Made by a program: the position numbers and the translations under genes
The notes under the pieces: generated by a model
What the model was told of the DNA's origin: nothing
The model's input: only the letters and a program-made list of their open reading frames with translations
Database searches by the model: none
Part shown: one piece after another, positions 1 through 64,000 of the stretch
Layout of the letters: every line of letters begins with the position of its first letter
How positions within the stretch are numbered: position 1 is the stretch's first letter
Assembly (NCBI GenBank): GCA_015231755.1
Contig: JADGAZ010000001.1
Location: forward strand, 1-64,000
From: Magnetococcales bacterium
GTDB lineage: Bacteria > Pseudomonadota > Magnetococcia > Magnetococcales > Magnetaquicoccaceae
Direction: 5' to 3'
DNA: 64,000 nucleotides

Positions 1-456
1 AGGTCATCGCTGTGTGAGGAGTCTGTTTCCAGAAGATGGTCTTGTCGTGTGACCAGGGGGAGCAGCCAGGTAACCCGGTCGGGTTGGGTCTGTTCGTTGA
101 CAGTGGGCAATGTCCAGGCCTGGGCGTGCCAGCCGCGAAAGATTTTATCCACCCCTGACCCGGCTTTCTCGGCGGTTCCGATCAGCATGAACATGGTTTG
201 TAACGCCTTGTTGCGACATTCGCTCACGTTGCCACGCAGCAGTTGGTCCAGGGAGACCAGCAGTCCCCCCGGATTGGAAAATTCCAGGCGATCCCGATGT
301 TTTTCCACCACGATGCCCCCTTGTCCCAGGTGGTCGGCGTGGATCAGGGTATTGACCAAAGCCTCGCGGATGGCTTCATGGACCTCCGTTTCTCCTTTGC
401 GAAAGAGGGTGGTATCCAGTTGAAACGGAAGTTTCAGATCCGATGTGAGACGTTGG
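1..456. repeat. Direct repeat copy 1 (456 bp) flanking the CBASS insert
   Basis: This stretch matches 2678-3133 in the same orientation with three substitutions by eye (near 69, 396 and 429), about 99% identity. Homology stops sharply after position 456. The left end lies at or beyond the window edge. Both copies encode the C-terminal ATPase part of the same broken gene on the minus strand. Such long direct repeats could recombine and delete the 2.7 kb between them. Confidence 0.95.
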
Positions 457-897
457 ACCACTCTTTGGTAAAATTAAAACAGATTGGCGTGCCAGGTGCC
501 ATCCAGGGTCAAGCGATCGGTCCAGCGCACTTCGGGGTCCGGGGAGAGACGTTCACGATAATCCACATGATAACTCGGGACCGCCTCGCGGATGGTCTCT
601 TCACGGCCAAACATCAGGATTCCGGCGATGGTCAGACCCTCCATTCCGGTGACGCGCTCCCGTCGCCAGCCACCCAGTTTGGCCAACAGATCCTGGTCGG
701 ACTCGTTCAACCAGGGGTGGGTGGGCTTGTGGGAGGCCAGTCGGTTCCGGTATTGCCGCAGGGTGGAAGGATCGATGTCGGACAGACCGAACCCTTCGAG
801 AATCCGTCCATCCGCGGGTTCGTCGCCCCGATCGGTCAGCATGCGGCTGACTTCTTGATAAAAGTCGTGGAGTGTGGAGCCGTCGGTTGTCTGATCA
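1..897 (-). pseudogene. Broken AlbA_2/HATPase_c_4-type (COG2865-like) gene, middle and C-terminal part
   Basis: The minus strand encodes the middle and start of the C-terminal part of a COG2865-like protein (often annotated as a transcriptional regulator or RecG-related ATPase). Visible family features are the segment AGILMFGRE followed by YHVDYRERL and RWTDRL, and then the ATP-binding segment HEAIREALVNTLIHADH. An in-frame TAA at 474-476 interrupts the frame exactly where the family normally reads NLFQFY; here it reads NLF-stop-FY, so a single CAA or CAG to TAA change would explain it. The N-terminal DNA-binding domain is missing: the readable frame starts right behind the Cap15-like gene, with an upstream in-frame stop about 10 bases inside that gene. 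The 3' end runs off the window. Family assignment is from motif recognition; the pseudogene call rests on the stop and the missing 5' end. Confidence 0.8.
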
Positions 898-1485
898 ACC
901 GCGTTTTAGGTTAATCTGACCTTTGGTGCTGCGTTCTGTATAGTAGGATCCTGTCAGTTCGTTCGGTTTGGTTGGATCATACACTAGTGTACAAGTACCA
1001 TCATGTTTTGGGCTTCTGTACCATACTTCATACTGCGGTGTATTGCTATAGTTAAAAATTATCGAGAAACGACCATCGTTTTTCTTATCCAATGTGCAAT
1101 TGGTGGAACCTGATTCCGATTCTTTAGTTCTCATTCGCACGGTAGTTGACATCCAGTTCTGCTTAATGGTGAATTCAGCATCAATAGGACCAGGTTTCTC
1201 TCTGGTTTCAGGGTTGATCCATTCTGAACGAAGGGTTCCTTGCCAAATACCGTTTAGATCTGGAAAAATTATATATCCAAGCGTTGGGTAATATTGCCAC
1301 AAAGTCCGCCAATAGCGGTTTAGTACAAATAACCCTCCGAATTCCAGAATGGTAATCACCAATGAGGTCCAACGCACCATGCCAAAGAAATCCTGTTTAT
1401 ACTCCTCGACGATGCTCCAGATAAACAGGACAGTTGGAAAAGCAATAAAGGAAATCTTTAGTTTTAGTGGAATAAATTTCAGCAT
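895..1485 (-). CDS. cap15: Cap15-like CBASS membrane effector
   Basis: A 196-residue protein with two hydrophobic segments near the N terminus (about residues 9-24 and 38-55) followed by a compact beta-rich domain beginning LNGIWQGTLRS. This matches Cap15, a CBASS effector in which an N-terminal membrane region is joined to a small beta-barrel cyclic-dinucleotide receptor. In that family, ligand binding leads to assembly in the inner membrane and loss of membrane integrity, stopping phage spread by killing the cell. It starts 3 bases after the CD-NTase stop, so the two genes are almost certainly cotranscribed. GC content is visibly lower than in the flanking housekeeping genes, pointing to horizontal transfer. 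The identification is from architecture and the GIW-G motif, not from a database search. Confidence 0.75.
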   Translation of the reverse strand: MLKFIPLKLKISFIAFPTVLFIWSIVEEYKQDFFGMVRWTSLVITILEFGGLFVLNRYWRTLWQYYPTLGYIIFPDLNGIWQGTLRSEWINPETREKPGPIDAEFTIKQNWMSTTVRMRTKESESGSTNCTLDKKNDGRFSIIFNYSNTPQYEVWYRSPKHDGTCTLVYDPTKPNELTGSYYTERSTKGQINLKRG

Positions 1486-1488
1486 TGT

Positions 1489-2451
1489 TCAGCCTCTAAT
1501 ATGGGTTAGCGCATCTGCTGCAAACCGGTTCGCCTGCGCCAACTGCCAAGGCTGACCGACTCCAAAGAGTTGTTTGATGCCGTTCACTTCCATCAACGGG
1601 TCAGCGTTATTAGGTGTTTCAGTCATCATCTTGATGCACCAGAGTACCTCAACAACCCATTGATAATTTTCACCTATCATAAAAAGCTCATCAGAGCATT
1701 GGTACACTAAGCATTCCAGGAGAAAGGATGGGATAGGAGGGATTCCTTCCCGTTCCATTTTATCTTTCAGCTGCTTGAGAATACGCACCACCTTTTTGTA
1801 ACGACGGGAGGTGATTTCGTTTTTGGCGACACCATTTCGGTAATGCTGCTCCGGGAAGTTAAGGATCGGCTCCGCCTGTCTTCCAAGCAGGGTGAAGTTT
1901 GGTTGAGTATCAGGATAGATAGCGATGCCATGGTCTTTGTGGTACGAGCCAAAATTATCGGAACGATATACGACAGAAGGAATGGCTGGCACTACATCCG
2001 CGCTCATGGTGTGTCCACCCAGAGTAAATTTGATATTGATAGCTTTGTTCCCGCGTTTGACAGCTTCTTGTCCAAAATTGGATATAAGAACCTCCACCAG
2101 TGTGGATTTAAAACTGAGAAATTTTTGTTGAAGTGTGTGGAGAGGAATTTCCGTATCGCCCAATTGAGGCAAATAGCATCCTTCCGCTTTATAGTATAAT
2201 ACTTCCTCCCACACCACAGCCAAATCCATGTCACTGTGAAGGCGCACGTTGGTGTTATTGCGATAGCTGCCCTGGGCAATTACGTCTATCTGATAACATG
2301 TCAACTTTGGGTGCTCGTGGAGGGTTTCCTTGAGTTTATTGGCTATGGTTTGGATACGCTCTTCCTCTGTATCGCTGGGAGGGTTATCCCAAGCATTAAA
2401 GTGCCTAGTCCAGACACTGGGGTAATTACCTTTTGTTGAGGTTGAAAGCAT
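1489..2451 (-). CDS. CBASS cGAS/DncV-like nucleotidyltransferase (CD-NTase)
   Basis: A 320-residue nucleotidyltransferase expected to make a cyclic oligonucleotide signal on phage infection. The catalytic signature is visible: AQGSYRNNT supplies the GS motif, HSDMDLAVVW supplies the DxD metal-binding pair, and MSADVVPAIP supplies the third acidic residue. The N-terminal region (HFNAWDNPPSDTEEER) also resembles CD-NTases. The start at 2451 is chosen because AGGAG lies 7 bases upstream; the longer open frame to 2526 has no comparable site. It is followed after 3 bases by the Cap15-like effector, giving a minimal two-gene CBASS. No Cap2/Cap3 ubiquitin-like accessory genes are present. The clade and the nucleotide product cannot be decided from the sequence alone. 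Confidence 0.88.
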   Translation of the reverse strand: MLSTSTKGNYPSVWTRHFNAWDNPPSDTEEERIQTIANKLKETLHEHPKLTCYQIDVIAQGSYRNNTNVRLHSDMDLAVVWEEVLYYKAEGCYLPQLGDTEIPLHTLQQKFLSFKSTLVEVLISNFGQEAVKRGNKAINIKFTLGGHTMSADVVPAIPSVVYRSDNFGSYHKDHGIAIYPDTQPNFTLLGRQAEPILNFPEQHYRNGVAKNEITSRRYKKVVRILKQLKDKMEREGIPPIPSFLLECLVYQCSDELFMIGENYQWVVEVLWCIKMMTETPNNADPLMEVNGIKQLFGVGQPWQLAQANRFAADALTHIRG

Positions 2452-2497
2452 GTTGAGACTCCTAACCATATTGAAGTGACTAATTGGTAACTTGCAC

Positions 2498-2526
2498 CAT
2501 ATAATGATGATATGCTTGTGCCGCAA
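2498..2526 (-). promoter_or_regulatory. Candidate sigma-70-type promoter for the CBASS operon
   Basis: On the minus strand TTGCGG and TATATG are separated by 17 bases, with the -10 element about 46 bases before the CD-NTase start. The region is AT-rich. It is a motif match only. Confidence 0.4.
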
Positions 2527-2532
2527 GTGGTA

Positions 2533-2553
2533 ACATAAAAATAATTTTTATGT
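2533..2553. repeat. Perfect inverted repeat upstream of the CBASS promoter
   Basis: Nine-base arms ACATAAAAA and TTTTTATGT are separated by 3 bases, just upstream of the candidate CBASS promoter. It could be an operator or a bidirectional hairpin. No regulator gene is present inside the island. Confidence 0.5.
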
Positions 2554-2658
2554 CGTCCTGGGCACGATGGCGATGCCACCTAATGGCTTATCCGTGCTGA
2601 ATTGATGGGGCGGCAATCCTTGGGTAATTGGCATATGAGCCGTTTGCAGACAGCCAAA

Positions 2659-3133
2659 TCAGCCCGGTTGCTCCACTAGGTCATCGCTGTGTGAGGAGTC
2701 TGTTTCCAGAAGATGGTCTTGTCGTGTGACCAGGGGGAGCAGCCAAGTAACCCGGTCGGGTTGGGTCTGTTCGTTGACAGTGGGCAATGTCCAGGCCTGG
2801 GCGTGCCAGCCGCGAAAGATTTTATCCACCCCTGACCCGGCTTTCTCGGCGGTTCCGATCAGCATGAACATGGTTTGTAACGCCTTGTTGCGACATTCGC
2901 TCACGTTGCCACGCAGCAGTTGGTCCAGGGAGACCAGCAGTCCCCCCGGATTGGAAAATTCCAGGCGATCCCGATGTTTTTCCACCACGATGCCCCCTTG
3001 TCCCAGGTGGTCGGCGTGGATCAGGGTATTGACCAAAGCCTCGCGGATGGCTTCATGGACCTCCGTTTCTCCTGTGCGAAAGAGGGTGGTATCCAGTTGA
3101 AACGGGAGTTTCAGATCCGATGTGAGACGTTGG
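2659..3133 (-). pseudogene. Second C-terminal fragment of the AlbA_2/HATPase_c_4-type gene
   Basis: This minus-strand fragment carries the same C-terminal ATPase segment as the left copy (HEAIREALVNTLIHADH, then GGIVVEKHRDRLEFSNPGG and FRGWHAQAW), ending at a TGA at 2659. Upstream of 3133 the frame stays open but the protein is no longer similar to the family and runs into the uvrB start region. The fragment has therefore lost all N-terminal and central domains. The C terminus also lacks the winged-helix tail common in the family. It is probably not functional. Confidence 0.75.
2678..3133. repeat. Direct repeat copy 2 (456 bp) flanking the CBASS insert
   Basis: The partner of 1-456, same orientation, three substitutions. 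The insert between the copies holds the CBASS pair and the central part of the broken gene. No transposase, terminal inverted repeat or tRNA is visible, so the repeats look like a partial gene duplication, not an insertion sequence. Confidence 0.95.
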
Positions 3134-3258
3134 GATGCGATGGCGCGGAAAACGGTTTGACCATCGGCACAGGATCCCGTGGTCTGTTCCTGACCGTTTC
3201 CATCACGCGCATAACGGTTTAATCTGTGTGTACGAGCGTTTTTGTCAAGGAGGAAAGC

Positions 3259-5382
3259 ATGTCGCGCACCCATTCACCCCGGGTCCCATCGGGTCGGGAG
3301 GATTCTCCATTTGAACTGGTTTCCGATTTTTCTCCTCGGGGGGATCAGCCGGAGGCCATTCGGGCGCTGGTGGCCGGGTGGCGGGCCGGAAAACGGGATC
3401 AGACCCTGTTGGGGGTGACGGGGTCCGGCAAGACCTTCACCATGGCCCAGGTGATCCGGGAGTTGGGGCGGCCTGCGTTGGTTCTGGCCCACAACAAGAC
3501 CTTGGCCGGTCAGCTCTACGGCGAGATGAAGGCGTTTTTCCCGAACAACGCCGTGGAGTTTTTTGTCTCGTATTACGACTATTTCCAGCCTGAAGCCTAT
3601 GTCCCCCGCACCGATACCTTCATCGAGAAGGACTCGGCCATCAATGACCGTCTGGACCGTCTGCGCCACGGGGCCACACGGGCGATGCTCTCCCGGCGGG
3701 ATGTGATCATCGTCGCTTCCGTGTCGTGCATTTACGGCATCGGCTCCCCGGACTCCTATCAGGAGATGGCCCTGGAGGTGGCTGTGGAGCAGGAGATCGA
3801 TCAACGCACTCTTCTGCGCCGACTGGTGGAGATGCAGTATCAACGCAACGACATCGATTTCTCCCGAGGCACCTTTCGGGTGCGGGGGGATACGGTGGAG
3901 ATTTTTCCGCCCCACGAGGAGAACCGGGCGGTACGGTTGGAATTTTTCGGGGATATGGTGGAACGGTTGCGTTACGTGGATGCCCTCACGGGCAATCCGA
4001 CCCGGGAGTTGGAACGGTTCGCCATTTTTCCCGCCAGCCACTACGTCACCCAGCGGGCGGTGGTGTTGCGCGCCATGGAGGAGATTAAGCGGGATCTGGC
4101 GATTCAATTGAAACTTTTTCGCGAACAGGGAAAACTCCTGGAGGCCCAACGTCTGGAAACCCGCACCTATCACGATCTGGAGATGATGCGGGAGGTGGGA
4201 TACTGCACGGGCATCGAGAATTACAGCCGTTATCTCACCGGACGTGCCCCCGGCGAGCCGCCCCCCACCTTGCTGGAATATCTGCCCGCAGACGCGGTGT
4301 TGTTCGTGGATGAGAGTCATGTCACCATTCCTCAGGTGCGGGGCATGTCCAGGGGGGATCGGAGCCGCAAGGAGACCCTGGTGGAGTTCGGATTCCGGTT
4401 GCCGTCGGCCCTCGACAACCGGCCTTTGACCTTCGACGAGTTCGACCGGATGCGTCCCGGGACGGTTTACGTCTCCGCGACCCCGGGGGAGTATGAGTTG
4501 CATCAATGCGGCGGCGAGGTGGTGGAGCAGATCAACCGTCCCACCGGACTGCTGGAGCCGGAATGCCGGGTGATTCCGGCCATGGGGCAGGTGGATCATC
4601 TGTTGGCGGAGATTCAAGGGGTGGTGGCCAGGGGGTTCAGGGTGTTGGCCACCACGCTGACCAAGCGCATGGCCGAGGATTTGACCGAATATCTGGAAGG
4701 GTTGTCCATTCGGGTCCGTTATCTGCATTCCGACATCGACACCCTGGAACGGCTGGAGATCATCCGGGATTTGCGTCTGGGCGTGTTCGACGTGCTGGTG
4801 GGGATCAACCTGTTGCGGGAGGGGTTGGACATTCCGGAAACCGGACTGGTGGCCATTCTCGACGCGGACAAGGAGGGATTCTTGCGTTCGGAGACCTCTT
4901 TGATTCAGACCATTGGCCGGGCCGCCCGTAATCTGGATGGTCGGGTGATCCTGTACGGGGACCGTATCACCGGATCCATGGAGGCGGCCCTGAAAGAGAC
5001 CCGGCGCCGTCGCGTCTTGCAAGAGGCCTATAATCATGCCCATGGCATTGTGCCGGCGTCGGTGAAAAAAGGGGTGATGGAGACGCCGGGGGATACCTTC
5101 GCGGCCCGTTCTCCGGTGTTGCCGGCGCGGCTCAAGGTGGCGGAGGCGGCGGGAGGCTATGCGACGGGTTCGGCTGTCAAGAGTCCCGCCGCCGAGCTGA
5201 AGCAGTTGGAAAGAAAGATGAAAGAGGCCGCCGCCAATCTGGATTTCGAGCTGGCGGCCCTGTATCGGGATCGTCTGGCCGCCTTGGAGCAGGAACTGTT
5301 TCTGCCGGGTCTTGCCCTGGCGGACGATCCGAGTCTGCCGCGAAAAGGGGGGGTGGAGGGGAAAAGGTTTCCGAAGGCTTGA
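3259..5382 (+). CDS. uvrB: Excinuclease ABC subunit B
   Basis: A 707-residue UvrB, the damage-verifying helicase-like subunit of nucleotide excision repair that receives DNA from UvrA and recruits UvrC. Walker A is [12 protein letters not shown], the beta-hairpin region reads [12 protein letters not shown], Walker B is [12 protein letters not shown], and helicase motifs V/VI ([22 protein letters not shown]) follow. The C-terminal UVR motif that contacts UvrC is visible at [17 protein letters not shown]. The start at 3259 is preceded by AGGAGG at 3249-3254; an in-frame ATG-like start at 3226 has no such site. Length is slightly above the usual 660-680 because of a basic N-terminal extension and a C-terminal tail. 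It diverges from the broken gene to its left. Confidence 0.97.
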
Positions 5383-5485
5383 ATCTTTGCTAGAATGATG
5401 GATAGTGGCTTGAAAAACAACAGAGGGGACTGACGGACCTGACCAGCATGAGACGGTCCGCATCGGACGTGACAGGAGGTGACGG

Positions 5486-5797
5486 ATGGGTGTTTCGCCG
5501 GATAAAATAACCGTGCGCATCGATGAGGATCTTGCCGAAATTGTTCCCGGATATCTGGTGAATCGTGGCAAGGATCTGGAGCAGTTGCCCTTGGCGTTGG
5601 TGGAGGGGAATTTCCAGACCTTGCGCACGTTGGGTCATCGCATGAAGGGTTCCGGGGCGGGATACGGGTTTGATGGCATCTCCGAGATTGGACGCGCCAT
5701 CGAGGAGGCGGCCAAACGGGAGGACCGGGAGGGAGTCGAACAGGGGATCGCCGATTTGGCCTCCTATATGGATCGTCTGGAAGTGGTTTATGAGTAG
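5486..5797 (+). CDS. HPt-domain histidine phosphotransfer protein
   Basis: A 103-residue stand-alone HPt protein, the middle carrier in a multistep phosphorelay. The phosphorylatable His is at residue 51 in LGHRMKGSGAGYGF, the usual H-x-x-K-G-x-(S/A)-x-x-x-G pattern. The rest is helical, as expected for a four-helix bundle. AGGAGGTGA lies just before the ATG. It is followed after 47 bases by an OmpR-type regulator and then a single-domain receiver, so the three probably form a relay; the cognate hybrid kinase is not in this cluster. Confidence 0.85.
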   Translation: MGVSPDKITVRIDEDLAEIVPGYLVNRGKDLEQLPLALVEGNFQTLRTLGHRMKGSGAGYGFDGISEIGRAIEEAAKREDREGVEQGIADLASYMDRLEVVYE

Positions 5798-5844
5798 TTC
5801 CTGGACCCGCTTCATGGACGATCAACCTTGGGAGGGACGGTGAT

Positions 5845-6606
5845 ATGGCGATTCCGGATCATGTCCTGGTGGTTGATGACGATCCCGATATACGCACCCT
5901 GGTGGGCAGGCTGTTGGAAAAGAACGGTTTCCGGGTCAGCAAGGTACCGGATGGCAAGGGGTTGCGTTTGCTGCTTGAAAAGAGTCAGCCGGATCTGATC
6001 GTTTTGGATCTGATGCTTCCCGACGAGGATGGTTTGGTATTGTGTCGCAATTTGCGCTCCCGTTCCAACATTCCGGTGATCATTCTGAGCGCCCGGGGCG
6101 AGGATATGGATCGGATCATCGGACTGGAGATGGGGGCCGATGACTATCTGGGAAAACCGTTTCATCCCCGGGAGTTGCTGGCGCGGGTCAAGAGTGTCCT
6201 GCGGCGTGCCCGCACCCTTCCCGACGATGTGCAGGAGCCAGATACCAATGCCACCTATCGGTTCGCCGGATGGATGCTGGATGTCCCCACCCGCCAGTTG
6301 TACTCGCCGAAGTCCAAGAAAATTTTTCTGAGCGGAGGGGAGTTTGCCCTGTTGCGGGTCTTTTTGAATCATCCCAACCGGGTATTGAGTCGGGACCAGT
6401 TGTTGGATTTTTCACACGGTCGGGAGATTGAGCCTTTTGATCGTACCATCGACATGCAAATCAGCCGATTGCGAAGGCGTCTGGGGGATGATCCCAAGAA
6501 ACCATCGCTGATCAAGACTGTGCGCAGTTCAGGTTATGTCCTGGCGGTGCGCGTGGAGCGGGGAGGGGAAAACCATGGCACGGACGATCCAGGTTCTGGT
6601 GATTGA
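5845..6606 (+). CDS. OmpR/PhoB-family response regulator
   Basis: A 253-residue DNA-binding response regulator. The receiver domain has the acidic cluster VVDDDPD, phospho-acceptor Asp55 in VLDLMLPDEDG and the conserved Lys in GKPFHPRELLARV. The C-terminal winged-helix domain shows LSGGEFALLRVFLNHPNRVLS and RRLGDDPKKP with SSGYVL, typical of OmpR-type regulators. A GGGAGGG site precedes the ATG. Its 3' end overlaps the next receiver gene by 32 bases, indicating coupled expression. No partner kinase is adjacent; the upstream HPt protein may feed it. Confidence 0.93.
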   Translation: MAIPDHVLVVDDDPDIRTLVGRLLEKNGFRVSKVPDGKGLRLLLEKSQPDLIVLDLMLPDEDGLVLCRNLRSRSNIPVIILSARGEDMDRIIGLEMGADDYLGKPFHPRELLARVKSVLRRARTLPDDVQEPDTNATYRFAGWMLDVPTRQLYSPKSKKIFLSGGEFALLRVFLNHPNRVLSRDQLLDFSHGREIEPFDRTIDMQISRLRRRLGDDPKKPSLIKTVRSSGYVLAVRVERGGENHGTDDPGSGD

Positions 6607-6994
6607 TGGGGACCGTTTGAATTGTATGCTGTTGCGCAACATCTTGGAAAACGAAGGGTTGCAGGTGCTGGATGCGCCAGGTGCGCGTTTGGGATGGCAG
6701 GTTCTGCGCGCCGCTCCGTGTGATCTGGTGATCACGGATTTGTTGCTCATGGATCCGGATGGCGAGACCGTGCTGGCAACGTTGTTGCGGGAGTTTCCGG
6801 AGACCCGGATCATTGCCCTCACCAGGGGAAGCGGGGTTCGTTCCAGACCGTCGCCATGGGAGGGGGAAGCCTTTCGTGGGGTGATGCGCACTCTGGAGAA
6901 GCCGGTTTTTCGTCAAGAGTTGTTGACGGCGATTCAGGAACTGTTTCCCGACTGGCAACCCGACGCAAGCAACTGGGAGCGGCATGGACTTTAG
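6575..6994 (+). CDS. Single-domain response-regulator receiver protein
   Basis: A 139-residue protein consisting of one CheY-like receiver domain with no output domain. Acidic pocket residues are D11 and D13 (VIDGDR), the phospho-acceptor is D55 (VITDLLLMDPDG), and the conserved Lys is in LEKPVFRQEL. The start at 6575 follows GGAGGGG and lies inside the preceding regulator gene. A loop of about ten residues (GSGVRSRPSPWEGEA) after the beta-4 strand is longer than usual. It is probably a phosphate sink or an input to another protein in the HPt relay. Confidence 0.85.
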   Translation: MARTIQVLVIDGDRLNCMLLRNILENEGLQVLDAPGARLGWQVLRAAPCDLVITDLLLMDPDGETVLATLLREFPETRIIALTRGSGVRSRPSPWEGEAFRGVMRTLEKPVFRQELLTAIQELFPDWQPDASNWERHGL

Positions 6995-7015
6995 ATCCCC
7001 TGGGGAGCGTGGGGC

Positions 7016-7477
7016 GTGAAAGCGGTTCTGCAACGGGTGAGCGAGGCGGCGGTGACCGTTGCCGACGAGATGGTGGGTGCGGTCGGCAAGGGGCTGCTGG
7101 TGCTACTGGCGGTGGAACGGGGAGACGGACCCCGGGAGATCGACCGCATGGCCCGCAAGATCGCGGGGTTGCGACTCTTTCCGGATGAACGGGGCCGGAT
7201 GCATCATTCGGTGCGGGATGTGGGCGGAGAGGTGCTGGTGATTTCCCAGTTCACCCTGGCGGCCAATCTCGACAAGGGATTCCGTCCCTCCTTCGACGGG
7301 GCGGAACTGCCGGAGCAGGCCCGTCGGATTTTCGATGCGTTTTGTCAGCGCCTGACCGCCGAGGGGTTGATGGTGGCCACCGGACGTTTTGGCGCCGACA
7401 TGCGGGTGAGTCTGGTCAACGATGGGCCTGTGACCTTCATCGTGGCGTTTGGGGCCGAAGGGGATGACTCGCCGTGA
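7016..7477 (+). CDS. dtd: D-aminoacyl-tRNA deacylase
   Basis: A 153-residue DTD enzyme that hydrolyses D-amino acids (and glycine mischarged on tRNA-Ala) from tRNA. The two family motifs are present: SQFTLAANLDKG with the following RPSF, and NDGPVTFIV near the C terminus, which supplies the cross-subunit Gly-Pro motif. It uses a GTG start at 7016, behind a GGGGAG-like site. Length is normal (about 145-155). Its 3' end overlaps the convergent M23 peptidase gene by 41 bases. Confidence 0.96.
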   Translation: MKAVLQRVSEAAVTVADEMVGAVGKGLLVLLAVERGDGPREIDRMARKIAGLRLFPDERGRMHHSVRDVGGEVLVISQFTLAANLDKGFRPSFDGAELPEQARRIFDAFCQRLTAEGLMVATGRFGADMRVSLVNDGPVTFIVAFGAEGDDSP

Positions 7478-8558
7478 CGATGGGGAGGGGAGGTCTGGCC
7501 CTGTCCGTGGCCGCTTGCGTCCGTTGAGCCGCGCGGGGGGGAGGCGGATGGTGGGGGCCGCTGGAGGAGGAGGGGGGGTGCGTATCGATCATGGCGAGCA
7601 GGGAGAGCCACTGAACGTTTTTCTCCCGGAACAGCCGGTCGGGATGGTCCGGGGTCCAGTCCATGAACGGGGCGGGGTTGAGGTATTGGTGGATGAAGCG
7701 GATTTCATAGTGCAGATGCGGCGCGGTGACGATGCCGCTTTTGCCAGTCAGACCGATCAGATCCCCCTTTTTGACGAAATCGCCGGGCTTGACCAGAATC
7801 TGGTTGAGGTGGCTGTAGGTGGTGGTGAAGCCGAAATGGTGATGCAGGCTGATCACCTGTCCCAGACCGTTCAGGCCGAGTTTGCCGGTGTCCACACCGG
7901 CGAATTCCACCACACCATCGGCTGTCGCCATGACTTGGGTATTCATGGCTGCTTGCAGATCCACACCTGGATGAAACCGGTTGCTTTGCAGGGTGGGATG
8001 GATCCGAAATCCGAACGGACTGGTCACCCCCATGAAGGGAATCGGATGACCGGTGGGAATGCTGCGGGCGAAGATCTGTTTTTGTTCCCGACCCAGCAGA
8101 TAAGGATCAAGGGCTTCCAGCAGGGTTTCGTTGACATGCACCTCCAAGGAGGAAAGGCCCGTGTGGGTGGCGTGGGGGATGGGCAGGGTATCGGGTTCCG
8201 GTTCTGCGGTTTCGGCATGATCGACAGCGGGGTTGAACAGCCCTTCCAGAGACTCCAGAGTGGGAATCAGGGTGGAATTCTCTGGAAGCGTCACGACGGT
8301 CGGAGCCGATTCCCTGGGAGTGGTCTCCGGTTGATGCGTGGCCAGGGGAGTGGGTCCGGATCGGGGCAAGGGTGGAGCTTCCCGACTGATCAGCCAGTAA
8401 CCGGTCATCAGACTCCCCATCAAAGCGGGCACGGTCATGGCGAAAAAACGTGGAAGAAATTCACTCCGGAAAAAATGCATCCACTGGGTTTCGCCGGTGG
8501 ATACCGGTTGGAGTGGACGGTTGCGCGTGGATGCCAACATGAGATATAAGGATTGCAT
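7437..8558 (-). CDS. Membrane-anchored M23-family metallopeptidase
   Basis: A 373-residue peptidoglycan endopeptidase-like protein. The start at 8558 has AGGAG 8 bases upstream. Residues about 40-57 (FFAMTVPALMGSLMTGYWL) form a membrane anchor, followed by a Pro/Thr-rich linker and then the lysostaphin-type catalytic domain. Zinc ligands are visible as RFHPGVDLQA (H-x-x-x-D) and HLHYEI (H-x-H). The domain begins with the typical PFGFRIHP. After the catalytic domain a low-complexity tail rich in Pro, Ser and His continues into the dtd overlap. The expected site of action is the periplasmic cell wall, in division or elongation. Confidence 0.88.
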   Translation of the reverse strand: MQSLYLMLASTRNRPLQPVSTGETQWMHFFRSEFLPRFFAMTVPALMGSLMTGYWLISREAPPLPRSGPTPLATHQPETTPRESAPTVVTLPENSTLIPTLESLEGLFNPAVDHAETAEPEPDTLPIPHATHTGLSSLEVHVNETLLEALDPYLLGREQKQIFARSIPTGHPIPFMGVTSPFGFRIHPTLQSNRFHPGVDLQAAMNTQVMATADGVVEFAGVDTGKLGLNGLGQVISLHHHFGFTTTYSHLNQILVKPGDFVKKGDLIGLTGKSGIVTAPHLHYEIRFIHQYLNPAPFMDWTPDHPDRLFREKNVQWLSLLAMIDTHPPSSSSGPHHPPPPRAAQRTQAATDRARPPLPIVTASHPLRPQTPR

Positions 8559-8670
8559 GTGAAAATCTCCTGGATTTGGAAGTCCGTACCCGTTTTTTAT
8601 CGGGTGATGGACGCAGGGCGTGAGAGATTTTCGTGTCTCGGTGGAAAAAGTCTTGTTCAATCTTCTGTTA

Positions 8671-9093
8671 ATGGAAATCATCACTGCCGTGAAAATTCTG
8701 ATTGCCGATGACGATGTGAACAGCCGGGTGATTTTGACCTCGATTCTCGCTCCCCACGGGGAGTGTCACGAGGTGATGAACGGCGTCGAAGCCGTGGCGG
8801 CCTTCAAGACCGCCCTGGAAAAAAACGATCCGTATCAATTGGTCTGCATGGACATCATGATGCCGGAGATGGATGGACAGGAGGCGGTTTTGGCCATTCG
8901 GGCCGCGGAGAAGGATCACCAGGTGGCGGCCAATGACGAGACTGTGGTGATCATGACCTCGGCGTTGGATACCCTGGACTCGATCATCCGCTCCTTTGAT
9001 CAGGGGGGGTGCAACGCCTATCTGGGCAAACCCATCCGACGGGCCGCGCTGCTGGAGAAAGTGCGCAATTATGGTTTGATTGGAATGGGTTGA
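8671..9093 (+). CDS. CheY-like receiver protein
   Basis: A 140-residue single-domain receiver. It has ILIADDDVNSR, phospho-acceptor Asp61 in VCMDIMMPEMDGQ and the Lys in LGKPIRRAAL. The receiver begins at about residue 8. The start is uncertain: ATG at 8671, GTG at 8690 and a longer frame from 8620 are all possible, and none has a strong ribosome site. It lies divergent to the M23 gene and ends 38 bases before the tetR gene. It has no output domain, so it should act by protein contact. Confidence 0.85.
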   Translation: MEIITAVKILIADDDVNSRVILTSILAPHGECHEVMNGVEAVAAFKTALEKNDPYQLVCMDIMMPEMDGQEAVLAIRAAEKDHQVAANDETVVIMTSALDTLDSIIRSFDQGGCNAYLGKPIRRAALLEKVRNYGLIGMG

Positions 9094-9130
9094 TGTCCTT
9101 GCGAGCCTCCTGCACGTCCGGGTAAGGGTT

Positions 9131-9742
9131 ATGAACAGTCCAGGTTATTCAAAGACCGCCGTCAAGATTCTTGAAGCCTCCCTGCCGTTGTTTGCCGCAC
9201 GCGGTTACAACGGGGTGGCCATGCGGGACATTGCCCAGACTGTGGGTATTACCGCTGCCGCTTTGTACAATCATTTTTCCGGGAAAGAGACATTATATTT
9301 CAAAGCGTTGGAGTATGCCTTCGCCGACAAGGTGAATACCCTGGCCGAGGAGTTGGAGATGGCCCGGGATGCCAGGAGCCGATTGCGGTGTCTGATCGCT
9401 TTCTGGATCGAAATTTTTGGCGGGGATGTGATTTTGCGCTCCTTGTTGCAGCGTGAAATGAGCGATGCGGACGAACAACGTTTGCGCCTGCTGCTGGATC
9501 GGGTTTTCCTGCCGGTTTACGAAGAGAGCCGAGGGATTCTGGCGGATTTGGCCCATGAGCGCACGGATGAGCATTTGCTGTTTTTTGCCATCCTGGGATT
9601 GGTGTTGTCCCATTTTCAGTTGGCCCCGATTCGCAAGCGACTGCCGGGCGCCCTTCCCGAACATGAGGATGTGGAGGGCATCGCCGACCATTTGGCGCGT
9701 TTGCTGTTCGATGGCCTGGGTCCGGACGGAAATTGCCGATGA
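9131..9742 (+). CDS. TetR-family transcriptional regulator
   Basis: A 203-residue TetR-type repressor. The N-terminal helix-turn-helix is clear: FAARGYNGVAMRDIAQTVGI followed by TAAALYNHFSGKETLY. The C-terminal ligand domain is divergent, so no ligand can be named. The start at 9131 is chosen because the TetR core begins a few residues later (KTAVKILEASLPLFA). Its stop overlaps the start of the integrase-like gene (ATGATGA), so the two are translationally coupled. Confidence 0.92.
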   Translation: MNSPGYSKTAVKILEASLPLFAARGYNGVAMRDIAQTVGITAAALYNHFSGKETLYFKALEYAFADKVNTLAEELEMARDARSRLRCLIAFWIEIFGGDVILRSLLQREMSDADEQRLRLLLDRVFLPVYEESRGILADLAHERTDEHLLFFAILGLVLSHFQLAPIRKRLPGALPEHEDVEGIADHLARLLFDGLGPDGNCR

Positions 9743-10662
9743 TGATCCCCACCGCCGGAGAGGAGGAGGTGTTCTCCCCGGAGACCACGGTGGAGGCGGC
9801 TTTGCTTCGCTATCTGGAACGGGTTTCTGCGCACAAATCCCCCCCCACCCATGCCCGTGAGCAGCGCAAGGCGCGCCAGATCACGGCGCGTCTGGGAAAG
9901 CTGCCCCTGTCGGAGGTGACGGCCCTGGATCTGTCCCGTTATCGGGATCTGCGTTTGCGGGAGGCGTCGGCGGCCATCGTGCAGGGGGATCTGGATCTGT
10001 TGCGGGATCTGTTCGAGGTGGCGGTGGGGTCGTGGGGATTGGAACTGGACGGCAATCCGGTGAATGGCGTTTCCCCCCCCCGGGCGGTGCCGGAGCGGGC
10101 CCGTTCCCTGGGACCGGGAGAGGTGGTGCGGCTGTTGGCCGCGTGTGACCGGCGTCCCACCCCCATGCTGGGGTGGATCGTGCGCATCGCCTTGCAGACC
10201 GCCATGAACAAGGACGAAATCCTGAAAATGCGTACCGACGATTTGGACCTGAAGGCGCGGGTCGCGACCATTCCCAGAACGCTGGGGCGCCCGGAGCGTC
10301 TGGTTCCTTTGAGTCGTGGGGCGGTGCGGGTGTTCGAGGACGTTTTGAATTATTCGGATCGTCCGGACCGCGAAGAGCTTTTATTTTATGGCTCTTATGG
10401 GGCATTGGGGGTGCGCCACCCCCTGACCATTGACAAGGCGTTTCGCGCCGTGGCGTTTCAGGCCCGGGTGAAGGGGCTGCGTTTCAGTGATTTGCGCAAC
10501 GAGGCGTTATCGCGTCTGGAACAGGCGGGGTTGACCGAGGTGGAACGGTTCACCCTGGCGGGCTTGACTTTTCCCCGGGGAGTGAAGCGTCCACCCCGTC
10601 CGACGGTGGCCGAGTTGGTGGCGCGTCTGGACGAGGTGGGTTTTGGTCTGGTGGGACAATAA
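9739..10662 (+). CDS. Degenerate tyrosine recombinase (phage-integrase fold)
   Basis: A 307-residue protein with an integrase layout: an N-terminal SAM-like core-binding region (ARLGKLPLSEVTALDLSRY) and a C-terminal region laid out like the catalytic domain (VRLLAACDRR, VRIALQTAMNKDEILKMR, TIPRTLGRPERLVPLS, LRFSDLRNEALSRL). Key residues appear lost: the first catalytic Arg (usually TGMRRGE) is replaced in TAMNKDE, the H-x-x-R box reads S-D-L-R, the second His region reads LAGLTFP, and no C-terminal nucleophilic Tyr is in place. It is probably not an active recombinase and may be a domesticated DNA-binding protein. It is coupled to the tetR gene by overlapping start and stop codons. A TTG start at 9733 is possible. 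Confidence 0.75.
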   Translation: MMIPTAGEEEVFSPETTVEAALLRYLERVSAHKSPPTHAREQRKARQITARLGKLPLSEVTALDLSRYRDLRLREASAAIVQGDLDLLRDLFEVAVGSWGLELDGNPVNGVSPPRAVPERARSLGPGEVVRLLAACDRRPTPMLGWIVRIALQTAMNKDEILKMRTDDLDLKARVATIPRTLGRPERLVPLSRGAVRVFEDVLNYSDRPDREELLFYGSYGALGVRHPLTIDKAFRAVAFQARVKGLRFSDLRNEALSRLEQAGLTEVERFTLAGLTFPRGVKRPPRPTVAELVARLDEVGFGLVGQ

Positions 10663-10683
10663 AGAACAATCGGGATGCGGTCT

Positions 10684-11613
10684 TCAGGAGACCCGTTCCA
10701 CCTGATCAAGGATCGCGGCGGCGATTTTGTTGGGCTGGAACTTGGGAATGAAGGCATCGGCTCCCATTTGCGCGGCTTTGTCCTGGTTGGATTTGTTGCT
10801 CAGGGAGCTGTGCAGGGCCAGATGAATGTGGGCCAGTTTGGGATTCTGTTTGATTTTGCGGGTAAAGGTGAAGCCGTCCATGACCGGCATTTCGATGTCG
10901 GAAAAGATGATGTTGTAGGGCATGTTTCCGGAGTCCAGACACCGTTCCAGTTCTTCCAAGGCCTTGTCGGCGCTGTCGAAGAGGGTATGGCGCAAACCCA
11001 GTTGGGTGAAGGCCGAAGACATGAGTTGACGGGCCGCGTTGGAGTCGTCCACCGCCAGAACATGAAACTTGTCGATTTGCAACTGTTTGGCCCGTTGGGT
11101 CATGTCGCTGGAGATGGCGTCTTCGATGCCGATGATGTCGCCGAGAATTTTTTCCACGTCGAGGATCTGGACCGTCCGTTCCCCGTCATAGGTGATGGCG
11201 GTCAGGTAGCTGGCCCCGTAGAGGGAGCCGTCGGGCCGGATGACATCGTTCCAGCTTTTCTGGATCAGTCGGTCGGGTTCGCTGACCAGAAAACCTTGGA
11301 TCGAGGTGCTGTATTCACAGACCAGGACATAGCTCAAGCGATCCTGATAGGGGATGGACTCCAGGCCCAAGGCCTCGGAGAGGTCGAGCAGATTGATGGC
11401 ATGTCCCCGGAAATCGATGGTACCCTTGATGGCCGGGTGGGATTGGGGAATGCGGGTGATGTGTTTGGGGCATTCAAGGATTTCGATGATCTTGAAGACA
11501 TTCAGACCGTAGAGTTGGCCATCCGTCAGGACAAAGGTGAGCATCTCCATTTCGTTGCTGAAGGCGAGATTGGCGCGTTTGTTGACATCGGCCAGGAAGT
11601 TTGCTTCTGACAT
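10684..11613 (-). CDS. cheV: Chemotaxis protein CheV
   Basis: A 309-residue CheV: an N-terminal CheW-like domain (about residues 20-160, with FKIIEILE, GTIDFRGHAINLLDLS) fused to a receiver domain (about 180-305, with VLAVDDSNAARQL and phospho-acceptor Asp in IIFSDIEMPVMDGF). CheV couples chemoreceptors to the CheA kinase and adapts by being phosphorylated. AGGAG precedes the ATG. No other chemotaxis genes are adjacent. The conserved Lys of the receiver is in IPKFQPNKI. Confidence 0.95.
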   Translation of the reverse strand: MSEANFLADVNKRANLAFSNEMEMLTFVLTDGQLYGLNVFKIIEILECPKHITRIPQSHPAIKGTIDFRGHAINLLDLSEALGLESIPYQDRLSYVLVCEYSTSIQGFLVSEPDRLIQKSWNDVIRPDGSLYGASYLTAITYDGERTVQILDVEKILGDIIGIEDAISSDMTQRAKQLQIDKFHVLAVDDSNAARQLMSSAFTQLGLRHTLFDSADKALEELERCLDSGNMPYNIIFSDIEMPVMDGFTFTRKIKQNPKLAHIHLALHSSLSNKSNQDKAAQMGADAFIPKFQPNKIAAAILDQVERVS

Positions 11614-11657
11614 GGTGTTCTCCTTGCAGCAGTCCTTTATCCGGTTTGTTGGGGGTC

Positions 11658-12209
11658 ATGATGATAGGCCAGAGCGCCAGCATACACCCAATCGGGGTGA
11701 AATGCCGAGTTTTTTCGTATGGTTTATTCAAGATTTTTCTGATTGGATGGTTGTGCGCTCCTGCTTGGCTGTGGGCCCAGGAGTGGCGTGGACGGGTGGT
11801 GCGGGTTCAAGACGGGGACAGTCTGGTGGTAACCCGGTCCGGGGGATATGAGAAAATTCGTCTTGCCGGGATCGATACTCCGGAAAAGGGGCAACCTTAC
11901 GCCGAGGAGGCCAAAGCCTTGACCACCCGTCTGGTGGATCAGCGCACGGTCCGGATTCGCGGCAAGGAACGGGATCGGTATGGACGTCAGGTGGCCTGGG
12001 TGACCCCTCCGGATGGCGAGGAGTTGGGCGCGGCCTTGGTGCGGGCCGGATTGGCGTGGCAGCATCCCTATTATTCCCAGGATCCGGAGCTGAAAAGATT
12101 GGAACAAGAGGCCAGGAGTCGGGGCCTCGGACTGTGGGCCGATCCCGACCCCACCCCTCCCTGGGTGTGGAAGCGTCACCACCGACGGGAAAACCGGGAA
12201 CGGAAATAA
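11658..12209 (+). CDS. Secreted thermonuclease (SNase-like) family protein
   Basis: A protein of about 183 residues with an N-terminal hydrophobic signal (GLFKIFLIGWLCAPAWLWAQ, cut probably after AWA) and one staphylococcal-nuclease domain. The nuclease residues are in place: VQDGDSLVV, IRLAGIDTPEKGQP and RGKERDRYGRQVAWV provide the Asp, Arg and Glu positions of the SNase active site, and GLWADPDPTPPW is the usual end. It probably degrades nucleic acids outside the inner membrane. The start is uncertain: ATG at 11658 follows GGGGG, while a GTG at 11697 would give a tighter signal peptide. It is divergent from cheV. Confidence 0.87.
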   Translation: MMIGQSASIHPIGVKCRVFSYGLFKIFLIGWLCAPAWLWAQEWRGRVVRVQDGDSLVVTRSGGYEKIRLAGIDTPEKGQPYAEEAKALTTRLVDQRTVRIRGKERDRYGRQVAWVTPPDGEELGAALVRAGLAWQHPYYSQDPELKRLEQEARSRGLGLWADPDPTPPWVWKRHHRRENRERK

Positions 12210-12358
12210 GAGGACCGGAGTGACCGAAACGAGAGGCCGGATCCTTTCGTCGGCCCGGTCGGGTCCGGTCCCCTGGCGGGTGGAGCGCGGCCTTGCGCGC
12301 CCCCGTCATCCGCCGAGGGGATTGTGGACCGTCCGACCTTTTGTTTTGGGGGTGGGTT

Positions 12359-13396
12359 CTACCGCCAGCGCCAGCCGCTCTCGCCGATGGGCAGAGCCTG
12401 CAAGGCCGCACCGGCCATGCCTTTGGATACGCGGGTCAACAGGTCTTCCTTGTTGGTGAAATCCACCATGCGCTCGTTTTTGATCAACTGACGGGCGATC
12501 CAGGAGGCCGAACCCAATCCATCCACCAGTCCCAGTTTCACCGCCTCTTCGCCGGTCCAGACCAGCCCCTGGAACAACTCTTCCCGTCCGGCTTTGAGTC
12601 GGTCACCCCGTCCGGTCTCCACCGCCTTGATGAACTGCTCGTGAATGCGGTTGAGCAGTCCCTGGGCGTGCTGTTTTTCCGCCGGATTCACCGGGCTGAA
12701 GGGGTCGAGGAATCCTTTGTGTTTGCCCGCCGTGAGCATGCGGCTCTCCACGCCGAGTTTTTCCAGGGTCTGTTGCAGGCCGAATCCTTGCATCATCACG
12801 CCGATGGAGCCCACCAGCGAGGCCTTGTCCGCGTAGATCTTGGGGGCGGCGGCGGCCACGTAATAGCCACCCGAGGCGCACAGATCCTCGACAGCGGCGT
12901 AGACCGGCATTTCGGCGTGCTGTTTTTGCAACCGGGTCAACTCGTCGTAGATCTGGCCCGCCTGCACCGGACTGCCTCCCGGACTGTTGATGCGCAGAAT
13001 CACCCCTTCGGTATCCGGGTGGTCGAAGGCCTCCCGCAATCCTTTGATGACCGTTTCCGCCGAGGCGGGCATTTCATCCATGATCACCCCGTGCAGATGC
13101 ACCACGGCTACATGTTTGCGTTTGGCCGAAAGCTGATCCAGATGGGGTAGATCCCCGCCGAGATGGGCCAACCACAACAGCAGCATCAGATATCCCGCGA
13201 TGAACAGCCGAAACCAGTTGCGGCCTCTGCGGGTTTTTTTCTGCTCGTTGAGGTTGGCCAGCAACAGCCGTTCCAGCACTTCGCGTTCCTGGGCGCGATT
13301 GGCTTCCAGTTGTCTCATCCACTCCCGGTTTTCCTCGGCGTGGGGAGACGGAGGAAGGTGAGCGTCCTCGGAGAATAAGGGTTCGTTTTTTTCCAT
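12359..13396 (-). CDS. sppA: Signal peptide peptidase SppA
   Basis: A 345-residue short-form SppA (S49 family), which degrades leftover signal peptides in the membrane. A cytoplasmic N-terminal coiled region of about 58 residues is followed by a membrane segment (FRLFIAGYLMLLLWLAHLGG) and a single S49 domain. The nucleophile Ser lies in CASGGYYVAAAA, preceded by RINSPGGSP, and the catalytic Lys in AGKHKGFLDPF. It begins 19 bases after the merR gene and looks like the last gene of the gcvPA-gcvPB-eno-merR-sppA run. Confidence 0.93.
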   Translation of the reverse strand: MEKNEPLFSEDAHLPPSPHAEENREWMRQLEANRAQEREVLERLLLANLNEQKKTRRGRNWFRLFIAGYLMLLLWLAHLGGDLPHLDQLSAKRKHVAVVHLHGVIMDEMPASAETVIKGLREAFDHPDTEGVILRINSPGGSPVQAGQIYDELTRLQKQHAEMPVYAAVEDLCASGGYYVAAAAPKIYADKASLVGSIGVMMQGFGLQQTLEKLGVESRMLTAGKHKGFLDPFSPVNPAEKQHAQGLLNRIHEQFIKAVETGRGDRLKAGREELFQGLVWTGEEAVKLGLVDGLGSASWIARQLIKNERMVDFTNKEDLLTRVSKGMAGAALQALPIGESGWRWR

Positions 13397-13415
13397 GGTG
13401 GTTTGTCAGGAGCCT

Positions 13416-13889
13416 TCAGGACAGAGGCAGGGGTTCGGGTTTCATGCGAATGTCGGTCAACCCCTTGAGGTCGCTGATGCGAAAACGCATCGCATAGACC
13501 TTGCAGGCCCGGCACACCTCCACGGATTGATAACAATGGCTCTCTTTGTTGCTCCAGCAGGGAAACTGGTTGTCCTGCAAGGAGGGACAGTTCTGCCGGG
13601 AGCCGTACTGGCATTTGATCACGTCCCAACAAGGGATCAGGGCCAGCAGCGAGCGGATGCCCGCAATGCTGATGCTGGACTTGATCAGGCGTCGGATTTC
13701 GATGAGCCATTGCACATCGTCTTCGTTGAACAGGCGGGTGCCGGCCCGGTTCTTGTGGGAGATGAACAGCCTTTCCCGTTCGTACATGTGGATCGTGCGA
13801 ATGGAAATGCCAAGACGTTTGGCCACCACGCCGATCTTGACCATGGTGGCGGTTTCTTCGCTTTCAGTTGGAGCGCTGGTCGTGTTCAT
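13416..13889 (-). CDS. MerR-family regulator with cysteine-rich C-terminal domain
   Basis: A 157-residue regulator with a MerR winged-helix (KIGVVAKRLGISIRTIHMYE and TRLFNEDDVQWLIEI). Instead of a long coiled coil with a two-cysteine metal site, residues about 87-128 hold a cluster of cysteines (CWDVIKC, then NC, FPCW, HCY, VCRACKVY) that could bind zinc, another metal or an iron-sulfur centre. The signal cannot be named. It lies 28 bases after eno. The start at 13889 has AAGGAG at a long spacing; an ATG at 13844 immediately before the helix-turn-helix is an alternative. Confidence 0.85.
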   Translation of the reverse strand: MNTTSAPTESEETATMVKIGVVAKRLGISIRTIHMYERERLFISHKNRAGTRLFNEDDVQWLIEIRRLIKSSISIAGIRSLLALIPCWDVIKCQYGSRQNCPSLQDNQFPCWSNKESHCYQSVEVCRACKVYAMRFRISDLKGLTDIRMKPEPLPLS

Positions 13890-13917
13890 GGGGGTCGGTG
13901 TGCTCCTTTCTTTGTGT

Positions 13918-16715
<2,798 letters not shown>

Positions 16716-16719
16716 GGCT

Positions 16720-18084
16720 TCATCCTTCCTTCGCGTTCAGCACCCAGGCCAGGGTGTCGGCGTAGAACTGCAGATCCGCCTCGGTTTTGGTTTCCGTGGC
16801 GCACACCAGCACTCCCTTGTCGTGGAAGGGGTGGTCGTCCCCGAGGGCGTATCCCCCCTGAATGCCCAGTCGCGCCAGCCGGGCCAGGATCGGAGCCGCG
16901 GGTTTGGGCAGGCGCAGGGCCGTTTCGTGGAAGTACGGACCGGTGAATAGACGGGTCACGCCGGGGATTTCGGTCAGTTTTTCCACCAGGGTGCGGGTAC
17001 GGGCGTGACAGAGGGCGGCGGTTTTGGCCAAGCCTTCCGGTCCCAGCAAGGAGAGATGGATCGAAGCGGCTACGGTCATCAGCCCTTGATTGGTGCAGAT
17101 GTTGGAGGTGGCCTTGGCGCGACGGATGTGCTGTTCGCGGGCCTGCAAGGTGAGAATGAAGCCGGTTCGGCCCTGGGCGTCCTGGGTGCGACCCACGATG
17201 CGACCGGGCATCTGGCGCAGCAACGCCTGCTTGCAACACAAAAATCCGAAATACGGCCCCCCGGATGACAAGGGAATCCCCAGGGGTTGTCCGTCACCAC
17301 AGGCGATATCCGCCCCCTGTCGGCCCCAGTGGCCCGGAGGCTTGAGCAGGCCCAGAGAGAGGGGATTGACCGAGGCGACCACGGTGGCCCCTTCGGCCTT
17401 GGCCCAATCGGTGAGGGTGTCCACCTCTTCCAGGATGCCGAAGAAGTTGGGTTGGGGAATCACCAGGACGGCGATTTTCTGGCCATGGAAACGGTTCAGG
17501 GCCTTGGGCAGAATGCGGCCTTCCAGCGGGTCGAAGGGGATTTCCACCACCTCCAGATCCTGATCCGCGGTCATGGTTTGCACCACGGCCCGGTAGTGGG
17601 GATGGACGCTGGCGGGCATGAGAATCTTGCCTCCCGCGTTGCCGCTGGCGCGGGCGGCCATGAGGACCGCTTCCCCCAATCCGCTGGCTCCGTCATACAG
17701 GGAGGCGTTGCCCGCATCCATGGCGGTAAGGCCCGCCATCATGGTTTGGAATTCGTACAGCAGCCGCAAGGTGCCCTGGCTCGCCTCGGCCTGATAGGGG
17801 GTGTAGGCGGTGAGGAACTCTCCCCGGGCGGCGATCTCCCACACGGCGGCCGGAATGTGGTGCTCGTAGGCGCCGGCCCCGATGAAACACAAGCCATTGG
17901 CATCGGTTTCGGCCCGTTCCCGCATCATCCGTCCCACGGCCATCTCCCCCAGGGCCGGGGGCAGGTCCAGCGTGGGACAGCGCAAGGAATCGGGGATCTC
18001 CTCGAACAGGGTCTCCAGGTCCGGGACGCCGATCGACTGAAGCATTTCGTCGATATCGGTGGGCGTATGGGGGATGAATGGCAT
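16720..18084 (-). CDS. gcvPA: Glycine dehydrogenase (decarboxylating) subunit 1
   Basis: A 454-residue P-protein alpha subunit, starting with the family sequence [20 protein letters not shown]. Other conserved stretches are [28 protein letters not shown]-like [14 protein letters not shown], and [10 protein letters not shown]. It is the first gene of the gcvPA-gcvPB-eno run, 270 bases after gcvT. The H-protein gene gcvH, usually between gcvT and gcvP, is not in this gap. Confidence 0.96.
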
Positions 18085-18270
18085 GCCTCGGTTTCCGCTT
18101 CAAAGCGTTAAAGTGACATATTGAACGATCACCACCGCCCCAGTATGGCAGATAATCCGCAATGAGAAAACGCTATTGTAAATGTTTTTTCACCGAGACC
18201 CTTCACGCGGTGGCAGTCATGGCCACCTGGAAGGGGGGGGAAAGGTGGGAGCCAGCCAGAAAGGGGGTGG

Positions 18271-18288
18271 GCCATGCTGGAGCATGGC
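18271..18288. repeat. Inverted repeat in the gcvT-gcvPA gap
   Basis: Perfect arms GCCATGCT and AGCATGGC are separated by GG, with an outer CCAGCC/GGCTGG pair that could extend the hairpin. There is no T-tract on either side, so it is not an obvious terminator. It lies where gcvH would be expected. Confidence 0.5.
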
Positions 18289-18354
18289 TGGTCCGTGGAG
18301 CCACCAGCAACCCGGACAAAACGGGAACTGAGGGGAAAAAACGGGCATGGGCGA

Positions 18355-19446
18355 TCAATCCTTGAACGCCGGTTTTCCCATCCGGACAAAAGGCGGACGC
18401 ACCGCGCGGGCGGCCAACAGGCGACCCCGCACATTCACCTGACACATCTCCCCGGGTTGCAGTCTGGATTCCACCACCGCCAGGGCGATGCCGGTTTCGA
18501 GCGTGGGGGAGTAGCCGCCGCTGGTGATCTCTCCCACCGGTTCGTCGTTGAGGTAGACCACCTGATGATCCCGCAATACCCCTTTGTCGGTGAGGATCAG
18601 GCCGATGCGTTTTTTGAGTTCCGGATCGTGACGGGTGGGTTCCAGGGATTGTCGTCCCACAAAATGGCGGGTATCCGGTTCCCAGACGATGGTCCAACCC
18701 AGTCCCCGTTCCAAAGGATTGCTTTTGTCGTGCATGTCGCGGCCATGGAGGTTCATGCCCGCTTCGAGTCGGAGGGTATCCCGCGCGCCCAGGCCGGCGG
18801 GCGCCACTCCGGCCTTGAGCAGCCGATCCCAGACGTGTCCGGCCATGGTGGTGGGGATCATCAGTTCAAAGCCGTCTTCGCCGGTGTAGCCGGTGCGGGC
18901 CACGCGCCATTCGTCCTGGGCGAGCATGTGAAACGCGGGCATGGCCATCGCTTTTTCCGCCAGGGAGGCGGGCAGGATCGTCCCCAGATGGCTTGCCGCC
19001 TCCGGCCCCTGCAACGCCAGGATGGCCAGATCCGTGCGTTCGGTCACCGTGACTTCGTAGGCCGGGGCGTGGATGCGGATCCATGCGAGATCCTTTTCCC
19101 GGTTGCCCGCGTTGACCACCAGGGTGAAAAAGGTGGCGTTCAAACGATAGGTGATGAGATCGTCCGCCACTCCGCCGCGCTCGTTGAGCATCAGCCCGTA
19201 TTGCCCGCCACCGTCCGCCAGTCGTCCCGCGTCGCAGGCCAGAATCCAGCGCAACAGCCCGATTACGTCCCCGCCATGCAGATCCACCACCCCCATGTGG
19301 GAGACATCGAACACCCCGCAGTGGCGGCGCACCGCGTGATGCTCCTGGATTTGCGATCCATAATGCAAGGGCATGTCCCAGCCCGCAAATGGCGCCATCC
19401 GCGCTCCGAGTCCGACGTGACGGTTGTGCAGAATTGTTTTGTGCAT
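18355..19446 (-). CDS. gcvT: Aminomethyltransferase (glycine cleavage T protein)
   Basis: A 363-residue T protein that transfers the methylene group from the H protein to tetrahydrofolate and releases ammonia. Visible family segments are FAGWDMPLHYGS, VFDVSHMGVVDLHG, GEDGFELMIP and RDTLRLEAGMNLHGRDM. The start at 19446 (MHKTILHNRHV) matches the usual T-protein beginning and is preceded by GAGG. The upstream longer frame is rejected. It precedes gcvPA on the same strand. Confidence 0.96.
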   Translation of the reverse strand: MHKTILHNRHVGLGARMAPFAGWDMPLHYGSQIQEHHAVRRHCGVFDVSHMGVVDLHGGDVIGLLRWILACDAGRLADGGGQYGLMLNERGGVADDLITYRLNATFFTLVVNAGNREKDLAWIRIHAPAYEVTVTERTDLAILALQGPEAASHLGTILPASLAEKAMAMPAFHMLAQDEWRVARTGYTGEDGFELMIPTTMAGHVWDRLLKAGVAPAGLGARDTLRLEAGMNLHGRDMHDKSNPLERGLGWTIVWEPDTRHFVGRQSLEPTRHDPELKKRIGLILTDKGVLRDHQVVYLNDEPVGEITSGGYSPTLETGIALAVVESRLQPGEMCQVNVRGRLLAARAVRPPFVRMGKPAFKD

Positions 19447-19780
19447 CGAAAAAAACCTCGTCCAGCCTCGGGTGATGGATAGGCATGGCCACGTCGGCTG
19501 ACCGGGGTGGGTCAACCGGCACGGTGATGATGAGAGCGGTGACTTGGTGCCATGCTGTCTCTTCAGTATATCAGGTCAAGGGGGGGTGGGTCCACGGGAT
19601 GTCCCCGGATTTTTTCGGGGTTCATCCATTTTTGGGTCAAGGTCAAACAGCAGGAAAAATTTCTTAAGTTGTTTTTGGCTAGGGCTTTTTTGTTTTGGCA
19701 GTCTGGCAAGGACGAAATTGATTCCGGAATGGTTGTGGTGTAATCTTCCATCATTCCCCATCCTGCTTTTGGAGGCAAGC
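19447..19780. other. Intergenic region between gcvT and the DUF1640 gene
   Basis: A 334-base divergent region with no supported gene. It holds a small hairpin (CCCCG and CGGGG around a T-rich loop near 19604-19621), a T-rich stretch near 19670-19700, and a good promoter candidate at 19718-19746 for the rightward gene. Confidence 0.6.
19718..19746 (+). promoter_or_regulatory. Candidate sigma-70 promoter for the DUF1640 gene
   Basis: TTGATT and TAATCT are separated by exactly 17 bases. The -10 element ends 34 bases before the ATG at 19781, and a GGAGG ribosome site lies between them. Motif match only. Confidence 0.55.
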
Positions 19781-20227
19781 ATGACCACCACCACTTTTGA
19801 TACGTTGGAATGTGTGGAGCAGTTGAAGGCCGCCGGCATTCCTGAAGATCAGGCGCAAGGGATCACTAAGGTGCTGGCTACGTTGATGCGGCAGGTGGAT
19901 GGGCGTGTGGAGGATCTAGCGAGCAAACGTGACCGGCAGGTGGAAGTCAAGTTCGATACGCTGGCGGACCGGAACGAACAGCAGGTCAAGGGGCGTCTGG
20001 ATGGCTTGGCCACCAAACAGGAGCTGGATTTCAAGATCAAGGAGCTGGAAGTCTCTCTCAAGCGCGACATCAAGGAGTTGGAACTGCGGATGGTGATCAA
20101 GACTGGCACGATGATTCTGGCCGGGATCGGGTTGCTGTTTGGCTTGATGCGGGTGTGGCCATTGCCGGTTCAATACGTTCCGCCGCCTGCAGCCGTTCCG
20201 GCCTTCACCGCTCCCGCTGCCCGGTGA
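19781..20227 (+). CDS. DUF1640 coiled-coil membrane protein
   Basis: A 148-residue protein starting FDTLECVEQLKAAGIPEDQAQ, the usual opening of DUF1640 (CCDC90/MCUR1-like) proteins. The middle (about residues 35-105) is a charged heptad-rich coiled coil, and a single transmembrane helix follows (TMILAGIGLLFGLMRVWPL), with a short Pro/Ala tail. In bacteria the function is unknown. The start at 19781 follows GGAGG; the longer upstream frame is rejected. It appears monocistronic. Confidence 0.85.
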   Translation: MTTTTFDTLECVEQLKAAGIPEDQAQGITKVLATLMRQVDGRVEDLASKRDRQVEVKFDTLADRNEQQVKGRLDGLATKQELDFKIKELEVSLKRDIKELELRMVIKTGTMILAGIGLLFGLMRVWPLPVQYVPPPAAVPAFTAPAAR

Positions 20228-20265
20228 TCGGGACTAGCCAATGCCCGGTGATCGGGATTGGCCAA
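20218..20265. repeat. Two tandem 24-bp repeats with small stem
   Basis: Copies at 20218-20241 and 20242-20265 differ at two bases. Each contains CCCG-GTGAT-CGGG, a short stem. The first copy covers the stop codon of the DUF1640 gene. They lie between convergent genes. Confidence 0.8.
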
Positions 20266-20303
20266 GAGAGCGGGCCTGGAAAGATCTGGAAATCTGGCGA
20301 GGC

Positions 20304-21158
20304 TCAACCGTTCTTCAAGCCTTCGTCCAATCGTTTCAATTGGCGCAGCAGGGCTTCGAGTTGATCGAAGGGCACCATGTTGGGGCCGTCGCAGGGGGCG
20401 AGGTCCGGGTCGGGATGGGTTTCCAGAAACACCGCCGCCACTCCGGTGGCCACGGCGGCCCGGGCCAAAGGGGCCACGAAGCGGCGTTCGCCTCCGGAGG
20501 CGTTGCCCAGTCCGCCGGGCTTTTGCACCGAATGGGTGGCGTCGAAGACCACCGGGGCGCCGCTGTCGGCCAGGATGGTCAAAGCCCGCATGTCCACCAC
20601 CAGATCCCCGTAACCAAACGCAAATCCCCGTTCGCAAACCAGAATGCGTTCATTGCCCGTGTCTCTGGCCTTTGCCACCACCCGGGCCATGTCCTGGGGA
20701 GCCAGGAACTGTCCTTTTTTGATGTTGACCGGTCGTTGGGTGCGGGCCGCTGCCTGGATCAGATCGGTTTGACGGCATAAAAAGGCCGGAGTCTGCAACA
20801 TGTCCACCACCTCGGCCACGGGGGCGGCCTGCTCCGGGGTGTGGATGTCGGTGACCACCGGCAGGCCCAGTTCCTGTTTGACCATGGCCAGGAGGTTCAG
20901 GCCGTCATCGAGTCCGGGTCCGCGAAACCCCTGGGAGGAGGTGCGGTTGGCCTTGTCGAAGGAGGCCTTGTAGATCCAGGGCAGTCCGACCCGGTTCATG
21001 ATGGCGCCGATGCGTGTGGCCGTGGACAGGGCGAACTCCCGACGGGTGGGGAGGGTATCGCCTTCCAGCACACAGGGACCGGCGATCAGGACCAAAGGCA
21101 AGCGGTTGCCGATGGCCAGATCCCCCACGGTGACGATGTGTTGCACCGGTGGTTCCAT
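20304..21158 (-). CDS. kdsA: 3-deoxy-8-phosphooctulonate synthase (KDO-8-P synthase)
   Basis: A 284-residue KdsA, condensing phosphoenolpyruvate with arabinose 5-phosphate to form KDO-8-phosphate for the inner core of lipopolysaccharide. Hallmarks are LIAGPCVLE, YKASFDKANRTS, the substrate loop GFRGPGLDDGL, VTDIHTPEQ and FLETHPDPDLAPCDGPNM. It lies 3 bases after pyrG and is probably cotranscribed with it; CTP from PyrG is also needed to activate KDO. Confidence 0.97.
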   Translation of the reverse strand: MEPPVQHIVTVGDLAIGNRLPLVLIAGPCVLEGDTLPTRREFALSTATRIGAIMNRVGLPWIYKASFDKANRTSSQGFRGPGLDDGLNLLAMVKQELGLPVVTDIHTPEQAAPVAEVVDMLQTPAFLCRQTDLIQAAARTQRPVNIKKGQFLAPQDMARVVAKARDTGNERILVCERGFAFGYGDLVVDMRALTILADSGAPVVFDATHSVQKPGGLGNASGGERRFVAPLARAAVATGVAAVFLETHPDPDLAPCDGPNMVPFDQLEALLRQLKRLDEGLKNG

Positions 21159-21161
21159 GGG

Positions 21162-22796
<1,635 letters not shown>

Positions 22797-22830
22797 TCAA
22801 TGCTCCGAGGGTGTGAGTCCGCGACAAGGA

Positions 22831-22861
22831 GATCATCCGTGTTGCTGCAAAACGGATGATC
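22831..22861. promoter_or_regulatory. Perfect hairpin upstream of pyrG
   Basis: Ten-base arms GATCATCCGT and ACGGATGATC flank an 11-base loop, 44 bases before the pyrG start. It could be a leader hairpin for pyrG or an operator in the divergent region. There is no T-tract. Confidence 0.5.
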
Positions 22862-22947
22862 CGCCCGAGTGGGAACAGCATACACCACTTCTCGTGGCGG
22901 GTATACGATTCCTTAGCGTCGGATCGGGGATCGATTCGCTGGCGCGG

Positions 22948-22976
22948 TTGACCCTGGTGTCCAGGTTTGTGATAAT
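22948..22976 (+). promoter_or_regulatory. Candidate sigma-70 promoter for the MucR-like gene
   Basis: TTGACC and GATAAT are separated by 17 bases, a near-consensus promoter. The -10 element ends 38 bases before the ATG at 23015, which has its own AGGAGG site. Confidence 0.65.
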
Positions 22977-23014
22977 GATGTGATTGTACTTATATCGCCG
23001 ACAAGGAGGGGGTC

Positions 23015-23683
23015 ATGCAAGGATTGGGTTTTTTGGGTCTGGTGTCGGTCCTTGGTTATATTGTCACCCGGATGGTGCTGGACAAACAAAGCGCCCCTCC
23101 CTCGGATCCGGGGCAATCCGCGCCATTGGCCACTTCCGGCGTCCATGCTCCGGCTCCCCAACCGGTGGTTTCGTCCCCCCCGGTCGTCTCCCCCAAGCCG
23201 GAACCCGTCCCTGTCGCCATCGAACCGGAAGCCGCTCCGGCTGTGGCCATGGCGCCTGAGCCGGAACCCGTCCCTGTCGCCATCGAACCGGAAGCCGCTC
23301 CGGCTGTGGCCATGGCGCCTGAGCCGGAACCCGTCCCTGTCGCCATCGAACCGGAAGCCGCTCCGGCTGTGGCCATGGCGCCTGAGCCGGAACCCGTCCC
23401 CCTGGAGCCGGAACCCGTCCCGGTCGATTCCGTCCCGGTTTTGCCGACCGTACCGGCGGTGCCGGTGGATCGGATCGTCACCGATCAGGGGATTGTCTGT
23501 TTGATTTGCGGTCAGACCTTCAAGGGATTGAAGGCCCATATCAACCGTACCCACAAGATCAGCGTGGAGGCGTATCGGGAGCAGTTCGGTCTGGATGAGC
23601 AGACCCCCATGTCCCCTCCCGTGGTGGCGTCGGCGGTGGCGGTGAAGAAAAATGGGAAAACTCCGGCCAGATCCGCCCCATGA
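23015..23683 (+). CDS. Membrane-anchored protein with Pro-rich repeats and Ros/MucR zinc finger
   Basis: A 222-residue protein with three parts. Residues about 3-21 (GLGFLGLVSVLGYIVTRMV) look like a membrane anchor. Residues about 30-150 are rich in Pro, Glu, Ala and Val and include three tandem 21-residue units. Residues about 158-195 match the Ros/MucR zinc-finger domain: VCLICGQTFKGLKAHINRTH supplies the Cys-x2-Cys and His ligands, and EAYREQFGL is the family's end motif. MucR proteins are normally soluble alphaproteobacterial DNA-binding regulators, so membrane tethering is odd. A strong AGGAGG site fixes the start. The last 125 bases overlap miaA on the other strand. Function is unknown. 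Confidence 0.8.
   Translation: MQGLGFLGLVSVLGYIVTRMVLDKQSAPPSDPGQSAPLATSGVHAPAPQPVVSSPPVVSPKPEPVPVAIEPEAAPAVAMAPEPEPVPVAIEPEAAPAVAMAPEPEPVPVAIEPEAAPAVAMAPEPEPVPLEPEPVPVDSVPVLPTVPAVPVDRIVTDQGIVCLICGQTFKGLKAHINRTHKISVEAYREQFGLDEQTPMSPPVVASAVAVKKNGKTPARSAP
23195..23383 (+). repeat. Three tandem 63-bp coding repeats
   Basis: Units at 23195-23257, 23258-23320 and 23321-23383 are almost identical and are followed by a partial fourth. Each encodes 21 residues of the PEPVPVAIEPEAAPAVAMAP type. They lie in the linker between the membrane anchor and the zinc finger. The copy number is likely to vary among relatives. Confidence 0.95.
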
Positions 23684-24575
23684 TCGTCCTGGCCTCGTGA
23701 AGGGGATCCTTGGCCGCCTCCAGCCAGTGGATGCGGATGCCGTGTCGCTCCATGCGGCGAAACCAGGTCTCCTGCCGTTTGGCGAACTGGCGGATGGCTT
23801 GCACCAGTTGATCGAACAGTTCAGCCCGGTCCAACGCGCCTTGCACGAACCGGGTGACGAAACGGTATTCCAGTCCCAACGCCTCCAGACTGGCGGGGGA
23901 GACCCCCCGGTTCAGCAGGTCGGCCACCTCCTCGATCAATCCGGTTTCCAGTCGCTGTTGCAACCGATCGGCGATCCGTTGCCGCAGAATGGCCCGTTCC
24001 CAGCGCATGCCCAGGATCAGGAAATCATGGTCCGGATCGGAGTGTGACACGGGAGGGGAATCGGGGGTGTTTTGATCCAAGGTGGCCTGGGCGATTTCGA
24101 TGGCGCGGATGGCCCTTTCCCGGGTTTCCAGATCCGTGGTGTTGTGTTGGGTCGGTTTGAGGGTCAGCAGACGGGCGGTCAAGGCGTCATCGGACAGGGT
24201 GTGCAGATGCGCCCGCAGTGCCGGATCCGCTCTGGCCGGGGCCAGCCGGTATCCCCGAATGAGGGCTTCCAGATACAGTCCCGTGCCTCCGACCAGGATG
24301 GGCAGACCGCCTCGCCCCTGGATCTCCGGCAACAGCGCCAGGCAGCGTTGCTGAAACTGGAACAGGTCGAACGCTTCTCCCGGATCCACCACGTCGATCA
24401 GATGATAGGGAATGGGGCCGTACTCCTCCAGATCCTTGCCGGTGCCGATGTCCAGACCGCGATAGACCTGGCGCGAGTCCGCCGACAGGATCTCCCCGGC
24501 GATACCCTGGGCCAGTTGCACCGCCAGACGGGTCTTGCCGGAAGCGGTGGGTCCGAGAATGACAAGAATTTTCAT
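23559..24575 (-). CDS. miaA: tRNA dimethylallyltransferase
   Basis: A 338-residue MiaA, adding a dimethylallyl group to A37 of tRNAs that read codons starting with U. The P-loop is ILGPTASGKTRLA; other hallmarks are LSADSRQVYRGLDIGTGK, PYHLIDVVDP, LVGGTGLYLEAL and the C-terminal FAKRQETWFRR. The start at 24575 matches the usual MKILVILGPTASGK opening; the longer frame is rejected. A tail of about 30 low-complexity residues at the C terminus is read through the end of the convergent zinc-finger gene, an overlap of 125 bases. Confidence 0.96.
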   Translation of the reverse strand: MKILVILGPTASGKTRLAVQLAQGIAGEILSADSRQVYRGLDIGTGKDLEEYGPIPYHLIDVVDPGEAFDLFQFQQRCLALLPEIQGRGGLPILVGGTGLYLEALIRGYRLAPARADPALRAHLHTLSDDALTARLLTLKPTQHNTTDLETRERAIRAIEIAQATLDQNTPDSPPVSHSDPDHDFLILGMRWERAILRQRIADRLQQRLETGLIEEVADLLNRGVSPASLEALGLEYRFVTRFVQGALDRAELFDQLVQAIRQFAKRQETWFRRMERHGIRIHWLEAAKDPLHEARTIMGRIWPEFSHFSSPPPPTPPREGTWGSAHPDRTAPDTPPR

Positions 24576-24777
24576 GGCGACTCGTCGGGATGATCCGGTT
24601 TTGGGCGTGGATGGGGTGGGGGGATTGTAAACGGGTCTGCGGGTTTTCGCCAAATGGATTGCACCACGGACAGCAAGGAGCGGTCAGGCGCTCTTCGCCA
24701 TTTTTTGCGTGGCATCCGCCCTCGGCAGGCCAATGACCATCCGTGACTGGATCTTGAACAAAAAGGAGACAACAAAC

Positions 24778-25161
24778 ATGGGATGGTCGTTTGTGGCGGT
24801 GGCGGTGGGGGCCGGTCTGGGGGCATTGCTGCGCTGGGGCCTGGGGGTGCGTTTCAATGCACTGTTTTCCACCCTGCCTCCCGGTACCCTGATGGCCAAC
24901 CTCATTGGTGGTTACATCGTGGGATTGGCTTTGGCCTTTTTTTCTCAGCTTCCCGGGCTTTCCAGCGAGTGGCGTCTGTTGGTGGTCACCGGTTTTTGCG
25001 GCGGGCTGACCACCTTTTCCACCTTTTCCGCCGAGGTGCTGACCCTGTTGCAACAGGGCCGGATCGTCTGGGGCGTGACGGCCATCGGGGTGCATGTGAT
25101 CGGATCGCTGCTGATGACCCTGCTGGGGGCGTTGAGCGGTCAGTGGCTGATGAACCGGTGA
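24778..25161 (+). CDS. crcB: Fluoride exporter FluC/CrcB
   Basis: A 127-residue dual-topology fluoride channel with four membrane segments. Family motifs are present: [27 protein letters not shown] and [15 protein letters not shown], where the Asn and Phe residues line the fluoride path. The start at 24778 follows AAGGAG. A fluoride riboswitch was looked for upstream but no convincing match was seen. It sits between miaA and a PhoPQ-like pair on the other strand. Confidence 0.95.
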
Positions 25162-25183
25162 CTCCTGAACCGACAGGGTGCGA

Positions 25184-26542
25184 TCAGATGACCCGCCGGA
25201 TGGGCAGGATCACCTCCGCCAGAAATCCTCCCAGGGATTCCGAACGATCGAACCGGATCGTGCCGGCGTAGTGGTCCACGGTTTCGCGCACGATGGTCAA
25301 TCCCAGCCCGTGGCCGGAGCGTTGTTCGTCGAGGCGTACCCCCCGACGGGTGAGATGGGCGGTTTCGCCGGGGTCGACTCCGGGTCCATCGTCTTCCACC
25401 CGCAGGATGCAGCGCGTTTTTTCCTCCACCAGCGAAACCCGGATCTGACCCCGGCACCATTTGCAGGCGTTGTCGAGCAAATTGCCCAGCAACTCCATCA
25501 TGTCCTCTTCGTCGAAGGGCAGGGAGAGTCCGGGAGGCAGATTCAGGTCGATTTCGATTTTCTTTTGGAAATGAATGTTTTTCAGGGTGCGGGCCAGCAT
25601 GCCCAGGGCCTGTTCCGGAATGAAAAAACGACCCGGTACAGGCTGGTCGGCCATGCGTGCCCGTCTGAGTTCCCGATCGATGAGGGTCTGGAGCGCATCC
25701 AGACGGCTCATCATCTCCTGATGATGATCGTCGCTCAATCCCGGATCCCCCCGTCTTAGGATTTGCGACAGGGTGGTCAGGGGGGATTTCATGGCGTGGG
25801 CCAGATTGGAGATGGTGGAACGGGATCGCACCAGCCGCTGTTCCAGTCGCAACAACAGATGGTTGATCTGTTCCACCACGGGTTTGATCTCCGCGGGCAC
25901 ATCCTCCCGCAACCGGCTGATCTGTCCGGTCATCAACTGGACCACCCCTTCGCGAATCTCTTCGATGGGGCGCATCGCCCGTCGCACCGCGACGATCTGG
26001 ATCATGGTGAGCAATCCCAGAAACAGCAGGGAGACGATGCCGTGCATCCACAGGAACTGGTCCAGATCCCCCTCGATGGGGGTCAGGTTTTCGGCTACGG
26101 TGATGATCAGTTGACGTTCCCGCAGGGTGATGGATTTGACCAAGACCAGCAGCGGTTCTTTTTTGGGACCCACCCCCCAATGGCGCAGTTTTTCACCGGG
26201 GCGGATGGCGGGTGGTTGCAAGGAGAATTCACCCAGGGACTGGGAGCGCAGGGTTTGAACCGGGCCGTCCCCCTGGAGGGTGATTTGATAGTAGTATCCG
26301 GAAAAAGCATGATGAAACAAGGCATCGACATGTTTTTCGTTGAGCTTGACCGCGTCGGTTTCGTCCAGGGAGAGTTCCGCCAGAATGCTGGCGATCTCCC
26401 CGTCCATGCGGTCTTCCAGGTAGTTGGCGGTCAACTCCCGCAGCGCCATGCCCACCACCCACCAGGACAACAGAATCATCACCGTCAGACCAGTGACCAG
26501 CGTGGCGAGCAGTTGATTCTTGATGGTCCCGATGTGTTTCAT
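25184..26542 (-). CDS. PhoQ-like sensor histidine kinase
   Basis: A 452-residue membrane kinase. There are two membrane helices (about residues 8-30 and 166-188) flanking a periplasmic sensor of about 135 residues, then a HAMP-like linker. The phosphorylated His is in NLAHAMKSPLTTL, a PhoQ-type variant of the H box (HxMKSPL instead of HELRTPL). The ATP-binding domain shows LLGNLLDNACKWC (N box), VEDDGPGVD (G1) and SGHGLGLTIV (G2). Its ATG overlaps the stop of the regulator gene by 4 bases. Closeness to two mgtE genes suggests, but does not prove, magnesium sensing. Confidence 0.92.
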   Translation of the reverse strand: MKHIGTIKNQLLATLVTGLTVMILLSWWVVGMALRELTANYLEDRMDGEIASILAELSLDETDAVKLNEKHVDALFHHAFSGYYYQITLQGDGPVQTLRSQSLGEFSLQPPAIRPGEKLRHWGVGPKKEPLLVLVKSITLRERQLIITVAENLTPIEGDLDQFLWMHGIVSLLFLGLLTMIQIVAVRRAMRPIEEIREGVVQLMTGQISRLREDVPAEIKPVVEQINHLLLRLEQRLVRSRSTISNLAHAMKSPLTTLSQILRRGDPGLSDDHHQEMMSRLDALQTLIDRELRRARMADQPVPGRFFIPEQALGMLARTLKNIHFQKKIEIDLNLPPGLSLPFDEEDMMELLGNLLDNACKWCRGQIRVSLVEEKTRCILRVEDDGPGVDPGETAHLTRRGVRLDEQRSGHGLGLTIVRETVDHYAGTIRFDRSESLGGFLAEVILPIRRVI

Positions 26543-27213
26543 GCCCGCTTTTCGCCGGGGGTGAACAGATAACCTTGCCAACGCAAGGTGCTGATTACTT
26601 CGCGGCCCATTTTCTTGCGCAAATGGTTCACATAGACCTCGATGACGTTGTGATCCGTCACCTTGTCGAAATCGTAGATCGCCTCCATCAGGCTCTCCTT
26701 GGAGTGGATGCGGCCCGGAGAGAGCATGAAAATCCGCAGCAGACGAAATTCCATAGAGGTCAAACGCGCCTCGTTGCCGTCCGGCATGCGCACGCTTTGT
26801 CGTCCTTCGTCCAGGGAGTAGCCTCCCACGGTCAAGGTTCCTTGCAGGCGGGCGTGACAGCGGTGGATCAGGGCACGCAGACGGGCCAACAGTTCTTCGA
26901 CGTGAAACGGTTTGCCCAGATAGTCGTCGGCGCCCGCATCGATGCCTTCCACCCGTTCCCACCACATGTTGCGGGCGGTGAGCACGATCACCGGAATCTG
27001 GTTGCGTGCCCGTCTCCAGTTGCCCAGCACCGCCAACCCGGAGCGGTCCGGCAGCCCGAGATCCAGAATGGCCGCGTGATAGACGGTTTCATTGGCCATG
27101 GCCTCGCCGTTTTCGCCGTCATGCACCACATCCACCGCGAATCCGGCTTCGTCCAGTTTTTTCTTTAAATGATCCGACAGTACACGGTCATCTTCAATGA
27201 TCAGAATGCGCAT
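26539..27213 (-). CDS. PhoP-like OmpR-family response regulator
   Basis: A 224-residue response regulator. The receiver has IIEDDRVL, phospho-acceptor Asp51 in AILDLGLPDRSGL, and Lys in YLGKPFHVEELLARL. The winged helix has LTSMEFRLLRIFMLSPGRIHS and EVYVNHLRKKMGREVI with RWQGYLF, close to PhoP/QseB-type regulators. It is coupled to the downstream kinase by an ATGA overlap. The upstream region holds a TCAATTGA palindrome but no recognised PhoP box. Confidence 0.93.
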   Translation of the reverse strand: MRILIIEDDRVLSDHLKKKLDEAGFAVDVVHDGENGEAMANETVYHAAILDLGLPDRSGLAVLGNWRRARNQIPVIVLTARNMWWERVEGIDAGADDYLGKPFHVEELLARLRALIHRCHARLQGTLTVGGYSLDEGRQSVRMPDGNEARLTSMEFRLLRIFMLSPGRIHSKESLMEAIYDFDKVTDHNVIEVYVNHLRKKMGREVISTLRWQGYLFTPGEKRA

Positions 27214-27563
27214 GCTTGGCTCTCTTTTTTCGTTTTTGGGGTGCGTCGAATCCCGGCGTGATCAAAACCGCGTGCAGATGCAACCGTCTGCCTGGTAGAG
27301 TGTATTGATTTCAATTGACAATCTGTGCCAGGGTCGGTTGGCGCGGGCCTGCGGCCGGGATTTTTGTATGGCGCAGTCGTTATCCATTCCGCATGATCTT
27401 AACAGGGTGAACTGAATTTATCCTGAAGAGGCATGATTTTTTTTCAGAAATGGATCAATCGAGGAGGAGGACGGAATGGGAAACGGCCATGAGGGCAGAC
27501 TTTTGGATCGTCTGCGCTCATGGCCGTTTTTTTTAATTCAGGTGGGGATGGGGTTGCGTCCGA
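27214..27563. other. Intergenic region between the phoP-like and SUMF1 genes, containing a plus-strand terminator
   Basis: A 350-base gap; both flanking genes are on the minus strand. It contains TTGATTTCAATTGACA near 27305-27320, a GGCC-TGC-GGCC stem followed by T5 near 27350-27366, a T8 run near 27448, a GGAGGAGGA stretch near 27462-27471 and the strong terminator at 27481-27534. No protein gene is supported on the plus strand. Confidence 0.6.
27481..27534 (+). terminator. Very strong intrinsic terminator on the plus strand
   Basis: A 13-bp perfect outer stem (27481-27493 with 27517-27529) and a 6-bp inner stem (GCAGAC/GTCTGC) are separated by a single G-G mismatch, and followed by eight Ts (27527-27534). 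The orientation terminates plus-strand RNA, yet both neighbouring genes are on the minus strand. It most likely ends a small RNA. Confidence 0.9.
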
Positions 27564-28364
27564 TCACTGGCAATTTTTGGCCAGACGGAATCCCAGACTG
27601 TTGTTGCGGCCCGATTGGCCAAAATAAAAGCGGATTGCCGAACGGATGTGTTCGGGATCATCGTGCCAGCCGCCGCCGCGATGCATGCGCAAGGCGGGGC
27701 CGGAGGCGGGACCCGTGGGATCGCTGGGGGGAGATAGGGCATAGTAGCCGTCCGAGTAGCGGTCCGAGACCCACTCCCAGACATTGCCCAACATGTCGTG
27801 CAATCCCCAGGCGTTGGGCTTGAGTTGTCCCACGGGATGGGGTTTGCCGCCGGTGGTGCCGGTTTCGTCGCCGTGCCAAGCGTACTGGAGCATTTCGCTG
27901 TCACCGTCCCCCCAGGGGCGGATGGTGGTGCTGCCGGCTCGGGCGGCGTATTCCCACTCGGCCTCCGTGGGCAGGCGATAGTCCGAGGTCTTTTCCTTTT
28001 CGTTGAGCTTTTTGATGAAGTCTTGGACCATGTTCCAGGAGACCTCTTGCACCGGCAGGGTACGGCCTTTGAATTCGCTGGGATTGTCCTTCATGACCGC
28101 GATCCATTGATCCTGGGTGACCTCGTATTTGCCCAGGCAGAAGGGTTTGGTAATGGTAACCGGATGCACAGGCATTTCCGAATCACTGGCTTCGGTGTCG
28201 AAATGTTTGTCCGAGCCCATTTTGAAGTGTCCCGGGGGAATGCGGACCAAGACCATGTGGATGGAATTGGTGATCTCTTGCAGCGAGTTGGGCACGGTGT
28301 CGGCCTGGGCGCTGTTCCAGGCAACGAGCCAGGGAATCGTCACAATGGCGAGGAGTCGAATCAT
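27564..28364 (-). CDS. Secreted SUMF1/FGE-fold (formylglycine-generating-enzyme-like) protein
   Basis: A 266-residue protein with a signal peptide (IRLLAIVTIPWLVAWNSAQA) and one FGE-sulfatase (SUMF1) domain. Visible family landmarks are PGHFKMGSD, CLGKYEVTQDQWIAVM, PVQEVSWNMVQDFI, YRLPTEAEWEYAARAG, GLHDMLGNVWEW and RGGGW. The active-site cysteine pair of true formylglycine-generating enzymes is not evident after RGGGW, so a binding or structural role is more likely than catalysis. The start at 28364 gives the signal peptide. It lies between a PhoPQ-like pair and mgtE on the same strand. Confidence 0.88.
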   Translation of the reverse strand: MIRLLAIVTIPWLVAWNSAQADTVPNSLQEITNSIHMVLVRIPPGHFKMGSDKHFDTEASDSEMPVHPVTITKPFCLGKYEVTQDQWIAVMKDNPSEFKGRTLPVQEVSWNMVQDFIKKLNEKEKTSDYRLPTEAEWEYAARAGSTTIRPWGDGDSEMLQYAWHGDETGTTGGKPHPVGQLKPNAWGLHDMLGNVWEWVSDRYSDGYYALSPPSDPTGPASGPALRMHRGGGWHDDPEHIRSAIRFYFGQSGRNNSLGFRLAKNCQ

Positions 28365-28416
28365 AGCGGTTGCGCTCCATGGTCGAATGGGATGGTATGG
28401 CACTATTGCACTCCAT

Positions 28417-29805
28417 TTAGGGGCGAAAGGTCAAGAATGCAATGATCAGATAGTTGGTGGAACCAACCAGATCGATGAACGTCAGCGCCAGCGGACCGGA
28501 GGCGATGGCCGGGTCGGTACCGATTTTCTTGAAGAAAAACGGCAACGACATGGCGATGGTGGAGGCCGCGGGAATGTTGAGCATCATCGCCAGTCCCACG
28601 GTGAGGGAGAGCAGCGGATTCTGGAACAAAAGATAGGCGGCCAGGGCCAGGAAAAGCCCGTAGACCGCTCCCTGGATCAGGTTGGCGGCCAGTTCCTTGA
28701 GCATCAGACGGAAAAAATGGGAGTTGTTGAGCAATCCCAGCGCCAGTCCCCGGACCGCCACCGAGCCGGTCTGACTGCCGGCGTTGCCCGACATGCCGAT
28801 GACCACGGGAAAGAAAAAGGCCAACTGCACGATGGAAGAAAGCGTCTCTTCAAAGCCATCGAGAATGGCGGAGATCACCAGATAGCCGATGAAGGCGCTG
28901 ATCAGCCAGGGAACCCGGACCCGGAAGATGTGAAACGGGGATTGAGCCAGGATATCGTTGTTCTGAGAGCCGATTCCGGCGCGTTTGAGCATGGCGCGGT
29001 TGTTTTCGTCCTGGATCACGTCCACGAGGTTGTCGATGGTGATCTGTCCCACCAGCGATCCCCGATCGTCCACCACCGGAATGGCCAGCAGGCGGTAATG
29101 GGAGATCTGTCGGGCCACCTCGTCGAGGGGGGTGTTGACGTGGACCCGGACCAATCGGGAATTTTCCAGTTCTTCCAGGGGGGTTTCGGATTCGGCCAGC
29201 ATGAGACGGCGCAGGGAACAGACTCCGGCAAGCCGTTTCTGGGCGTTGGTGGTGTACAGATAAAAGACCGAATCGTGGGATGAAAGCCTCTGAATGATGT
29301 GGATGGCTTCAGCCGCGGTGGTGTTCTCCGGCAGGGCGAGAACCTTGGAAGACATGAGGCTGCCGGCGGTATTGTGCTTGTAATTGGAAACATCGTCTCC
29401 CAGGGTGAGATCCTCGTTCAACGCCTTCTTGATGCGTTCGGCGGCCTCTTCGTGCAGCATGTCGAGATTGCGTTGACACACCTCGTCCGGGAGGCATTCC
29501 AACATGGCCACGATGTGTTCGAGTTCACAATGGGTGAGGATGTATTTCTTGTGGGTCTCGCGCATCTCTTCGAAGACCAGCGCGGCGTGCTGGGGCGGCG
29601 TGATGAATTCAAAGAGCTCGCAGGCTTTTTCTTCCGCGAAGTCGCAAAAGACATGGGCGGCGTCGTCGGGCTTGAGTTTGAACAACATTTGCGACAAATG
29701 GAATTTGGCGCCCTTGCGATACAGTCGCTCGATGGCCTCCGGAATCTGGGGATCGTAGGCCTGCGAAGATTGCGCTTCGGAGTCGTCGAAATTGACCATG
29801 CTCAT
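28417..29805 (-). CDS. mgtE: Magnesium transporter MgtE (paralogue 1)
   Basis: A 462-residue MgtE. Order of parts: a cytoplasmic N domain (about 1-140, superhelical repeats), two CBS domains (about 145-275, with SLMSSKVLALPENTTAAEAI and RLLAIPVVDDRGSLVGQITID), a plug helix and five membrane helices. The selectivity region GMSGNAGSQTGSVAVRGLALG is present. The channel opens at low internal Mg. It follows a second mgtE by 69 bases and is probably cotranscribed. Confidence 0.96.
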   Translation of the reverse strand: MSMVNFDDSEAQSSQAYDPQIPEAIERLYRKGAKFHLSQMLFKLKPDDAAHVFCDFAEEKACELFEFITPPQHAALVFEEMRETHKKYILTHCELEHIVAMLECLPDEVCQRNLDMLHEEAAERIKKALNEDLTLGDDVSNYKHNTAGSLMSSKVLALPENTTAAEAIHIIQRLSSHDSVFYLYTTNAQKRLAGVCSLRRLMLAESETPLEELENSRLVRVHVNTPLDEVARQISHYRLLAIPVVDDRGSLVGQITIDNLVDVIQDENNRAMLKRAGIGSQNNDILAQSPFHIFRVRVPWLISAFIGYLVISAILDGFEETLSSIVQLAFFFPVVIGMSGNAGSQTGSVAVRGLALGLLNNSHFFRLMLKELAANLIQGAVYGLFLALAAYLLFQNPLLSLTVGLAMMLNIPAASTIAMSLPFFFKKIGTDPAIASGPLALTFIDLVGSTNYLIIAFLTFRP

Positions 29806-29874
29806 GGTGGAATCAATGTCCTTTGTAGACTGGATAGGGGAGTTCCGATGGCGATATGGCAGCGGAAATCGGGC

Positions 29875-31263
29875 TTATAGTCCGTAGGTGAGGGTGGCGA
29901 TCAGCAGATAGTTGATCACTCCCAGGACATCCACGGTGGTCAGGACGTAAGGACCGCCCCCAACCGCCGGGTCATGACCCATTTTCTGAAGCAGGATCGG
30001 CAGCGAGGCTGCGATCACTCCGGCATAGACGATGTTGCTCAGGATGCTAATGCCGACCACGAAGGCCAGGATGCTGCTCTTGAAGACCACCAGGGCGTAG
30101 GTGGACAGGCAGATTCCATAAAAGCTTCCCACCAGCAGGCCGACACTGGTTTCTTTGAACAGCAGTTTGAAATAGTTGCTGACCCGGATGTTGCCGGTGG
30201 CCAGACCACGGATGGCCACGGTGGTTGTTTGATTGCTGACATTGCCAGCCATGCCGAAGATCATGGGCATGAAGAAGCTCAACTGGATCACGGTGGCCAG
30301 GGTGTGTTCGTAGTGGCTGAGGATCCATGCGGCCATCAAGCCACCCATGAAGGGGGCGACGAGCCACGGAAGCCGGGATTTGGCGACATGCAAAAAAGAT
30401 TGGGACATGATGTCCAGTTTGGCGGTGACATCCGCCAATTTTTGCAAGGATTGCATGTCGGCTGCCCGGATGACATGAATCAGATCCTTGACGGTGATGA
30501 TGCCGCACATCACCCCCTGGTCGTTGACCACCGGGATCGCGAGCAGTCGGTTGCGGGTGACCTTTTTGGCTACCTCCCGTTGCGGGGTGTTGACATGCAC
30601 GGAATGGACATCGGTGCTGACGATTTCCGAGATGGGCCGTTCCGGGGTGGAAAGGAGAAGTTGTCTTAACGAACTGACCCCGATGAGACGGTTGTCCTTG
30701 TCCACCATGTAAGCGTAGAAAACGGGTGACTGCTTGGAGAGTTCCCGGACCGTGCGAACGGCGCTGCCTGCGGTGGTATTGTCGGGCAGGGCGAAAAATC
30801 GCGCGGTCATGAGCGCCCCGGCGGAATTGGACGGATATCGTTTGATGTTGTTGATTTCGATCTGAGTGGCTTGCTGAAGCGCTTCCGTCAGGCGGGTGCC
30901 CACCGTGGTACTCAGATTGTTGATGACTTTGTTGCGGACTTCGCAGGAGAGTCGTTCCAGAATCTGAATGGCCCGTTCCTGATCGCAGTGGGAGAAGATG
31001 TAATTCTGGAACTCTTCGCTGAGATCTTTGATGGTGGCACTGGCGAGCATGGGACACTCGATCAGTTCAAAGATATCCATGGCCTCTTTGGGGTCTAGGG
31101 AAGAGTTGATGACCTGGGCAATGTCGATGGCGGGCAGTTTTTCGATGATGCTGGCCAGATGGGGAATAGCCCCTTTGCGGTATAATCGATGGATCGTTTC
31201 TGAATATTTGGCCTGCTTGGATGAGGTTGATGGGTGGGGTTCATCAATTACGATTGCGCTCAT
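29875..31263 (-). CDS. Magnesium transporter MgtE family protein (paralogue 2)
   Basis: A second 462-residue MgtE-family protein with the same domain order. CBS motifs are seen at ALMTARFFALPDNTTAGSAV and RLLAIPVVNDQGVMCGIITV. The pore region reads GMAGNVSNQTTTVAIRGLATG, differing from the usual GNAGSQT (here GNVSNQT), which could change ion preference or transport rate. A hairpin lies in its leader (31294-31340). Equal length and synteny suggest an old tandem duplication that has diverged. Confidence 0.93.
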   Translation of the reverse strand: MSAIVIDEPHPSTSSKQAKYSETIHRLYRKGAIPHLASIIEKLPAIDIAQVINSSLDPKEAMDIFELIECPMLASATIKDLSEEFQNYIFSHCDQERAIQILERLSCEVRNKVINNLSTTVGTRLTEALQQATQIEINNIKRYPSNSAGALMTARFFALPDNTTAGSAVRTVRELSKQSPVFYAYMVDKDNRLIGVSSLRQLLLSTPERPISEIVSTDVHSVHVNTPQREVAKKVTRNRLLAIPVVNDQGVMCGIITVKDLIHVIRAADMQSLQKLADVTAKLDIMSQSFLHVAKSRLPWLVAPFMGGLMAAWILSHYEHTLATVIQLSFFMPMIFGMAGNVSNQTTTVAIRGLATGNIRVSNYFKLLFKETSVGLLVGSFYGICLSTYALVVFKSSILAFVVGISILSNIVYAGVIAASLPILLQKMGHDPAVGGGPYVLTTVDVLGVINYLLIATLTYGL

Positions 31264-31293
31264 GCTCTCCTCGAATGATAGGTCATGGTTTGT

Positions 31294-31340
31294 ATGATCC
31301 TGCCGCCTGGGCGGTGCGCTGATTTGGACAGCAGGATCAT
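31294..31340 (-). promoter_or_regulatory. Leader hairpin upstream of the mgtE pair
   Basis: Perfect 10-base arms (ATGATCCTGC and GCAGGATCAT) enclose 27 bases that contain an inner CCGCC/GGCGG-type stem. It ends 30 bases before the mgtE start and follows an AT-rich candidate promoter zone (31360-31390). It could be a regulatory RNA leader; it does not match the known M-box by eye. Confidence 0.55.
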
Positions 31341-31395
31341 CCCGACACCGGATTCGGTGTAAATAATTATTAAATAAGCTTTTTTGTTTTTTGTG

Positions 31396-31599
31396 TTACC
31401 GGTTGGCGGTCCGGCCGGAAAACAGGTTCATACCCAGTGCCCGGCGACCGATCAAAAAAGGGGACCGGGTGATCAGATCGGTGAAGGCTTCCAGGGTTTT
31501 CGGATGTTGCGTTTGGAGGGGTGCCGTGAAATCAATCGGTTGAATCATGGGAATGGCAGGGGGAGTCAAAGTGCGGATGACGGCTCTGAGGGTATTCAT
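31396..31599 (-). CDS. Small hypothetical protein
   Basis: A 67-residue open frame starting at 31599 behind AAGGA at about 10 bases. The protein is not hydrophobic, contains IPMIQPIDFTAP and ends in a basic stretch. No family was recognised. The surrounding region is an intergenic gap upstream of mgtE, and coding is not certain. A plus-strand frame over the same bases is less convincing. Confidence 0.35.
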   Translation of the reverse strand: MNTLRAVIRTLTPPAIPMIQPIDFTAPLQTQHPKTLEAFTDLITRSPFLIGRRALGMNLFSGRTANR

Positions 31600-32020
31600 G
31601 ATCGTGGTTCCTTTTTGTCGGGATGGTTGCTGTTTGGGGTGATACAGGGAAATAAACGGCCCCAACGACTGAAGAAGATCATCTTTTTGCCATTTTCTTT
31701 GTGATTGGTTGGCAATATCTTTTTTATTTATGGTACAAACGATTTTTGGAAAAAAATAGTAGAATTTTTAATCCCGGTTTTTGTCTATTTGTAAGATTTA
31801 TGATTCAAAACGCCGATCAATGTGAATATCGATGCTTTTTTTGTGGTTTCTTTGTGATTATTGATTCACATCTTTCAAATAAATGTGAATCAAATTTCTC
31901 ATTGCGCCGGAGTCTTTGAATCGGGAAATTGATTTTCCGGGTCGGGAAGATGTGCGGTCTGCGCGTGGTCCCCAGTGATGGGAAGTGTGATTCAAGTTTC
32001 CGGCAAGGAGTGCGTTTTCA
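31600..32020. other. AT-rich intergenic region upstream of the histidine kinase gene
   Basis: A 421-base gap, clearly richer in A and T than its neighbours between about 31690 and 31920. It holds a perfect inverted repeat (31861-31893) and several related half-sites, and the kinase ribosome site (AAGGAG, 32004-32009). No gene is supported. Confidence 0.6.
31861..31893. promoter_or_regulatory. Perfect 11-bp inverted repeat, candidate operator
   Basis: Arms TTGATTCACAT and ATGTGAATCAA flank 11 bases. Similar half-sites occur at 31801-31808 (TGATTCAA), 31819-31827 (AATGTGAAT) and 31985-31994 (TGTGATTCAA), the last between this repeat and the kinase start. There is no T-tract. The set suggests binding of a dimeric regulator. 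Confidence 0.5.
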
Positions 32021-33613
32021 ATGGGATATCTATGGGATTTGAAAGGTCGTTTTGTCGGGATGGGCATTATCATCATGCTGGTCATCGCCGCCGAAGGGAT
32101 GGTGGGGGTGCGTGGTATCGGCATGGTCCGGGAGCGGATTGAATACCTGGATCACTTCCTGATGCCCCTGACCCGTGCTCTGTCCCGGGTGGAGAGCCTG
32201 CATGTGCAGTTGAATCATCAATTTGAAAAGGCGCCCCGCGACGAACACGTCCCGGAACGCCTGATGGTCAATCCGCGCATCATTCACGATCAGACCACCC
32301 GCATTCAACAAGAGATCCAGTTCGGATTGGAAACCATCGAGAATGCCGCCAAGAGCGGACAGATCCAGGAGAACAATCCGTCGTTGCTCAAGATTCGGCA
32401 GCGTCTTGAGGCTTTGAGCGCCATGCAATCCCAATTGAACAAATCCTTGCAAGAGACGCCGGTGGATGCCGAGGATGGCATGATTCACCTGACGCCGGGG
32501 GCCAACCGTCAACTGGTGGATGATTCCGAACATCAGGAGGCCTGGTCGGACCGGGTACTGGAGTTGACCGAGGAGGTGCTCGACCGGTCCGTGAACAGCA
32601 CCTTGCAGGTCAGCGATCATACGGTATTTTTGCTCATCGCCGCCTGGATCGTGAGTCTGGTGTTGTGTTCGCTGTTGATTCTGGTGCTGGCTGTGAGTAT
32701 TTTGCGTCCGCTGCATCTGGTCCGGAAGGCCGTGGGCAAAATTGCCGCTGGAGAGATGGAAATTCAGTTTGAATCCAACTCCCACGACGAACTCGGGCGT
32801 CTGCTCGACGCCATGCGCGCCATGGCCCAGGCCTTGCGGGAACGCCAGAAGGTGGAGGATCATCTGCGTCAGTCGGAGAAGATGTCTTCTCTGGGGCGTC
32901 TGGCCATCGGTCTGGCCCACGAGGTCAACAATCCTTTGGCCAATGCCTCGATCAATCTGGAAGTGCTGGAAATGGATCCCACCTGTCATCCGACGGAACT
33001 GGTGGCCCGGTTGGCCGTGGTGCGGCGCAATATCGAGAAGGCCATGTCCATCACCCAGGAGTTGTTGAGTTTTTCCCGTCCGGACCGGCCCGAGTTCGCG
33101 CCGGTGGTGTTGCATGATGCCCTCGATGGGGTGTTGATGTTGCTGGGACAGCGTTTGCGTCCGTTTGCGGTGCGTTTGAACTATGATCCTGACCTGCCGG
33201 AAATCCTGGGGTTGAGTGGCAAGATTCAGCAGGTGTTCATGAACCTGATCCAAAATACCATCGAAGCCATGCCCCATGGGGGGGAACTGGTCATCACCAC
33301 GGGACAAGAGGCGGAATGGGTCTTTGTCGAACTGCGCGACAGCGGACCCGGCATCCCTCCGGCCTTGTGCAGCAAGGTGCGGGAACCCTTTTTTACCACC
33401 CGTATGGAGATGGGAGGCGTGGGACTGGGTTTGACTGTGTGTCAGAGCATCATGGATCAGCATGGCGGTCGTCTGGAACTCGATCCCCATCCGGCCCCGG
33501 AAGGGGGGTTGCGGGCCATCGTCCGTTTTCCGAAAACCGAGAGTATCGCCGCCTCTGACCCGGTCGGGGCCGAATGGAGCCTGAAGCATGAATCCGATTC
33601 TGATCGTCGATGA
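32021..33613 (+). CDS. Membrane sensor histidine kinase
   Basis: A 530-residue kinase. A first membrane helix (about residues 10-32) and a second (about 203-228) flank a helical periplasmic sensor of about 170 residues, rich in Gln and Glu. A HAMP domain (RPLHLVRKAVGKIAAGEM) and a coiled linker lead to the H box with His300 in GLAHEVNNPLANASI. The catalytic domain has MNLIQNTIEAMPHGG, RDSGPGIPPAL and GGVGLGLTVCQSIM. This HxxNNPL type resembles NtrB/AtoS-like kinases. It overlaps the regulator gene by 26 bases. The ligand is unknown. Confidence 0.93.
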   Translation: MGYLWDLKGRFVGMGIIIMLVIAAEGMVGVRGIGMVRERIEYLDHFLMPLTRALSRVESLHVQLNHQFEKAPRDEHVPERLMVNPRIIHDQTTRIQQEIQFGLETIENAAKSGQIQENNPSLLKIRQRLEALSAMQSQLNKSLQETPVDAEDGMIHLTPGANRQLVDDSEHQEAWSDRVLELTEEVLDRSVNSTLQVSDHTVFLLIAAWIVSLVLCSLLILVLAVSILRPLHLVRKAVGKIAAGEMEIQFESNSHDELGRLLDAMRAMAQALRERQKVEDHLRQSEKMSSLGRLAIGLAHEVNNPLANASINLEVLEMDPTCHPTELVARLAVVRRNIEKAMSITQELLSFSRPDRPEFAPVVLHDALDGVLMLLGQRLRPFAVRLNYDPDLPEILGLSGKIQQVFMNLIQNTIEAMPHGGELVITTGQEAEWVFVELRDSGPGIPPALCSKVREPFFTTRMEMGGVGLGLTVCQSIMDQHGGRLELDPHPAPEGGLRAIVRFPKTESIAASDPVGAEWSLKHESDSDRR

Positions 33614-34244
33614 TGACAACGATTTCTGTCAGGTGATCGAGGATGTTCTCACCAAGGCCGGTTTCGTCACCTGCCGGGCCAACAATGGTCAGGAAGCCTT
33701 GGCGGTACTCGCCCAGCAAAAGTGTGACATCGTGCTGCTGGATCTGGTGCTGCCCGGCATGGATGGTCTGGAGGTGCTCAGACGCATCCAGCAGCAGGAT
33801 GAACACATCCGGGTGATCCTGATCACCGCCTTCGCCACCATCGAAAACGCGGTCAGCAGCATCAAGATGGGGGCCACGGAGTTTTTGACCAAGCCGTTCC
33901 GGATCACCGACTTCATCATTCTGATCCATCGTACCGTGGAGGAGATCCGTTTCGAGCAGAAGGCGTTGGAACTCAATTTTGATCCGATTCTCGTCTGTCT
34001 GGCCCATCCGATCCGGCGGGGCATCGCGGAAGCCTTGAGCGGTCAACAGGTGCTGCGCCTGACCGATCTGATGCAGCAACTGGATATCAGCGATCACACC
34101 AAGCTGACTTTCCATCTCAAGAACCTCATCGAGCATGGCATCATCGACAAAACCCGCAACCGTTCCTATCTGCTCACCCAGCGGGGACGGATGCTGTTGT
34201 CGGGTTTGCGTCGTCTCTCCATGAGCCTGGGTGTCAACAGCTAG
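33588..34244 (+). CDS. Response regulator with ArsR-like winged-helix output
   Basis: A 218-residue regulator. The receiver (about 1-120) has LIVDDDNDF, phospho-acceptor Asp52 in VLLDLVLPGMDGLEVL, and Lys in LTKPFRITDF. Residues about 135-215 form a winged helix of ArsR type: LAHPIRRGIAEAL, LTDLMQQLDISDHTKLTFHLKNL and YLLTQRGRMLL. This output domain is rare in response regulators; OmpR, NarL or NtrC types are usual. It is translationally coupled to the kinase and may bind the inverted repeats upstream. Confidence 0.9.
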   Translation: MNPILIVDDDNDFCQVIEDVLTKAGFVTCRANNGQEALAVLAQQKCDIVLLDLVLPGMDGLEVLRRIQQQDEHIRVILITAFATIENAVSSIKMGATEFLTKPFRITDFIILIHRTVEEIRFEQKALELNFDPILVCLAHPIRRGIAEALSGQQVLRLTDLMQQLDISDHTKLTFHLKNLIEHGIIDKTRNRSYLLTQRGRMLLSGLRRLSMSLGVNS

Positions 34245-34318
34245 ATTGACGCGGGCTTCGATCTTCTTCTGCACTTGGACAAAACAAAACAGGAAATCGG
34301 CAACATTGAGCGATTTCC

Positions 34319-34348
34319 TTGCAATCGGGAACCGCGTGCGGTTACACT
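34319..34348 (+). promoter_or_regulatory. Candidate sigma-70 promoter for the rpsB operon
   Basis: TTGCAA and TACACT are separated by 18 bases, about 135 bases before the rpsB start. The long leader contains CCCC-TTG-CGGGG-type pairing near 34403-34414 and could carry a ribosomal-protein autoregulatory site. Motif match only. Confidence 0.45.
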
Positions 34349-34483
34349 GCACGGGTTTTCATCATTTCCTATTTCACACGCGGATGACCGTCGGTCCCGG
34401 CTCCCCTTGCGGGGTGAGGATCGTCTTGCCAACCGGCATCCGCGGAGGCCAAAGCCGAACTCAAACATCTAAGGATTGTGATC

Positions 34484-35251
34484 ATGGCAACGTTTTCGAT
34501 TCGTGAACTCCTGGACGCGGGTTTCCATTTTGGTCACCAGACCAAACGCTGGAATCCCAAAATGGGCCGCTACATCCATTCGGCCCGCAATGGCGTCCAT
34601 ATCATCAATCTGCAAAAGACCATCTATATGCTCCGTGATGCCTGCCGTTTCGTCACCGAGCGGGTCACCGACGGAGGCGTGGTCCTGTTCGTGGGCACCA
34701 AGCGTCAGGTGGTGGATCTGGTCGCCGAAGAGGCGGCCCGCTGTGGACAATACTATGTCAACCATCGCTGGCTCGGCGGCACCCTGACCAACTGGAAAAC
34801 CATTCAAGACTCCATCCGTCGCCTGAAAGATATCGAAAAAATGCGGGATGACGGCTCCTGGCAGCTTCTCCCCAAAAAAGAAGTGTTGCGTCTGGAACGC
34901 CAGAAAGAAAAAATGGAACGTTCCCTGGGCGGCATCAAGGACATGAGTCGTCTTCCGGATCTGATCATCGTGGTGGATGTCAACAAAGAGTCCATCGCCG
35001 TGGCCGAAGCCAACAAACTGGGGATCCCGGTGGTGGCCCTGGTGGACTCCAACTGCGATCCGGATCATATCGATTGGGTCGTGCCGGGCAACGACGACGC
35101 CATCCGTTCTTTGAAATTGTTCATGAACAAAATGGGCGAAGCCATCATGGAAGGCAAACGTCCCGAGGTGAGCGAGGCCATGTTCGAAGGCCGCAACGAT
35201 GCCGCCTCCTCGTCCGACGGCGCTGACGAAATGGTTCAGACCCATTCTTGA
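34484..35251 (+). CDS. rpsB: 30S ribosomal protein S2
   Basis: A 255-residue S2 starting [19 protein letters not shown], with the standard [35 protein letters not shown] and [20 protein letters not shown]. The start at 34484 follows AAGGA. It heads the rpsB-tsf-pyrH-frr-uppS-cdsA-dxr-rseP run, which is the usual proteobacterial order. Confidence 0.98.
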
Positions 35252-35279
35252 AATACAGTCATATAAAGGAATACGTGAC

Positions 35280-36197
35280 ATGTCTGCTGTAACTGCGAAT
35301 CTCGTGAAAGAGCTTCGGGAAAAGACCGGAGCCGGAATGATGGATTGCAAAAAGGCCCTCACCGAAACCGATGGCGACCTGGAGGCGGCTGTGGATTGGC
35401 TGCGCAAGAAAGGCATCGCCTCGGCTTCCAAGAAATCGGGCCGGGTGGCTGCGGAGGGCAAGGTGGTGGTGGCTGCCGCCGGCAATCACGGTCTGCTGCT
35501 GGAAGTCAACTCCGAAACCGATTTCGCCGCCAAGAACGAGCGGTTCATGGCCTTCGCCACCACGGCGGTTCAGGTGGGACTGGATGCCAGAATCCAGACC
35601 GTGGAACTGCTGGCCGGTCTGCCCTATCCGGGCACCGGGCGCAGTGTGGCCGAGGAGTTGACCGCCCTGATCGCCGGCGTGGGTGAAAACATGAACCTGC
35701 GTCGCGTGGCCCGGGTGGACGTGCCCCAGGGCGCGGTGGTGGGTTATCTGCACATGGGTGGCAAGATCGGTACCCTGGTCGCGTTGGACTCCGCCGCCTC
35801 CGATCAGGATGGTCTGCGGGAACTCGGCAAAAAGATCGCCATGCACGTGGCGGCCTCCACCCCGTTTTATCTCAACCGGGATCAGGTGCCAGAATCCGAC
35901 CTGGAGCGGGAAAGAAGTGTCCTGGCGGATCAGGCCCGGGCTTCCGGTAAGCCGGAGAGCATCATCGAAAAGATGGTGCAGGGCCGTCTTTCCAAGTTCT
36001 ACGCCGACACCTGTCTGGTGGAACAGCCCTTTGTCATGGATCCGGAGCAGTCGGTGCAGGCTGTGGTGGATGCGGCGGCCAAGAGCCTGGGATCTCCGAT
36101 TCGTGTGGCCGGTTTCGCCCGTTTCATGATGGGCGAAGGGTTGCAGAAACGGGATGACGACTTTGCCGCCGAGGTGGCCAAGCAGATCGGTCAATAG
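35280..36197 (+). CDS. tsf: Elongation factor Ts
   Basis: A 305-residue EF-Ts, the nucleotide exchange factor of EF-Tu. The N-terminal UBA-like domain contains [19 protein letters not shown] and the core has [15 protein letters not shown], the TDFVAKN-type contact with EF-Tu. The start at 35280 follows AAGGA; a longer frame overlapping rpsB is rejected. It lies 28 bases after rpsB. Confidence 0.98.
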
Positions 36198-36204
36198 ACC
36201 CGCC

Positions 36205-36909
36205 ATGCGACGCATCTTGTTGAAATTGTCGGGCGAGGCCCTGATGGGGGGACGAGGCGAAAGCCTCGACCCCTCTTTTTTGAAGGATCTGGCCCTGGAT
36301 ATACGCGCCGCCCGGGCTTTGGGGGCGCAGGTGGCCGTGGTGGTGGGCGGTGGCAACATTTTTCGTGGCGCCACCGGTGCTGCCCTGGGCATGGAGCGCA
36401 CCAGCGCTGACCAGATGGGCATGCTGGCCACGGTGATCAACTCTCTGGCTTTGCAGGCCGCCCTGGAAGGGTGTGACGTGCCCACCCGGGTCCAGTCCGC
36501 CATCCCCATGACCCAGGTGGCCGAACCCTTTGTCCAGCGTGAGGCGGTGCGTCACCTGGAAGAGGGACGGGTGGTGATTTTCGCGGCGGGAACCGGCAAT
36601 CCCTACTTTACCACCGATACGGCGGCAAGCCTCCGGGCCGCCGAAATCCATGCGGATCTGCTGCTCAAGGCCACCAAGGTGGATGGGGTCTACGACGCCG
36701 ATCCCGTGAAAAATCCCGATGCCAGGAAATTCACCGCGTTGACCTATGACGAGGTGTTGCGTCGGGGACTCGGCGTGATGGACCTGACCGCCATCACCTT
36801 GTGCCGGGACAACCGGATCCCCTTGTGCGTCTTTTCCATCCTGGAGCGGGGCTGTCTGGAGGCGATCCTCAAGGGAGAAGCACGGGGCACCACCATCGGC
36901 CTGACTTGA
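36205..36909 (+). CDS. pyrH: UMP kinase
   Basis: A 234-residue UMP kinase of the amino-acid-kinase fold. Visible motifs are [53 protein letters not shown] and [15 protein letters not shown]. The start at 36205 (7 bases after the tsf stop) matches the family start; the longer frame inside tsf is rejected. No strong ribosome site is seen, so translation may be coupled to tsf. Confidence 0.97.
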
Positions 36910-36961
36910 AAAAACGGTGCTTCTTTGGCAACTTTCCATCTTATCGGACGGGAGTGGCATG

Positions 36962-37522
36962 ATGACTGACCCCGCTGTTCTTCAATCCCTGGATCAACGG
37001 ATGGCCAAAGCCATTCAGTCGCTCAAGGAGGAGTTGGCCGGCGTGCGCACGGGACGGGCCTCCACGTCGATTCTGGATCGGGTGATGGTCAATGCCTACG
37101 GCACCGAGACCCCCTTGAACCAAGTGGCCACCCTGAATGTCCCGGAACCCCGCCTGATCACCGTGCAGCCTTGGGACAAGAAACTCATCAAGGCCATCGA
37201 AAAGGGCATCCTGGAGTCGGAACTGGGCCTGAATCCGGCCAACGATGGCGTGTTGATCCGCGTGCCTTTGCCCGAACTCAACGAAGAGCGGCGCAAGGAA
37301 TTGGTCAAAATGGTCCAAAAGACCGGTGAACATGCCAAGGTCGCCCTGCGCAACGTGCGTCGCGAGATCATGGACCAGTTCAAGAAAATGGAAAAGAACA
37401 AGGAAATTTCCCAAGACGATCTCCGTCAGATGGAAAAAGTGGTGCAGGAGCGCACCGATCAGCGTGTCAAGGAAGTCGATGAAGTCGTGGCCCACAAAGA
37501 GGCCGATGTCATGCGGGTCTAG
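36962..37522 (+). CDS. frr: Ribosome recycling factor
   Basis: A 186-residue RRF, which with EF-G splits post-termination ribosomes. Typical segments are LKEELAGVRTGRASTSILD, ITVQPWDKKLI, ESELGLNPANDG and the C-terminal QMEKVVQERTDQRVKEVDEV. GGGAG lies 7-8 bases before the chosen ATG at 36962; ATG at 36959 is an alternative. Length is the family norm (185). Confidence 0.97.
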   Translation: MTDPAVLQSLDQRMAKAIQSLKEELAGVRTGRASTSILDRVMVNAYGTETPLNQVATLNVPEPRLITVQPWDKKLIKAIEKGILESELGLNPANDGVLIRVPLPELNEERRKELVKMVQKTGEHAKVALRNVRREIMDQFKKMEKNKEISQDDLRQMEKVVQERTDQRVKEVDEVVAHKEADVMRV

Positions 37523-37555
37523 CCGAATGTCCATTTTCTTCGGCCCGGAATCCCA

Positions 37556-38275
37556 ATGACCACCATTCCCCCCGACAAAATGCCCCGGCATGTTGCCATC
37601 GTCATGGATGGCAATCGACGCTGGGCCAAGTCCCGGTTCCTTCCCAAGATCGAGGGACATCGACGGGGGGTCAAAGCCGTGCGTCGTACCGTGGAGGCCT
37701 GTCTGGATCTTAAGATTCCGACGTTGACCCTTTACACCTTCTCTTCCGAAAACTGGAACCGTCCTCAGGATGAGGTCTCCTCATTGATGAATCTGCTGGC
37801 CATCCATCTGCGCAAGGAGATGGACGAGTTGGTCAAGGAGGGCGTGCGCTTCCGTGCGCTGGGACGCATCGGCGAACTGCCTGAGACCATCCAGATCCTG
37901 GTGCGGGAGCTGGAAGAGAAGACCCGCTTCAATACCGCGTTGGATTTCAACATCGCCATCAACTACGGGGGGCGTCTGGAGTTGGTGGACGCGGCCCGGT
38001 CCCTGGCCAGGGATGCGGTTGCCGGAAATCTGGATCCCGAGGCGATCACCGAGGCGTTGTTGGCCTCCCGCTTGACCACCGCCGGGCAGGTGGATCCCGA
38101 TCTGTTGATCCGCACCGGGGGAGAGCAGCGCATCAGCAATTTTCTGCTGTGGCAGATGGCCTATACCGAAATGGTGTTTCTTCCGATCTATTGGCCCGAA
38201 TTCGATGCCGCTCACCTGGAACAGGCCATTCAGGAATATGCGAGCCGGGATCGTCGTTTTGGGGCCGCCCGTTAA
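37556..38275 (+). CDS. uppS: Isoprenyl transferase (undecaprenyl diphosphate synthase)
   Basis: A 239-residue cis-prenyltransferase that makes undecaprenyl diphosphate, the lipid carrier for cell wall and O-antigen. The catalytic Asp is in VAIVMDGNRRWAKSR; other motifs are GHRRGVKAVRRTVE, TLYTFSSENWNRP, INYGGRLELVDA and DLLIRTGGEQRISNFLLWQ. It lies 33 bases after frr. Confidence 0.97.
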   Translation: MTTIPPDKMPRHVAIVMDGNRRWAKSRFLPKIEGHRRGVKAVRRTVEACLDLKIPTLTLYTFSSENWNRPQDEVSSLMNLLAIHLRKEMDELVKEGVRFRALGRIGELPETIQILVRELEEKTRFNTALDFNIAINYGGRLELVDAARSLARDAVAGNLDPEAITEALLASRLTTAGQVDPDLLIRTGGEQRISNFLLWQMAYTEMVFLPIYWPEFDAAHLEQAIQEYASRDRRFGAAR

Positions 38276-38315
38276 CGTTTTGGTTCGCCTGTCAACCTCT
38301 CTGGATTGATACCGG

Positions 38316-39143
38316 ATGATCGCTCGCTCGCTCTCCGCCATTGCCTTGGCGCCGTTGCTGATCTTGTTGCTTCTGGCGGGATCCCGCTTCGCCTTGTTCG
38401 TGCTGTTGCTGGTAGCCGGCGGGGTGTTGCTGTGGGAGTGGCTTCGCATGAAGGAACCCTTCTCCCCGGTGATCCATGTTCCGTTGCTGCTGGCCCAATC
38501 CATGGTGCTGTATACCGGCTATCGGGGTTATCCGGGCTGGATCGGGCTGGAATTGATGCTGGTCCTGCTGGCCCTGTTCGCCTGGTCCCTGGTGGAGTAC
38601 CGGCCCGGAGAGGCGGTTTCACCCCGGGCGGGATTCCGTTTCATGGGGGTGGTCTATTGCGGGGTGCCGTTGATGCTCCTGGATGGTATCCGCGCCATGC
38701 AGCACGGGGGCGCCTTGATCTGTCTGCTATTGTTCGTGGTCTGGGCCACGGATACCGGGGCGTATCTGGTGGGACGGAAATGGGGCCGGAGCCGAATCGC
38801 TCCGAACATCAGTCCCAACAAGACCTGGGCCGGATTCTGGGGGGGAACTTCCCTGGGTACCCTGGTGGGCTGGGTGGGCGTCTTGGGATTCGGACTGCCC
38901 TTTACCGGGATCCAGGGTCTGGTGTTGGGTCTGGTGCTTTCGTTGGTGGGACAGGCGGGGGATCTGGTGGAGTCGGTCTTGAAACGGGAAGCGGGCATCA
39001 AGGATACCGGTCAACTGATTCCGGGTCATGGGGGGCTGTTGGATCGGCTCGACAGCCTGTTGTTCGTCACTCCGGTTTTTTATGCCTATCTGCGTTTGCG
39101 CTGGAGCGGCGTCCCCTTGGGAGCGTGGTTCTTTGGGGGTTAA
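38316..39143 (+). CDS. cdsA: Phosphatidate cytidylyltransferase
   Basis: A 275-residue integral membrane CDP-diglyceride synthase with about seven or eight hydrophobic segments. The family signature is complete: ESVLKREAGIKDTG followed by IPGHGGLLDRLDS, with SPNKTWAGFWGG upstream. It supplies CDP-diacylglycerol for phospholipids. Its 3' end overlaps the start of dxr by 11 bases. Confidence 0.97.
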   Translation: MIARSLSAIALAPLLILLLLAGSRFALFVLLLVAGGVLLWEWLRMKEPFSPVIHVPLLLAQSMVLYTGYRGYPGWIGLELMLVLLALFAWSLVEYRPGEAVSPRAGFRFMGVVYCGVPLMLLDGIRAMQHGGALICLLLFVVWATDTGAYLVGRKWGRSRIAPNISPNKTWAGFWGGTSLGTLVGWVGVLGFGLPFTGIQGLVLGLVLSLVGQAGDLVESVLKREAGIKDTGQLIPGHGGLLDRLDSLLFVTPVFYAYLRLRWSGVPLGAWFFGG

Positions 39144-40353
39144 ACGGATCGGAATTCTGGGATCCACCGGATCCATTGGTGTCAACGCTCTGGATGTGGT
39201 GGCCGCCCATCCGGATCGGTTCCGGGTGGTGGCCCTGGCTGCCGGCACCCAGGTGCGGCGCGTGATCGAGCAGGTCCGTCGCTTCCGACCCGAGGTGGTG
39301 GCCATGGGGGATGAGGCGTCCGCCCGGGAGGTCCGCCATGCACTGGCGGGAGAACCGGTGGAGGTTCTCTCCGGGGAGACGGGAGTGGAGCGGGTCGGGG
39401 GCTGGGAGAGTGCGGACATGGTGCTTTCGGCCATGGTCGGCGCCGTGGGGTTGCGACCCACCCTGGCCGCGCTGCGGGCCGGCAAGGATGTGGCCCTGGC
39501 CAACAAGGAGTGTCTGGTGATCTCCGGCGCTCTGTTCATGGATGCGGCGCGCCGTTCCGGATCCCGGGTCATTCCGGTGGACTCGGAACACAGCGCCATT
39601 TTTCAGGCGTTGTACAATGGCCAACGGGCACCATTGACCCTGCGGCCCGACGAAGGCAATCTCCATCCGGAAACCCGCCTGATCCTGACCGCATCGGGGG
39701 GACCGTTCCGGGGGTGGGGGCGGGAGCGGCTGGCAGGGGTCACGCCGGAACAGGCCCTGGCCCATCCCAACTGGAACATGGGGCGCAAGATCACCATCGA
39801 CTCCGCCACCTGCATGAACAAAGGGTTGGAAGTGATCGAGGCGCATCACCTGTTCGGGGTTCCCGCGGAGCGCATCGCCGTGGTGGTCCACCCGGAAAGC
39901 ATTGTCCACTCCCTGGTGGCCTATCCCGACGGATCGATGTTGGCTCAGATGGGCCTGCCCGACATGCGCACCCCCATCGCGGTGGCCCTGGCGTGGCCGG
40001 AACGGATCACCGCCCCGGTGGCGGCGTTGGATCTGCCCGCTTTGGGCGTTCTGACCTTTGCGGGGCCGCCGGATCCGGAGGCTTTTCCCTGTCTGCCGTT
40101 GGCCTATCAGGCCTTGAAACAGGGGGGCACGGCCCCGACCGTGCTCAACGGGGCCAATGAGGTGGCCGTGGAGGCGTTCCTGGACCATCGGATCGGATTT
40201 CTGGATATACCCCGACTGATTCAATGGACCCTGGAACAGACCGCGCCGGGAGGCATGAACACGGTCGAGGAGCTTTTGGAGGCGGATCGGTGGGCGCGCG
40301 TCCGTGCGCGTGATTGGATTGGCCGTCATGGCAGTGGGAGTCAAACCGCATGA
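39133..40353 (+). CDS. dxr: 1-deoxy-D-xylulose 5-phosphate reductoisomerase
   Basis: A 406-residue DXR, the second step of the MEP isoprenoid pathway. The NADPH-binding GILGSTGSIGVNALDV opens the protein; ALANKECLVISG, VDSEHSAIFQAL, LTASGGPFRGW and NWNMGRKITIDSATCMNKGLE are the usual core motifs. No ATG or GTG lies at the expected place, and a TTG at 39133 (behind GGAG) gives the family start, so TTG initiation is inferred. It overlaps rseP by 4 bases. Confidence 0.95.
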   Translation: MGVKRIGILGSTGSIGVNALDVVAAHPDRFRVVALAAGTQVRRVIEQVRRFRPEVVAMGDEASAREVRHALAGEPVEVLSGETGVERVGGWESADMVLSAMVGAVGLRPTLAALRAGKDVALANKECLVISGALFMDAARRSGSRVIPVDSEHSAIFQALYNGQRAPLTLRPDEGNLHPETRLILTASGGPFRGWGRERLAGVTPEQALAHPNWNMGRKITIDSATCMNKGLEVIEAHHLFGVPAERIAVVVHPESIVHSLVAYPDGSMLAQMGLPDMRTPIAVALAWPERITAPVAALDLPALGVLTFAGPPDPEAFPCLPLAYQALKQGGTAPTVLNGANEVAVEAFLDHRIGFLDIPRLIQWTLEQTAPGGMNTVEELLEADRWARVRARDWIGRHGSGSQTA

Positions 40354-41432
40354 ATACCGTGATGTGGGCCCTGGTGGTGCTGGGTGTGTTGATTTTTGTC
40401 CATGAACTGGGTCACTTTCTGGTGGCCCGTCTGGTGGGAGTGCGGGTGCTGGTGTTTTCCCTGGGATTCGGTCCCCGCATCGCCGGCTGGAGCCGGGGGG
40501 AGGGGGAGACCGAATATCGGCTTTCCGCCGTGCCGCTGGGCGGTTATGTGAAGATGCTGGGGGAGTCCGACGACGAGGAGGAGGCGCCTTTGTCCGCAGA
40601 AGAGGCCCGCCACTCCTTCGCCACCCAGACGGTGTGGTCGCGCATCGCCATCGTGTTCGCGGGTCCGGGCTTCAATTTCATTTTTGCTTTCGCGGTGCTG
40701 GTGCTGGCCTTCATGCTGGGAGTGGGGGAAGTGCTGCCGGTGGTGGGTTCCGTGAGCAAGGGCATGCCGGCGGAACAGGCCGGAATGCGGGTCGGGGATC
40801 GGGTGGTGGCCATCAACGATCAACCCGTGCCCCGCTGGGAGGTGTTGAGCCAGACCATCAAGCAATCCGATGGCCTGCCCCTGCGCTTCACCATCGAGCG
40901 CCCCGAAGGGCCGTTGATGCTTACCATTCAGCCCAAGATCCAGGAGATGAACAACATCTTCGGCGAAACGGTGCGTACCCCCCTGATCGGTATCGGTCCC
41001 GGTTCCACCACCGAGTTTGTCACCTACAGCCTGGGGCAGGCTCTGGCCCGGGGGGCGGAGCATACTTGGCGCATGAGCGAAATGATCGTCACCGGGGTGT
41101 GGAAACTCCTGATCCGGGCCATCCCCGCGGACCAGATCGGTGGTCCCCTGATGATCGCCGAAATGGCCGGCAAGACCGCCGAACAAGGCATGAGCAGCAT
41201 GCTGTTTTTCATGGCGCTGATCTCCATCAATCTGGGCATCTTGAATCTGTTGCCCATTCCGGTTCTTGACGGGGGGCATCTGTTTTTCTTTTTTATCGAG
41301 GCGATCAAGGGCTCGCCGGTCTCGGAAACCGTGCGCATGCATGCCAATCGTATCGGGATGTTCAGCCTTGTGTTGCTCATGGCCTGGGCCATGAAGAATG
41401 ACTTGACCCGAATGTTTCCCTTGGGTCAATGA
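40350..41432 (+). CDS. rseP: RIP metalloprotease RseP
   Basis: A 360-residue site-2 protease that cleaves membrane proteins within the bilayer, typically anti-sigma factors and remnant signal peptides. The zinc motif FVHELGHFLVAR is in the first helix and the third ligand is in LLPIPVLDGGHL. One PDZ domain lies between (about residues 125-205, with GMRVGDRVVAINDQ). The ATG overlaps the dxr stop (ATGA). Confidence 0.97.
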   Translation: MNTVMWALVVLGVLIFVHELGHFLVARLVGVRVLVFSLGFGPRIAGWSRGEGETEYRLSAVPLGGYVKMLGESDDEEEAPLSAEEARHSFATQTVWSRIAIVFAGPGFNFIFAFAVLVLAFMLGVGEVLPVVGSVSKGMPAEQAGMRVGDRVVAINDQPVPRWEVLSQTIKQSDGLPLRFTIERPEGPLMLTIQPKIQEMNNIFGETVRTPLIGIGPGSTTEFVTYSLGQALARGAEHTWRMSEMIVTGVWKLLIRAIPADQIGGPLMIAEMAGKTAEQGMSSMLFFMALISINLGILNLLPIPVLDGGHLFFFFIEAIKGSPVSETVRMHANRIGMFSLVLLMAWAMKNDLTRMFPLGQ

Positions 41433-41544
41433 TTCGGGCATAAATGATTACCCATGCTATGTCGTCTCTTGCCCCGTTGATGCATGTGGAGTATGTTTTC
41501 CCGGTCATTGCCCACAGACTTGCCATGAGGAAGAACATTCAAGC

Positions 41545-43824
41545 ATGGTCTCCATCCAGCATTTATTGAAGATCCCTTTGTGTGTGGCGACCTTGGCGTT
41601 CGCTTCCAACGCGTGGTCGATCGAAACGATCGACTCCATCCGTGTGGAAGGAGCAAAAAGGATCGAGGCCGAAACGGTGAAAAGTCATGTTGCCGTCACA
41701 CCCGGCCAGCCCATCGAACCCGATGCCGTGCGACGGAGCATCAAGGCTCTCCACGATACCGGCTTGTTCAAAGATGTGGTCATCGAACAACAAGGCTCGG
41801 TTCTGGTGGTCCAGGTGGTGGAAAACCCCACCGTGAGCAAGGTCACCTTTGAAGGGAACGACGCCCTCACCACTGAGGAGTTGCAAAAACTCATCCACAT
41901 CAAACCCCAGACTCTCCTGAACCGCAGCACCACCGAACGGGACTTGTCGGCGTTGCGTCAGGCCTTTCGCATCAAGGGCTTTTTCCTGGCCAAGATCGAC
42001 ATGACGGTCAAAAATCTCGACCAGAATCTGGTGGAGGTGACCTATCACATCGAGGAAGGCGAAAAATCCAGAGTCCAGAAAGTGCGGATCATCGGCAACA
42101 AGGAACTTTCCGAAAAGCAGTTGACCCGCAAAATGATGATCCATGCCTCGGGCATGTTCTCCTGGTTCACCGAAGACGACGCCTACGATCGTGACAAACT
42201 GATGTTCGATCAGTCCCAGTTGCGCAATGTCTATCTGGACGAAGGGTATGCCCGGGTCCATGTGGATTCGTCGGTGGCGGAGTTGACTCCGGATCGCAAG
42301 GCTTTTGTCGTGACCCACTCGGTCAACGAGGGGGCTCGTTACCGTTTTGGCGCCATCGATGTCAAAGGCGACTTCGACGAACTTCCCAAGTCGCGTCTGA
42401 TGGAGGAGTTGCGGGTCAAACAGGGAGAGTGGTACTCCCGTGACCAGTTGCGCAAATCCATCGAACGTCTGACCGATTTGATCGGGGATTTCGGTTATGC
42501 CTTCCTGGATATCCGTCCCCAGACCGTCTACGACGACGAGGCCAAAACCGTGGCCATCACCTTTGAGATCGCCAAGGGTCGTCGGGTCTATGTCAATCGC
42601 ATCGAGGTGGTGGGCAACTCCCGCACCCGGGACAATGTGGTACGGCGGGAAATGTCCCTGAACGAAGGGGATCGTTTCTCCTCCACCCAGATGCGGCGCT
42701 CCAAGAAGAGCATCGGAGATTTGAATTTCTTTGAAAACATCGAGATCACCACCCCTTCGTCGGGCAATCCCGATCAGGTGGATGTGCGCATCAAGGTGGA
42801 AGAGAAACCCACCGGTACCTTTACCGTCGGGGCGGGTTACTCCAGTACCGACTCCTTTATCGGATCGGCGAGTGTCAGTCAGAACAACTTCCTGGGTCGT
42901 GGACAGCGTCTGGTACTCTCCACCGCCCTGACTGGCAAGAGTACCCAGTTTGACTTCTCCTTCACCGAACCGTATTTCATGGACAAGAATCTGTCCGCCG
43001 GCGTTGACCTGTTCGCCCGGGAGTCGGATCGGCGGGATGTCTCCGCCTATACCGAGCGTTCCTACGGCGGCGCGTTGCGGTTGGGCTTCCCGATCTCCAA
43101 AAATATGCGGGACAACGTCAGCTACAACCTCGCCCAGGTGGATATCGAAGATACCGGTCTGGTCACCTCCCGTTCCATCGTGGCTCAGGCGAACGCCAGT
43201 CCCTATTGGCGCTCCATGATCAGCAATTCCTTGATCTGGAACGATGTCAACAATACCCTGGCCCCCACCCAGGGCCGCATTCACCGTCTGACCACGGATC
43301 TGGCGGGTTTGGGAGGGGATTTGACGTTCGCCCGTCTGGTGTTGGACAACCAGTTGTACCACCCCTTCACCGACGACGAGGAGTGGGTGGGGCATATCCG
43401 TGGCCGCTTTGGCTATATCAACGGTCTTGACAAGGATGTGCCCATCTTCGAGCGGTTCTATCTGGGTGGTGGCGCCTCCCTGCGGGGATTCAAGCCGGGT
43501 GGTATCGGTCCCCGGACCCTGGTGGATGGGGACGCCTATGGCGGTGTGCATTTTGAACAAATCAACGCCGAGCTGTTCTTCCCCCTGTTCGGTCTGAGCG
43601 ACAAGGGCGTGAAGGGCTTGACCTTCGTGGATGCCGGATACCTGGGTGACGGGAATCTGCCGGCGGATGTGCGCGAATCCGGATCGATCCGCGTGGCCAC
43701 AGGCCTTGGTGTACATTGGAATTCACCCTTTGGTCCGTTGCGTTTCTCCCTGAGCACGCCTTTGATCAAGGAAGATTACGATAAACTTCGGATTTTTGAC
43801 TTCAGCATGGGGACATCCTTGTGA
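41545..43824 (+). CDS. bamA: Outer membrane protein assembly factor BamA
   Basis: A 759-residue BamA. A signal peptide (about residues 1-25, ending in SNAWS) is followed by five POTRA domains (about 26-420) and a 16-strand beta barrel (about 425-759). The barrel lid motif is seen in YLGGGASLRGFKPGG (RGF). The last residues, FSMGTSL, lack the usual terminal aromatic residue. It folds outer membrane proteins and is coupled to skp by a GTGA overlap. Confidence 0.97.
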   Translation: MVSIQHLLKIPLCVATLAFASNAWSIETIDSIRVEGAKRIEAETVKSHVAVTPGQPIEPDAVRRSIKALHDTGLFKDVVIEQQGSVLVVQVVENPTVSKVTFEGNDALTTEELQKLIHIKPQTLLNRSTTERDLSALRQAFRIKGFFLAKIDMTVKNLDQNLVEVTYHIEEGEKSRVQKVRIIGNKELSEKQLTRKMMIHASGMFSWFTEDDAYDRDKLMFDQSQLRNVYLDEGYARVHVDSSVAELTPDRKAFVVTHSVNEGARYRFGAIDVKGDFDELPKSRLMEELRVKQGEWYSRDQLRKSIERLTDLIGDFGYAFLDIRPQTVYDDEAKTVAITFEIAKGRRVYVNRIEVVGNSRTRDNVVRREMSLNEGDRFSSTQMRRSKKSIGDLNFFENIEITTPSSGNPDQVDVRIKVEEKPTGTFTVGAGYSSTDSFIGSASVSQNNFLGRGQRLVLSTALTGKSTQFDFSFTEPYFMDKNLSAGVDLFARESDRRDVSAYTERSYGGALRLGFPISKNMRDNVSYNLAQVDIEDTGLVTSRSIVAQANASPYWRSMISNSLIWNDVNNTLAPTQGRIHRLTTDLAGLGGDLTFARLVLDNQLYHPFTDDEEWVGHIRGRFGYINGLDKDVPIFERFYLGGGASLRGFKPGGIGPRTLVDGDAYGGVHFEQINAELFFPLFGLSDKGVKGLTFVDAGYLGDGNLPADVRESGSIRVATGLGVHWNSPFGPLRFSLSTPLIKEDYDKLRIFDFSMGTSL

Positions 43825-44414
43825 AAGCGCTATCTTTCGTGAACCGGGTCGCAACCCAATCCCGGCAGACCTCCCGGAAAATGGTATCATGGTTGACGGC
43901 ACTGCTGCTGGCAACGTGTGGTTTGATGACATCCGCACCCGTTGAGGCGGCCGGTGGAGGAGCGCCGGTGTTTGCCTATGTGGACGTGCCCCGTGTCATG
44001 GCCTCTTCGGCGGCGGCCCAGTATGCCCGGGACATGCTCAAGAAGAAATTGGCCGTCAAGCAGAAAGAAGTCGATGCCATGGAGTCGGAGATCAAATCCC
44101 TCAAGGCCAAGGTCGAGCAGGGCGGCAACATGATGAACCGGGAAGCCCGGGCGGATATGGAAAATACCACCCGTCGCAAGTTCCGGGAGTACCAACGGCT
44201 GGTGGAGGACAATCAGGCCGCCATCGACCGGGAAAACGGAGTCTGGACCAAGAAAATCACCGAGGCTTTGCGGGTGGTGATCGAGGAGATTGGCCGCGAG
44301 AAGGGATTCACGGCGGTGTTTGGCAAAGGACAGGTGTTGTTTGCCAACGCCTCGATCGACATCTCCGATCAGGTGCTGAGCCGGCTCAACGAACACACCA
44401 AGAAGTGGTTTTAA
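43821..44414 (+). CDS. skp: OmpH/Skp-family periplasmic chaperone
   Basis: A 197-residue Skp homologue. After a long signal peptide (hydrophobic [22 protein letters not shown]) the protein starts [19 protein letters not shown] and continues as a long charged coiled coil, as in the tentacles of Skp. The C terminus returns to the beta body ([22 protein letters not shown]). It starts at GTG overlapping the bamA stop. It escorts unfolded outer membrane proteins to BamA. Confidence 0.9.
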
Positions 44415-44430
44415 TTCAAGGAGCGTTCAG

Positions 44431-44898
44431 GTGGAACCGTGGCGTGACATTCTCAAGACCCTTCCGCATCGCTATCCGTTTCTGCTGGTGGACCGGGTGG
44501 AGGAGGTGCAACCCGGAGAGCGGTTGGTGGCTTTGAAAAATGTCACCTTCAACGAACCGTTCTTCAACGGCCATTTTCCGGGGCATCCGGTGATGCCGGG
44601 TGTGTTGATCCTGGAGGCCATGGCCCAGGCCGGCGCCCTGTTGGCGGGGCGTACCGATCCCGGCGCGGTGCAGGGGCGGCTGGTCTATTTCATGGCCATC
44701 GACAAAGCCCGATTCCGCAAGCCGGTGATTCCGGGTGATCAACTGATGCTGGAGTTGACCCTGCTGAAAAGACGCCGGGAGATCTGGCGTTTCCAGGGGA
44801 TTGCCAGGGTCAACGGGGCCGTGGTGGCCGAGGCGGAACTCATGGCCATGACCCGGGATTCCCAGGAGGAAGCAGTCGAGGAGAATGCCCATGGATGA
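44431..44898 (+). CDS. fabZ: 3-hydroxyacyl-ACP dehydratase FabZ
   Basis: A 155-residue hot-dog fold dehydratase of fatty acid synthesis. The catalytic His is in [13 protein letters not shown] and [20 protein letters not shown], with the catalytic Glu in LEAMAQ. It starts at GTG behind AAGGAG. lpxD, usually between skp and fabZ, is absent here. It overlaps lpxA by 8 bases. Confidence 0.97.
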
Positions 44899-45676
44899 GC
44901 CCCGTGTGATTCATCCCAGCGCGGTCGTGGATCCCAAGGCCCAACTGGGTTCCGGGGTGAAAGTCGGTCCCTACGCGGTGATCGGTCCCCATGTGATCGT
45001 CAACGATCAGGCGGAAATCGGCGCCCATGCGGTGATCGATGGCCATTCGGTGATCGGACAGGGGAGCCGCATCTTCAGTTTCGCCTCCATCGGTCAGCCT
45101 CCCCAGGATACCCATTACGCCGGCGAACCCACCCGGGTGGAGATCGGCATGCGTTGCGCCATCCGCGAGTATGTCAGTATCCATCGGGGCACCGAGGGTG
45201 GGGGCGGTCTGACCCGGGTGGGCAACGATTGCATGATCATGGCCTATGCCCACGTGGCCCACGACTGTCGGGTGGGGGATCATGTGATCATGGCCAACGG
45301 CACCACCCTGGCCGGTCATGTGGAGATCCAGGATTACGCGGTGATCGGCGGTCTGACCGCCATCCATCAATTCGCCCGCATCGGTCGCAACGCCTTCATC
45401 GGCGGCGCGTCGGCGGTCTCCATGGACGTGGTTCCCTTTGTCTCGGCGGCGGGCAACCGGGCCAAGATCACCGGAGTCAACGTGGTGGGCCTGCGGCGTC
45501 ACGGCTTTTCCGAAGAGACCATCAAGGCCATCCGTCAGGCCTATCGGATCGTGTTCCGTTCCAATCTGCGCATGGAGCAGGCGGTGGAGGAGCTGGAACG
45601 CCACCTCTCCCAGTGTGTGGAGGTGCAGTATATTCTGGAATTTCTCCAGACCGGTCAAAGGGGGATCTGCCGCTGA
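44891..45676 (+). CDS. lpxA: UDP-N-acetylglucosamine acyltransferase LpxA
   Basis: A 261-residue LpxA, first enzyme of lipid A synthesis, with the left-handed beta helix of hexapeptide repeats. The catalytic His is in [33 protein letters not shown] opens the C-terminal helical part. ATG at 44891 has GAGGAG at 7 bases and is chosen over ATG at 44885. If the Gfo/Idh gene nearby is GnnA, the acceptor could be a 3-amino sugar. Confidence 0.97.
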
Positions 45677-45721
45677 TTCCCCGGATCCTGGCTTCGTTCA
45701 TGCGCCACCTTTTGCCTCTTC

Positions 45722-46591
45722 TTGCTTGAGACTCCTTTCTTGAATGCGCGTGTCGGATTGATCGCGGGTTCTGGACAGCTCCCCTTGATATTCGCACGCG
45801 CCATGCGTCGCCCCGGGGGGCCGGGTCTGGCCGCGATCGTGGCCCTTGAGGGCGAATCCGATCCCTCCCTGGCCGCATATTCCGACTCCATCCTGTGGAT
45901 CAGGCTGGGACAGTTCACCCGTCCGTTGCGCTATCTGCGCGATCAGGGGGCGGTGGATTTGGTACTGGTGGGGGGCATCCGCAAGCCCAACATCTGGCGG
46001 GTGCGCCCGGATGCCCTGGCTTTGAAAATGGTCCTGAAATTGCGGGGCATGGACGATGACCAGTTGTTGCGCGCCGTGGCCGCCGAACTGGAGAGTCGGG
46101 GATTCCGGCTGCGCTCCGTGACCGAATATCTGCCGGAACTGCTGGCCCCCAGAGGATGTTTGAGCCGTCGCCATCCCACGGACGCGGAGTGGGAGGATAT
46201 CCGTTATGGCTGGCGCGCCGCCAAGGGGCTGGGTGCGCTGGATATCGGTCAAGGAGTGGTGGTGCGTCGCCATATGGTGGTGGCCGCCGAGGCCATGGAG
46301 GGGACCGACGCCATGCTGGCCCGGGCCGGTGGTCTGATCGCGGGTCAGGGGCGCGGGGGTTGGGCCGGAGAGCACAGCGCGGTCTTCGTGAAGGTGGTCA
46401 AGCCCATGCAGGATCAACGCCTGGATCTGCCCACCATCGGACCCGCCACCATGGAAACCATGGCCCGCTGTGGCATTCGCGTGGCGGCGGTGGAGTCCGG
46501 AGGGGCGATGATTCTGGATCCGGAGGCCACCCGTCGGGCGGCGGACCGGCATGACTTGGTATTGATGGGGCTGGGTGACGGGGATCTTTAA
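45722..46591 (+). CDS. lpxI: UDP-2,3-diacylglucosamine pyrophosphatase LpxI
   Basis: A protein of up to 289 residues of the LpxI (DUF1009) family, which cleaves UDP-2,3-diacylglucosamine to lipid X; it replaces LpxH in many alphaproteobacteria. Landmarks are RVGLIAGSGQLPLIFA, VLVGGIRKPNIW, AAKGLGALDIGQGVVV, AEAMEGTDAML and VKVVKPMQDQRLDLPTIG. There is no ATG at the expected place; TTG at 45722 or, nearer the core, TTG at 45740 are possible starts. The 3' end is part of a tandem duplication. Confidence 0.94.
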   Translation: MLETPFLNARVGLIAGSGQLPLIFARAMRRPGGPGLAAIVALEGESDPSLAAYSDSILWIRLGQFTRPLRYLRDQGAVDLVLVGGIRKPNIWRVRPDALALKMVLKLRGMDDDQLLRAVAAELESRGFRLRSVTEYLPELLAPRGCLSRRHPTDAEWEDIRYGWRAAKGLGALDIGQGVVVRRHMVVAAEAMEGTDAMLARAGGLIAGQGRGGWAGEHSAVFVKVVKPMQDQRLDLPTIGPATMETMARCGIRVAAVESGGAMILDPEATRRAADRHDLVLMGLGDGDL

Positions 46592-46618
46592 AGATTGATG
46601 GGGCTGGGTGACGGGGAT
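46561..46618. repeat. Tandem duplication at the end of lpxI
   Basis: A 25-base sequence at 46561-46585 recurs at 46594-46618 with a 33-base period. The first copy encodes the last residues of LpxI (LMGLGDGDL); the second lies after the stop. Probably replication slippage. Confidence 0.9.
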
Positions 46619-46650
46619 TTTAAGACGGATGGCGTGAAAGGAGCCGCTTC

Positions 46651-47646
46651 ATGAACGAGGGAGTCATGACCGGGGTGCATCGCCCCCTGCGGGCTGCGGT
46701 GATCGGGGTGGGGTATCTGGGACGGTTTCATGCTCAGAAATATGCCCGGATCGATGGGGTGAAGCTGGTGGCCGTATCCGACTTGCATGCGGAACGGGCC
46801 GCCAAGGTGGCCGGAGAACTGGGCGTGGAGGCGGTGGAGGATTTCACCGCGCTTTTGTCCCGGGTGGATCTGGTTTCGGTGGTGACTTCCACCGATAGCC
46901 ATTTCCGGGTGGTGGAAGCTTGTCTGCAAGCCGGTGTGCATGTGTTGGTGGAAAAGCCCATCACCACCACCGTGGAGGAGGCGGACCGGTTGATCGCCCT
47001 GGCGGATCAGCACCAGCGGGTGTTGCAGGTGGGACATATCAAACGCTTTCATCCGGCAGTGAGCGCGTTGTTTGGATCGGGTCTGCTCGTCAATCCCCGC
47101 TTCATCGAGGCGCAACGTTTCGCTCCGTTCAAGAACCGGGCGCTGGATGTGGATGTGGTGCTGGACCTGATGATTCATGATGTGGATCTGATCCTGCATT
47201 GTGTGCACTCCGAAGTGGAGTCCGTCGATGCGGTGGGCAGTGGGATTTTTTCCGGGAAGGCGGATATCGCCAACGCCCGGATCCGTTTTGCCAATGGCTG
47301 TGTCGCCAATGTCAGCGCCTCCCGGGTGGCCCGGGATGCCACGCGGCGTATGCGGATTTTCCAGGACGACGCCTTGTTCGATCTGGATTTCATGCGTCCG
47401 GGTTTGGCGGTGCGGCGGCGGGGCGCAGGAACGTGGTTGCTGGATGGGGTCACCCTGCCGGTGATCGAGGAGCATGAATTCCCGCTGACCTCCACCGATG
47501 CCCTGGAGGCCGAGGTGCGGGCTTTTTGCACGGCGGTGGCCACGGGTTCGGCTCCATCGGTGAGTGGTCGGGATGGGCGGCGCGCCTTGGAGGTGGTGAT
47601 GGCCATTCGTCGCTCCATTGCCGAGTGGTCCAGCGGAGGGCGATAG
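46651..47646 (+). CDS. Gfo/Idh/MocA-family oxidoreductase in the lipid A cluster
   Basis: A 331-residue NAD(P)-dependent sugar dehydrogenase. The Rossmann fold is seen in AAVIGVGYLGRFHAQKYA, the substrate Lys in LVEKPITTTVEEAD, and the second domain in GHIKRFHPAVSAL and IHDVDLIL. It sits between lpxI and lpxB with AAAGGAG before the ATG. GnnA, the UDP-GlcNAc 3-dehydrogenase that leads to 3-amino lipid A sugars, belongs to this family and occurs in lpx clusters, so that is the best guess. The partner aminotransferase GnnB is not in the window. Confidence 0.85.
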   Translation: MNEGVMTGVHRPLRAAVIGVGYLGRFHAQKYARIDGVKLVAVSDLHAERAAKVAGELGVEAVEDFTALLSRVDLVSVVTSTDSHFRVVEACLQAGVHVLVEKPITTTVEEADRLIALADQHQRVLQVGHIKRFHPAVSALFGSGLLVNPRFIEAQRFAPFKNRALDVDVVLDLMIHDVDLILHCVHSEVESVDAVGSGIFSGKADIANARIRFANGCVANVSASRVARDATRRMRIFQDDALFDLDFMRPGLAVRRRGAGTWLLDGVTLPVIEEHEFPLTSTDALEAEVRAFCTAVATGSAPSVSGRDGRRALEVVMAIRRSIAEWSSGGR

Positions 47647-48831
47647 GTGACCAGGGGGCCAGGAAGACCGCCCCGCATCATGCTGGTGGCCGGCGAGGCG
47701 TCCGGGGACAATCTGGGGGGTGGACTGCTGGCGGATCTGAAAGCGGATTTTCCCGATCTGGAAAGTTTTGGTGTGGGTGGGACGCGCATGAGCGGACAGG
47801 GTCTGGTCAGCTTGTGCGACATGAACGAATTGTCGGTGATCGGGTTGGTGGAGGTGTTGCGGCGTCTGCCCCGACTGGTGACCCGCTTCCGGCAACTGGT
47901 GGCGATGATGGCGGCGCGACGACCCGACCTGCTGATCACCATCGATCTGCCGGATTTCAATTTTTTGCTGGCCCGTCGGGCCATGGGATTGGGTATTCCC
48001 AGGATTCATTATGTGGGCCCCCAGGTGTGGGCGTGGCGTTCCGGGCGGGTGGGGAAACTGGCCCGACTGCTGGATCATCTGTTGGTGCTGTTTCCGTTCG
48101 AGCCTGCGGTCTATGCGGGTTCCGGGTTGCCGGTGACGTTTGTGGGCCATCCGTTGGCCGCCCGGCCCCTGCCGGATGAGAACGAACGGCTCATGATCCG
48201 CGAAAAGCTGGGTCTCGGGCCGGAGGAATCGGTGCTGCTGCTGTTGCCGGGGAGTCGGTTGGGGGAGATCCGGCGTCATCTGGGGGTGATGGTGGAAGCG
48301 GCCCGACGGGTGGTGGAAGAGGGGAGGGCGGTGCGATGTGTCCTGGCGGTGGCCGATACCCTGACCCTGGATGACTTCCACCGGGTGATCGATTTGGAAC
48401 CGGATCCCAAGACCCGCGCTTTTTTCGACCGGATCGATCTGTGGCATGGTATGACCGGAGGGCTGTTGGCGGTGGCGGACGTGACCATGGCGGCTTCGGG
48501 TACGGTCACCTTGGAAGCGGCTTTGATCGGAACCCCCATGACGGTCTTGTATCGGGTCAACCGGTTTACTTATGAGATCGGACGTCGGGTGATCCGGGTG
48601 GGACATATCGCCCTGCCCAATTTGGTGGCGGGTCGTTCCTTGGTTCCGGAACGGATTCAGGATCAGGCCACCGCCGAAATCCTGGCCAACGATGTGCGGG
48701 CCTTGCTGTTCGACGGGGAGAGCGGAGCCAGTCAGCGGCGTGGTTTTCAGGCGTTGCGGGAGAGCTTGGCCATGCCGACGCAACGTGCGGCGGATGTGGT
48801 GGGGGATCGGTTGCGTTCCCTGGGCTTTTGA
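47647..48831 (+). CDS. lpxB: Lipid-A-disaccharide synthase
   Basis: A 394-residue LpxB glycosyltransferase (GT19), joining UDP-2,3-diacylglucosamine and lipid X. Visible motifs are IMLVAGEASGDNLGGGLL, FGVGGTRMSGQG, YVGPQVWAWRSGRV, LLPGSRLGEIRRHL and AASGTVTLEAALIGTPM. It uses a GTG start directly after the stop of the preceding gene. It completes the fabZ-lpxA-lpxI-dehydrogenase-lpxB block. Confidence 0.97.
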   Translation: MTRGPGRPPRIMLVAGEASGDNLGGGLLADLKADFPDLESFGVGGTRMSGQGLVSLCDMNELSVIGLVEVLRRLPRLVTRFRQLVAMMAARRPDLLITIDLPDFNFLLARRAMGLGIPRIHYVGPQVWAWRSGRVGKLARLLDHLLVLFPFEPAVYAGSGLPVTFVGHPLAARPLPDENERLMIREKLGLGPEESVLLLLPGSRLGEIRRHLGVMVEAARRVVEEGRAVRCVLAVADTLTLDDFHRVIDLEPDPKTRAFFDRIDLWHGMTGGLLAVADVTMAASGTVTLEAALIGTPMTVLYRVNRFTYEIGRRVIRVGHIALPNLVAGRSLVPERIQDQATAEILANDVRALLFDGESGASQRRGFQALRESLAMPTQRAADVVGDRLRSLGF

Positions 48832-48924
48832 TGTCGTGAACAACACGGGTGTCCCTTTCCCCGCGAAGGGGTGCGAGTGACCGGTTGGCGGGTGTGACGG
48901 ATCAATTCCTTTTGGAGACGATGG

Positions 48925-49305
48925 ATGGCGACGATTGCGTTGACCCAGGACAACTTTGAAGCGACCGTGACCGGAAACGATATCGTGGTGATCGATTTCT
49001 GGGCCGACTGGTGTGGCCCGTGCAAGGCTTTCGCGCCGATTTTCGAGCGGGTCTCGGAGAAGTTCGCCGATGTGGTGTTCGCCAAGGTGGATACGGACCG
49101 GGAACAGGAACTGGCCGGTGCGTTTCAGATTCGTTCGATTCCGACGTTGATGATTTTTCGTGAAAGTACCATTCTGTTTGTCCAGCCGGGCATGGTCCCC
49201 GAGACGGCCTTGACGGACCTGGTGGAGCGGGTCAAACAGGTGGATATGGAAGAGGTGCGCAAGCAGCGGGTTCCGGCGGATCAGGCCCGGTTGGAGCAGG
49301 CGTGA
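48925..49305 (+). CDS. Thioredoxin-family protein
   Basis: A 126-residue thioredoxin fold protein with the redox site FWADWCGPCKAFAPIFE, and cis-Pro in RSIPTLMIF. No signal peptide, so cytoplasmic. It is slightly longer than classic thioredoxin (about 108) because of a charged C-terminal tail (MEEVRKQRVPADQARLEQA). A terminator-like hairpin follows. Confidence 0.93.
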   Translation: MATIALTQDNFEATVTGNDIVVIDFWADWCGPCKAFAPIFERVSEKFADVVFAKVDTDREQELAGAFQIRSIPTLMIFRESTILFVQPGMVPETALTDLVERVKQVDMEEVRKQRVPADQARLEQA

Positions 49306-49360
49306 GCAATTGGAGTTGATTTTGGAAAATGGGTTGAATACAATCCAAAAGTTGATGGAC

Positions 49361-49397
49361 AAACGGGAATGGAATCCCTTGGGAGACCGTTTTTTTT
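49361..49397 (+). terminator. Probable intrinsic terminator after the thioredoxin gene
   Basis: Outer arms AAACGG and CCGTTT enclose an inner TCCC-TT-GGGA hairpin, followed by a run of eight Ts. It lies between the thioredoxin gene and tpiA. Confidence 0.6.
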
Positions 49398-49432
49398 GTG
49401 TGGCTTCAAATCATGATGGCGGTTGATAAAAC

Positions 49433-50215
49433 ATGGCGCGCAGGATGCTGATCGTCGGCAACTGGAAGATGAATGGGCTGATCGAAACCGCCCAGGATCT
49501 GGCAGAAGGCATTGTGACCGGGCTTTCCGTGCGGGCGGGACGGTCCGTGCGTTGCGAAGTGGTGTTGTGTCCTCCGGCAACGGCTTTGCATGCGGTGAAT
49601 CAACGCCTGGGAGGCTCCATGATCAAACTCGGGGGGCAGGATCTTTCCGAGTTTGAAAGCGGTCCTTGCACCGGCGAAATCTGCGGGCTGATGCTGCGCA
49701 ACGTGGGGTGCTGGTATGTGATCGTGGGGCATTCGGAGCGTCGCTCCGGCTGGGGAGAGGACAACCAACGGGTGGCCCGGAAAATGGCGGCGGCGTTCCG
49801 GGATGGTCTTCAGCCCATCGTCTGTGTGGGGGAAACCCTGGAAGAGCGGGAACAGGGACGCACCTTGGACGTGGTGCAGGCGCAGTTGGAGGCGTTGTTT
49901 CCCTGTTTGCCCGTCCAGTCCAGCAAGCGGCAGTTGCTGGTGGTGGCTTATGAGCCGGTCTGGGCGATCGGGAGTGGTCGCAATGCCCTGCCCGAACAGA
50001 TTCAGGAGGTGCATGGTTTCATCCGTGGCATCCTGCTGGAACGGTTGGGGGGAGATGGTCGCAAAATTCGTATCTTGTATGGTGGATCCGTCAAGGCGGG
50101 CAACGCGGGATCCGTGTTCGCGTTGGAGGATGTGGATGGCGGGTTGATCGGCGGGGCTTCGCTCAAGAGTGTTGATTTTCTCGCCATCATCGATGCGGTT
50201 CCGGAGAAGTTTTGA
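49433..50215 (+). CDS. tpiA: Triosephosphate isomerase
   Basis: A 260-residue TIM barrel enzyme interconverting dihydroxyacetone phosphate and glyceraldehyde 3-phosphate. The catalytic residues are seen: Lys in VGNWKMNGL, His in IVGHSERRS and Glu in VAYEPVWAIGSGR; phosphate loops are ILYGGSV and GGASLKS. It is followed by secG, a common order in proteobacteria. Confidence 0.98.
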   Translation: MARRMLIVGNWKMNGLIETAQDLAEGIVTGLSVRAGRSVRCEVVLCPPATALHAVNQRLGGSMIKLGGQDLSEFESGPCTGEICGLMLRNVGCWYVIVGHSERRSGWGEDNQRVARKMAAAFRDGLQPIVCVGETLEEREQGRTLDVVQAQLEALFPCLPVQSSKRQLLVVAYEPVWAIGSGRNALPEQIQEVHGFIRGILLERLGGDGRKIRILYGGSVKAGNAGSVFALEDVDGGLIGGASLKSVDFLAIIDAVPEKF

Positions 50216-50246
50216 TCGTTGGTTTTTTATTGAGAAGGGTTGCGCA

Positions 50247-50960
50247 ATGACTCTGATTTTGACGGTGGTGCATGTACTGGTCTGCATGGCATTGGTTTTT
50301 GTGGTGCTGTTGCAAAAAGGCAGTGGTGCGGATATGGGAGCCGCGTTCGGTGGCAGTTCTCAAAGCCTGTTCGGTGCCCGGGGTTCGGGAGATTTCTTAA
50401 GCAAGATGACGGCGGGTCTGGCCACGGTGTTCATGATCACCAGTCTGACCTTGGCCTTTTTTTCGACCCGTCCGGGAGTCGAGCGTTCGGTGATGGATGG
50501 TGCTCCGGTCTCTTCGACGGCCAAACCGGTTGCCGGCAAGGATGGCGCGGCGGCCAAGGCCAAGGAGTCGGGCAAGGAGAAGGCCGAGCCTGAATCCGGT
50601 CCTCCCGTCCCCGCCAAGAGCGCTCCCAAGAAACCCGCGGGCGAGGCCGCCCCGGCTGCGGGGGAAGCGGCTGCCCCGGCCAAACCGGTTCCGCCACCGC
50701 CCGCGTCCAGCCAGGATACGGCTGCCGCCAAGAAGCCCGAGCCTGTGAAGGATCCAGCCCCGGCGGTCAAAAAGCCCGAAGGGGAAGCCGCCAAGAAACC
50801 CGAGCCTGTGAAGGATCCAGCCCCGGCGGCCAAAAAGCCCGAAGGGGAAGCCGCCAAGAAGCCCGAAGGGGAAGCCGCCAAGAAGCCTGAGCCTGTGAAG
50901 GATCCGGCCCCGGCGGCCAAAAAGGAGCCGGAAGCTGCCGGTTCCAAGCCGTCTCCCTGA
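50247..50960 (+). CDS. secG: Preprotein translocase subunit SecG with long repeat tail
   Basis: A 237-residue SecG. The first 75 or so residues are normal: two membrane helices (about 2-22 and 50-72) joined by the conserved QKGSGADMGAAFGGSSQSLF. SecG is usually 75-120 residues; here another 150 residues of Ala/Pro/Lys/Glu-rich sequence follow, including repeats of the KKPEPVKDPAPAAKKPEGEA type. By SecG topology the tail should be periplasmic. The start at 50247 is the normal SecG start; the longer frame inside tpiA is rejected. Confidence 0.93.
   Translation: MTLILTVVHVLVCMALVFVVLLQKGSGADMGAAFGGSSQSLFGARGSGDFLSKMTAGLATVFMITSLTLAFFSTRPGVERSVMDGAPVSSTAKPVAGKDGAAAKAKESGKEKAEPESGPPVPAKSAPKKPAGEAAPAAGEAAAPAKPVPPPPASSQDTAAAKKPEPVKDPAPAVKKPEGEAAKKPEPVKDPAPAAKKPEGEAAKKPEGEAAKKPEPVKDPAPAAKKEPEAAGSKPSP
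50730..50930 (+). repeat. Tandem coding repeats in the SecG tail
   Basis: Three units of about 21 codons (KKPEPVKDPAPA followed by A/V-KKPEGEAA), with an extra KKPEGEAA half-unit before the last. The nucleotide sequence is conserved between units, so the expansion is probably recent. Confidence 0.9.
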
Positions 50961-50981
50961 GTGGAGTGGAGCAGAGGATAC

Positions 50982-51020
50982 AAAAAAAACAGGCCTGGGG
51001 ATTTCCCCCAGGCCTGATTG
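50982..51020. terminator. Strong hairpin between secG and the AsmA gene
   Basis: An 11-bp perfect GC-rich stem (CAGGCCTGGGG with its complement) sits at 50990-51016. Eight As precede it, so it is best as a minus-strand terminator, while the plus strand has only a weak T-rich ATTGTTTG. It probably works in both directions and separates secG from the AsmA gene. Confidence 0.7.
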
Positions 51021-51050
51021 TTTGATCGGTCCGGTTGCCAAGGAGTCGCC

Positions 51051-53681
51051 ATGAAGAAAATTCTGATCGGTGTGATTGCTTTTTTCATCGTGTTGATCGT
51101 GGTGGCGGTGGCCATTCCTCTGTTTGTGGATCCGAATCAATACAAGCAGGAGATCGCGGCGCTGGTGAAGGAGAAGACGGGCCGGGAGGTGACGGTGAAC
51201 GGTCCCATCACGGTGTCGGTGTTCCCCTGGGCCGGGGTGTCGCTGGGGGATGTGACGCTGGGGGATGTGCCGGGTTTCGGCAGCGAGCCTTTGGCCAAAA
51301 TGGCGAAACTGGAGGTGCGGGCCCAGTTGATGCCGTTGCTTTCCAAGCGGCTGGAGGCGGACAAGATCGCGGTGAAAGGGTTGCAGCTCAAACTGGTGCG
51401 GGATGCCAAGGGGCAGGGCAACTGGGAGAGTTTGCGGGGTGGGGAGAAGGCTCCGGTCGATTTTTCAGCCTCCAGGGGTGACTCTCCGGCGGATGCCAAG
51501 GGTGCCCCCAAGACCCCGACGGCAGCCAAACCTGCCGCCACTCCGGTGTCGGGGGGCGGGAGCGGATTGGCCTCCATCACCCTGGGAGGGGTGGAGATCC
51601 TCGACGCCCAGGTGACCTGGAGCAATGCCGTCAGTGGCGCTCAATACACGTTCAAGGGGTTGAAGTTGACCACGGGGGTGGTGACACCGGGTCAACCGGT
51701 GACCGTGGAGTTGGAAACCGATGTGGAGCGGATCAATCCCGCGACCCATGCCCATCTGCTGTTTGCCGCCACGGTGGTCCCCGGGGCGGAGGGCAAACGG
51801 GTGACCTTGCAAAAGAGTCGGCTGGGTCTCCAGGTGAAAGCGGCGGAAGGTATGCCCGCCAGCACGGTGGATGTGCAGTTGGCCGCGGAGATCGAAGCCG
51901 GGCTGGATGGCTCCGGAATCAAACTGACCGGCATGGAGGCCACCCTCAAGGCTGAAGGCGGGGAGTCGCCCCTGTCCAAAAGTGAAAGCAAACTCCATGG
52001 GAATGTGGAATTTTCTCCGTCCCGGGTGGCGATCACCGATTTGACCTGGAACCTGAAGGGCGAAGGCAAACCCGGTGGCGCCTTTGGGCAACTGGAGGCC
52101 GTTTACAAGGGGGACATCGACGGACAACGGGATCATGGCCTGTTCAAGCTGCCGGGATTGGATCTGGTGGTCAAGGCGGTGGGCGGCACGTTGCCCGCTG
52201 CCGGGGCCAATCTGCACCTGACCGCCAATGGCGAAATGGATCTTCCGGGTCAGACGTTGCGTTTGGCCGGGTGCAAGCTGGAGGGATTGGAGCAACTCAA
52301 GGCCGAAGGGTCGATGAATCTGACCAAACGGGGGGGCAATCCGGTGGTGTCGGGCGAGTGGACCATTCAACCCTTCAATCCCCGGACCCTGTTGACCCAA
52401 TTGGGGCAGAAGGCTCCGACCATCGCGGATGAAAAGGCTCTGAGCGCGCTGCAACTCAAGGGGGCCTTCAGTGCGGATCGTCAGCGGCTGGAGGTGAGCC
52501 GCATGGAGGCCAAACTGGACAGTACCACCTTGCGGGGTGGTTTTTCCTGGCCTTATGACGCCGTTTCCACGGTCCGGTTCGATCTGGATGGGGATGGGTT
52601 GGATCTGGATCGTTATCTGCCCGCCAAAGGGAGTGGCGGGGAGGCGGCTCCGGCGGCTTCGGCAACGGCTCCGGCGGCTCCTCAGACCGGGGATGCGGCG
52701 GGGAGTGGCGGTGACGGCGGCAAGACGGTCGCTTCGTCCAGCGGCACAGGGGGAGAGATCCCGGTGGCTCTGTTGAAACGGCTGGATCTGGATGGCAAGG
52801 TGAAACTGGCAACCCTCAAGCTGCGGGGCGTGCGTTTCCAGGAGATGCAGGCGGTGATCCGGGGCAAGGATGGGATGGTGCGTCTGGAGCCGTTCACATG
52901 GAAACTGTATTCCGGTTCCTCCCGGGTGGATGCCACCTTGGATGTGCGGGGCGAAACCCCCAAACTGGCCTGGAAACAAAATCTCCAGGGCGTGCAACTG
53001 GAACCGTTGCTCAAGGAGTGGGCCGGGGAGGAGAGTCTGGCGGGAACGGCCAATCTGACGGTGGATCTGACCTCTGCGGGCAAACAGAGTCAGTCGATCA
53101 AGCAGGCTTTGAATGGTCAGCTTTCTTTTGTGGTTCAGGACGGAGCCTATCTGAAAAAGGATCTGACCTATACCATTCGCCATGCCTACGCCGGTTATGC
53201 CGCGGCCAAGGGGCGGAGTCTGAACGTGGGGCAAGATACGGGCCGTACCCCCTTCAAGACTCTGGAAGGGGCGGCGGAGATCCGCAACGGCGTTCTGGAG
53301 AGCAAAAATCTGCAAGCCACCTCGGCGGCCTTCCAGATGACCGGTGGCGGCAAGGTGGATCTACCGCAGAATCAGCTCGATTTGACCACCCGGGTCAACC
53401 TGCTTTCCGCCCTGGATGATGTGGACAGCAAATCCCTCAATGATCTGAAGGGGATGGCCATTCCGGTGCGGATTCATGGCGACCTGTCCCGACCCCAGAC
53501 CACGGTGGATGTGGCCGGATTGGTGGAAGAGGCCCTCAAGACCAAGGCCATGGAAAAGGTGCAGGAGAAACTGGGTGGCAAGCTCCAGGAAAAACTGGGT
53601 GGCAAGCTTCAGGAGAAATTGGGGGGGAGCGGTTCTCCCCTGGAAGAGGGATTGAAAAAAATATTGCCCTTTGGCCGGTGA
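51051..53681 (+). CDS. AsmA-family protein
   Basis: An 876-residue AsmA-like protein. A single N-terminal membrane helix (about residues 4-26) is followed by VDPNQYKQEIAALVKEKTGREVTVNG, the standard AsmA opening, and a long beta-rich periplasmic region with a low-complexity Ala/Gly/Ser linker at about 525-565. The C-terminal AsmA_2 part is at about 640-820. AsmA proteins are linked to phospholipid transport between membranes. The tail has a tandem KLQEKLGG repeat. AAGGAG precedes the start at 51051. Confidence 0.92.
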   Translation: MKKILIGVIAFFIVLIVVAVAIPLFVDPNQYKQEIAALVKEKTGREVTVNGPITVSVFPWAGVSLGDVTLGDVPGFGSEPLAKMAKLEVRAQLMPLLSKRLEADKIAVKGLQLKLVRDAKGQGNWESLRGGEKAPVDFSASRGDSPADAKGAPKTPTAAKPAATPVSGGGSGLASITLGGVEILDAQVTWSNAVSGAQYTFKGLKLTTGVVTPGQPVTVELETDVERINPATHAHLLFAATVVPGAEGKRVTLQKSRLGLQVKAAEGMPASTVDVQLAAEIEAGLDGSGIKLTGMEATLKAEGGESPLSKSESKLHGNVEFSPSRVAITDLTWNLKGEGKPGGAFGQLEAVYKGDIDGQRDHGLFKLPGLDLVVKAVGGTLPAAGANLHLTANGEMDLPGQTLRLAGCKLEGLEQLKAEGSMNLTKRGGNPVVSGEWTIQPFNPRTLLTQLGQKAPTIADEKALSALQLKGAFSADRQRLEVSRMEAKLDSTTLRGGFSWPYDAVSTVRFDLDGDGLDLDRYLPAKGSGGEAAPAASATAPAAPQTGDAAGSGGDGGKTVASSSGTGGEIPVALLKRLDLDGKVKLATLKLRGVRFQEMQAVIRGKDGMVRLEPFTWKLYSGSSRVDATLDVRGETPKLAWKQNLQGVQLEPLLKEWAGEESLAGTANLTVDLTSAGKQSQSIKQALNGQLSFVVQDGAYLKKDLTYTIRHAYAGYAAAKGRSLNVGQDTGRTPFKTLEGAAEIRNGVLESKNLQATSAAFQMTGGGKVDLPQNQLDLTTRVNLLSALDDVDSKSLNDLKGMAIPVRIHGDLSRPQTTVDVAGLVEEALKTKAMEKVQEKLGGKLQEKLGGKLQEKLGGSGSPLEEGLKKILPFGR

Positions 53682-53708
53682 GCGTGTCGGCGCGTTGAAG
53701 AGTCGGGA

Positions 53709-54500
53709 TCAGGGACGATCACGGAAGGCGGTCACCTCGTGGAGAATGCCTCTCAGGATGGATGCCTCCCGGTGGTCGAGTCCGGCCCGCTGGAGCATGG
53801 CTCGGATGCTGCCCATCATGTGTCGTTTTTGACCCGGCTTGAGAAAACCGATGGTGGTCAGGGTCTGTTCCAGGTGTTCAAAGAGGCGTTCCATGGTGTC
53901 GGCGGTGGCGGGGGGATCATCCCGGAAGGGGTCATGGGCCATGCCTTCTTCCTTGCCCAGGGCCTGCATGAGGGTGTACAGCACGATCAACACCGCCTGG
54001 GAAAGATTGAGGGAACCTTGTTCACCGCTCGTGGGGATATGACACACCACCCCGGCCCGTTCCACGTCTTCGCTGAGCAGTCCGGTGCGCTCGGTACCGA
54101 ACAGGATTCCCACCTGGAGTCCGGGCTGGGCCAGGGAGTGGCGCAACCGTTCCCCCAGGGTCTCCGGGGTGAGTACCGTCTGTCGTTGACCCCGATGGCG
54201 GTTGGTGGTGGCCACCACCAGATGCAGATCCGCCAGGGCCGAGGGGATATCGTCGAAGATTTGCGCCTGTTCCAGAATCGTGGTGCAGCCGACCGCGTAG
54301 GCGTCGGCGTCGGGATGGGGGAACTGGCGCGGGGCCACCAGTCGCAGACGGGAAAATCCGGTGTTGCCCATGGCCCGGGCCACGGCTCCCACGTTGCCCC
54401 CATGGGCGGGACGGTCGAGAATCACCACCAGTTGATCCGAGGCCCGTTGACGTTCCATTTCCCGCATCGTGTGATCGCCTTGTCTGCTTGAGGATTCCAT
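53709..54500 (-). CDS. trmJ: TrmJ-like SPOUT RNA methyltransferase
   Basis: A protein of about 263 residues of the TrmH/SPOUT class, group of TrmJ (2'-O-methylation of position 32 in tRNA). Motifs are VVILDRPAHGGNVGAVARAM, FGTERTGLLSEDVERAG and IPTSGEQGSLNLSQAV, forming the knotted SAM site. The C-terminal helical extension (LEQTLTTIGFLKP) also fits TrmJ. The start is uncertain among ATGs at 54500, 54467 and 54458. Confidence 0.88.
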   Translation of the reverse strand: MESSSRQGDHTMREMERQRASDQLVVILDRPAHGGNVGAVARAMGNTGFSRLRLVAPRQFPHPDADAYAVGCTTILEQAQIFDDIPSALADLHLVVATTNRHRGQRQTVLTPETLGERLRHSLAQPGLQVGILFGTERTGLLSEDVERAGVVCHIPTSGEQGSLNLSQAVLIVLYTLMQALGKEEGMAHDPFRDDPPATADTMERLFEHLEQTLTTIGFLKPGQKRHMMGSIRAMLQRAGLDHREASILRGILHEVTAFRDRP

Positions 54501-54678
54501 CTTGACATTCGATAATCATCGTGACTAATGCTAAATTCCAGTTGAATGCCTGGAAAGCCGGATTGAATGCCTGGCCCGATTGAAGGCACGGCATGATCGT
54601 CCGGCAAAGTGTCACGAAACCGTTCAACTTTCAAGTTTCGTCGCACCCGATCCCGACACTTGAAACCCTGGAGCCACC

Positions 54679-55656
54679 TTGAATATCAAACGTCCCCTTT
54701 TGCCCCCCCGCAAACGTTCCAACCGCATTTCCGGGGCTGTGCGCAAGCCGGTTGCCGGCGCGCCCAGGGCGTCTTCCCGTCTGCCGGCTTTGCTGCCGGC
54801 CCTGATGTCGGCCCTGATGTCTGTGTGGACCCGCTTCAAGAAACCGTTGCTGCTGGGCGGTGGTGGATTGCTGGCGGTGGGGGTGATCGGTGGCGTGGTG
54901 ATGATGGTACGCTCTCCTGGAAAAGAGTCCGCCGCCCCCGCCAAGCCCACCAGTCAGGCGCTGTCGTGGCAGCCCTGCCTGAGCAAATGGCCGGATGGCA
55001 CCTTGTATCCGGATTTGTTGCCGGTTCCGGCGGGGGAGTACCGTTTGCACGCCAACTCCCAGGAGATCAAGCCGTTTCTCGCGCCCCATGGGTTGAACAA
55101 GATCCAGATCAAGGAGCCATTCCTGATCGAGAAAAACGAAGTGACCCTCAAGGCGTTCCGTCGTTATGTGGCGGTGGTGGACAAGATGAGCGCCGGTGCC
55201 GACAAGGAGCGACTCAAGGCCCACATCGGTTTGCACTGGAACAAAGACGAGTCCGAAACCACTCCCGTGAAGGGCATCTCCTGGGAAGCGGCCTGGGATT
55301 ACACCGATTGGCTGGGTCGGGAGACCGGGTGCGCCTACGGATTGCCAAGCCGCGAGCAGTGGGGCGCGGCGGTGTTGTTGCTGGATGGCGCCAAGGAGAC
55401 CGCCTCCAAGGCGGGCATCTTGAGCGGCGAATCCTTGAAACGCCTGCTCTGGGGGGTGCGGGAGTGGACGGTCACCCCGTGTGCCGGAGGATACTATCTG
55501 GTCGGAGAGGACGATTTCGTGCCTTTGCCTGAAGTTCGGTCCGCAACGTGCATGCCGGCCATGTTGTCTGTGGCCGGATTTCGCGTGGTGCTCAAGGCTG
55601 CGGCTTCGCAAGACCCGAAAACAGGTAAAACCGCCCCTGGGGCGGCCAAACCCTGA
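54679..55656 (+). CDS. Membrane-anchored SUMF1/FGE-fold protein (system gene 1)
   Basis: A 325-residue protein, TTG start behind GGAG. A basic cytoplasmic tail of about 55 residues precedes one membrane helix (about 56-77, LLLGGGGLLAVGVIGGVVMMV), then a SUMF1/FGE-type domain in the periplasm. Landmarks are VPAGEYRLHA, IEKNEVTLKAFRRYV, GISWEAAWDYTDWLG, GLPSREQWGAA, GVREWTV and AGFRVVL. FGE catalytic cysteines are not seen in place, so it is probably a non-catalytic binding or sensor domain. It is the first gene of an operon with a VWA protein, an ABC ATPase and a permease. Confidence 0.82.
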   Translation: MNIKRPLLPPRKRSNRISGAVRKPVAGAPRASSRLPALLPALMSALMSVWTRFKKPLLLGGGGLLAVGVIGGVVMMVRSPGKESAAPAKPTSQALSWQPCLSKWPDGTLYPDLLPVPAGEYRLHANSQEIKPFLAPHGLNKIQIKEPFLIEKNEVTLKAFRRYVAVVDKMSAGADKERLKAHIGLHWNKDESETTPVKGISWEAAWDYTDWLGRETGCAYGLPSREQWGAAVLLLDGAKETASKAGILSGESLKRLLWGVREWTVTPCAGGYYLVGEDDFVPLPEVRSATCMPAMLSVAGFRVVLKAAASQDPKTGKTAPGAAKP

Positions 55657-55714
55657 TTCGTGGCAGGGCGCGACTCGTGACAACTCTTTGACACTTGATG
55701 GGGATCTTCAATCC

Positions 55715-58372
55715 GTGAACATACGATCCATCTTCCGATTGCTGCCATGGACCTTTTGTTGGTTGGTGATGGCCTCCCCGCTCCCGGCCCAGGCCAAGGA
55801 GAGTCAGCCGGGCAGTTGTGCCACCTATGATTTTTCCGGGTTTTATCAAAACGACAAGTTGCAGTGGGCGGGCGTGGCCCGGGTGATGCGCAACGATACG
55901 CCTTTGTTCGACGGCGCCACCGGAGACAAGAAAACCGGCTCCCTGCCGTTCAATCAGCAGGCGGAAATCCAAGAAGAGAAAAAGGATCGGGTTAAGGTTC
56001 GGGCCTTTCGCTACAAGGATCGCCCGGAAACCACCGGCTGGGTGGCCAAGAACGACCTGTTGTGTCGCAATCTGCCCATCAAGAGCGATTCGGGCCTGGA
56101 GATGAAGTTTTTCATCAAGACCTCCACCGTGGCCCGGGATGAGTCCGGCCAGGAACCCAAGGTGCAACCCTTCCAGGATCCGGACCTCAAGGAGTGCGTG
56201 GGGGGAACGGGTCACTGTCGGGAGGGGGCCTCCCGGTTTCATATGTATTTTGTCTTCGACGAAACCGACAAGGCGGTTTTGCTGGCAGACCGTTTCCGGC
56301 TGGAAGAAGACGGGATTCTGCTCGGTTGGGTGGACAAGGCCAACGGATTCTTGTGGAACAACGCCTTCAGCCTGCGTCCCAAGGAGACTTTGACCTCCCC
56401 GGATCAACAAGGCCCCGGCACCTTGTGTACCTATGAAAACCTGGAGGATGCGGTCAGTCGCAATCCGCAGACCTGTCAGCCGGTGGTGGGGGGCAAGGAG
56501 TGGTTCCGCTCTTCGTTGCGCATTCCGGTTCTGGAGATGGTCAACGCCAAGAATCAGCACGTCTCCCCGGAAAGCCTGGATGGGGAATCCGGACAGCGGC
56601 TGTTCTACAAGGTGGCTTTGGCCCGTCCGGGTCTGGTGGGCCGTCGGGTGAACGAGGAGAAAGTGGCCATCTCCCCGACTTTGGCCAGTCGGATCCTGCC
56701 GGAATACAAGAATCTTTCCGCCAAGAAACGGGTGGACATCTTCTTTTTGCTCGACGCCACCGCCAGCATGGATCCGGTGATCGACGCGGTGCGGGGTACC
56801 CCGGAGCAACGGGGGGTGATTCAGGAGATCATTCACACCCTCAAGAATACCCAGGGGTTCAAAGAGACCCAGTTCCGTTTCGGTTTCCGGGTCTATCGGG
56901 ATCCTTACGCCGACAAACTCTTTCCCAACACCCCCGGCGACGGGGTGGGCGAGGGGTATCCGTTGTCCGATGTGTGCGACATGGATGCCGCCACGCAACA
57001 GCAGGAGTTTGACAAGTTCGCCCAGGCCATCTCTCAGGTCAAGGTGACCCAGGGGGATGTGGAGGATGACTATCAGGAGAACCTGTATGGCGGTCTGGAA
57101 CAGGCCCTCAAAAAGGACATGGTGGCCTGCCCGGACAATCTGAAATTGCTGTTCGTGATCGGCGACAACGGTTACACCCCCAACCGGGGCGACATGGACC
57201 GGCGGGGCAACATCCGTTCGGTGCCCAAATATGCCCATCCGGTCACCCGCGAGGTGTTGGCCAAGCTGATGCGGGGCGGGGCCGAGGCGGGCAGCAAAAC
57301 CAACAACGTGATTCCGTTTTTCATTCAGACCCCGTTCAAGGGACAGCATGTCAAGCATGCCCAGTCCTATCGCATCGCGTATGAGCAGTTCGAGCAGCAG
57401 ACCAAATATCTGTTGGAACAAAGCCTGCCGGCTACCGACGTGAGCGCCGGAGCGGTGAAAGACCATGCGTTCCGTCTGGAAGAAGAAAAGCTGATCAGCC
57501 GTCTGGTGGCCAAGGTGGAAACCTTGAGCAGCAGCGCCTTGATCGATGAGATCATCCTGGATGTGCGGGGTGGCGCCGCCTTGAACGCCGTCATCGAGCG
57601 GTTGAGAAGGGAAAGAATTGACATCCCCGGCGTTTATTGGCACATTCTGCAACGGGGAAGCTGCGGGGAGTTGGGCAAGCAGTGCGAGGATCGGGTCTAC
57701 GATACCACCCGCATCGGCTATGTGGAAGCCGACGACAAGGTGGCCGAGGAACTCTGGATCAGCAGTGGAGCGCTCTCTTCCTGGATTCGCATCCTCAAAG
57801 GATTCGAGGGCTATTTCGACTTGCCGGAGTCTCAACTCAGACGGGCCTTGATCAGCGCCATGATTCTCGGTTTGCAACAGGAGATCCGCCGTCCCCCCAT
57901 CGATGTGGCCGGTGAAACCCCCGCCGAATATGCCCAGCGGCGTGGCGGATTGCCGGTGCGGCGTCACAGTCCGTTGTTGAGTTATCCGGTTCCTTCTCTT
58001 TCCGCCGAGTTCACGGCGCGCAACAAGGATGGCCGACTGGTGGTGCTGGATCAAAACAAGAATCCCATGAAAGACAAGGCGGGCCAGGAGATCATGGCCT
58101 CTCCGGCCTGTGAGTTGCGTCGGCTGGCCTTGTGGGCCATCAAGTCCAAGGAGATGCTGGAGATCATCGAGCGGGATTATGTCCGTCCGGTCTTCAAGAC
58201 CGTGCCCTATCAGCCCCGCCAATGCCCGGACGCCACGGCCAATGGCCGCGCCCTGCCGCAAATCAGCGAGGCCATTCAACAGGTGCCTTTGGGACCGGAC
58301 AAGAACTACCGTTTCGGGCATGAGATCGGTGGCATGCGGGGATATTGGATTCCCCAGGAATTCCTGCCATGA
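55715..58372 (+). CDS. Periplasmic SH3-VWA protein (system gene 2)
   Basis: An 885-residue secreted protein starting at GTG. A signal peptide (LLPWTFCWLVMASPLPAQA) is followed by an SH3-like domain (about residues 55-110, ending TGWVAKNDLLC), a second region of unknown fold, and a von Willebrand A-type domain (about 339-560) opening VDIFFLLDATASMDPV, with a DxTxS form of the MIDAS metal motif. The remaining 320 residues are unrecognised. The stop overlaps the start of the ABC ATPase gene (ATGA). The upstream longer frame overlapping the SUMF1 gene is rejected. The likely place is the periplasm, acting as partner of the transporter. Confidence 0.85.
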   Translation: MNIRSIFRLLPWTFCWLVMASPLPAQAKESQPGSCATYDFSGFYQNDKLQWAGVARVMRNDTPLFDGATGDKKTGSLPFNQQAEIQEEKKDRVKVRAFRYKDRPETTGWVAKNDLLCRNLPIKSDSGLEMKFFIKTSTVARDESGQEPKVQPFQDPDLKECVGGTGHCREGASRFHMYFVFDETDKAVLLADRFRLEEDGILLGWVDKANGFLWNNAFSLRPKETLTSPDQQGPGTLCTYENLEDAVSRNPQTCQPVVGGKEWFRSSLRIPVLEMVNAKNQHVSPESLDGESGQRLFYKVALARPGLVGRRVNEEKVAISPTLASRILPEYKNLSAKKRVDIFFLLDATASMDPVIDAVRGTPEQRGVIQEIIHTLKNTQGFKETQFRFGFRVYRDPYADKLFPNTPGDGVGEGYPLSDVCDMDAATQQQEFDKFAQAISQVKVTQGDVEDDYQENLYGGLEQALKKDMVACPDNLKLLFVIGDNGYTPNRGDMDRRGNIRSVPKYAHPVTREVLAKLMRGGAEAGSKTNNVIPFFIQTPFKGQHVKHAQSYRIAYEQFEQQTKYLLEQSLPATDVSAGAVKDHAFRLEEEKLISRLVAKVETLSSSALIDEIILDVRGGAALNAVIERLRRERIDIPGVYWHILQRGSCGELGKQCEDRVYDTTRIGYVEADDKVAEELWISSGALSSWIRILKGFEGYFDLPESQLRRALISAMILGLQQEIRRPPIDVAGETPAEYAQRRGGLPVRRHSPLLSYPVPSLSAEFTARNKDGRLVVLDQNKNPMKDKAGQEIMASPACELRRLALWAIKSKEMLEIIERDYVRPVFKTVPYQPRQCPDATANGRALPQISEAIQQVPLGPDKNYRFGHEIGGMRGYWIPQEFLP

Positions 58373-59166
58373 CGTGGGGCGTTCAGGTTCGGGCCGCAAC
58401 CGTCGGCTGGGGGGATTTCACCCTACAGGTGGGTGGGCTGAAACTGGACGCCAATACCATTTCCGGTCGTCTGCCGGTGCTGGGACGTAGCGGCAGCGGC
58501 AAAAGTACCTTGTTGTATCTGCTCACCTTTCTTAAAAGACCCACCGAGGGATGGGTGCGGTGGAGTTTTCCGGATGGATCCCAGGCCGCCTGGGGTCCCA
58601 AGGGATTGGACTCCGCATCCTCCACCCTCACCTTGACCGACATCCGTCGCCGCTGTTTTGGTTTCGCCTATCAAAGCAGCACCCTGACCCCCTATCTGCG
58701 GGTGCGGGAGAATCTGCGTTATCCCCTGGAACAAAGGGGTGGGTATTCCGATGCGGAGATGGATCGCAAGGTCCACGCCGCCATGGATCGGGTGTTGCTG
58801 CGGGACAAAAATGGCAGTCGCATCGAAGAGACCACCCCCGAGGAGTTTTTGGAGCGTTATCCCAATCAACTCTCCGGGGGACAGTTTCAGCGGGTCGCCC
58901 TGGCCCAGGCCATGATCCACGATCCGTATGTGCTGTTCGCCGACGAACCCACCGGCAACCTGGACTCCGAAACCCGGCGGGAGGTGATGTCGTTGGTGGA
59001 TCGCTGGCTCACCACCGGTGATCGCATGGTGATCTGGGTCACCCACCATCAATCCGATGCCCTGGATCCCCGGGTCAATCATTGGCTGATGGTGGCCAAC
59101 AATCGTTGTCATCTGCGCCTCAAGGGAGGCGGCAAGCCGCCGGAACCCCAATTCGACCATGGCTGA
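58369..59166 (+). CDS. ABC transporter ATPase, LolD/MacB-type (system gene 3)
   Basis: A 265-residue ABC ATPase. Walker A is GRSGSGKSTLL, the Q-loop is in FAYQSSTLTPYLRV, the signature is NQLSGGQFQRVALAQAM, Walker B is VLFADEPTGNLDSE and the H-loop His is in VTHHQSDAL. The NLDSE and VRENL features match the LolD/FtsE/MacB group, which drive periplasmic events by mechanotransmission. It overlaps the VWA gene by 4 bases and the permease gene by 8. Confidence 0.93.
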   Translation: MTWGVQVRAATVGWGDFTLQVGGLKLDANTISGRLPVLGRSGSGKSTLLYLLTFLKRPTEGWVRWSFPDGSQAAWGPKGLDSASSTLTLTDIRRRCFGFAYQSSTLTPYLRVRENLRYPLEQRGGYSDAEMDRKVHAAMDRVLLRDKNGSRIEETTPEEFLERYPNQLSGGQFQRVALAQAMIHDPYVLFADEPTGNLDSETRREVMSLVDRWLTTGDRMVIWVTHHQSDALDPRVNHWLMVANNRCHLRLKGGGKPPEPQFDHG

Positions 59167-61072
59167 ATCCTCCGATCCCCTCCGTGACGCACCTCCCCTG
59201 CCGGGAGAAAAAATCAAACGACGCTGGACCCCGGTGTGGGTCTCCCTGGGTGCCCGGGCCTATTGGCGTTCCTTTGCCTGCGCCCGCTTCGGCTGTACCG
59301 GCGGAGGTCGGGACTTCGCTTGGTTGACCCTGCTGCTGGCCCTGGTGATCTGCATGGCCTTGCTGCTGGTGGGCACACGGGCCGGCTTGTTGGAACGGTT
59401 CACCGATGCCCTCCTGGGCACCTTGCGGCCCCATGGCGTGCCGGTGTGGGTCACCTCCCATTGGGAGAACCATCAGGGGATCGGTTCGGATCTGCTGGGG
59501 CGTCTCAAGGAGATGGAAAAACGTATCCCCGGTGAATCCTTCGGGGTGACCGCCTATCCTTATCGTCAGGTGGGGGACGCCTCCCCCAAGATCCGTCTGC
59601 CCGGCGCGTCGAGTTGGGATCCCGGCTCCCCCTGGATCGGCTGGGCGGTGTATCCCAACGATCCGTTGTGGAATCTGGAGATTCCCAAGGATTGGGTCGA
59701 GGATCAGAACCAGATGGCCGACGGCTGGATGGGCCTGCCTCTGACCGTGGTGTTGAGTGAATCCCAGTTTGCCGAAGGATTCAATTACGAAGCCTACCGG
59801 GAGGCGGTGCAGCCGATCCTGGTGCAGAAGAAACTGCGGCGTTTGCCGGAGAAACCGCCCCAGGATTCGTTGCGCAACGCCCTGGATACCATCTGGCTGG
59901 AACTGAACATCGGCAACAATCAGGAACTGGTGCCGTTCCGGGTGCGGTGGGTGCATCATCTGCCGGCCATGGAAAAGGTGGCATTTCTGTTTCCTTTGAC
60001 CACCTATCACGCGTTGCTGGCGGCGTTTCATTTTCCGGAGATCCGTTTCGATGTCAAATCGAAAGGGGTGGGCAATCCGGAGGAGCATCGGCGTCTGACC
60101 GCCTCTTCCTATCCCAAGGGTGAAATCGCCTCCCACGCCCAGTGTCTTCAGGAGGAGATGGCCAAGACCGGCCTGACGGGTCTGCCGAAAATTCCCGAAA
60201 ACCGTTGCGCCCGCCCCCAGATTCCCGCCGCCCCCGGAGGGTCGCGTCAATCCGGGGACGATGGATGGGACGTGATCAATCACGATGACAACCACCGTCT
60301 TTGGATGCCCTGTCACCGTCTTCCCATGGACAATCCTCTGCGGGACAGCCTATGTCCCAGCGGACGCCCCAAGGCAGGTCAGCCGATTGTCTACGCCCCC
60401 TGGGACGTGACCGAATCCGGTACCGCTTTTTCCGCGGTGCGGGTCTACATGCCGGATCCCACCCGTTTGAGCCGGGGCATCCGTTCGCTGATGGCGGTGC
60501 GCACCCGGGACGGACGACCGGCGTTCAACATCCACTCCATGTATCAAGACGCCTTGAACCGGTTCAATCTGTTGAGCGATCTGCTCTCCACCATGACACC
60601 GGCTTACGCGTTGACCTTCGGAATCTTTCTGGGCGCCTTGCTGTTGGCCCAGGCGGGTACCCTCATCGGACATCGACGCCACCACTATGGTATTTTGTTG
60701 AGTCGGGGATTCACCTGGACCGGCATTTACGGCAAGCTCATCTGGCAGATGCTGCTGGCCACCCTGACCGCCGGAGCCCTGGCCGTGTTTGGCATGATTC
60801 CGGCCTTGCGTTATTTGTTGGATGACGGGTTCAAGGGGATCATCTCCCGTTATCAGGATCTGTTGCCCCCGGGATACGATTTCGAGGCGTTGCCTTTGCC
60901 CTGGCAGGAGATTGTGATCACTTTGGGGGAGGTCTACGCGGTGGTGGCGGTGGTGACGATTTTCTTGTTGTTCCGTTTGCCGTTGCGGGGGGATACCGCC
61001 CCTTCGGATCTGCTGCACGGGGGTGGCGTGGCCCCGCGGGAACGGGATGGCAATCGCAAGAAGGACTCCTGA
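59159..61072 (+). CDS. MacB/FtsX-type permease with large periplasmic domain (system gene 4)
   Basis: A 637-residue membrane protein. One helix (about residues 53-72), a very long non-hydrophobic region of about 400 residues, then three helices (about 478-500, 520-545 and 590-612) give the four-helix MacB/FtsX topology. The periplasmic part is larger than in FtsX and contains several paired cysteines. In known relatives such permeases do not move substrates across the membrane but transmit ATP-driven motion to periplasmic partners. Family assignment is by topology and neighbours. Confidence 0.85.
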   Translation: MAESSDPLRDAPPLPGEKIKRRWTPVWVSLGARAYWRSFACARFGCTGGGRDFAWLTLLLALVICMALLLVGTRAGLLERFTDALLGTLRPHGVPVWVTSHWENHQGIGSDLLGRLKEMEKRIPGESFGVTAYPYRQVGDASPKIRLPGASSWDPGSPWIGWAVYPNDPLWNLEIPKDWVEDQNQMADGWMGLPLTVVLSESQFAEGFNYEAYREAVQPILVQKKLRRLPEKPPQDSLRNALDTIWLELNIGNNQELVPFRVRWVHHLPAMEKVAFLFPLTTYHALLAAFHFPEIRFDVKSKGVGNPEEHRRLTASSYPKGEIASHAQCLQEEMAKTGLTGLPKIPENRCARPQIPAAPGGSRQSGDDGWDVINHDDNHRLWMPCHRLPMDNPLRDSLCPSGRPKAGQPIVYAPWDVTESGTAFSAVRVYMPDPTRLSRGIRSLMAVRTRDGRPAFNIHSMYQDALNRFNLLSDLLSTMTPAYALTFGIFLGALLLAQAGTLIGHRRHHYGILLSRGFTWTGIYGKLIWQMLLATLTAGALAVFGMIPALRYLLDDGFKGIISRYQDLLPPGYDFEALPLPWQEIVITLGEVYAVVAVVTIFLLFRLPLRGDTAPSDLLHGGGVAPRERDGNRKKDS

Positions 61073-61116
61073 TCGTTCCGATTCTGTTGACCAATTTTCG
61101 CTGAGGAGAGTTTTTG

Positions 61117-61521
61117 ATGCTTGACACCAGCAATCCGTATGCGCTCAAAAAAACCGTTGCCACGGATTACGACACCACGATTCAGGCCATCAAGGCCGCG
61201 TTGGCAGAGCAGGGGTTTGGCATCCTGACCGAAATCGATGTGGCGGCCACGCTGAAAAAAAAGCTGAATGTGGATACTCCCCGGACCATCATTCTGGGGG
61301 CCTGCAATCCCAAGCTGGCCCATCGCGCCATGACCGCCGTGCCGGATGTGAGTGTTTTTCTGCCCTGCAACGTGGTGGTGCGGGAGAACGCCGACGGCGT
61401 GGTGGAGATCGTCGCCATGAATCCGGAAACCATGGGCCTGATGATCAATCATCCGGAGTTGTCCCAGGTGGCCGCCGAGGCGGATCAGAAAATCCGCACG
61501 GCCATGAACGCGGTGAATTGA
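61117..61521 (+). CDS. DUF302-family protein
   Basis: A 134-residue cytoplasmic DUF302 protein, with the family-like segments ALAEQGFGILTEIDVAATL, ILGACNPKLAHRAM and FLPCNVVVRENADG. Function is unknown. The start at 61117 follows GAGGAG; an adjacent TTG is an alternative. It begins 44 bases after the permease gene and may be cotranscribed with the SUMF1-VWA-ABC system without being part of it. Confidence 0.88.
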   Translation: MLDTSNPYALKKTVATDYDTTIQAIKAALAEQGFGILTEIDVAATLKKKLNVDTPRTIILGACNPKLAHRAMTAVPDVSVFLPCNVVVRENADGVVEIVAMNPETMGLMINHPELSQVAAEADQKIRTAMNAVN

Positions 61522-61535
61522 TCACAAGAGAGAGC

Positions 61536-61565
61536 GGGTCTGGGGGAGTCTTCCCCCATTGACCC
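61536..61565. other. Hairpin between convergent genes
   Basis: TGGGGGA and TCCCCCA around GTCT, extended by GGGTC and GACCC. It lies between the DUF302 gene and the convergent AAA-SPOR gene. There is no good T-tract, so it may be a weak bidirectional terminator. Confidence 0.5.
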
Positions 61566-61630
61566 TTCATTCTTCAATCCGGGATGGCGGGTTGTCGTCT
61601 GGCTTCCGCTTCTCGGATCCCCCCCCCGAC

Positions 61631-63730
61631 TCAATCGTAGTTCAACTCCAGCACCTTCCCCGACAACCCTTCCTGCTGCTGAATGGTATGGGCCATGCGT
61701 TCGGCGGCGTCCCGGGCACGGTAGTTCATGCGTACCGAGTAGAATCGACGGTTTTTCTTCTGGGAGAGATGGACATAGGGATCCCGTCCATTGCCGGAGA
61801 GGGTCTGTTTGAGGCTGTCCGCCCCCTCCTGGGTGGTGAAGGAGCCGATTTGCACCACATACAGCTTGCCGACCGCGCGAAACGATTTTTCGGTGGCGAC
61901 CCCGGTGATGTGTGGCAAGGGGGCGTTTTCCTTGGCTGCCGTTTTGGGAGCAGGCTTGGTGGGTTTTTCCTCGGTTTCCCCTTTGCGCTCTGCCGGGGGG
62001 CGGAGGCCGGATGGAACCGGTTTGGCGGGGAGGTTGGCAGGCTTGCTGGAGAGTTCCTCCTTTTCGCCGCCGTCGCCGGGGGGGATGATGGCGGCGGTGT
62101 GGCGGGCCGCTGATGGCAGGGGCGGTGGTGGTGGAGGGGGCGGTGGGAGTCGCGGGGGATCCCGGGGTTTGGCGGACTCTTCCGCATCGCCAGCCCCATC
62201 CGGGCCGGAGGTCGGACGGGAGGTCTTGTTGGCGGCCAGTGGGAGCGGGGTTGCGGGAGGGGTGGCTTTTTTGGCTTCGGTCCCGGCAGCCGGTTCGCTA
62301 GGCATGTCGACGGGTTGGGTTTCGGGAGCCGGAGCGGGAGCGTTGGCGCTCGCGGTTTTGGCAGTCTGATAGCGCTTGCGAAAGGCTTCGGGATCCGTCA
62401 CCGGCGACCGGTTTCCCGGCAGCGGCGCCTCTGGGGAGGGCTTGGCCAGGGCGGCCAGCCCGGGTTCCGCCCGCTCGGGAATCGGTTGGGGCAAGGGGGT
62501 GTCGGAAGCCCGATTCGGCAAACTCGGCTCCCAGTAGCGTTTTTTGGGAGCCGGGGAGCGGTCGTCGGTTTTTTCCTCCGGGGATTTGGCATCCTTGGGG
62601 GGAGTGGGTTTGTCGGTTTTTTCGGTTTTGTCGGGTTTGGTCCCGGAACCGGGGGTTTCCGGCTGGACAATTCGGATGTAGGCGGAGCCTTCTCCGGAAT
62701 CCCCTTTTTTGGCCACCGGTTTTTCGGACGGTTGCGAGGGAGAATCGAACAGGCCTGCCAGATATCCCGTGCCCGACACAAAAACCACACTGCCGGCCAG
62801 CAGGGCGACCCGGGTTTTGACGGGCAGGGTGGCCAGAAACGATCCCCGTTCCATGGGTTTGCCCATGGTCATGGCCAGCCGCACCATGGAGCGGGTGACC
62901 ACTTTGGCGTTGCGTTGCCGCACCAGGGGCAGGACCCGTCTGAGGAGCAGATCGATCTTGAGTGGAATCCCCAGGGAATAGGCGTAGATTTCCATCCAGC
63001 CGAACCAGGAGACCCGCACCGGCCATCCCATGGACTTGTCCAGTTGAAAGGCCAGATAATCCCAGACCTCCCCCCGGGTCAGGGGGGTCACTTCGCAGCT
63101 GCCGACGATTTTGTCCGCCAGGTTGCGACCGGTTTCCGATTCCAGCAGGGAACGCAGTTCGGGTTGCCCGGACAGCAGCAACTGTACCGGTTTGATGCCC
63201 TCGGAGACGAAGCGGGCCATCATGTCCAGCCACGCCAGGGTTTCGGGGTTGAGCAGATGGGCCTGATCCACCACCAGCACCAGTTTGCGACCCATGGCGA
63301 CCCGTTCTTCCATGGCATCCACCAGATCCTGCAAGGTCAGGGAGGGGTGATCCTCCTGAAAATCCGCCAGGGTCGGGACATCCGGGGCATGGGGATCCAC
63401 CGGGGAGAGGGAACCGGATTCCCCTTTGACCAGTGTGGTAGCGGCGATGAGTTGTTGCAGGAATTCGGAGTCGGGCAGATCGGCGGATTGCACCATCGCC
63501 AGATCCCGGTTGTCCGGGATCATGCCGGGCAGTCGCTTGAGCAGGGAGCTTTTGCCGCTCCCTTCCACGCCTGTGAGGAGGATTACCCCTTCGGCCCGGA
63601 GCAGAGCGGCACGCAGCACACGCCAAATGGCGGCATGGCTTTTGGCGGAGAAAAATTGTGGACGGCGACCCGACTGCCGTTGGTCGGCAGAGCGGGAGGG
63701 CGCGGGAGTCGCTGGTCTGACCGCTTCCAT
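61631..63730 (-). CDS. AAA ATPase with SPOR domain (ExeA/DamX-like)
   Basis: A 699-residue protein. The N-terminal AAA domain (about 25-290) has Walker A in LLTGVEGSGKSSLLKRL and Walker B in LVLVVDQAHLL, as in ExeA/GspA. A membrane helix follows (about 308-328, VALLAGSVVFVSGTGYLAGLF), then about 290 residues of Pro/Lys/Ala-rich linker including a run of ten prolines, and a C-terminal SPOR domain (about 620-695, YVVQIGSFTTQEGADSLKQ) that should bind denuded septal peptidoglycan. It probably couples ATP hydrolysis to division or envelope assembly. Confidence 0.9.
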   Translation of the reverse strand: MEAVRPATPAPSRSADQRQSGRRPQFFSAKSHAAIWRVLRAALLRAEGVILLTGVEGSGKSSLLKRLPGMIPDNRDLAMVQSADLPDSEFLQQLIAATTLVKGESGSLSPVDPHAPDVPTLADFQEDHPSLTLQDLVDAMEERVAMGRKLVLVVDQAHLLNPETLAWLDMMARFVSEGIKPVQLLLSGQPELRSLLESETGRNLADKIVGSCEVTPLTRGEVWDYLAFQLDKSMGWPVRVSWFGWMEIYAYSLGIPLKIDLLLRRVLPLVRQRNAKVVTRSMVRLAMTMGKPMERGSFLATLPVKTRVALLAGSVVFVSGTGYLAGLFDSPSQPSEKPVAKKGDSGEGSAYIRIVQPETPGSGTKPDKTEKTDKPTPPKDAKSPEEKTDDRSPAPKKRYWEPSLPNRASDTPLPQPIPERAEPGLAALAKPSPEAPLPGNRSPVTDPEAFRKRYQTAKTASANAPAPAPETQPVDMPSEPAAGTEAKKATPPATPLPLAANKTSRPTSGPDGAGDAEESAKPRDPPRLPPPPPPPPPLPSAARHTAAIIPPGDGGEKEELSSKPANLPAKPVPSGLRPPAERKGETEEKPTKPAPKTAAKENAPLPHITGVATEKSFRAVGKLYVVQIGSFTTQEGADSLKQTLSGNGRDPYVHLSQKKNRRFYSVRMNYRARDAAERMAHTIQQQEGLSGKVLELNYD

Positions 63731-63837
63731 GAGTTTTTTCTGTCGATGCCGATCATTGATCCTGGGTGGATACCATTCAACGCGGGCATCATAACAGAAC
63801 CTGTCCGTTCAAGACAGTCAGAAAAGTGTATCGCTGC

Positions 63838-64000
63838 TCACGCGGCTGCCAAAGTATTTTCGTTTACGGGCAGGCTGTCGAGCAGTCCGGTGAGTTCGCC
63901 GACGGCCATGCCGATGGGAGAGCCGGCCACGTCGGCCCGTTCTTGTAATTCCTGAAAGAATCCACGTACATACCGCAGTCTTCTCGCGGGAATGTGTTGC
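63838..64000 (-). CDS. C-terminal end of an unrecognised gene (partial)
   Basis: The minus strand has an open frame of 53 residues running in from beyond the window and ending at TGA 63838-63840. The visible part includes YVRGFFQELQERADVAG and GELTGLLDSLPVNE. No family was recognised. It lies about 107 bases upstream of the AAA-SPOR gene on the same strand, so both may share an operon. Confidence 0.5.
   Translation of the reverse strand, partial: QHIPARRLRYVRGFFQELQERADVAGSPIGMAVGELTGLLDSLPVNENTLAAA

Follow-up and report, generated by a model that had tools for sequence, protein, structure and literature searches.

A Ros/MucR-type zinc finger on a proline-rich arm with a predicted membrane anchor in part of the Magnetococcales

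The window analysed here is a stretch of 64,000 nucleotides from a Magnetococcales genome (contig JADGAZ010000001.1, positions 1 to 64,000; G000 in our genome comparison). It carries on the forward strand an open reading frame (ORF) of 222 amino acids, from the ATG at 23015 to the stop codon at 23681-23683. A Shine-Dalgarno sequence, AAGGAGG (23003-23009, forward strand), ends 5 nt before the ATG. An upstream alignment read by eye brings out a putative sigma70-like promoter, recognised by consensus only, TTGACC - 17 nt - GATAAT (22948-22976, forward strand). The promoter-like hexamers and their spacing are the same in four of the five aligned upstream regions, the fifth reading TTGACC-16-GATACA (also by eye). 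The divergent region upstream of pyrG also contains an inverted repeat at 22831-22861, with 15-nt arms that are 93% complementary, which is partly eroded in the related genome G030. At its 3′ end the ORF overlaps the convergent miaA gene, encoded on the opposite strand, by 125 bp (23559-23683). In relatives this overlap is 119 bp (G030) or about 8 bp (G027 and G032).

The product is composed of a predicted N-terminal membrane anchor (residues 4-26, 23024-23092; hydrophobic core at residues 4-22, first basic residue R19), a linker rich in Pro, Ala, Val and Glu (about residues 27-148, 23093-23458), a Ros/MucR C2H2 finger (residues 149-203, 23459-23623; C162, C165, H175 and H180) and a short, variable basic tail (residues 204-222, 23624-23680), all on the forward strand. 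The initial annotation had placed the ORF at exactly these coordinates and had described a membrane anchor joined by a Pro-rich linker to a Ros/MucR-type finger. This architecture was correct and is conserved across a clade, membrane insertion itself being a prediction. To judge from sequence comparison, the ORF is a real gene under selection, since the ratio of amino-acid to silent changes is low among its orthologues and it has a Shine-Dalgarno sequence and a conserved promoter-like site. In the comparison with G030, whose PyrG is 98% identical and which is the closest relative, pS and pN are 0.26 and 0.034 for the anchor and 0.24 and 0.054 for the finger. The G027-G032 pair differs by 4 changes in the anchor, all of them silent, and by 10 silent and 3 other changes in the finger; more distant pairs are closer to saturation. 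Judged from these alignments, the anchor and the finger are conserved and the linker is not.

Assignment of the finger to the Ros/MucR family, as initially annotated, was borne out by several searches, none of which placed it elsewhere. The profile PF05443 matched residues 144-204 with E=1.3e-15 (58 bits for a cut-off of 25.4), and the sequence matched that of the Ros structure 2jsp with E=2.4e-9; the NCBIfam search of the protein returned no family. In an AlphaFold2 model computed from eight aligned members (overall pLDDT 64.8), the finger was confident, the blocks covering residues 161-190 having pLDDT 91-94. Foldseek gave Ros 2jsp (3.7e-4) as the sole match below 0.001, and the VIA-align comparison with 2jsp gave Z 6.4 and 2.0 A over 56 residues, the next row having 2.3. 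The finger thus shares with Ros of Agrobacterium, MucR of Brucella and Ml1-Ml5 the C2H2 core C-x2-C-x9-H-x4-H and the Ros fold.

The literature presents the Ros/MucR family as DNA silencers that form oligomers and resemble H-NS (PMC11662661, PMC9779718). In the MucR complex reported in PMC11662661, Lys91 and Arg92 lie at the major groove, and a C-terminal helix with Arg126 and Arg128 lies at the minor groove; the Arg126/Arg128 region is important for DNA binding, and higher affinity needs oligomerisation through the N-terminal domain. As presented in that source and in PMC5693944, the MucRs studied need both their oligomerisation domain and their basic C-terminal helix to bind DNA with high affinity. 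The window protein differs from Ros/MucR in having neither of the two, and in having the anchor and the long linker. Its alignment to PF05443 starts only at profile position 49 of 123, hence the absence of the oligomerisation domain, while the one other Ros/MucR protein of the same genome, a soluble MucR, aligns over positions 1-123. The C-terminal helix is replaced by the tail. A YSxxRRxLA-type motif, which we defined post hoc from sequences already seen, is present as a C-terminal motif in all 34 soluble class members and in three alphaproteobacterial ones (3/3), and in none of the ten anchored fingers. These counts come from 53 distinct fingers at fetched loci fitting our finger pattern, a subset of all matches; three misfits were left out (the second GlgB finger of G001, at L073, the G011 fragment and L091). 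The G027 and G032 proteins stop straight after the finger fold and have no tail. The position equivalent to Lys91 is K or R in all ten anchored fingers, and the net charge of finger plus tail goes from +2 to +13 (positive in 10/10), compared with +2 to +15 in soluble members. Lack of the Arg92 contact was dropped as an argument against DNA binding: Gly also occupies this position in 31 of the 34 soluble class MucRs. By its sequence, the protein is not simply a MucR regulator plus an anchor. The initial reading of a MucR-type regulator holds as to the family; its role as a regulator is doubtful, given the loss of the oligomerisation domain and of the basic helix at the C terminus.

The anchor was examined by hydropathy, structure prediction and conservation. 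The best 19-residue mean is 1.92, at residues 4-22; 404 of 20,000 shuffled versions of residues 1-60 reached this value, as did 6 of the 55 ORFs of the window. Hydropathy alone is therefore insufficient for the claim of an anchor, which is carried by conservation in 13 genomes. AlphaFold2 gave a helix at residues 4-26, with block pLDDT of 79 and 91 over residues 1-20, and no topology prediction to the contrary was obtained. In all 13 anchors the first K or R is found at residue 19-20, and the 15-residue stretch starting at it holds 2-6 K/R. For G019 the count was made from the second possible start codon, the first one putting basic residues ahead of the helix too. Following the positive-inside rule, this pattern would give an N-out/C-in topology, so that linker and finger are predicted to be cytoplasmic.

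The linker is predicted to be disordered from its composition and a pLDDT of about 50-60. Across nine members it measures 42-248 residues with a net charge of -35 to +11, and this variability in both length and charge makes it a spacer. The linker is acidic in the window protein (net -17) and in G030 (net -14), and basic in the f6 and f7 members (G008 and G013). In the window, the linker contains a tandem repeat with a period of 63 bp (23196-23400, forward strand; 3.3 copies, 100% identical), whose 21-residue unit, taken from the translation, is EPEPVPVAIEPEAAPAVAMAP. Since the Pro-rich linker of G030, of similar length, is devoid of this 63-bp array, the exact repeat arose or was homogenised after the two lines had separated; this comparison makes the array a recent one, and the conserved feature is not the repeat as such. 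The first description, of three almost identical, expanded repeats, was right in their number; they are in fact exactly identical, and the expansion holds for the window genome and is not general. The repeats seem to break assemblies, a gap or contig end falling within the linker in G009, G029 and G010. A second expanded Pro-rich repeat of the window is located at 50724-50939, in the long Lys/Pro/Ala/Glu repeat tail of a short membrane protein (50169-50960, forward strand), which resembles SecG.

A survey for homologues with the membrane helix found the anchor in 13 of the 48 genomes of the class (Magnetococcales), distributed over four families (f1, f6, f7 and f12). Anchor and finger are in one frame in nine of them (G000, G030, G028, G031, G027, G032, G013, G008 and G019). 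The other four are interrupted by contig ends, a gap or a rearranged end: in G009, anchor and finger flank a gap of 100 bases, the contigs of G029 and G010 stop after the anchor, and in G011 the anchor and a finger fragment are oppositely oriented near a contig end. Within the genus of the window genome, the gene is carried by all seven genomes that are at least 84% complete and by none of the four at 77% or less. Among these non-carriers, an orthologue of miaA was not found in G033 and G036 either, and ORFs resembling motor genes (by eye) come after miaA in G035. No anchor-matching member appeared outside the class among the matches listed for a 398-genome sample of the phylum, with up to 7 candidates scored per genome; this absence is a result of that sample. 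The six best relatives in named collections are metagenome-assembled genomes named Magnetococcales bacterium. A phage origin was rejected, as the 14 pattern matches in viral contigs included no relative by tblastn. Among the papers listed by searches of the open-licence PMC literature, none presents a membrane-anchored Ros/MucR protein in its title or in the opening of its abstract.

The order pyrG - finger gene - miaA is kept within the genus only (in G029, up to the contig end). None of the window neighbours was matched near the finger gene in G008, G013, G009 and G019; nearby ORFs outside the genus, assigned by eye, are leuC-like in G008 and of ABC, STAS and response-regulator types in G013. 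With a context conserved inside the genus only, the neighbours give no hint of a partner, and a conserved operon was rejected as a clue to function.

The finger is also found attached to other proteins of the class. Three glycogen branching enzymes (GlgB), two in G001 and one in G019, have it at their C terminus (L072:5014-7503, L073:4544-7078 and L075:4611-7268, all on the reverse strand), in the short kind without C-terminal basic helix. It is also C-terminal in a chorismate synthase (AroC) of G017 (L078:2315-3703, forward strand), where the basic helix is kept. A SNF2-type ATPase of G030 (L074:838-5760, forward strand; 1641 aa) has it at the N terminus, together with an RNA polymerase alpha C-terminal domain, and two DUF4379 treble-clef repeat proteins of G033 have it at the C-terminal end (L076:2316-4280, reverse strand; L077:1964-3358, forward strand). 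Both the AroC and the SNF2 fusion have the C-terminal motif, which the two GlgB and two zinc-ribbon fingers compared lack. In a finger tree, to which alone the L073 finger was added by hand, a weakly supported split (42/87) separates the anchored, GlgB and zinc-ribbon fingers from the soluble, AroC and SNF2 ones. The idea that the anchored fingers arose once, as a single clade, was not retained: the tree requires two changes for this group, its deep forks are weak and it is built on 58 columns, so that neither one nor two origins are established.

Two membrane proteins provide tested precedents for such a layout. ZipA of Escherichia coli is described as having six residues outside, one helix, a charged Pro/Gln-rich arm and a cytoplasmic globular domain (PMC6904479), which resembles the short outer N terminus, single helix, unstructured Pro-rich arm and cytoplasmic C-terminal domain predicted here. 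That domain is, however, a Ros-type finger and not an FtsZ-binding one, and no sequence kinship was seen; the ZipA FtsZ-binding domain was not found in a Pfam scan at E up to 1, which gave ROS_MUCR and weak zinc-finger matches only. ZitP of Caulobacter is reported to be a membrane-anchored zinc finger acting through protein binding, with PopZ as its partner (PMC5182065). The likeness is in a zinc finger fixed to the membrane, as predicted here, whereas the finger of ZitP has a different fold, being a zinc ribbon at the N terminus, with the transmembrane segment and DUF3426 behind it; neither this type of ribbon nor DUF3426 was found in the same scan. PopZ itself was rejected as partner: PF10691 reached the cut-off in 3 of the 48 class genomes (G040, G042 and G043) and in none of the 13 carriers, one of which, G030, has a sub-threshold match.

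Altogether we tentatively favour, at somewhat less than even chances, an inner-membrane tether of ZipA/ZitP-like build; its finger would dock a partner from the cytosol, a protein being more probable than DNA. A short uncharged N terminus would lie in the periplasm, the helix of residues 4-26 would cross the membrane once, and the flexible Pro-rich arm of roughly 120 residues would extend into the cytoplasm, where the stripped finger at its end would keep the partner near the membrane. Architecture, fold, conservation and absence of the two MucR parts come from computation. As to the ligand, we infer weakly that it is a protein, as for the ZitP finger and PopZ, rather than DNA to be silenced in the manner of MucR: the zinc site and the fold are retained in the finger, whereas the oligomerisation domain and the minor-groove helix are both missing, which makes protein binding likelier. 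Protein is ranked over DNA because the parts giving DNA affinity are absent and because the short finger is found on cytosolic enzymes.

A serious rival, with a rather smaller but still substantial chance of being right, is a membrane-to-nucleoid tether or membrane-bound silencer, which would bind AT-rich DNA and in which crowding at the membrane would supply the avidity otherwise due to the oligomerisation domain. The same features speak for it and against a protein-binding tether: a DNA-binding fold, the invariably basic Lys91 position, the positive charge of finger plus tail, the basic G008 and G013 linkers, and several basic tails; the failure of PopZ to reach the cut-off in carriers also weighs against protein tethering, and the predicted C-in topology would face the nucleoid. 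In addition, the tails of the window protein and of G030 read GKTPA, resembling QGRTPA, described as the minor-groove loop of H-NS (PMC5693944), although this is a lead only, from two close relatives. Opposed to DNA binding are the loss of the C-terminal basic helix in 10/10 anchored fingers despite the importance of the Arg126/Arg128 region, the oligomerisation required for higher affinity (both according to PMC11662661), the tailless G027 and G032 proteins, and the acidic linkers of the window protein and G030.

Two other readings are very improbable. One is a TonB-like topology, N-in and C-out, which would stretch the Pro-rich arm across the periplasm and keep the finger out of the cytoplasm. 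Repeats of Glu/Pro and Lys/Pro resemble the periplasmic linker of TonB, but the 13 anchors, without K/R before residue 19 and with 2-6 past the hydrophobic core, have the reverse of what N-in needs, and a Cys-based zinc site is suited to the cytoplasm. The other, raised in the initial annotation and without support in our data, is a stored regulator freed by proteolysis of the linker. A long disordered linker could be cut, and anchor and finger are separate conserved modules; nevertheless, no linker motif beyond proline bias is conserved in alignment A1, linker length and charge vary freely, and the freed piece would be devoid of the MucR oligomerisation domain and basic helix. That the ORF is decaying or non-coding, held open by a repeat whose 63-bp period is a multiple of three and opens several frames, and overlapping miaA by its 3′ end, is already disfavoured to the point of being negligible by the presence of orthologues across several families, the low rate of non-synonymous change in both anchor and finger and the conserved promoter-like site.

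Returning to a finger that docks a protein, we consider it unlikely, though worth stating, that Magnetococcales made the stripped finger a portable docking tag, a shared ligand gathering the membrane copy and the copies at the ends of metabolic enzymes such as GlgB; if so, a regulator domain would have been turned into a protein-sorting device. The protein sets a known finger in a new architecture, which is conserved within part of a single order: in some magnetotactic bacteria, the finger of soluble DNA-binding regulators is carried on a long flexible arm, seemingly fixed to the membrane, and has lost DNA-binding parts. A clade in which the fold is reduced to its zinc core, anchored to the membrane and added to enzymes may extend the use of this fold beyond DNA silencing; alternatively, a simple arm may serve to tether a nucleoid protein to the membrane. 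As finger, arm and anchor are separate modules, either meaning is directly testable.

Follow-up and report, generated by a model that had tools for sequence, protein, structure and literature searches.

A conserved SUMF1–VWA–ABC gene cluster of Magnetococcales as a candidate Type VII ABC mechanotransmission module independent of type VI secretion

In the threonine-phosphorylation pathway of the Pseudomonas aeruginosa H1-T6SS (TagQRST-PpkA/PppA), the periplasmic protein TagR, which has a SUMF1-type fold, is combined with an inner-membrane ABC pair, TagS/TagT, and with a periplasmic VWA domain that is carried by a transmembrane Ser/Thr kinase, PpkA. The TerY-P triad likewise unites a VWA protein with a PP2C phosphatase and a Ser/Thr kinase. 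Closest to the ABC pair described below are the Type VII ABC systems, the mechanism of which is described in PMC5985334; for E. coli, PMC12646458 describes four of them: MacAB-TolC, LolCDE, FtsEX-EnvC and YbbAP-TesA.

The window studied here (the whole stretch of 64,000 nucleotides, from a Magnetococcales bacterium) contains genes for a SUMF1-fold protein, a VWA protein, an ABC ATPase and a permease (Table 1). An ORF check of the window found all four intact and on the plus strand, at the positions given by a sequence-only reading that had called them a linked set: the VWA and ATPase genes overlap by 4 bases (ATGA) and the ATPase and permease genes by 8, while the gap between the SUMF1 and VWA genes, given in that reading as 59 bases, measures 58. 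The genes are under purifying selection: compared with one relative (89-94% identity in the VWA protein, ATPase and permease; 70% in the SUMF1 protein), pN/pS is 0.09-0.12 for the first three and 0.32 for SUMF1. None of the family libraries searched with the four proteins names the gene set, and literature searches for it returned no description; the set is conserved but unnamed. Defence-system models gave generic ABC ATPase matches and nothing more; PHROGs gave generic ABC matches and a kinase-annotated family that matches the SUMF1 domain. No solved structure was matched by sequence to the SUMF1, VWA or permease protein.

Table 1. Positions in the window of the four genes and of two features within their products
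Feature	Position	Strand	Details
SUMF1/FGE-fold protein gene	54679..55656	+	325 aa, TTG start
Single TM helix of SUMF1 protein	54847..54903	+	aa 57-75, hydropathy
VWA protein gene	55715..58372	+	885 aa, GTG start, signal peptide
VWA domain	56729..57529	+	aa 339-605; MIDAS D347, T349, S351, D484
ABC ATPase gene	58369..59166	+	265 aa, LolD/FtsE/DevA class
Type VII ABC permease gene	59159..61072	+	637 aa, 4 TM helices

The ATPase (Pfam ABC_tran, 2.8e-22) retains the Walker A motif, the Walker B motif with its catalytic Glu, the LSGG motif and the H-switch. The permease and the VWA protein fall below the Pfam thresholds for FtsX (0.021) and VWA_4 (0.0014), respectively; structure models resolve these sub-threshold matches and thereby settle both assignments. 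In its model (pLDDT 82.4), the permease has the LolCDE/FtsX/MacB fold, and aligns with LolC (Z 16.0, 376 aligned, rmsd 6.7), FtsX (Z 15.6, 260 aligned, rmsd 3.9) and MacB (Z 15.4, 343 aligned, rmsd 6.3). The TM-bearing helices span residues 52-86, 460-505, 520-568 and 582-606; an amphipathic helix (26-40) precedes TM1, and an enlarged periplasmic domain of ~370 residues lies between TM1 and TM2. Four TM helices, a large TM1-TM2 periplasmic domain and an amphipathic helix before TM1 are the hallmarks of the Type VII (MacB) class (PMC5985334), and the permease has all three. The unusually large periplasmic region that had been read from the sequence is thus present in the model, and the fold places the permease in the mechanotransmission class, in keeping with the proposal that its relatives pass on mechanical work.

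The mature VWA protein has no TM helix and no kinase domain. Its model (pLDDT 81.3) identifies the VWA domain as of the integrin-I type (VIA-align Z 17.4 to the I domain of integrin CR3, 1ido; rmsd 2.8, 178 aligned); among 40 sequences, MIDAS residues D347, T349 and D484 are invariant and S351 is nearly so. The N-terminal part yields weak Foldseek matches to NlpC/P60 proteins (E ~0.01). Of the SH3-like and VWA domains claimed for this protein, the VWA domain therefore stands, whereas the SH3-like part is weakly supported.

The SUMF1 protein (Pfam FGE-sulfatase, 4.6e-12) comprises a basic, proline-rich N-terminal part of ~56 residues, the TM helix and a SUMF1 domain from about residue 100, as expected of the membrane-anchored SUMF1 domain that had been predicted. 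In catalytic SUMF1 proteins, the formylglycine-generating enzymes, two catalytic cysteines lie close to the C terminus. Here the FGE fold is present, and the sole conserved Cys just ahead of the GFR motif is C291; to judge from this sequence feature, formylglycine catalysis is unlikely. Cys100, Cys218, Cys268, Cys291 and the GFR motif are common to this protein and to one from Thiomargarita (locus L098), a fusion in which a membrane helix joins a Ser/Thr kinase to a SUMF1 domain of the same subfamily. The gene for this fusion lies at the locus of a VWA-ATPase-permease core, upstream of which it is accompanied by PP2C and TerY-like VWA genes, so that all three domains of the TerY-P triad are assembled there; they are missing from the Magnetococcales loci. 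Because of this fusion, we favor a sensory role for SUMF1, and the suggestion that it is a sensor or adaptor gains support. Furthermore, kinase-SUMF1 fusions occur at 8 of 34 T6SS loci around tagF, which indicates that SUMF1 serves as a kinase input domain.

Another key observation is the extent to which these genes travel together. The permease is present in 42 of 48 Magnetococcales genomes, and within this group the genes almost always stand in the order SUMF1-VWA-ATPase-permease: each of the 15 genera compared has VWA and permease, and at 14 or more of these loci ATPase and SUMF1 are present too, the latter two counts being lower bounds that reflect a crude gene caller. Linkage of this kind greatly exceeds what chance would give. 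Outside the group, the VWA-ATPase-permease core is encountered again in Thiomargarita/Beggiatoa-type bacteria, Rhodobacteraceae, Rhizobiales and Rhodospirillaceae, and on a Sagittula plasmid, where an ExbB-type gene accompanies it. In the loci outside Magnetococcales, the ATPase is found in 15 of 17 and the permease in 14 of 17; SUMF1, found in 11 of the 26 loci that include some sequence upstream, is a looser member than the other three. The trees of VWA protein, ATPase and permease agree closely (r = 0.97 for VWA versus permease outside Magnetococcales). The genes thus recur together widely rather than rarely, which supports the view that the four form a conserved unit.

We propose that the cluster encodes a Type VII ABC mechanotransmission module that is independent of the T6SS and serves to sense or remodel the envelope, an explanation to which we give about an even chance. 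Action on peptidoglycan or on surface proteins, which the sequence-only reading suggested, would be speculative. The ATPase and a permease dimer would form an inner-membrane complex that passes no substrate across the membrane; instead, ATP binding and hydrolysis would move the large periplasmic domain of the permease, and this domain would work on a partner of its own, the VWA protein, which is secreted, carries the MIDAS and would bind a ligand. An ABC motor that moves a metal-binding, adhesion-type periplasmic protein is, we think, probable. The single-TM SUMF1 protein may act as a sensor or coupling subunit and signal the condition of the periplasm or outer surface. Judged by its domains, the module would work like the TagQRST-PpkA envelope alarm but without a tie to the T6SS, the kinase being either missing at the locus (Magnetococcales) or placed on SUMF1 instead of VWA (Thiomargarita). 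This model is favored because of the near-invariant synteny, the recurrence of the core in distant Pseudomonadota, the congruent trees, the Type VII fold, the intact ATPase motifs, the signal peptide and conserved MIDAS of the VWA protein, and the kinase-SUMF1 fusions. Against it we count the Magnetococcales loci, which show neither a kinase nor a phosphatase nor an output gene in linkage (seven kinases of this genome are unlinked to the cluster), the patchy presence of SUMF1 elsewhere, and the Tad pilus genes that adjoin the core in Rhodobacterales, an arrangement that also fits a role in assembly. A broader view, which we hold tentatively, is that of an undescribed general-purpose envelope transducer, in which a Type VII motor with a metal-binding VWA arm would receive lineage-specific plug-ins (SUMF1 alone in Magnetococcales; kinase-SUMF1, PP2C and TerY in Thiomargarita; Tad genes in Rhodobacterales; an ExbB-type protein on the Sagittula plasmid), TagRST-PpkA being one specialised analogue.

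The domain set of TagR, TagS/TagT and the periplasmic part of PpkA equals that of this cluster, and in Thiomargarita the likeness extends to the kinase and the PP2C phosphatase; it is a likeness of domain sets, at the level of superfamilies. The idea of an envelope machine therefore has a precedent, although the sequence-only reading knew of no named system with this gene set. However, the idea that the cluster is a relic or part of the T6SS pathway is largely refuted, and we consider it barely credible: here the VWA protein is separate, secreted and free of a kinase domain, SUMF1 is membrane-anchored, and no gene for a TagQ-like lipoprotein could be recognised next to the cluster. VipB/TssC, the sheath gene with which T6SS membership was tested and rejected, had no match in this genome, and of 10 other carrier genomes 8 gave none either; the 34 tagF-centred T6SS loci (a sample in which no Pseudomonas genome was identified) contained no match to the permease or VWA protein. 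Rhodobacterales loci direct attention to a different surface structure: TadE/TadG-like, CpaF/TadA-like and CpaB/RcpC genes adjoin the core, and CpaB/RcpC is present in 6 of 10 other carrier genomes. Bearing in mind that integrin-type VWA domains bind proteins through a metal ion, as is established for integrins, the MIDAS might bind exported proteins that the motor then releases or places, in an aid to the assembly or secretion of Tad-type pili in alphaproteobacteria and of other surface proteins elsewhere. We regard this as unlikely: CpaB had no match in any of 18 Magnetococcales genomes or in Thiomargarita, so the core exists apart from the Tad pilus, which we reject as a general partner in Magnetococcales.

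An output machine of the FtsEX-EnvC kind, in which the motor toggles the VWA protein to act on a peptidoglycan- or surface-remodelling enzyme or structural protein and SUMF1 is a mere scaffold, is also rather unlikely, although a Type VII motor with a dedicated periplasmic partner is common to both systems. In structure, FtsX is one of the closest matches to the permease, the gene for the secreted partner overlaps the motor genes, and the NlpC/P60 resemblance of the VWA protein would suit such a role. On the other hand, the partner in FtsEX-EnvC is a LytM coiled-coil activator, whereas in none of the four proteins does Pfam detect a LytM domain, the partner here has a MIDAS and the periplasmic domain is much larger; the 15 Magnetococcales genera share no hydrolase, LytM or amidase gene as a conserved neighbor of the set; the ATPase scores 101.4 bits against the FtsE model TIGR02673 (cut-off 264.85); and the kinase-SUMF1 fusion points toward signalling. 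We find it very improbable that the cluster is a conventional substrate exporter, or a lipoprotein or lipid extractor, of the MacAB-TolC, LolCDE or YbbAP type. LolCDE and MacB are among the nearest solved structures, and permease fold, four-TM topology and ATPase class are shared with these systems, but the single permease gene contrasts with the two of LolCDE, the ATPase is not fused to the permease as it is in MacAB-TolC, no adaptor or outer-membrane channel gene (MacA, TolC) is a conserved neighbor, the LolD equivalog TIGR02211 is matched at 99.5 bits (cut-off 307.75), and the VWA and SUMF1 partners set the cluster apart, a VWA partner being foreign to all three systems.

If the mechanotransmission model is correct, the cluster represents a further kind of Type VII ABC system, one whose partner is an integrin-like VWA protein; the envelope-alarm layout of the T6SS would also exist apart from that weapon, and the role of a TagS/TagT-type ABC pair would become testable in a simpler setting. 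The module is found almost throughout Magnetococcales, and again in giant sulfur bacteria and in Rhodobacterales. Within Thiomargarita's class, 6 of 321 genomes gave permease matches: in five the match is weak and of a generic kind, to the FtsX domain, and the remaining genome is that of Thiomargarita itself. We also noted that the most frequent extra neighbor in Magnetococcales (6 of 15 genera) is a divergent SpoU-type methylase gene, which looks unrelated to the module.

All four plus-strand genes that the sequence-only reading had placed at 54679-61072 were found there, with the overlaps of 4 and 8 bases that it gave; the first gap, which it put at 59 bases, measures 58. In a comparison with one relative that shares 89-94% identity over genes 2-4 and 70% over SUMF1, pN/pS is 0.09-0.12 and 0.32, respectively; with synonymous differences thus far commoner than nonsynonymous ones, all four genes are under selection as proteins. 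The bacterium itself falls in Magnetococcales, since MAGs of that order supply the nearest contigs that carry a name.

Features of the gene set, its relatives and the window
Feature	Location	Strand	Basis or content
Gene 1, SUMF1	54679-55656	+	ORF
Gene 2, VWA	55715-58372	+	ORF
Gene 3, ABC ATPase	58369-59166	+	ORF
Gene 4, permease	59159-61072	+	ORF
SecG-like protein	window 50169-50960		
AAA-SPOR fusion	window 61631-63730	-	
Candidatus Thiomargarita nelsonii locus	L098:680-14917		TerY-like VWA, PP2C phosphatase and Ser/Thr kinase-TM-SUMF1 fusion, directly upstream of AAA gene, F3, VWA, ATPase, permease
T6SS loci with kinase-SUMF1	L185, L186, L189, L192, L193, L194, L199, L206		
F3 example	L101:3317-5509		
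Second permease-ATPase copy	L055:8881-12606		G037 contig 45, Magnetococcales
Caspase-SUMF1 fusion and TIR-domain gene	L122:2555-4258; L115:12146-13642		

The genes also co-occur in other genomes. The permease is present in 43 of 61 genomes searched; Magnetococcales accounts for 48 of these genomes and for 42 of the 43 carriers. Nearly all loci of this order with enough sequence keep the arrangement SUMF1-VWA-ATPase-permease (SUMF1 28/28, ATPase 25/25, permease 24/25); no further neighbour is generally conserved around the set in the Magnetococcales loci compared. A pattern search of GTDB representatives returned 60 loci: 33 in Magnetococcales, the remainder in Thiomargarita, Parabeggiatoa, Thioploca, Thiosymbion, Rhodobacteraceae, Pinisolibacter, Rhodospirillaceae and others. 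Most of these outside loci retain the VWA-ATPase-permease core (downstream ATPase 15/17, permease 14/17, where enough downstream sequence exists), with SUMF1 upstream in 11/26. Directly upstream of the VWA gene, 19/26 encode F3, a conserved secreted protein of ~400-1000 residues that has no Pfam match and whose C terminus, judged by eye, looks like a divergent Rossmann/VWA-like domain. A Sagittula plasmid carries the complete set plus an ExbB-type gene. The families are otherwise rare (in Thiomargarita's class, one clear case among 321 genomes; in Amylibacter's class, 2/385). Among non-Magnetococcales members, VWA and permease tree distances correlate at 0.97, a value that will owe something to species history. 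In one Magnetococcales genome, a divergent second copy of permease and ATPase, at 27-45% identity, is accompanied by the C-terminal portion of a VWA-type protein.

The gene 2 product has a signal peptide and otherwise no TM helix. Its model (pLDDT 81) contains an integrin-I-type VWA domain at residues 339-605 (Z 17.4, rmsd 2.8, 178 aligned), whose MIDAS residues D347, T349 and D484 never vary, and S351 hardly ever, across 40 sequences of 26-90% identity. The N-terminal beta domains only weakly resemble SH3-bearing NlpC/P60 proteins.

Gene 1 encodes a SUMF1/FGE fold (Pfam 4.6e-12) with a single TM helix (residues 57-75) and four conserved cysteines, two invariant across the alignment. At the Thiomargarita nelsonii locus, a SUMF1 domain of the same subfamily lies in the periplasm, joined through a TM helix and a proline-rich linker to a cytoplasmic Ser/Thr kinase; kinases with C-terminal SUMF1 domains also occur at 8/34 tagF-centred T6SS loci of Thiomargarita's class. 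These fusions support the view that SUMF1 receives the input to a signalling protein, in keeping with the sensor or adaptor role first suggested. In sulfur-bacterial or symbiont MAGs, a caspase-SUMF1 fusion and a TIR-domain gene lie beside the module.

TagR has a SUMF1 fold. In P. aeruginosa, TagQ and TagR act in envelope sensing, the ABC pair in the inner membrane is TagS/TagT, and PpkA has a periplasmic VWA domain (PMC6657622, PMC3224232, PMC10482370). The window set has the same domains and, by this analogy, would work like TagQRST-PpkA. Membership of that pathway is not assigned: VWA sits on a kinase there, whereas the window's VWA protein has no kinase domain; VipB is absent from this genome and from 8/10 other carrier genomes; and the 34 tagF-centred loci give zero matches to the window permease.

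Gene 3 has the full ABC ATPase motif set and is nearest DevA/FtsE/LolD, yet scores far under every equivalog cut-off. Gene 4, modelled well (pLDDT 82) as an amphipathic helix, TM1, ~370 periplasmic residues and TM2-4, matches LolC (Z 16.0), FtsX (15.6) and MacB (15.4), and the model identifies it as a Type VII ABC permease. In the MacB of PMC5985334 this domain spans residues 306 to 503, ~200 residues, so the periplasmic domain of gene 4 is clearly enlarged, as the sequence-only reading had maintained.

To the predicted folds, topology, motifs and linkage established here, the most likely mechanism adds subunit interactions and a direction of information flow that we infer: ATP would drive the motor to close and open and so move the permease's large periplasmic domain, which would act on the VWA protein or be loaded by it; the MIDAS would hold a protein or glycan ligand via a divalent metal; and SUMF1 would read the outcome and, when joined to a kinase or other module, relay it inward to the cytoplasm. 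An FtsEX-like remodelling output, for a permease with FtsX among its best structural matches, is a less likely rival. So is a surface-assembly role, which would suit Rhodobacterales (L101, L103, L109, L112, L118), where the core adjoins TadE/TadG-like and CpaF/CpaB-like Tad pilus genes; the Magnetococcales genomes searched gave no match to CpaB (0/18).

Elsewhere in the window, the SecG-like protein has a long repetitive C-terminal tail rich in lysine, proline, alanine and glutamate, and in one fusion protein an AAA ATPase of the ExeA/PEP-CTERM-associated type is joined to a long linker, rich in proline, and to a peptidoglycan-binding SPOR domain.
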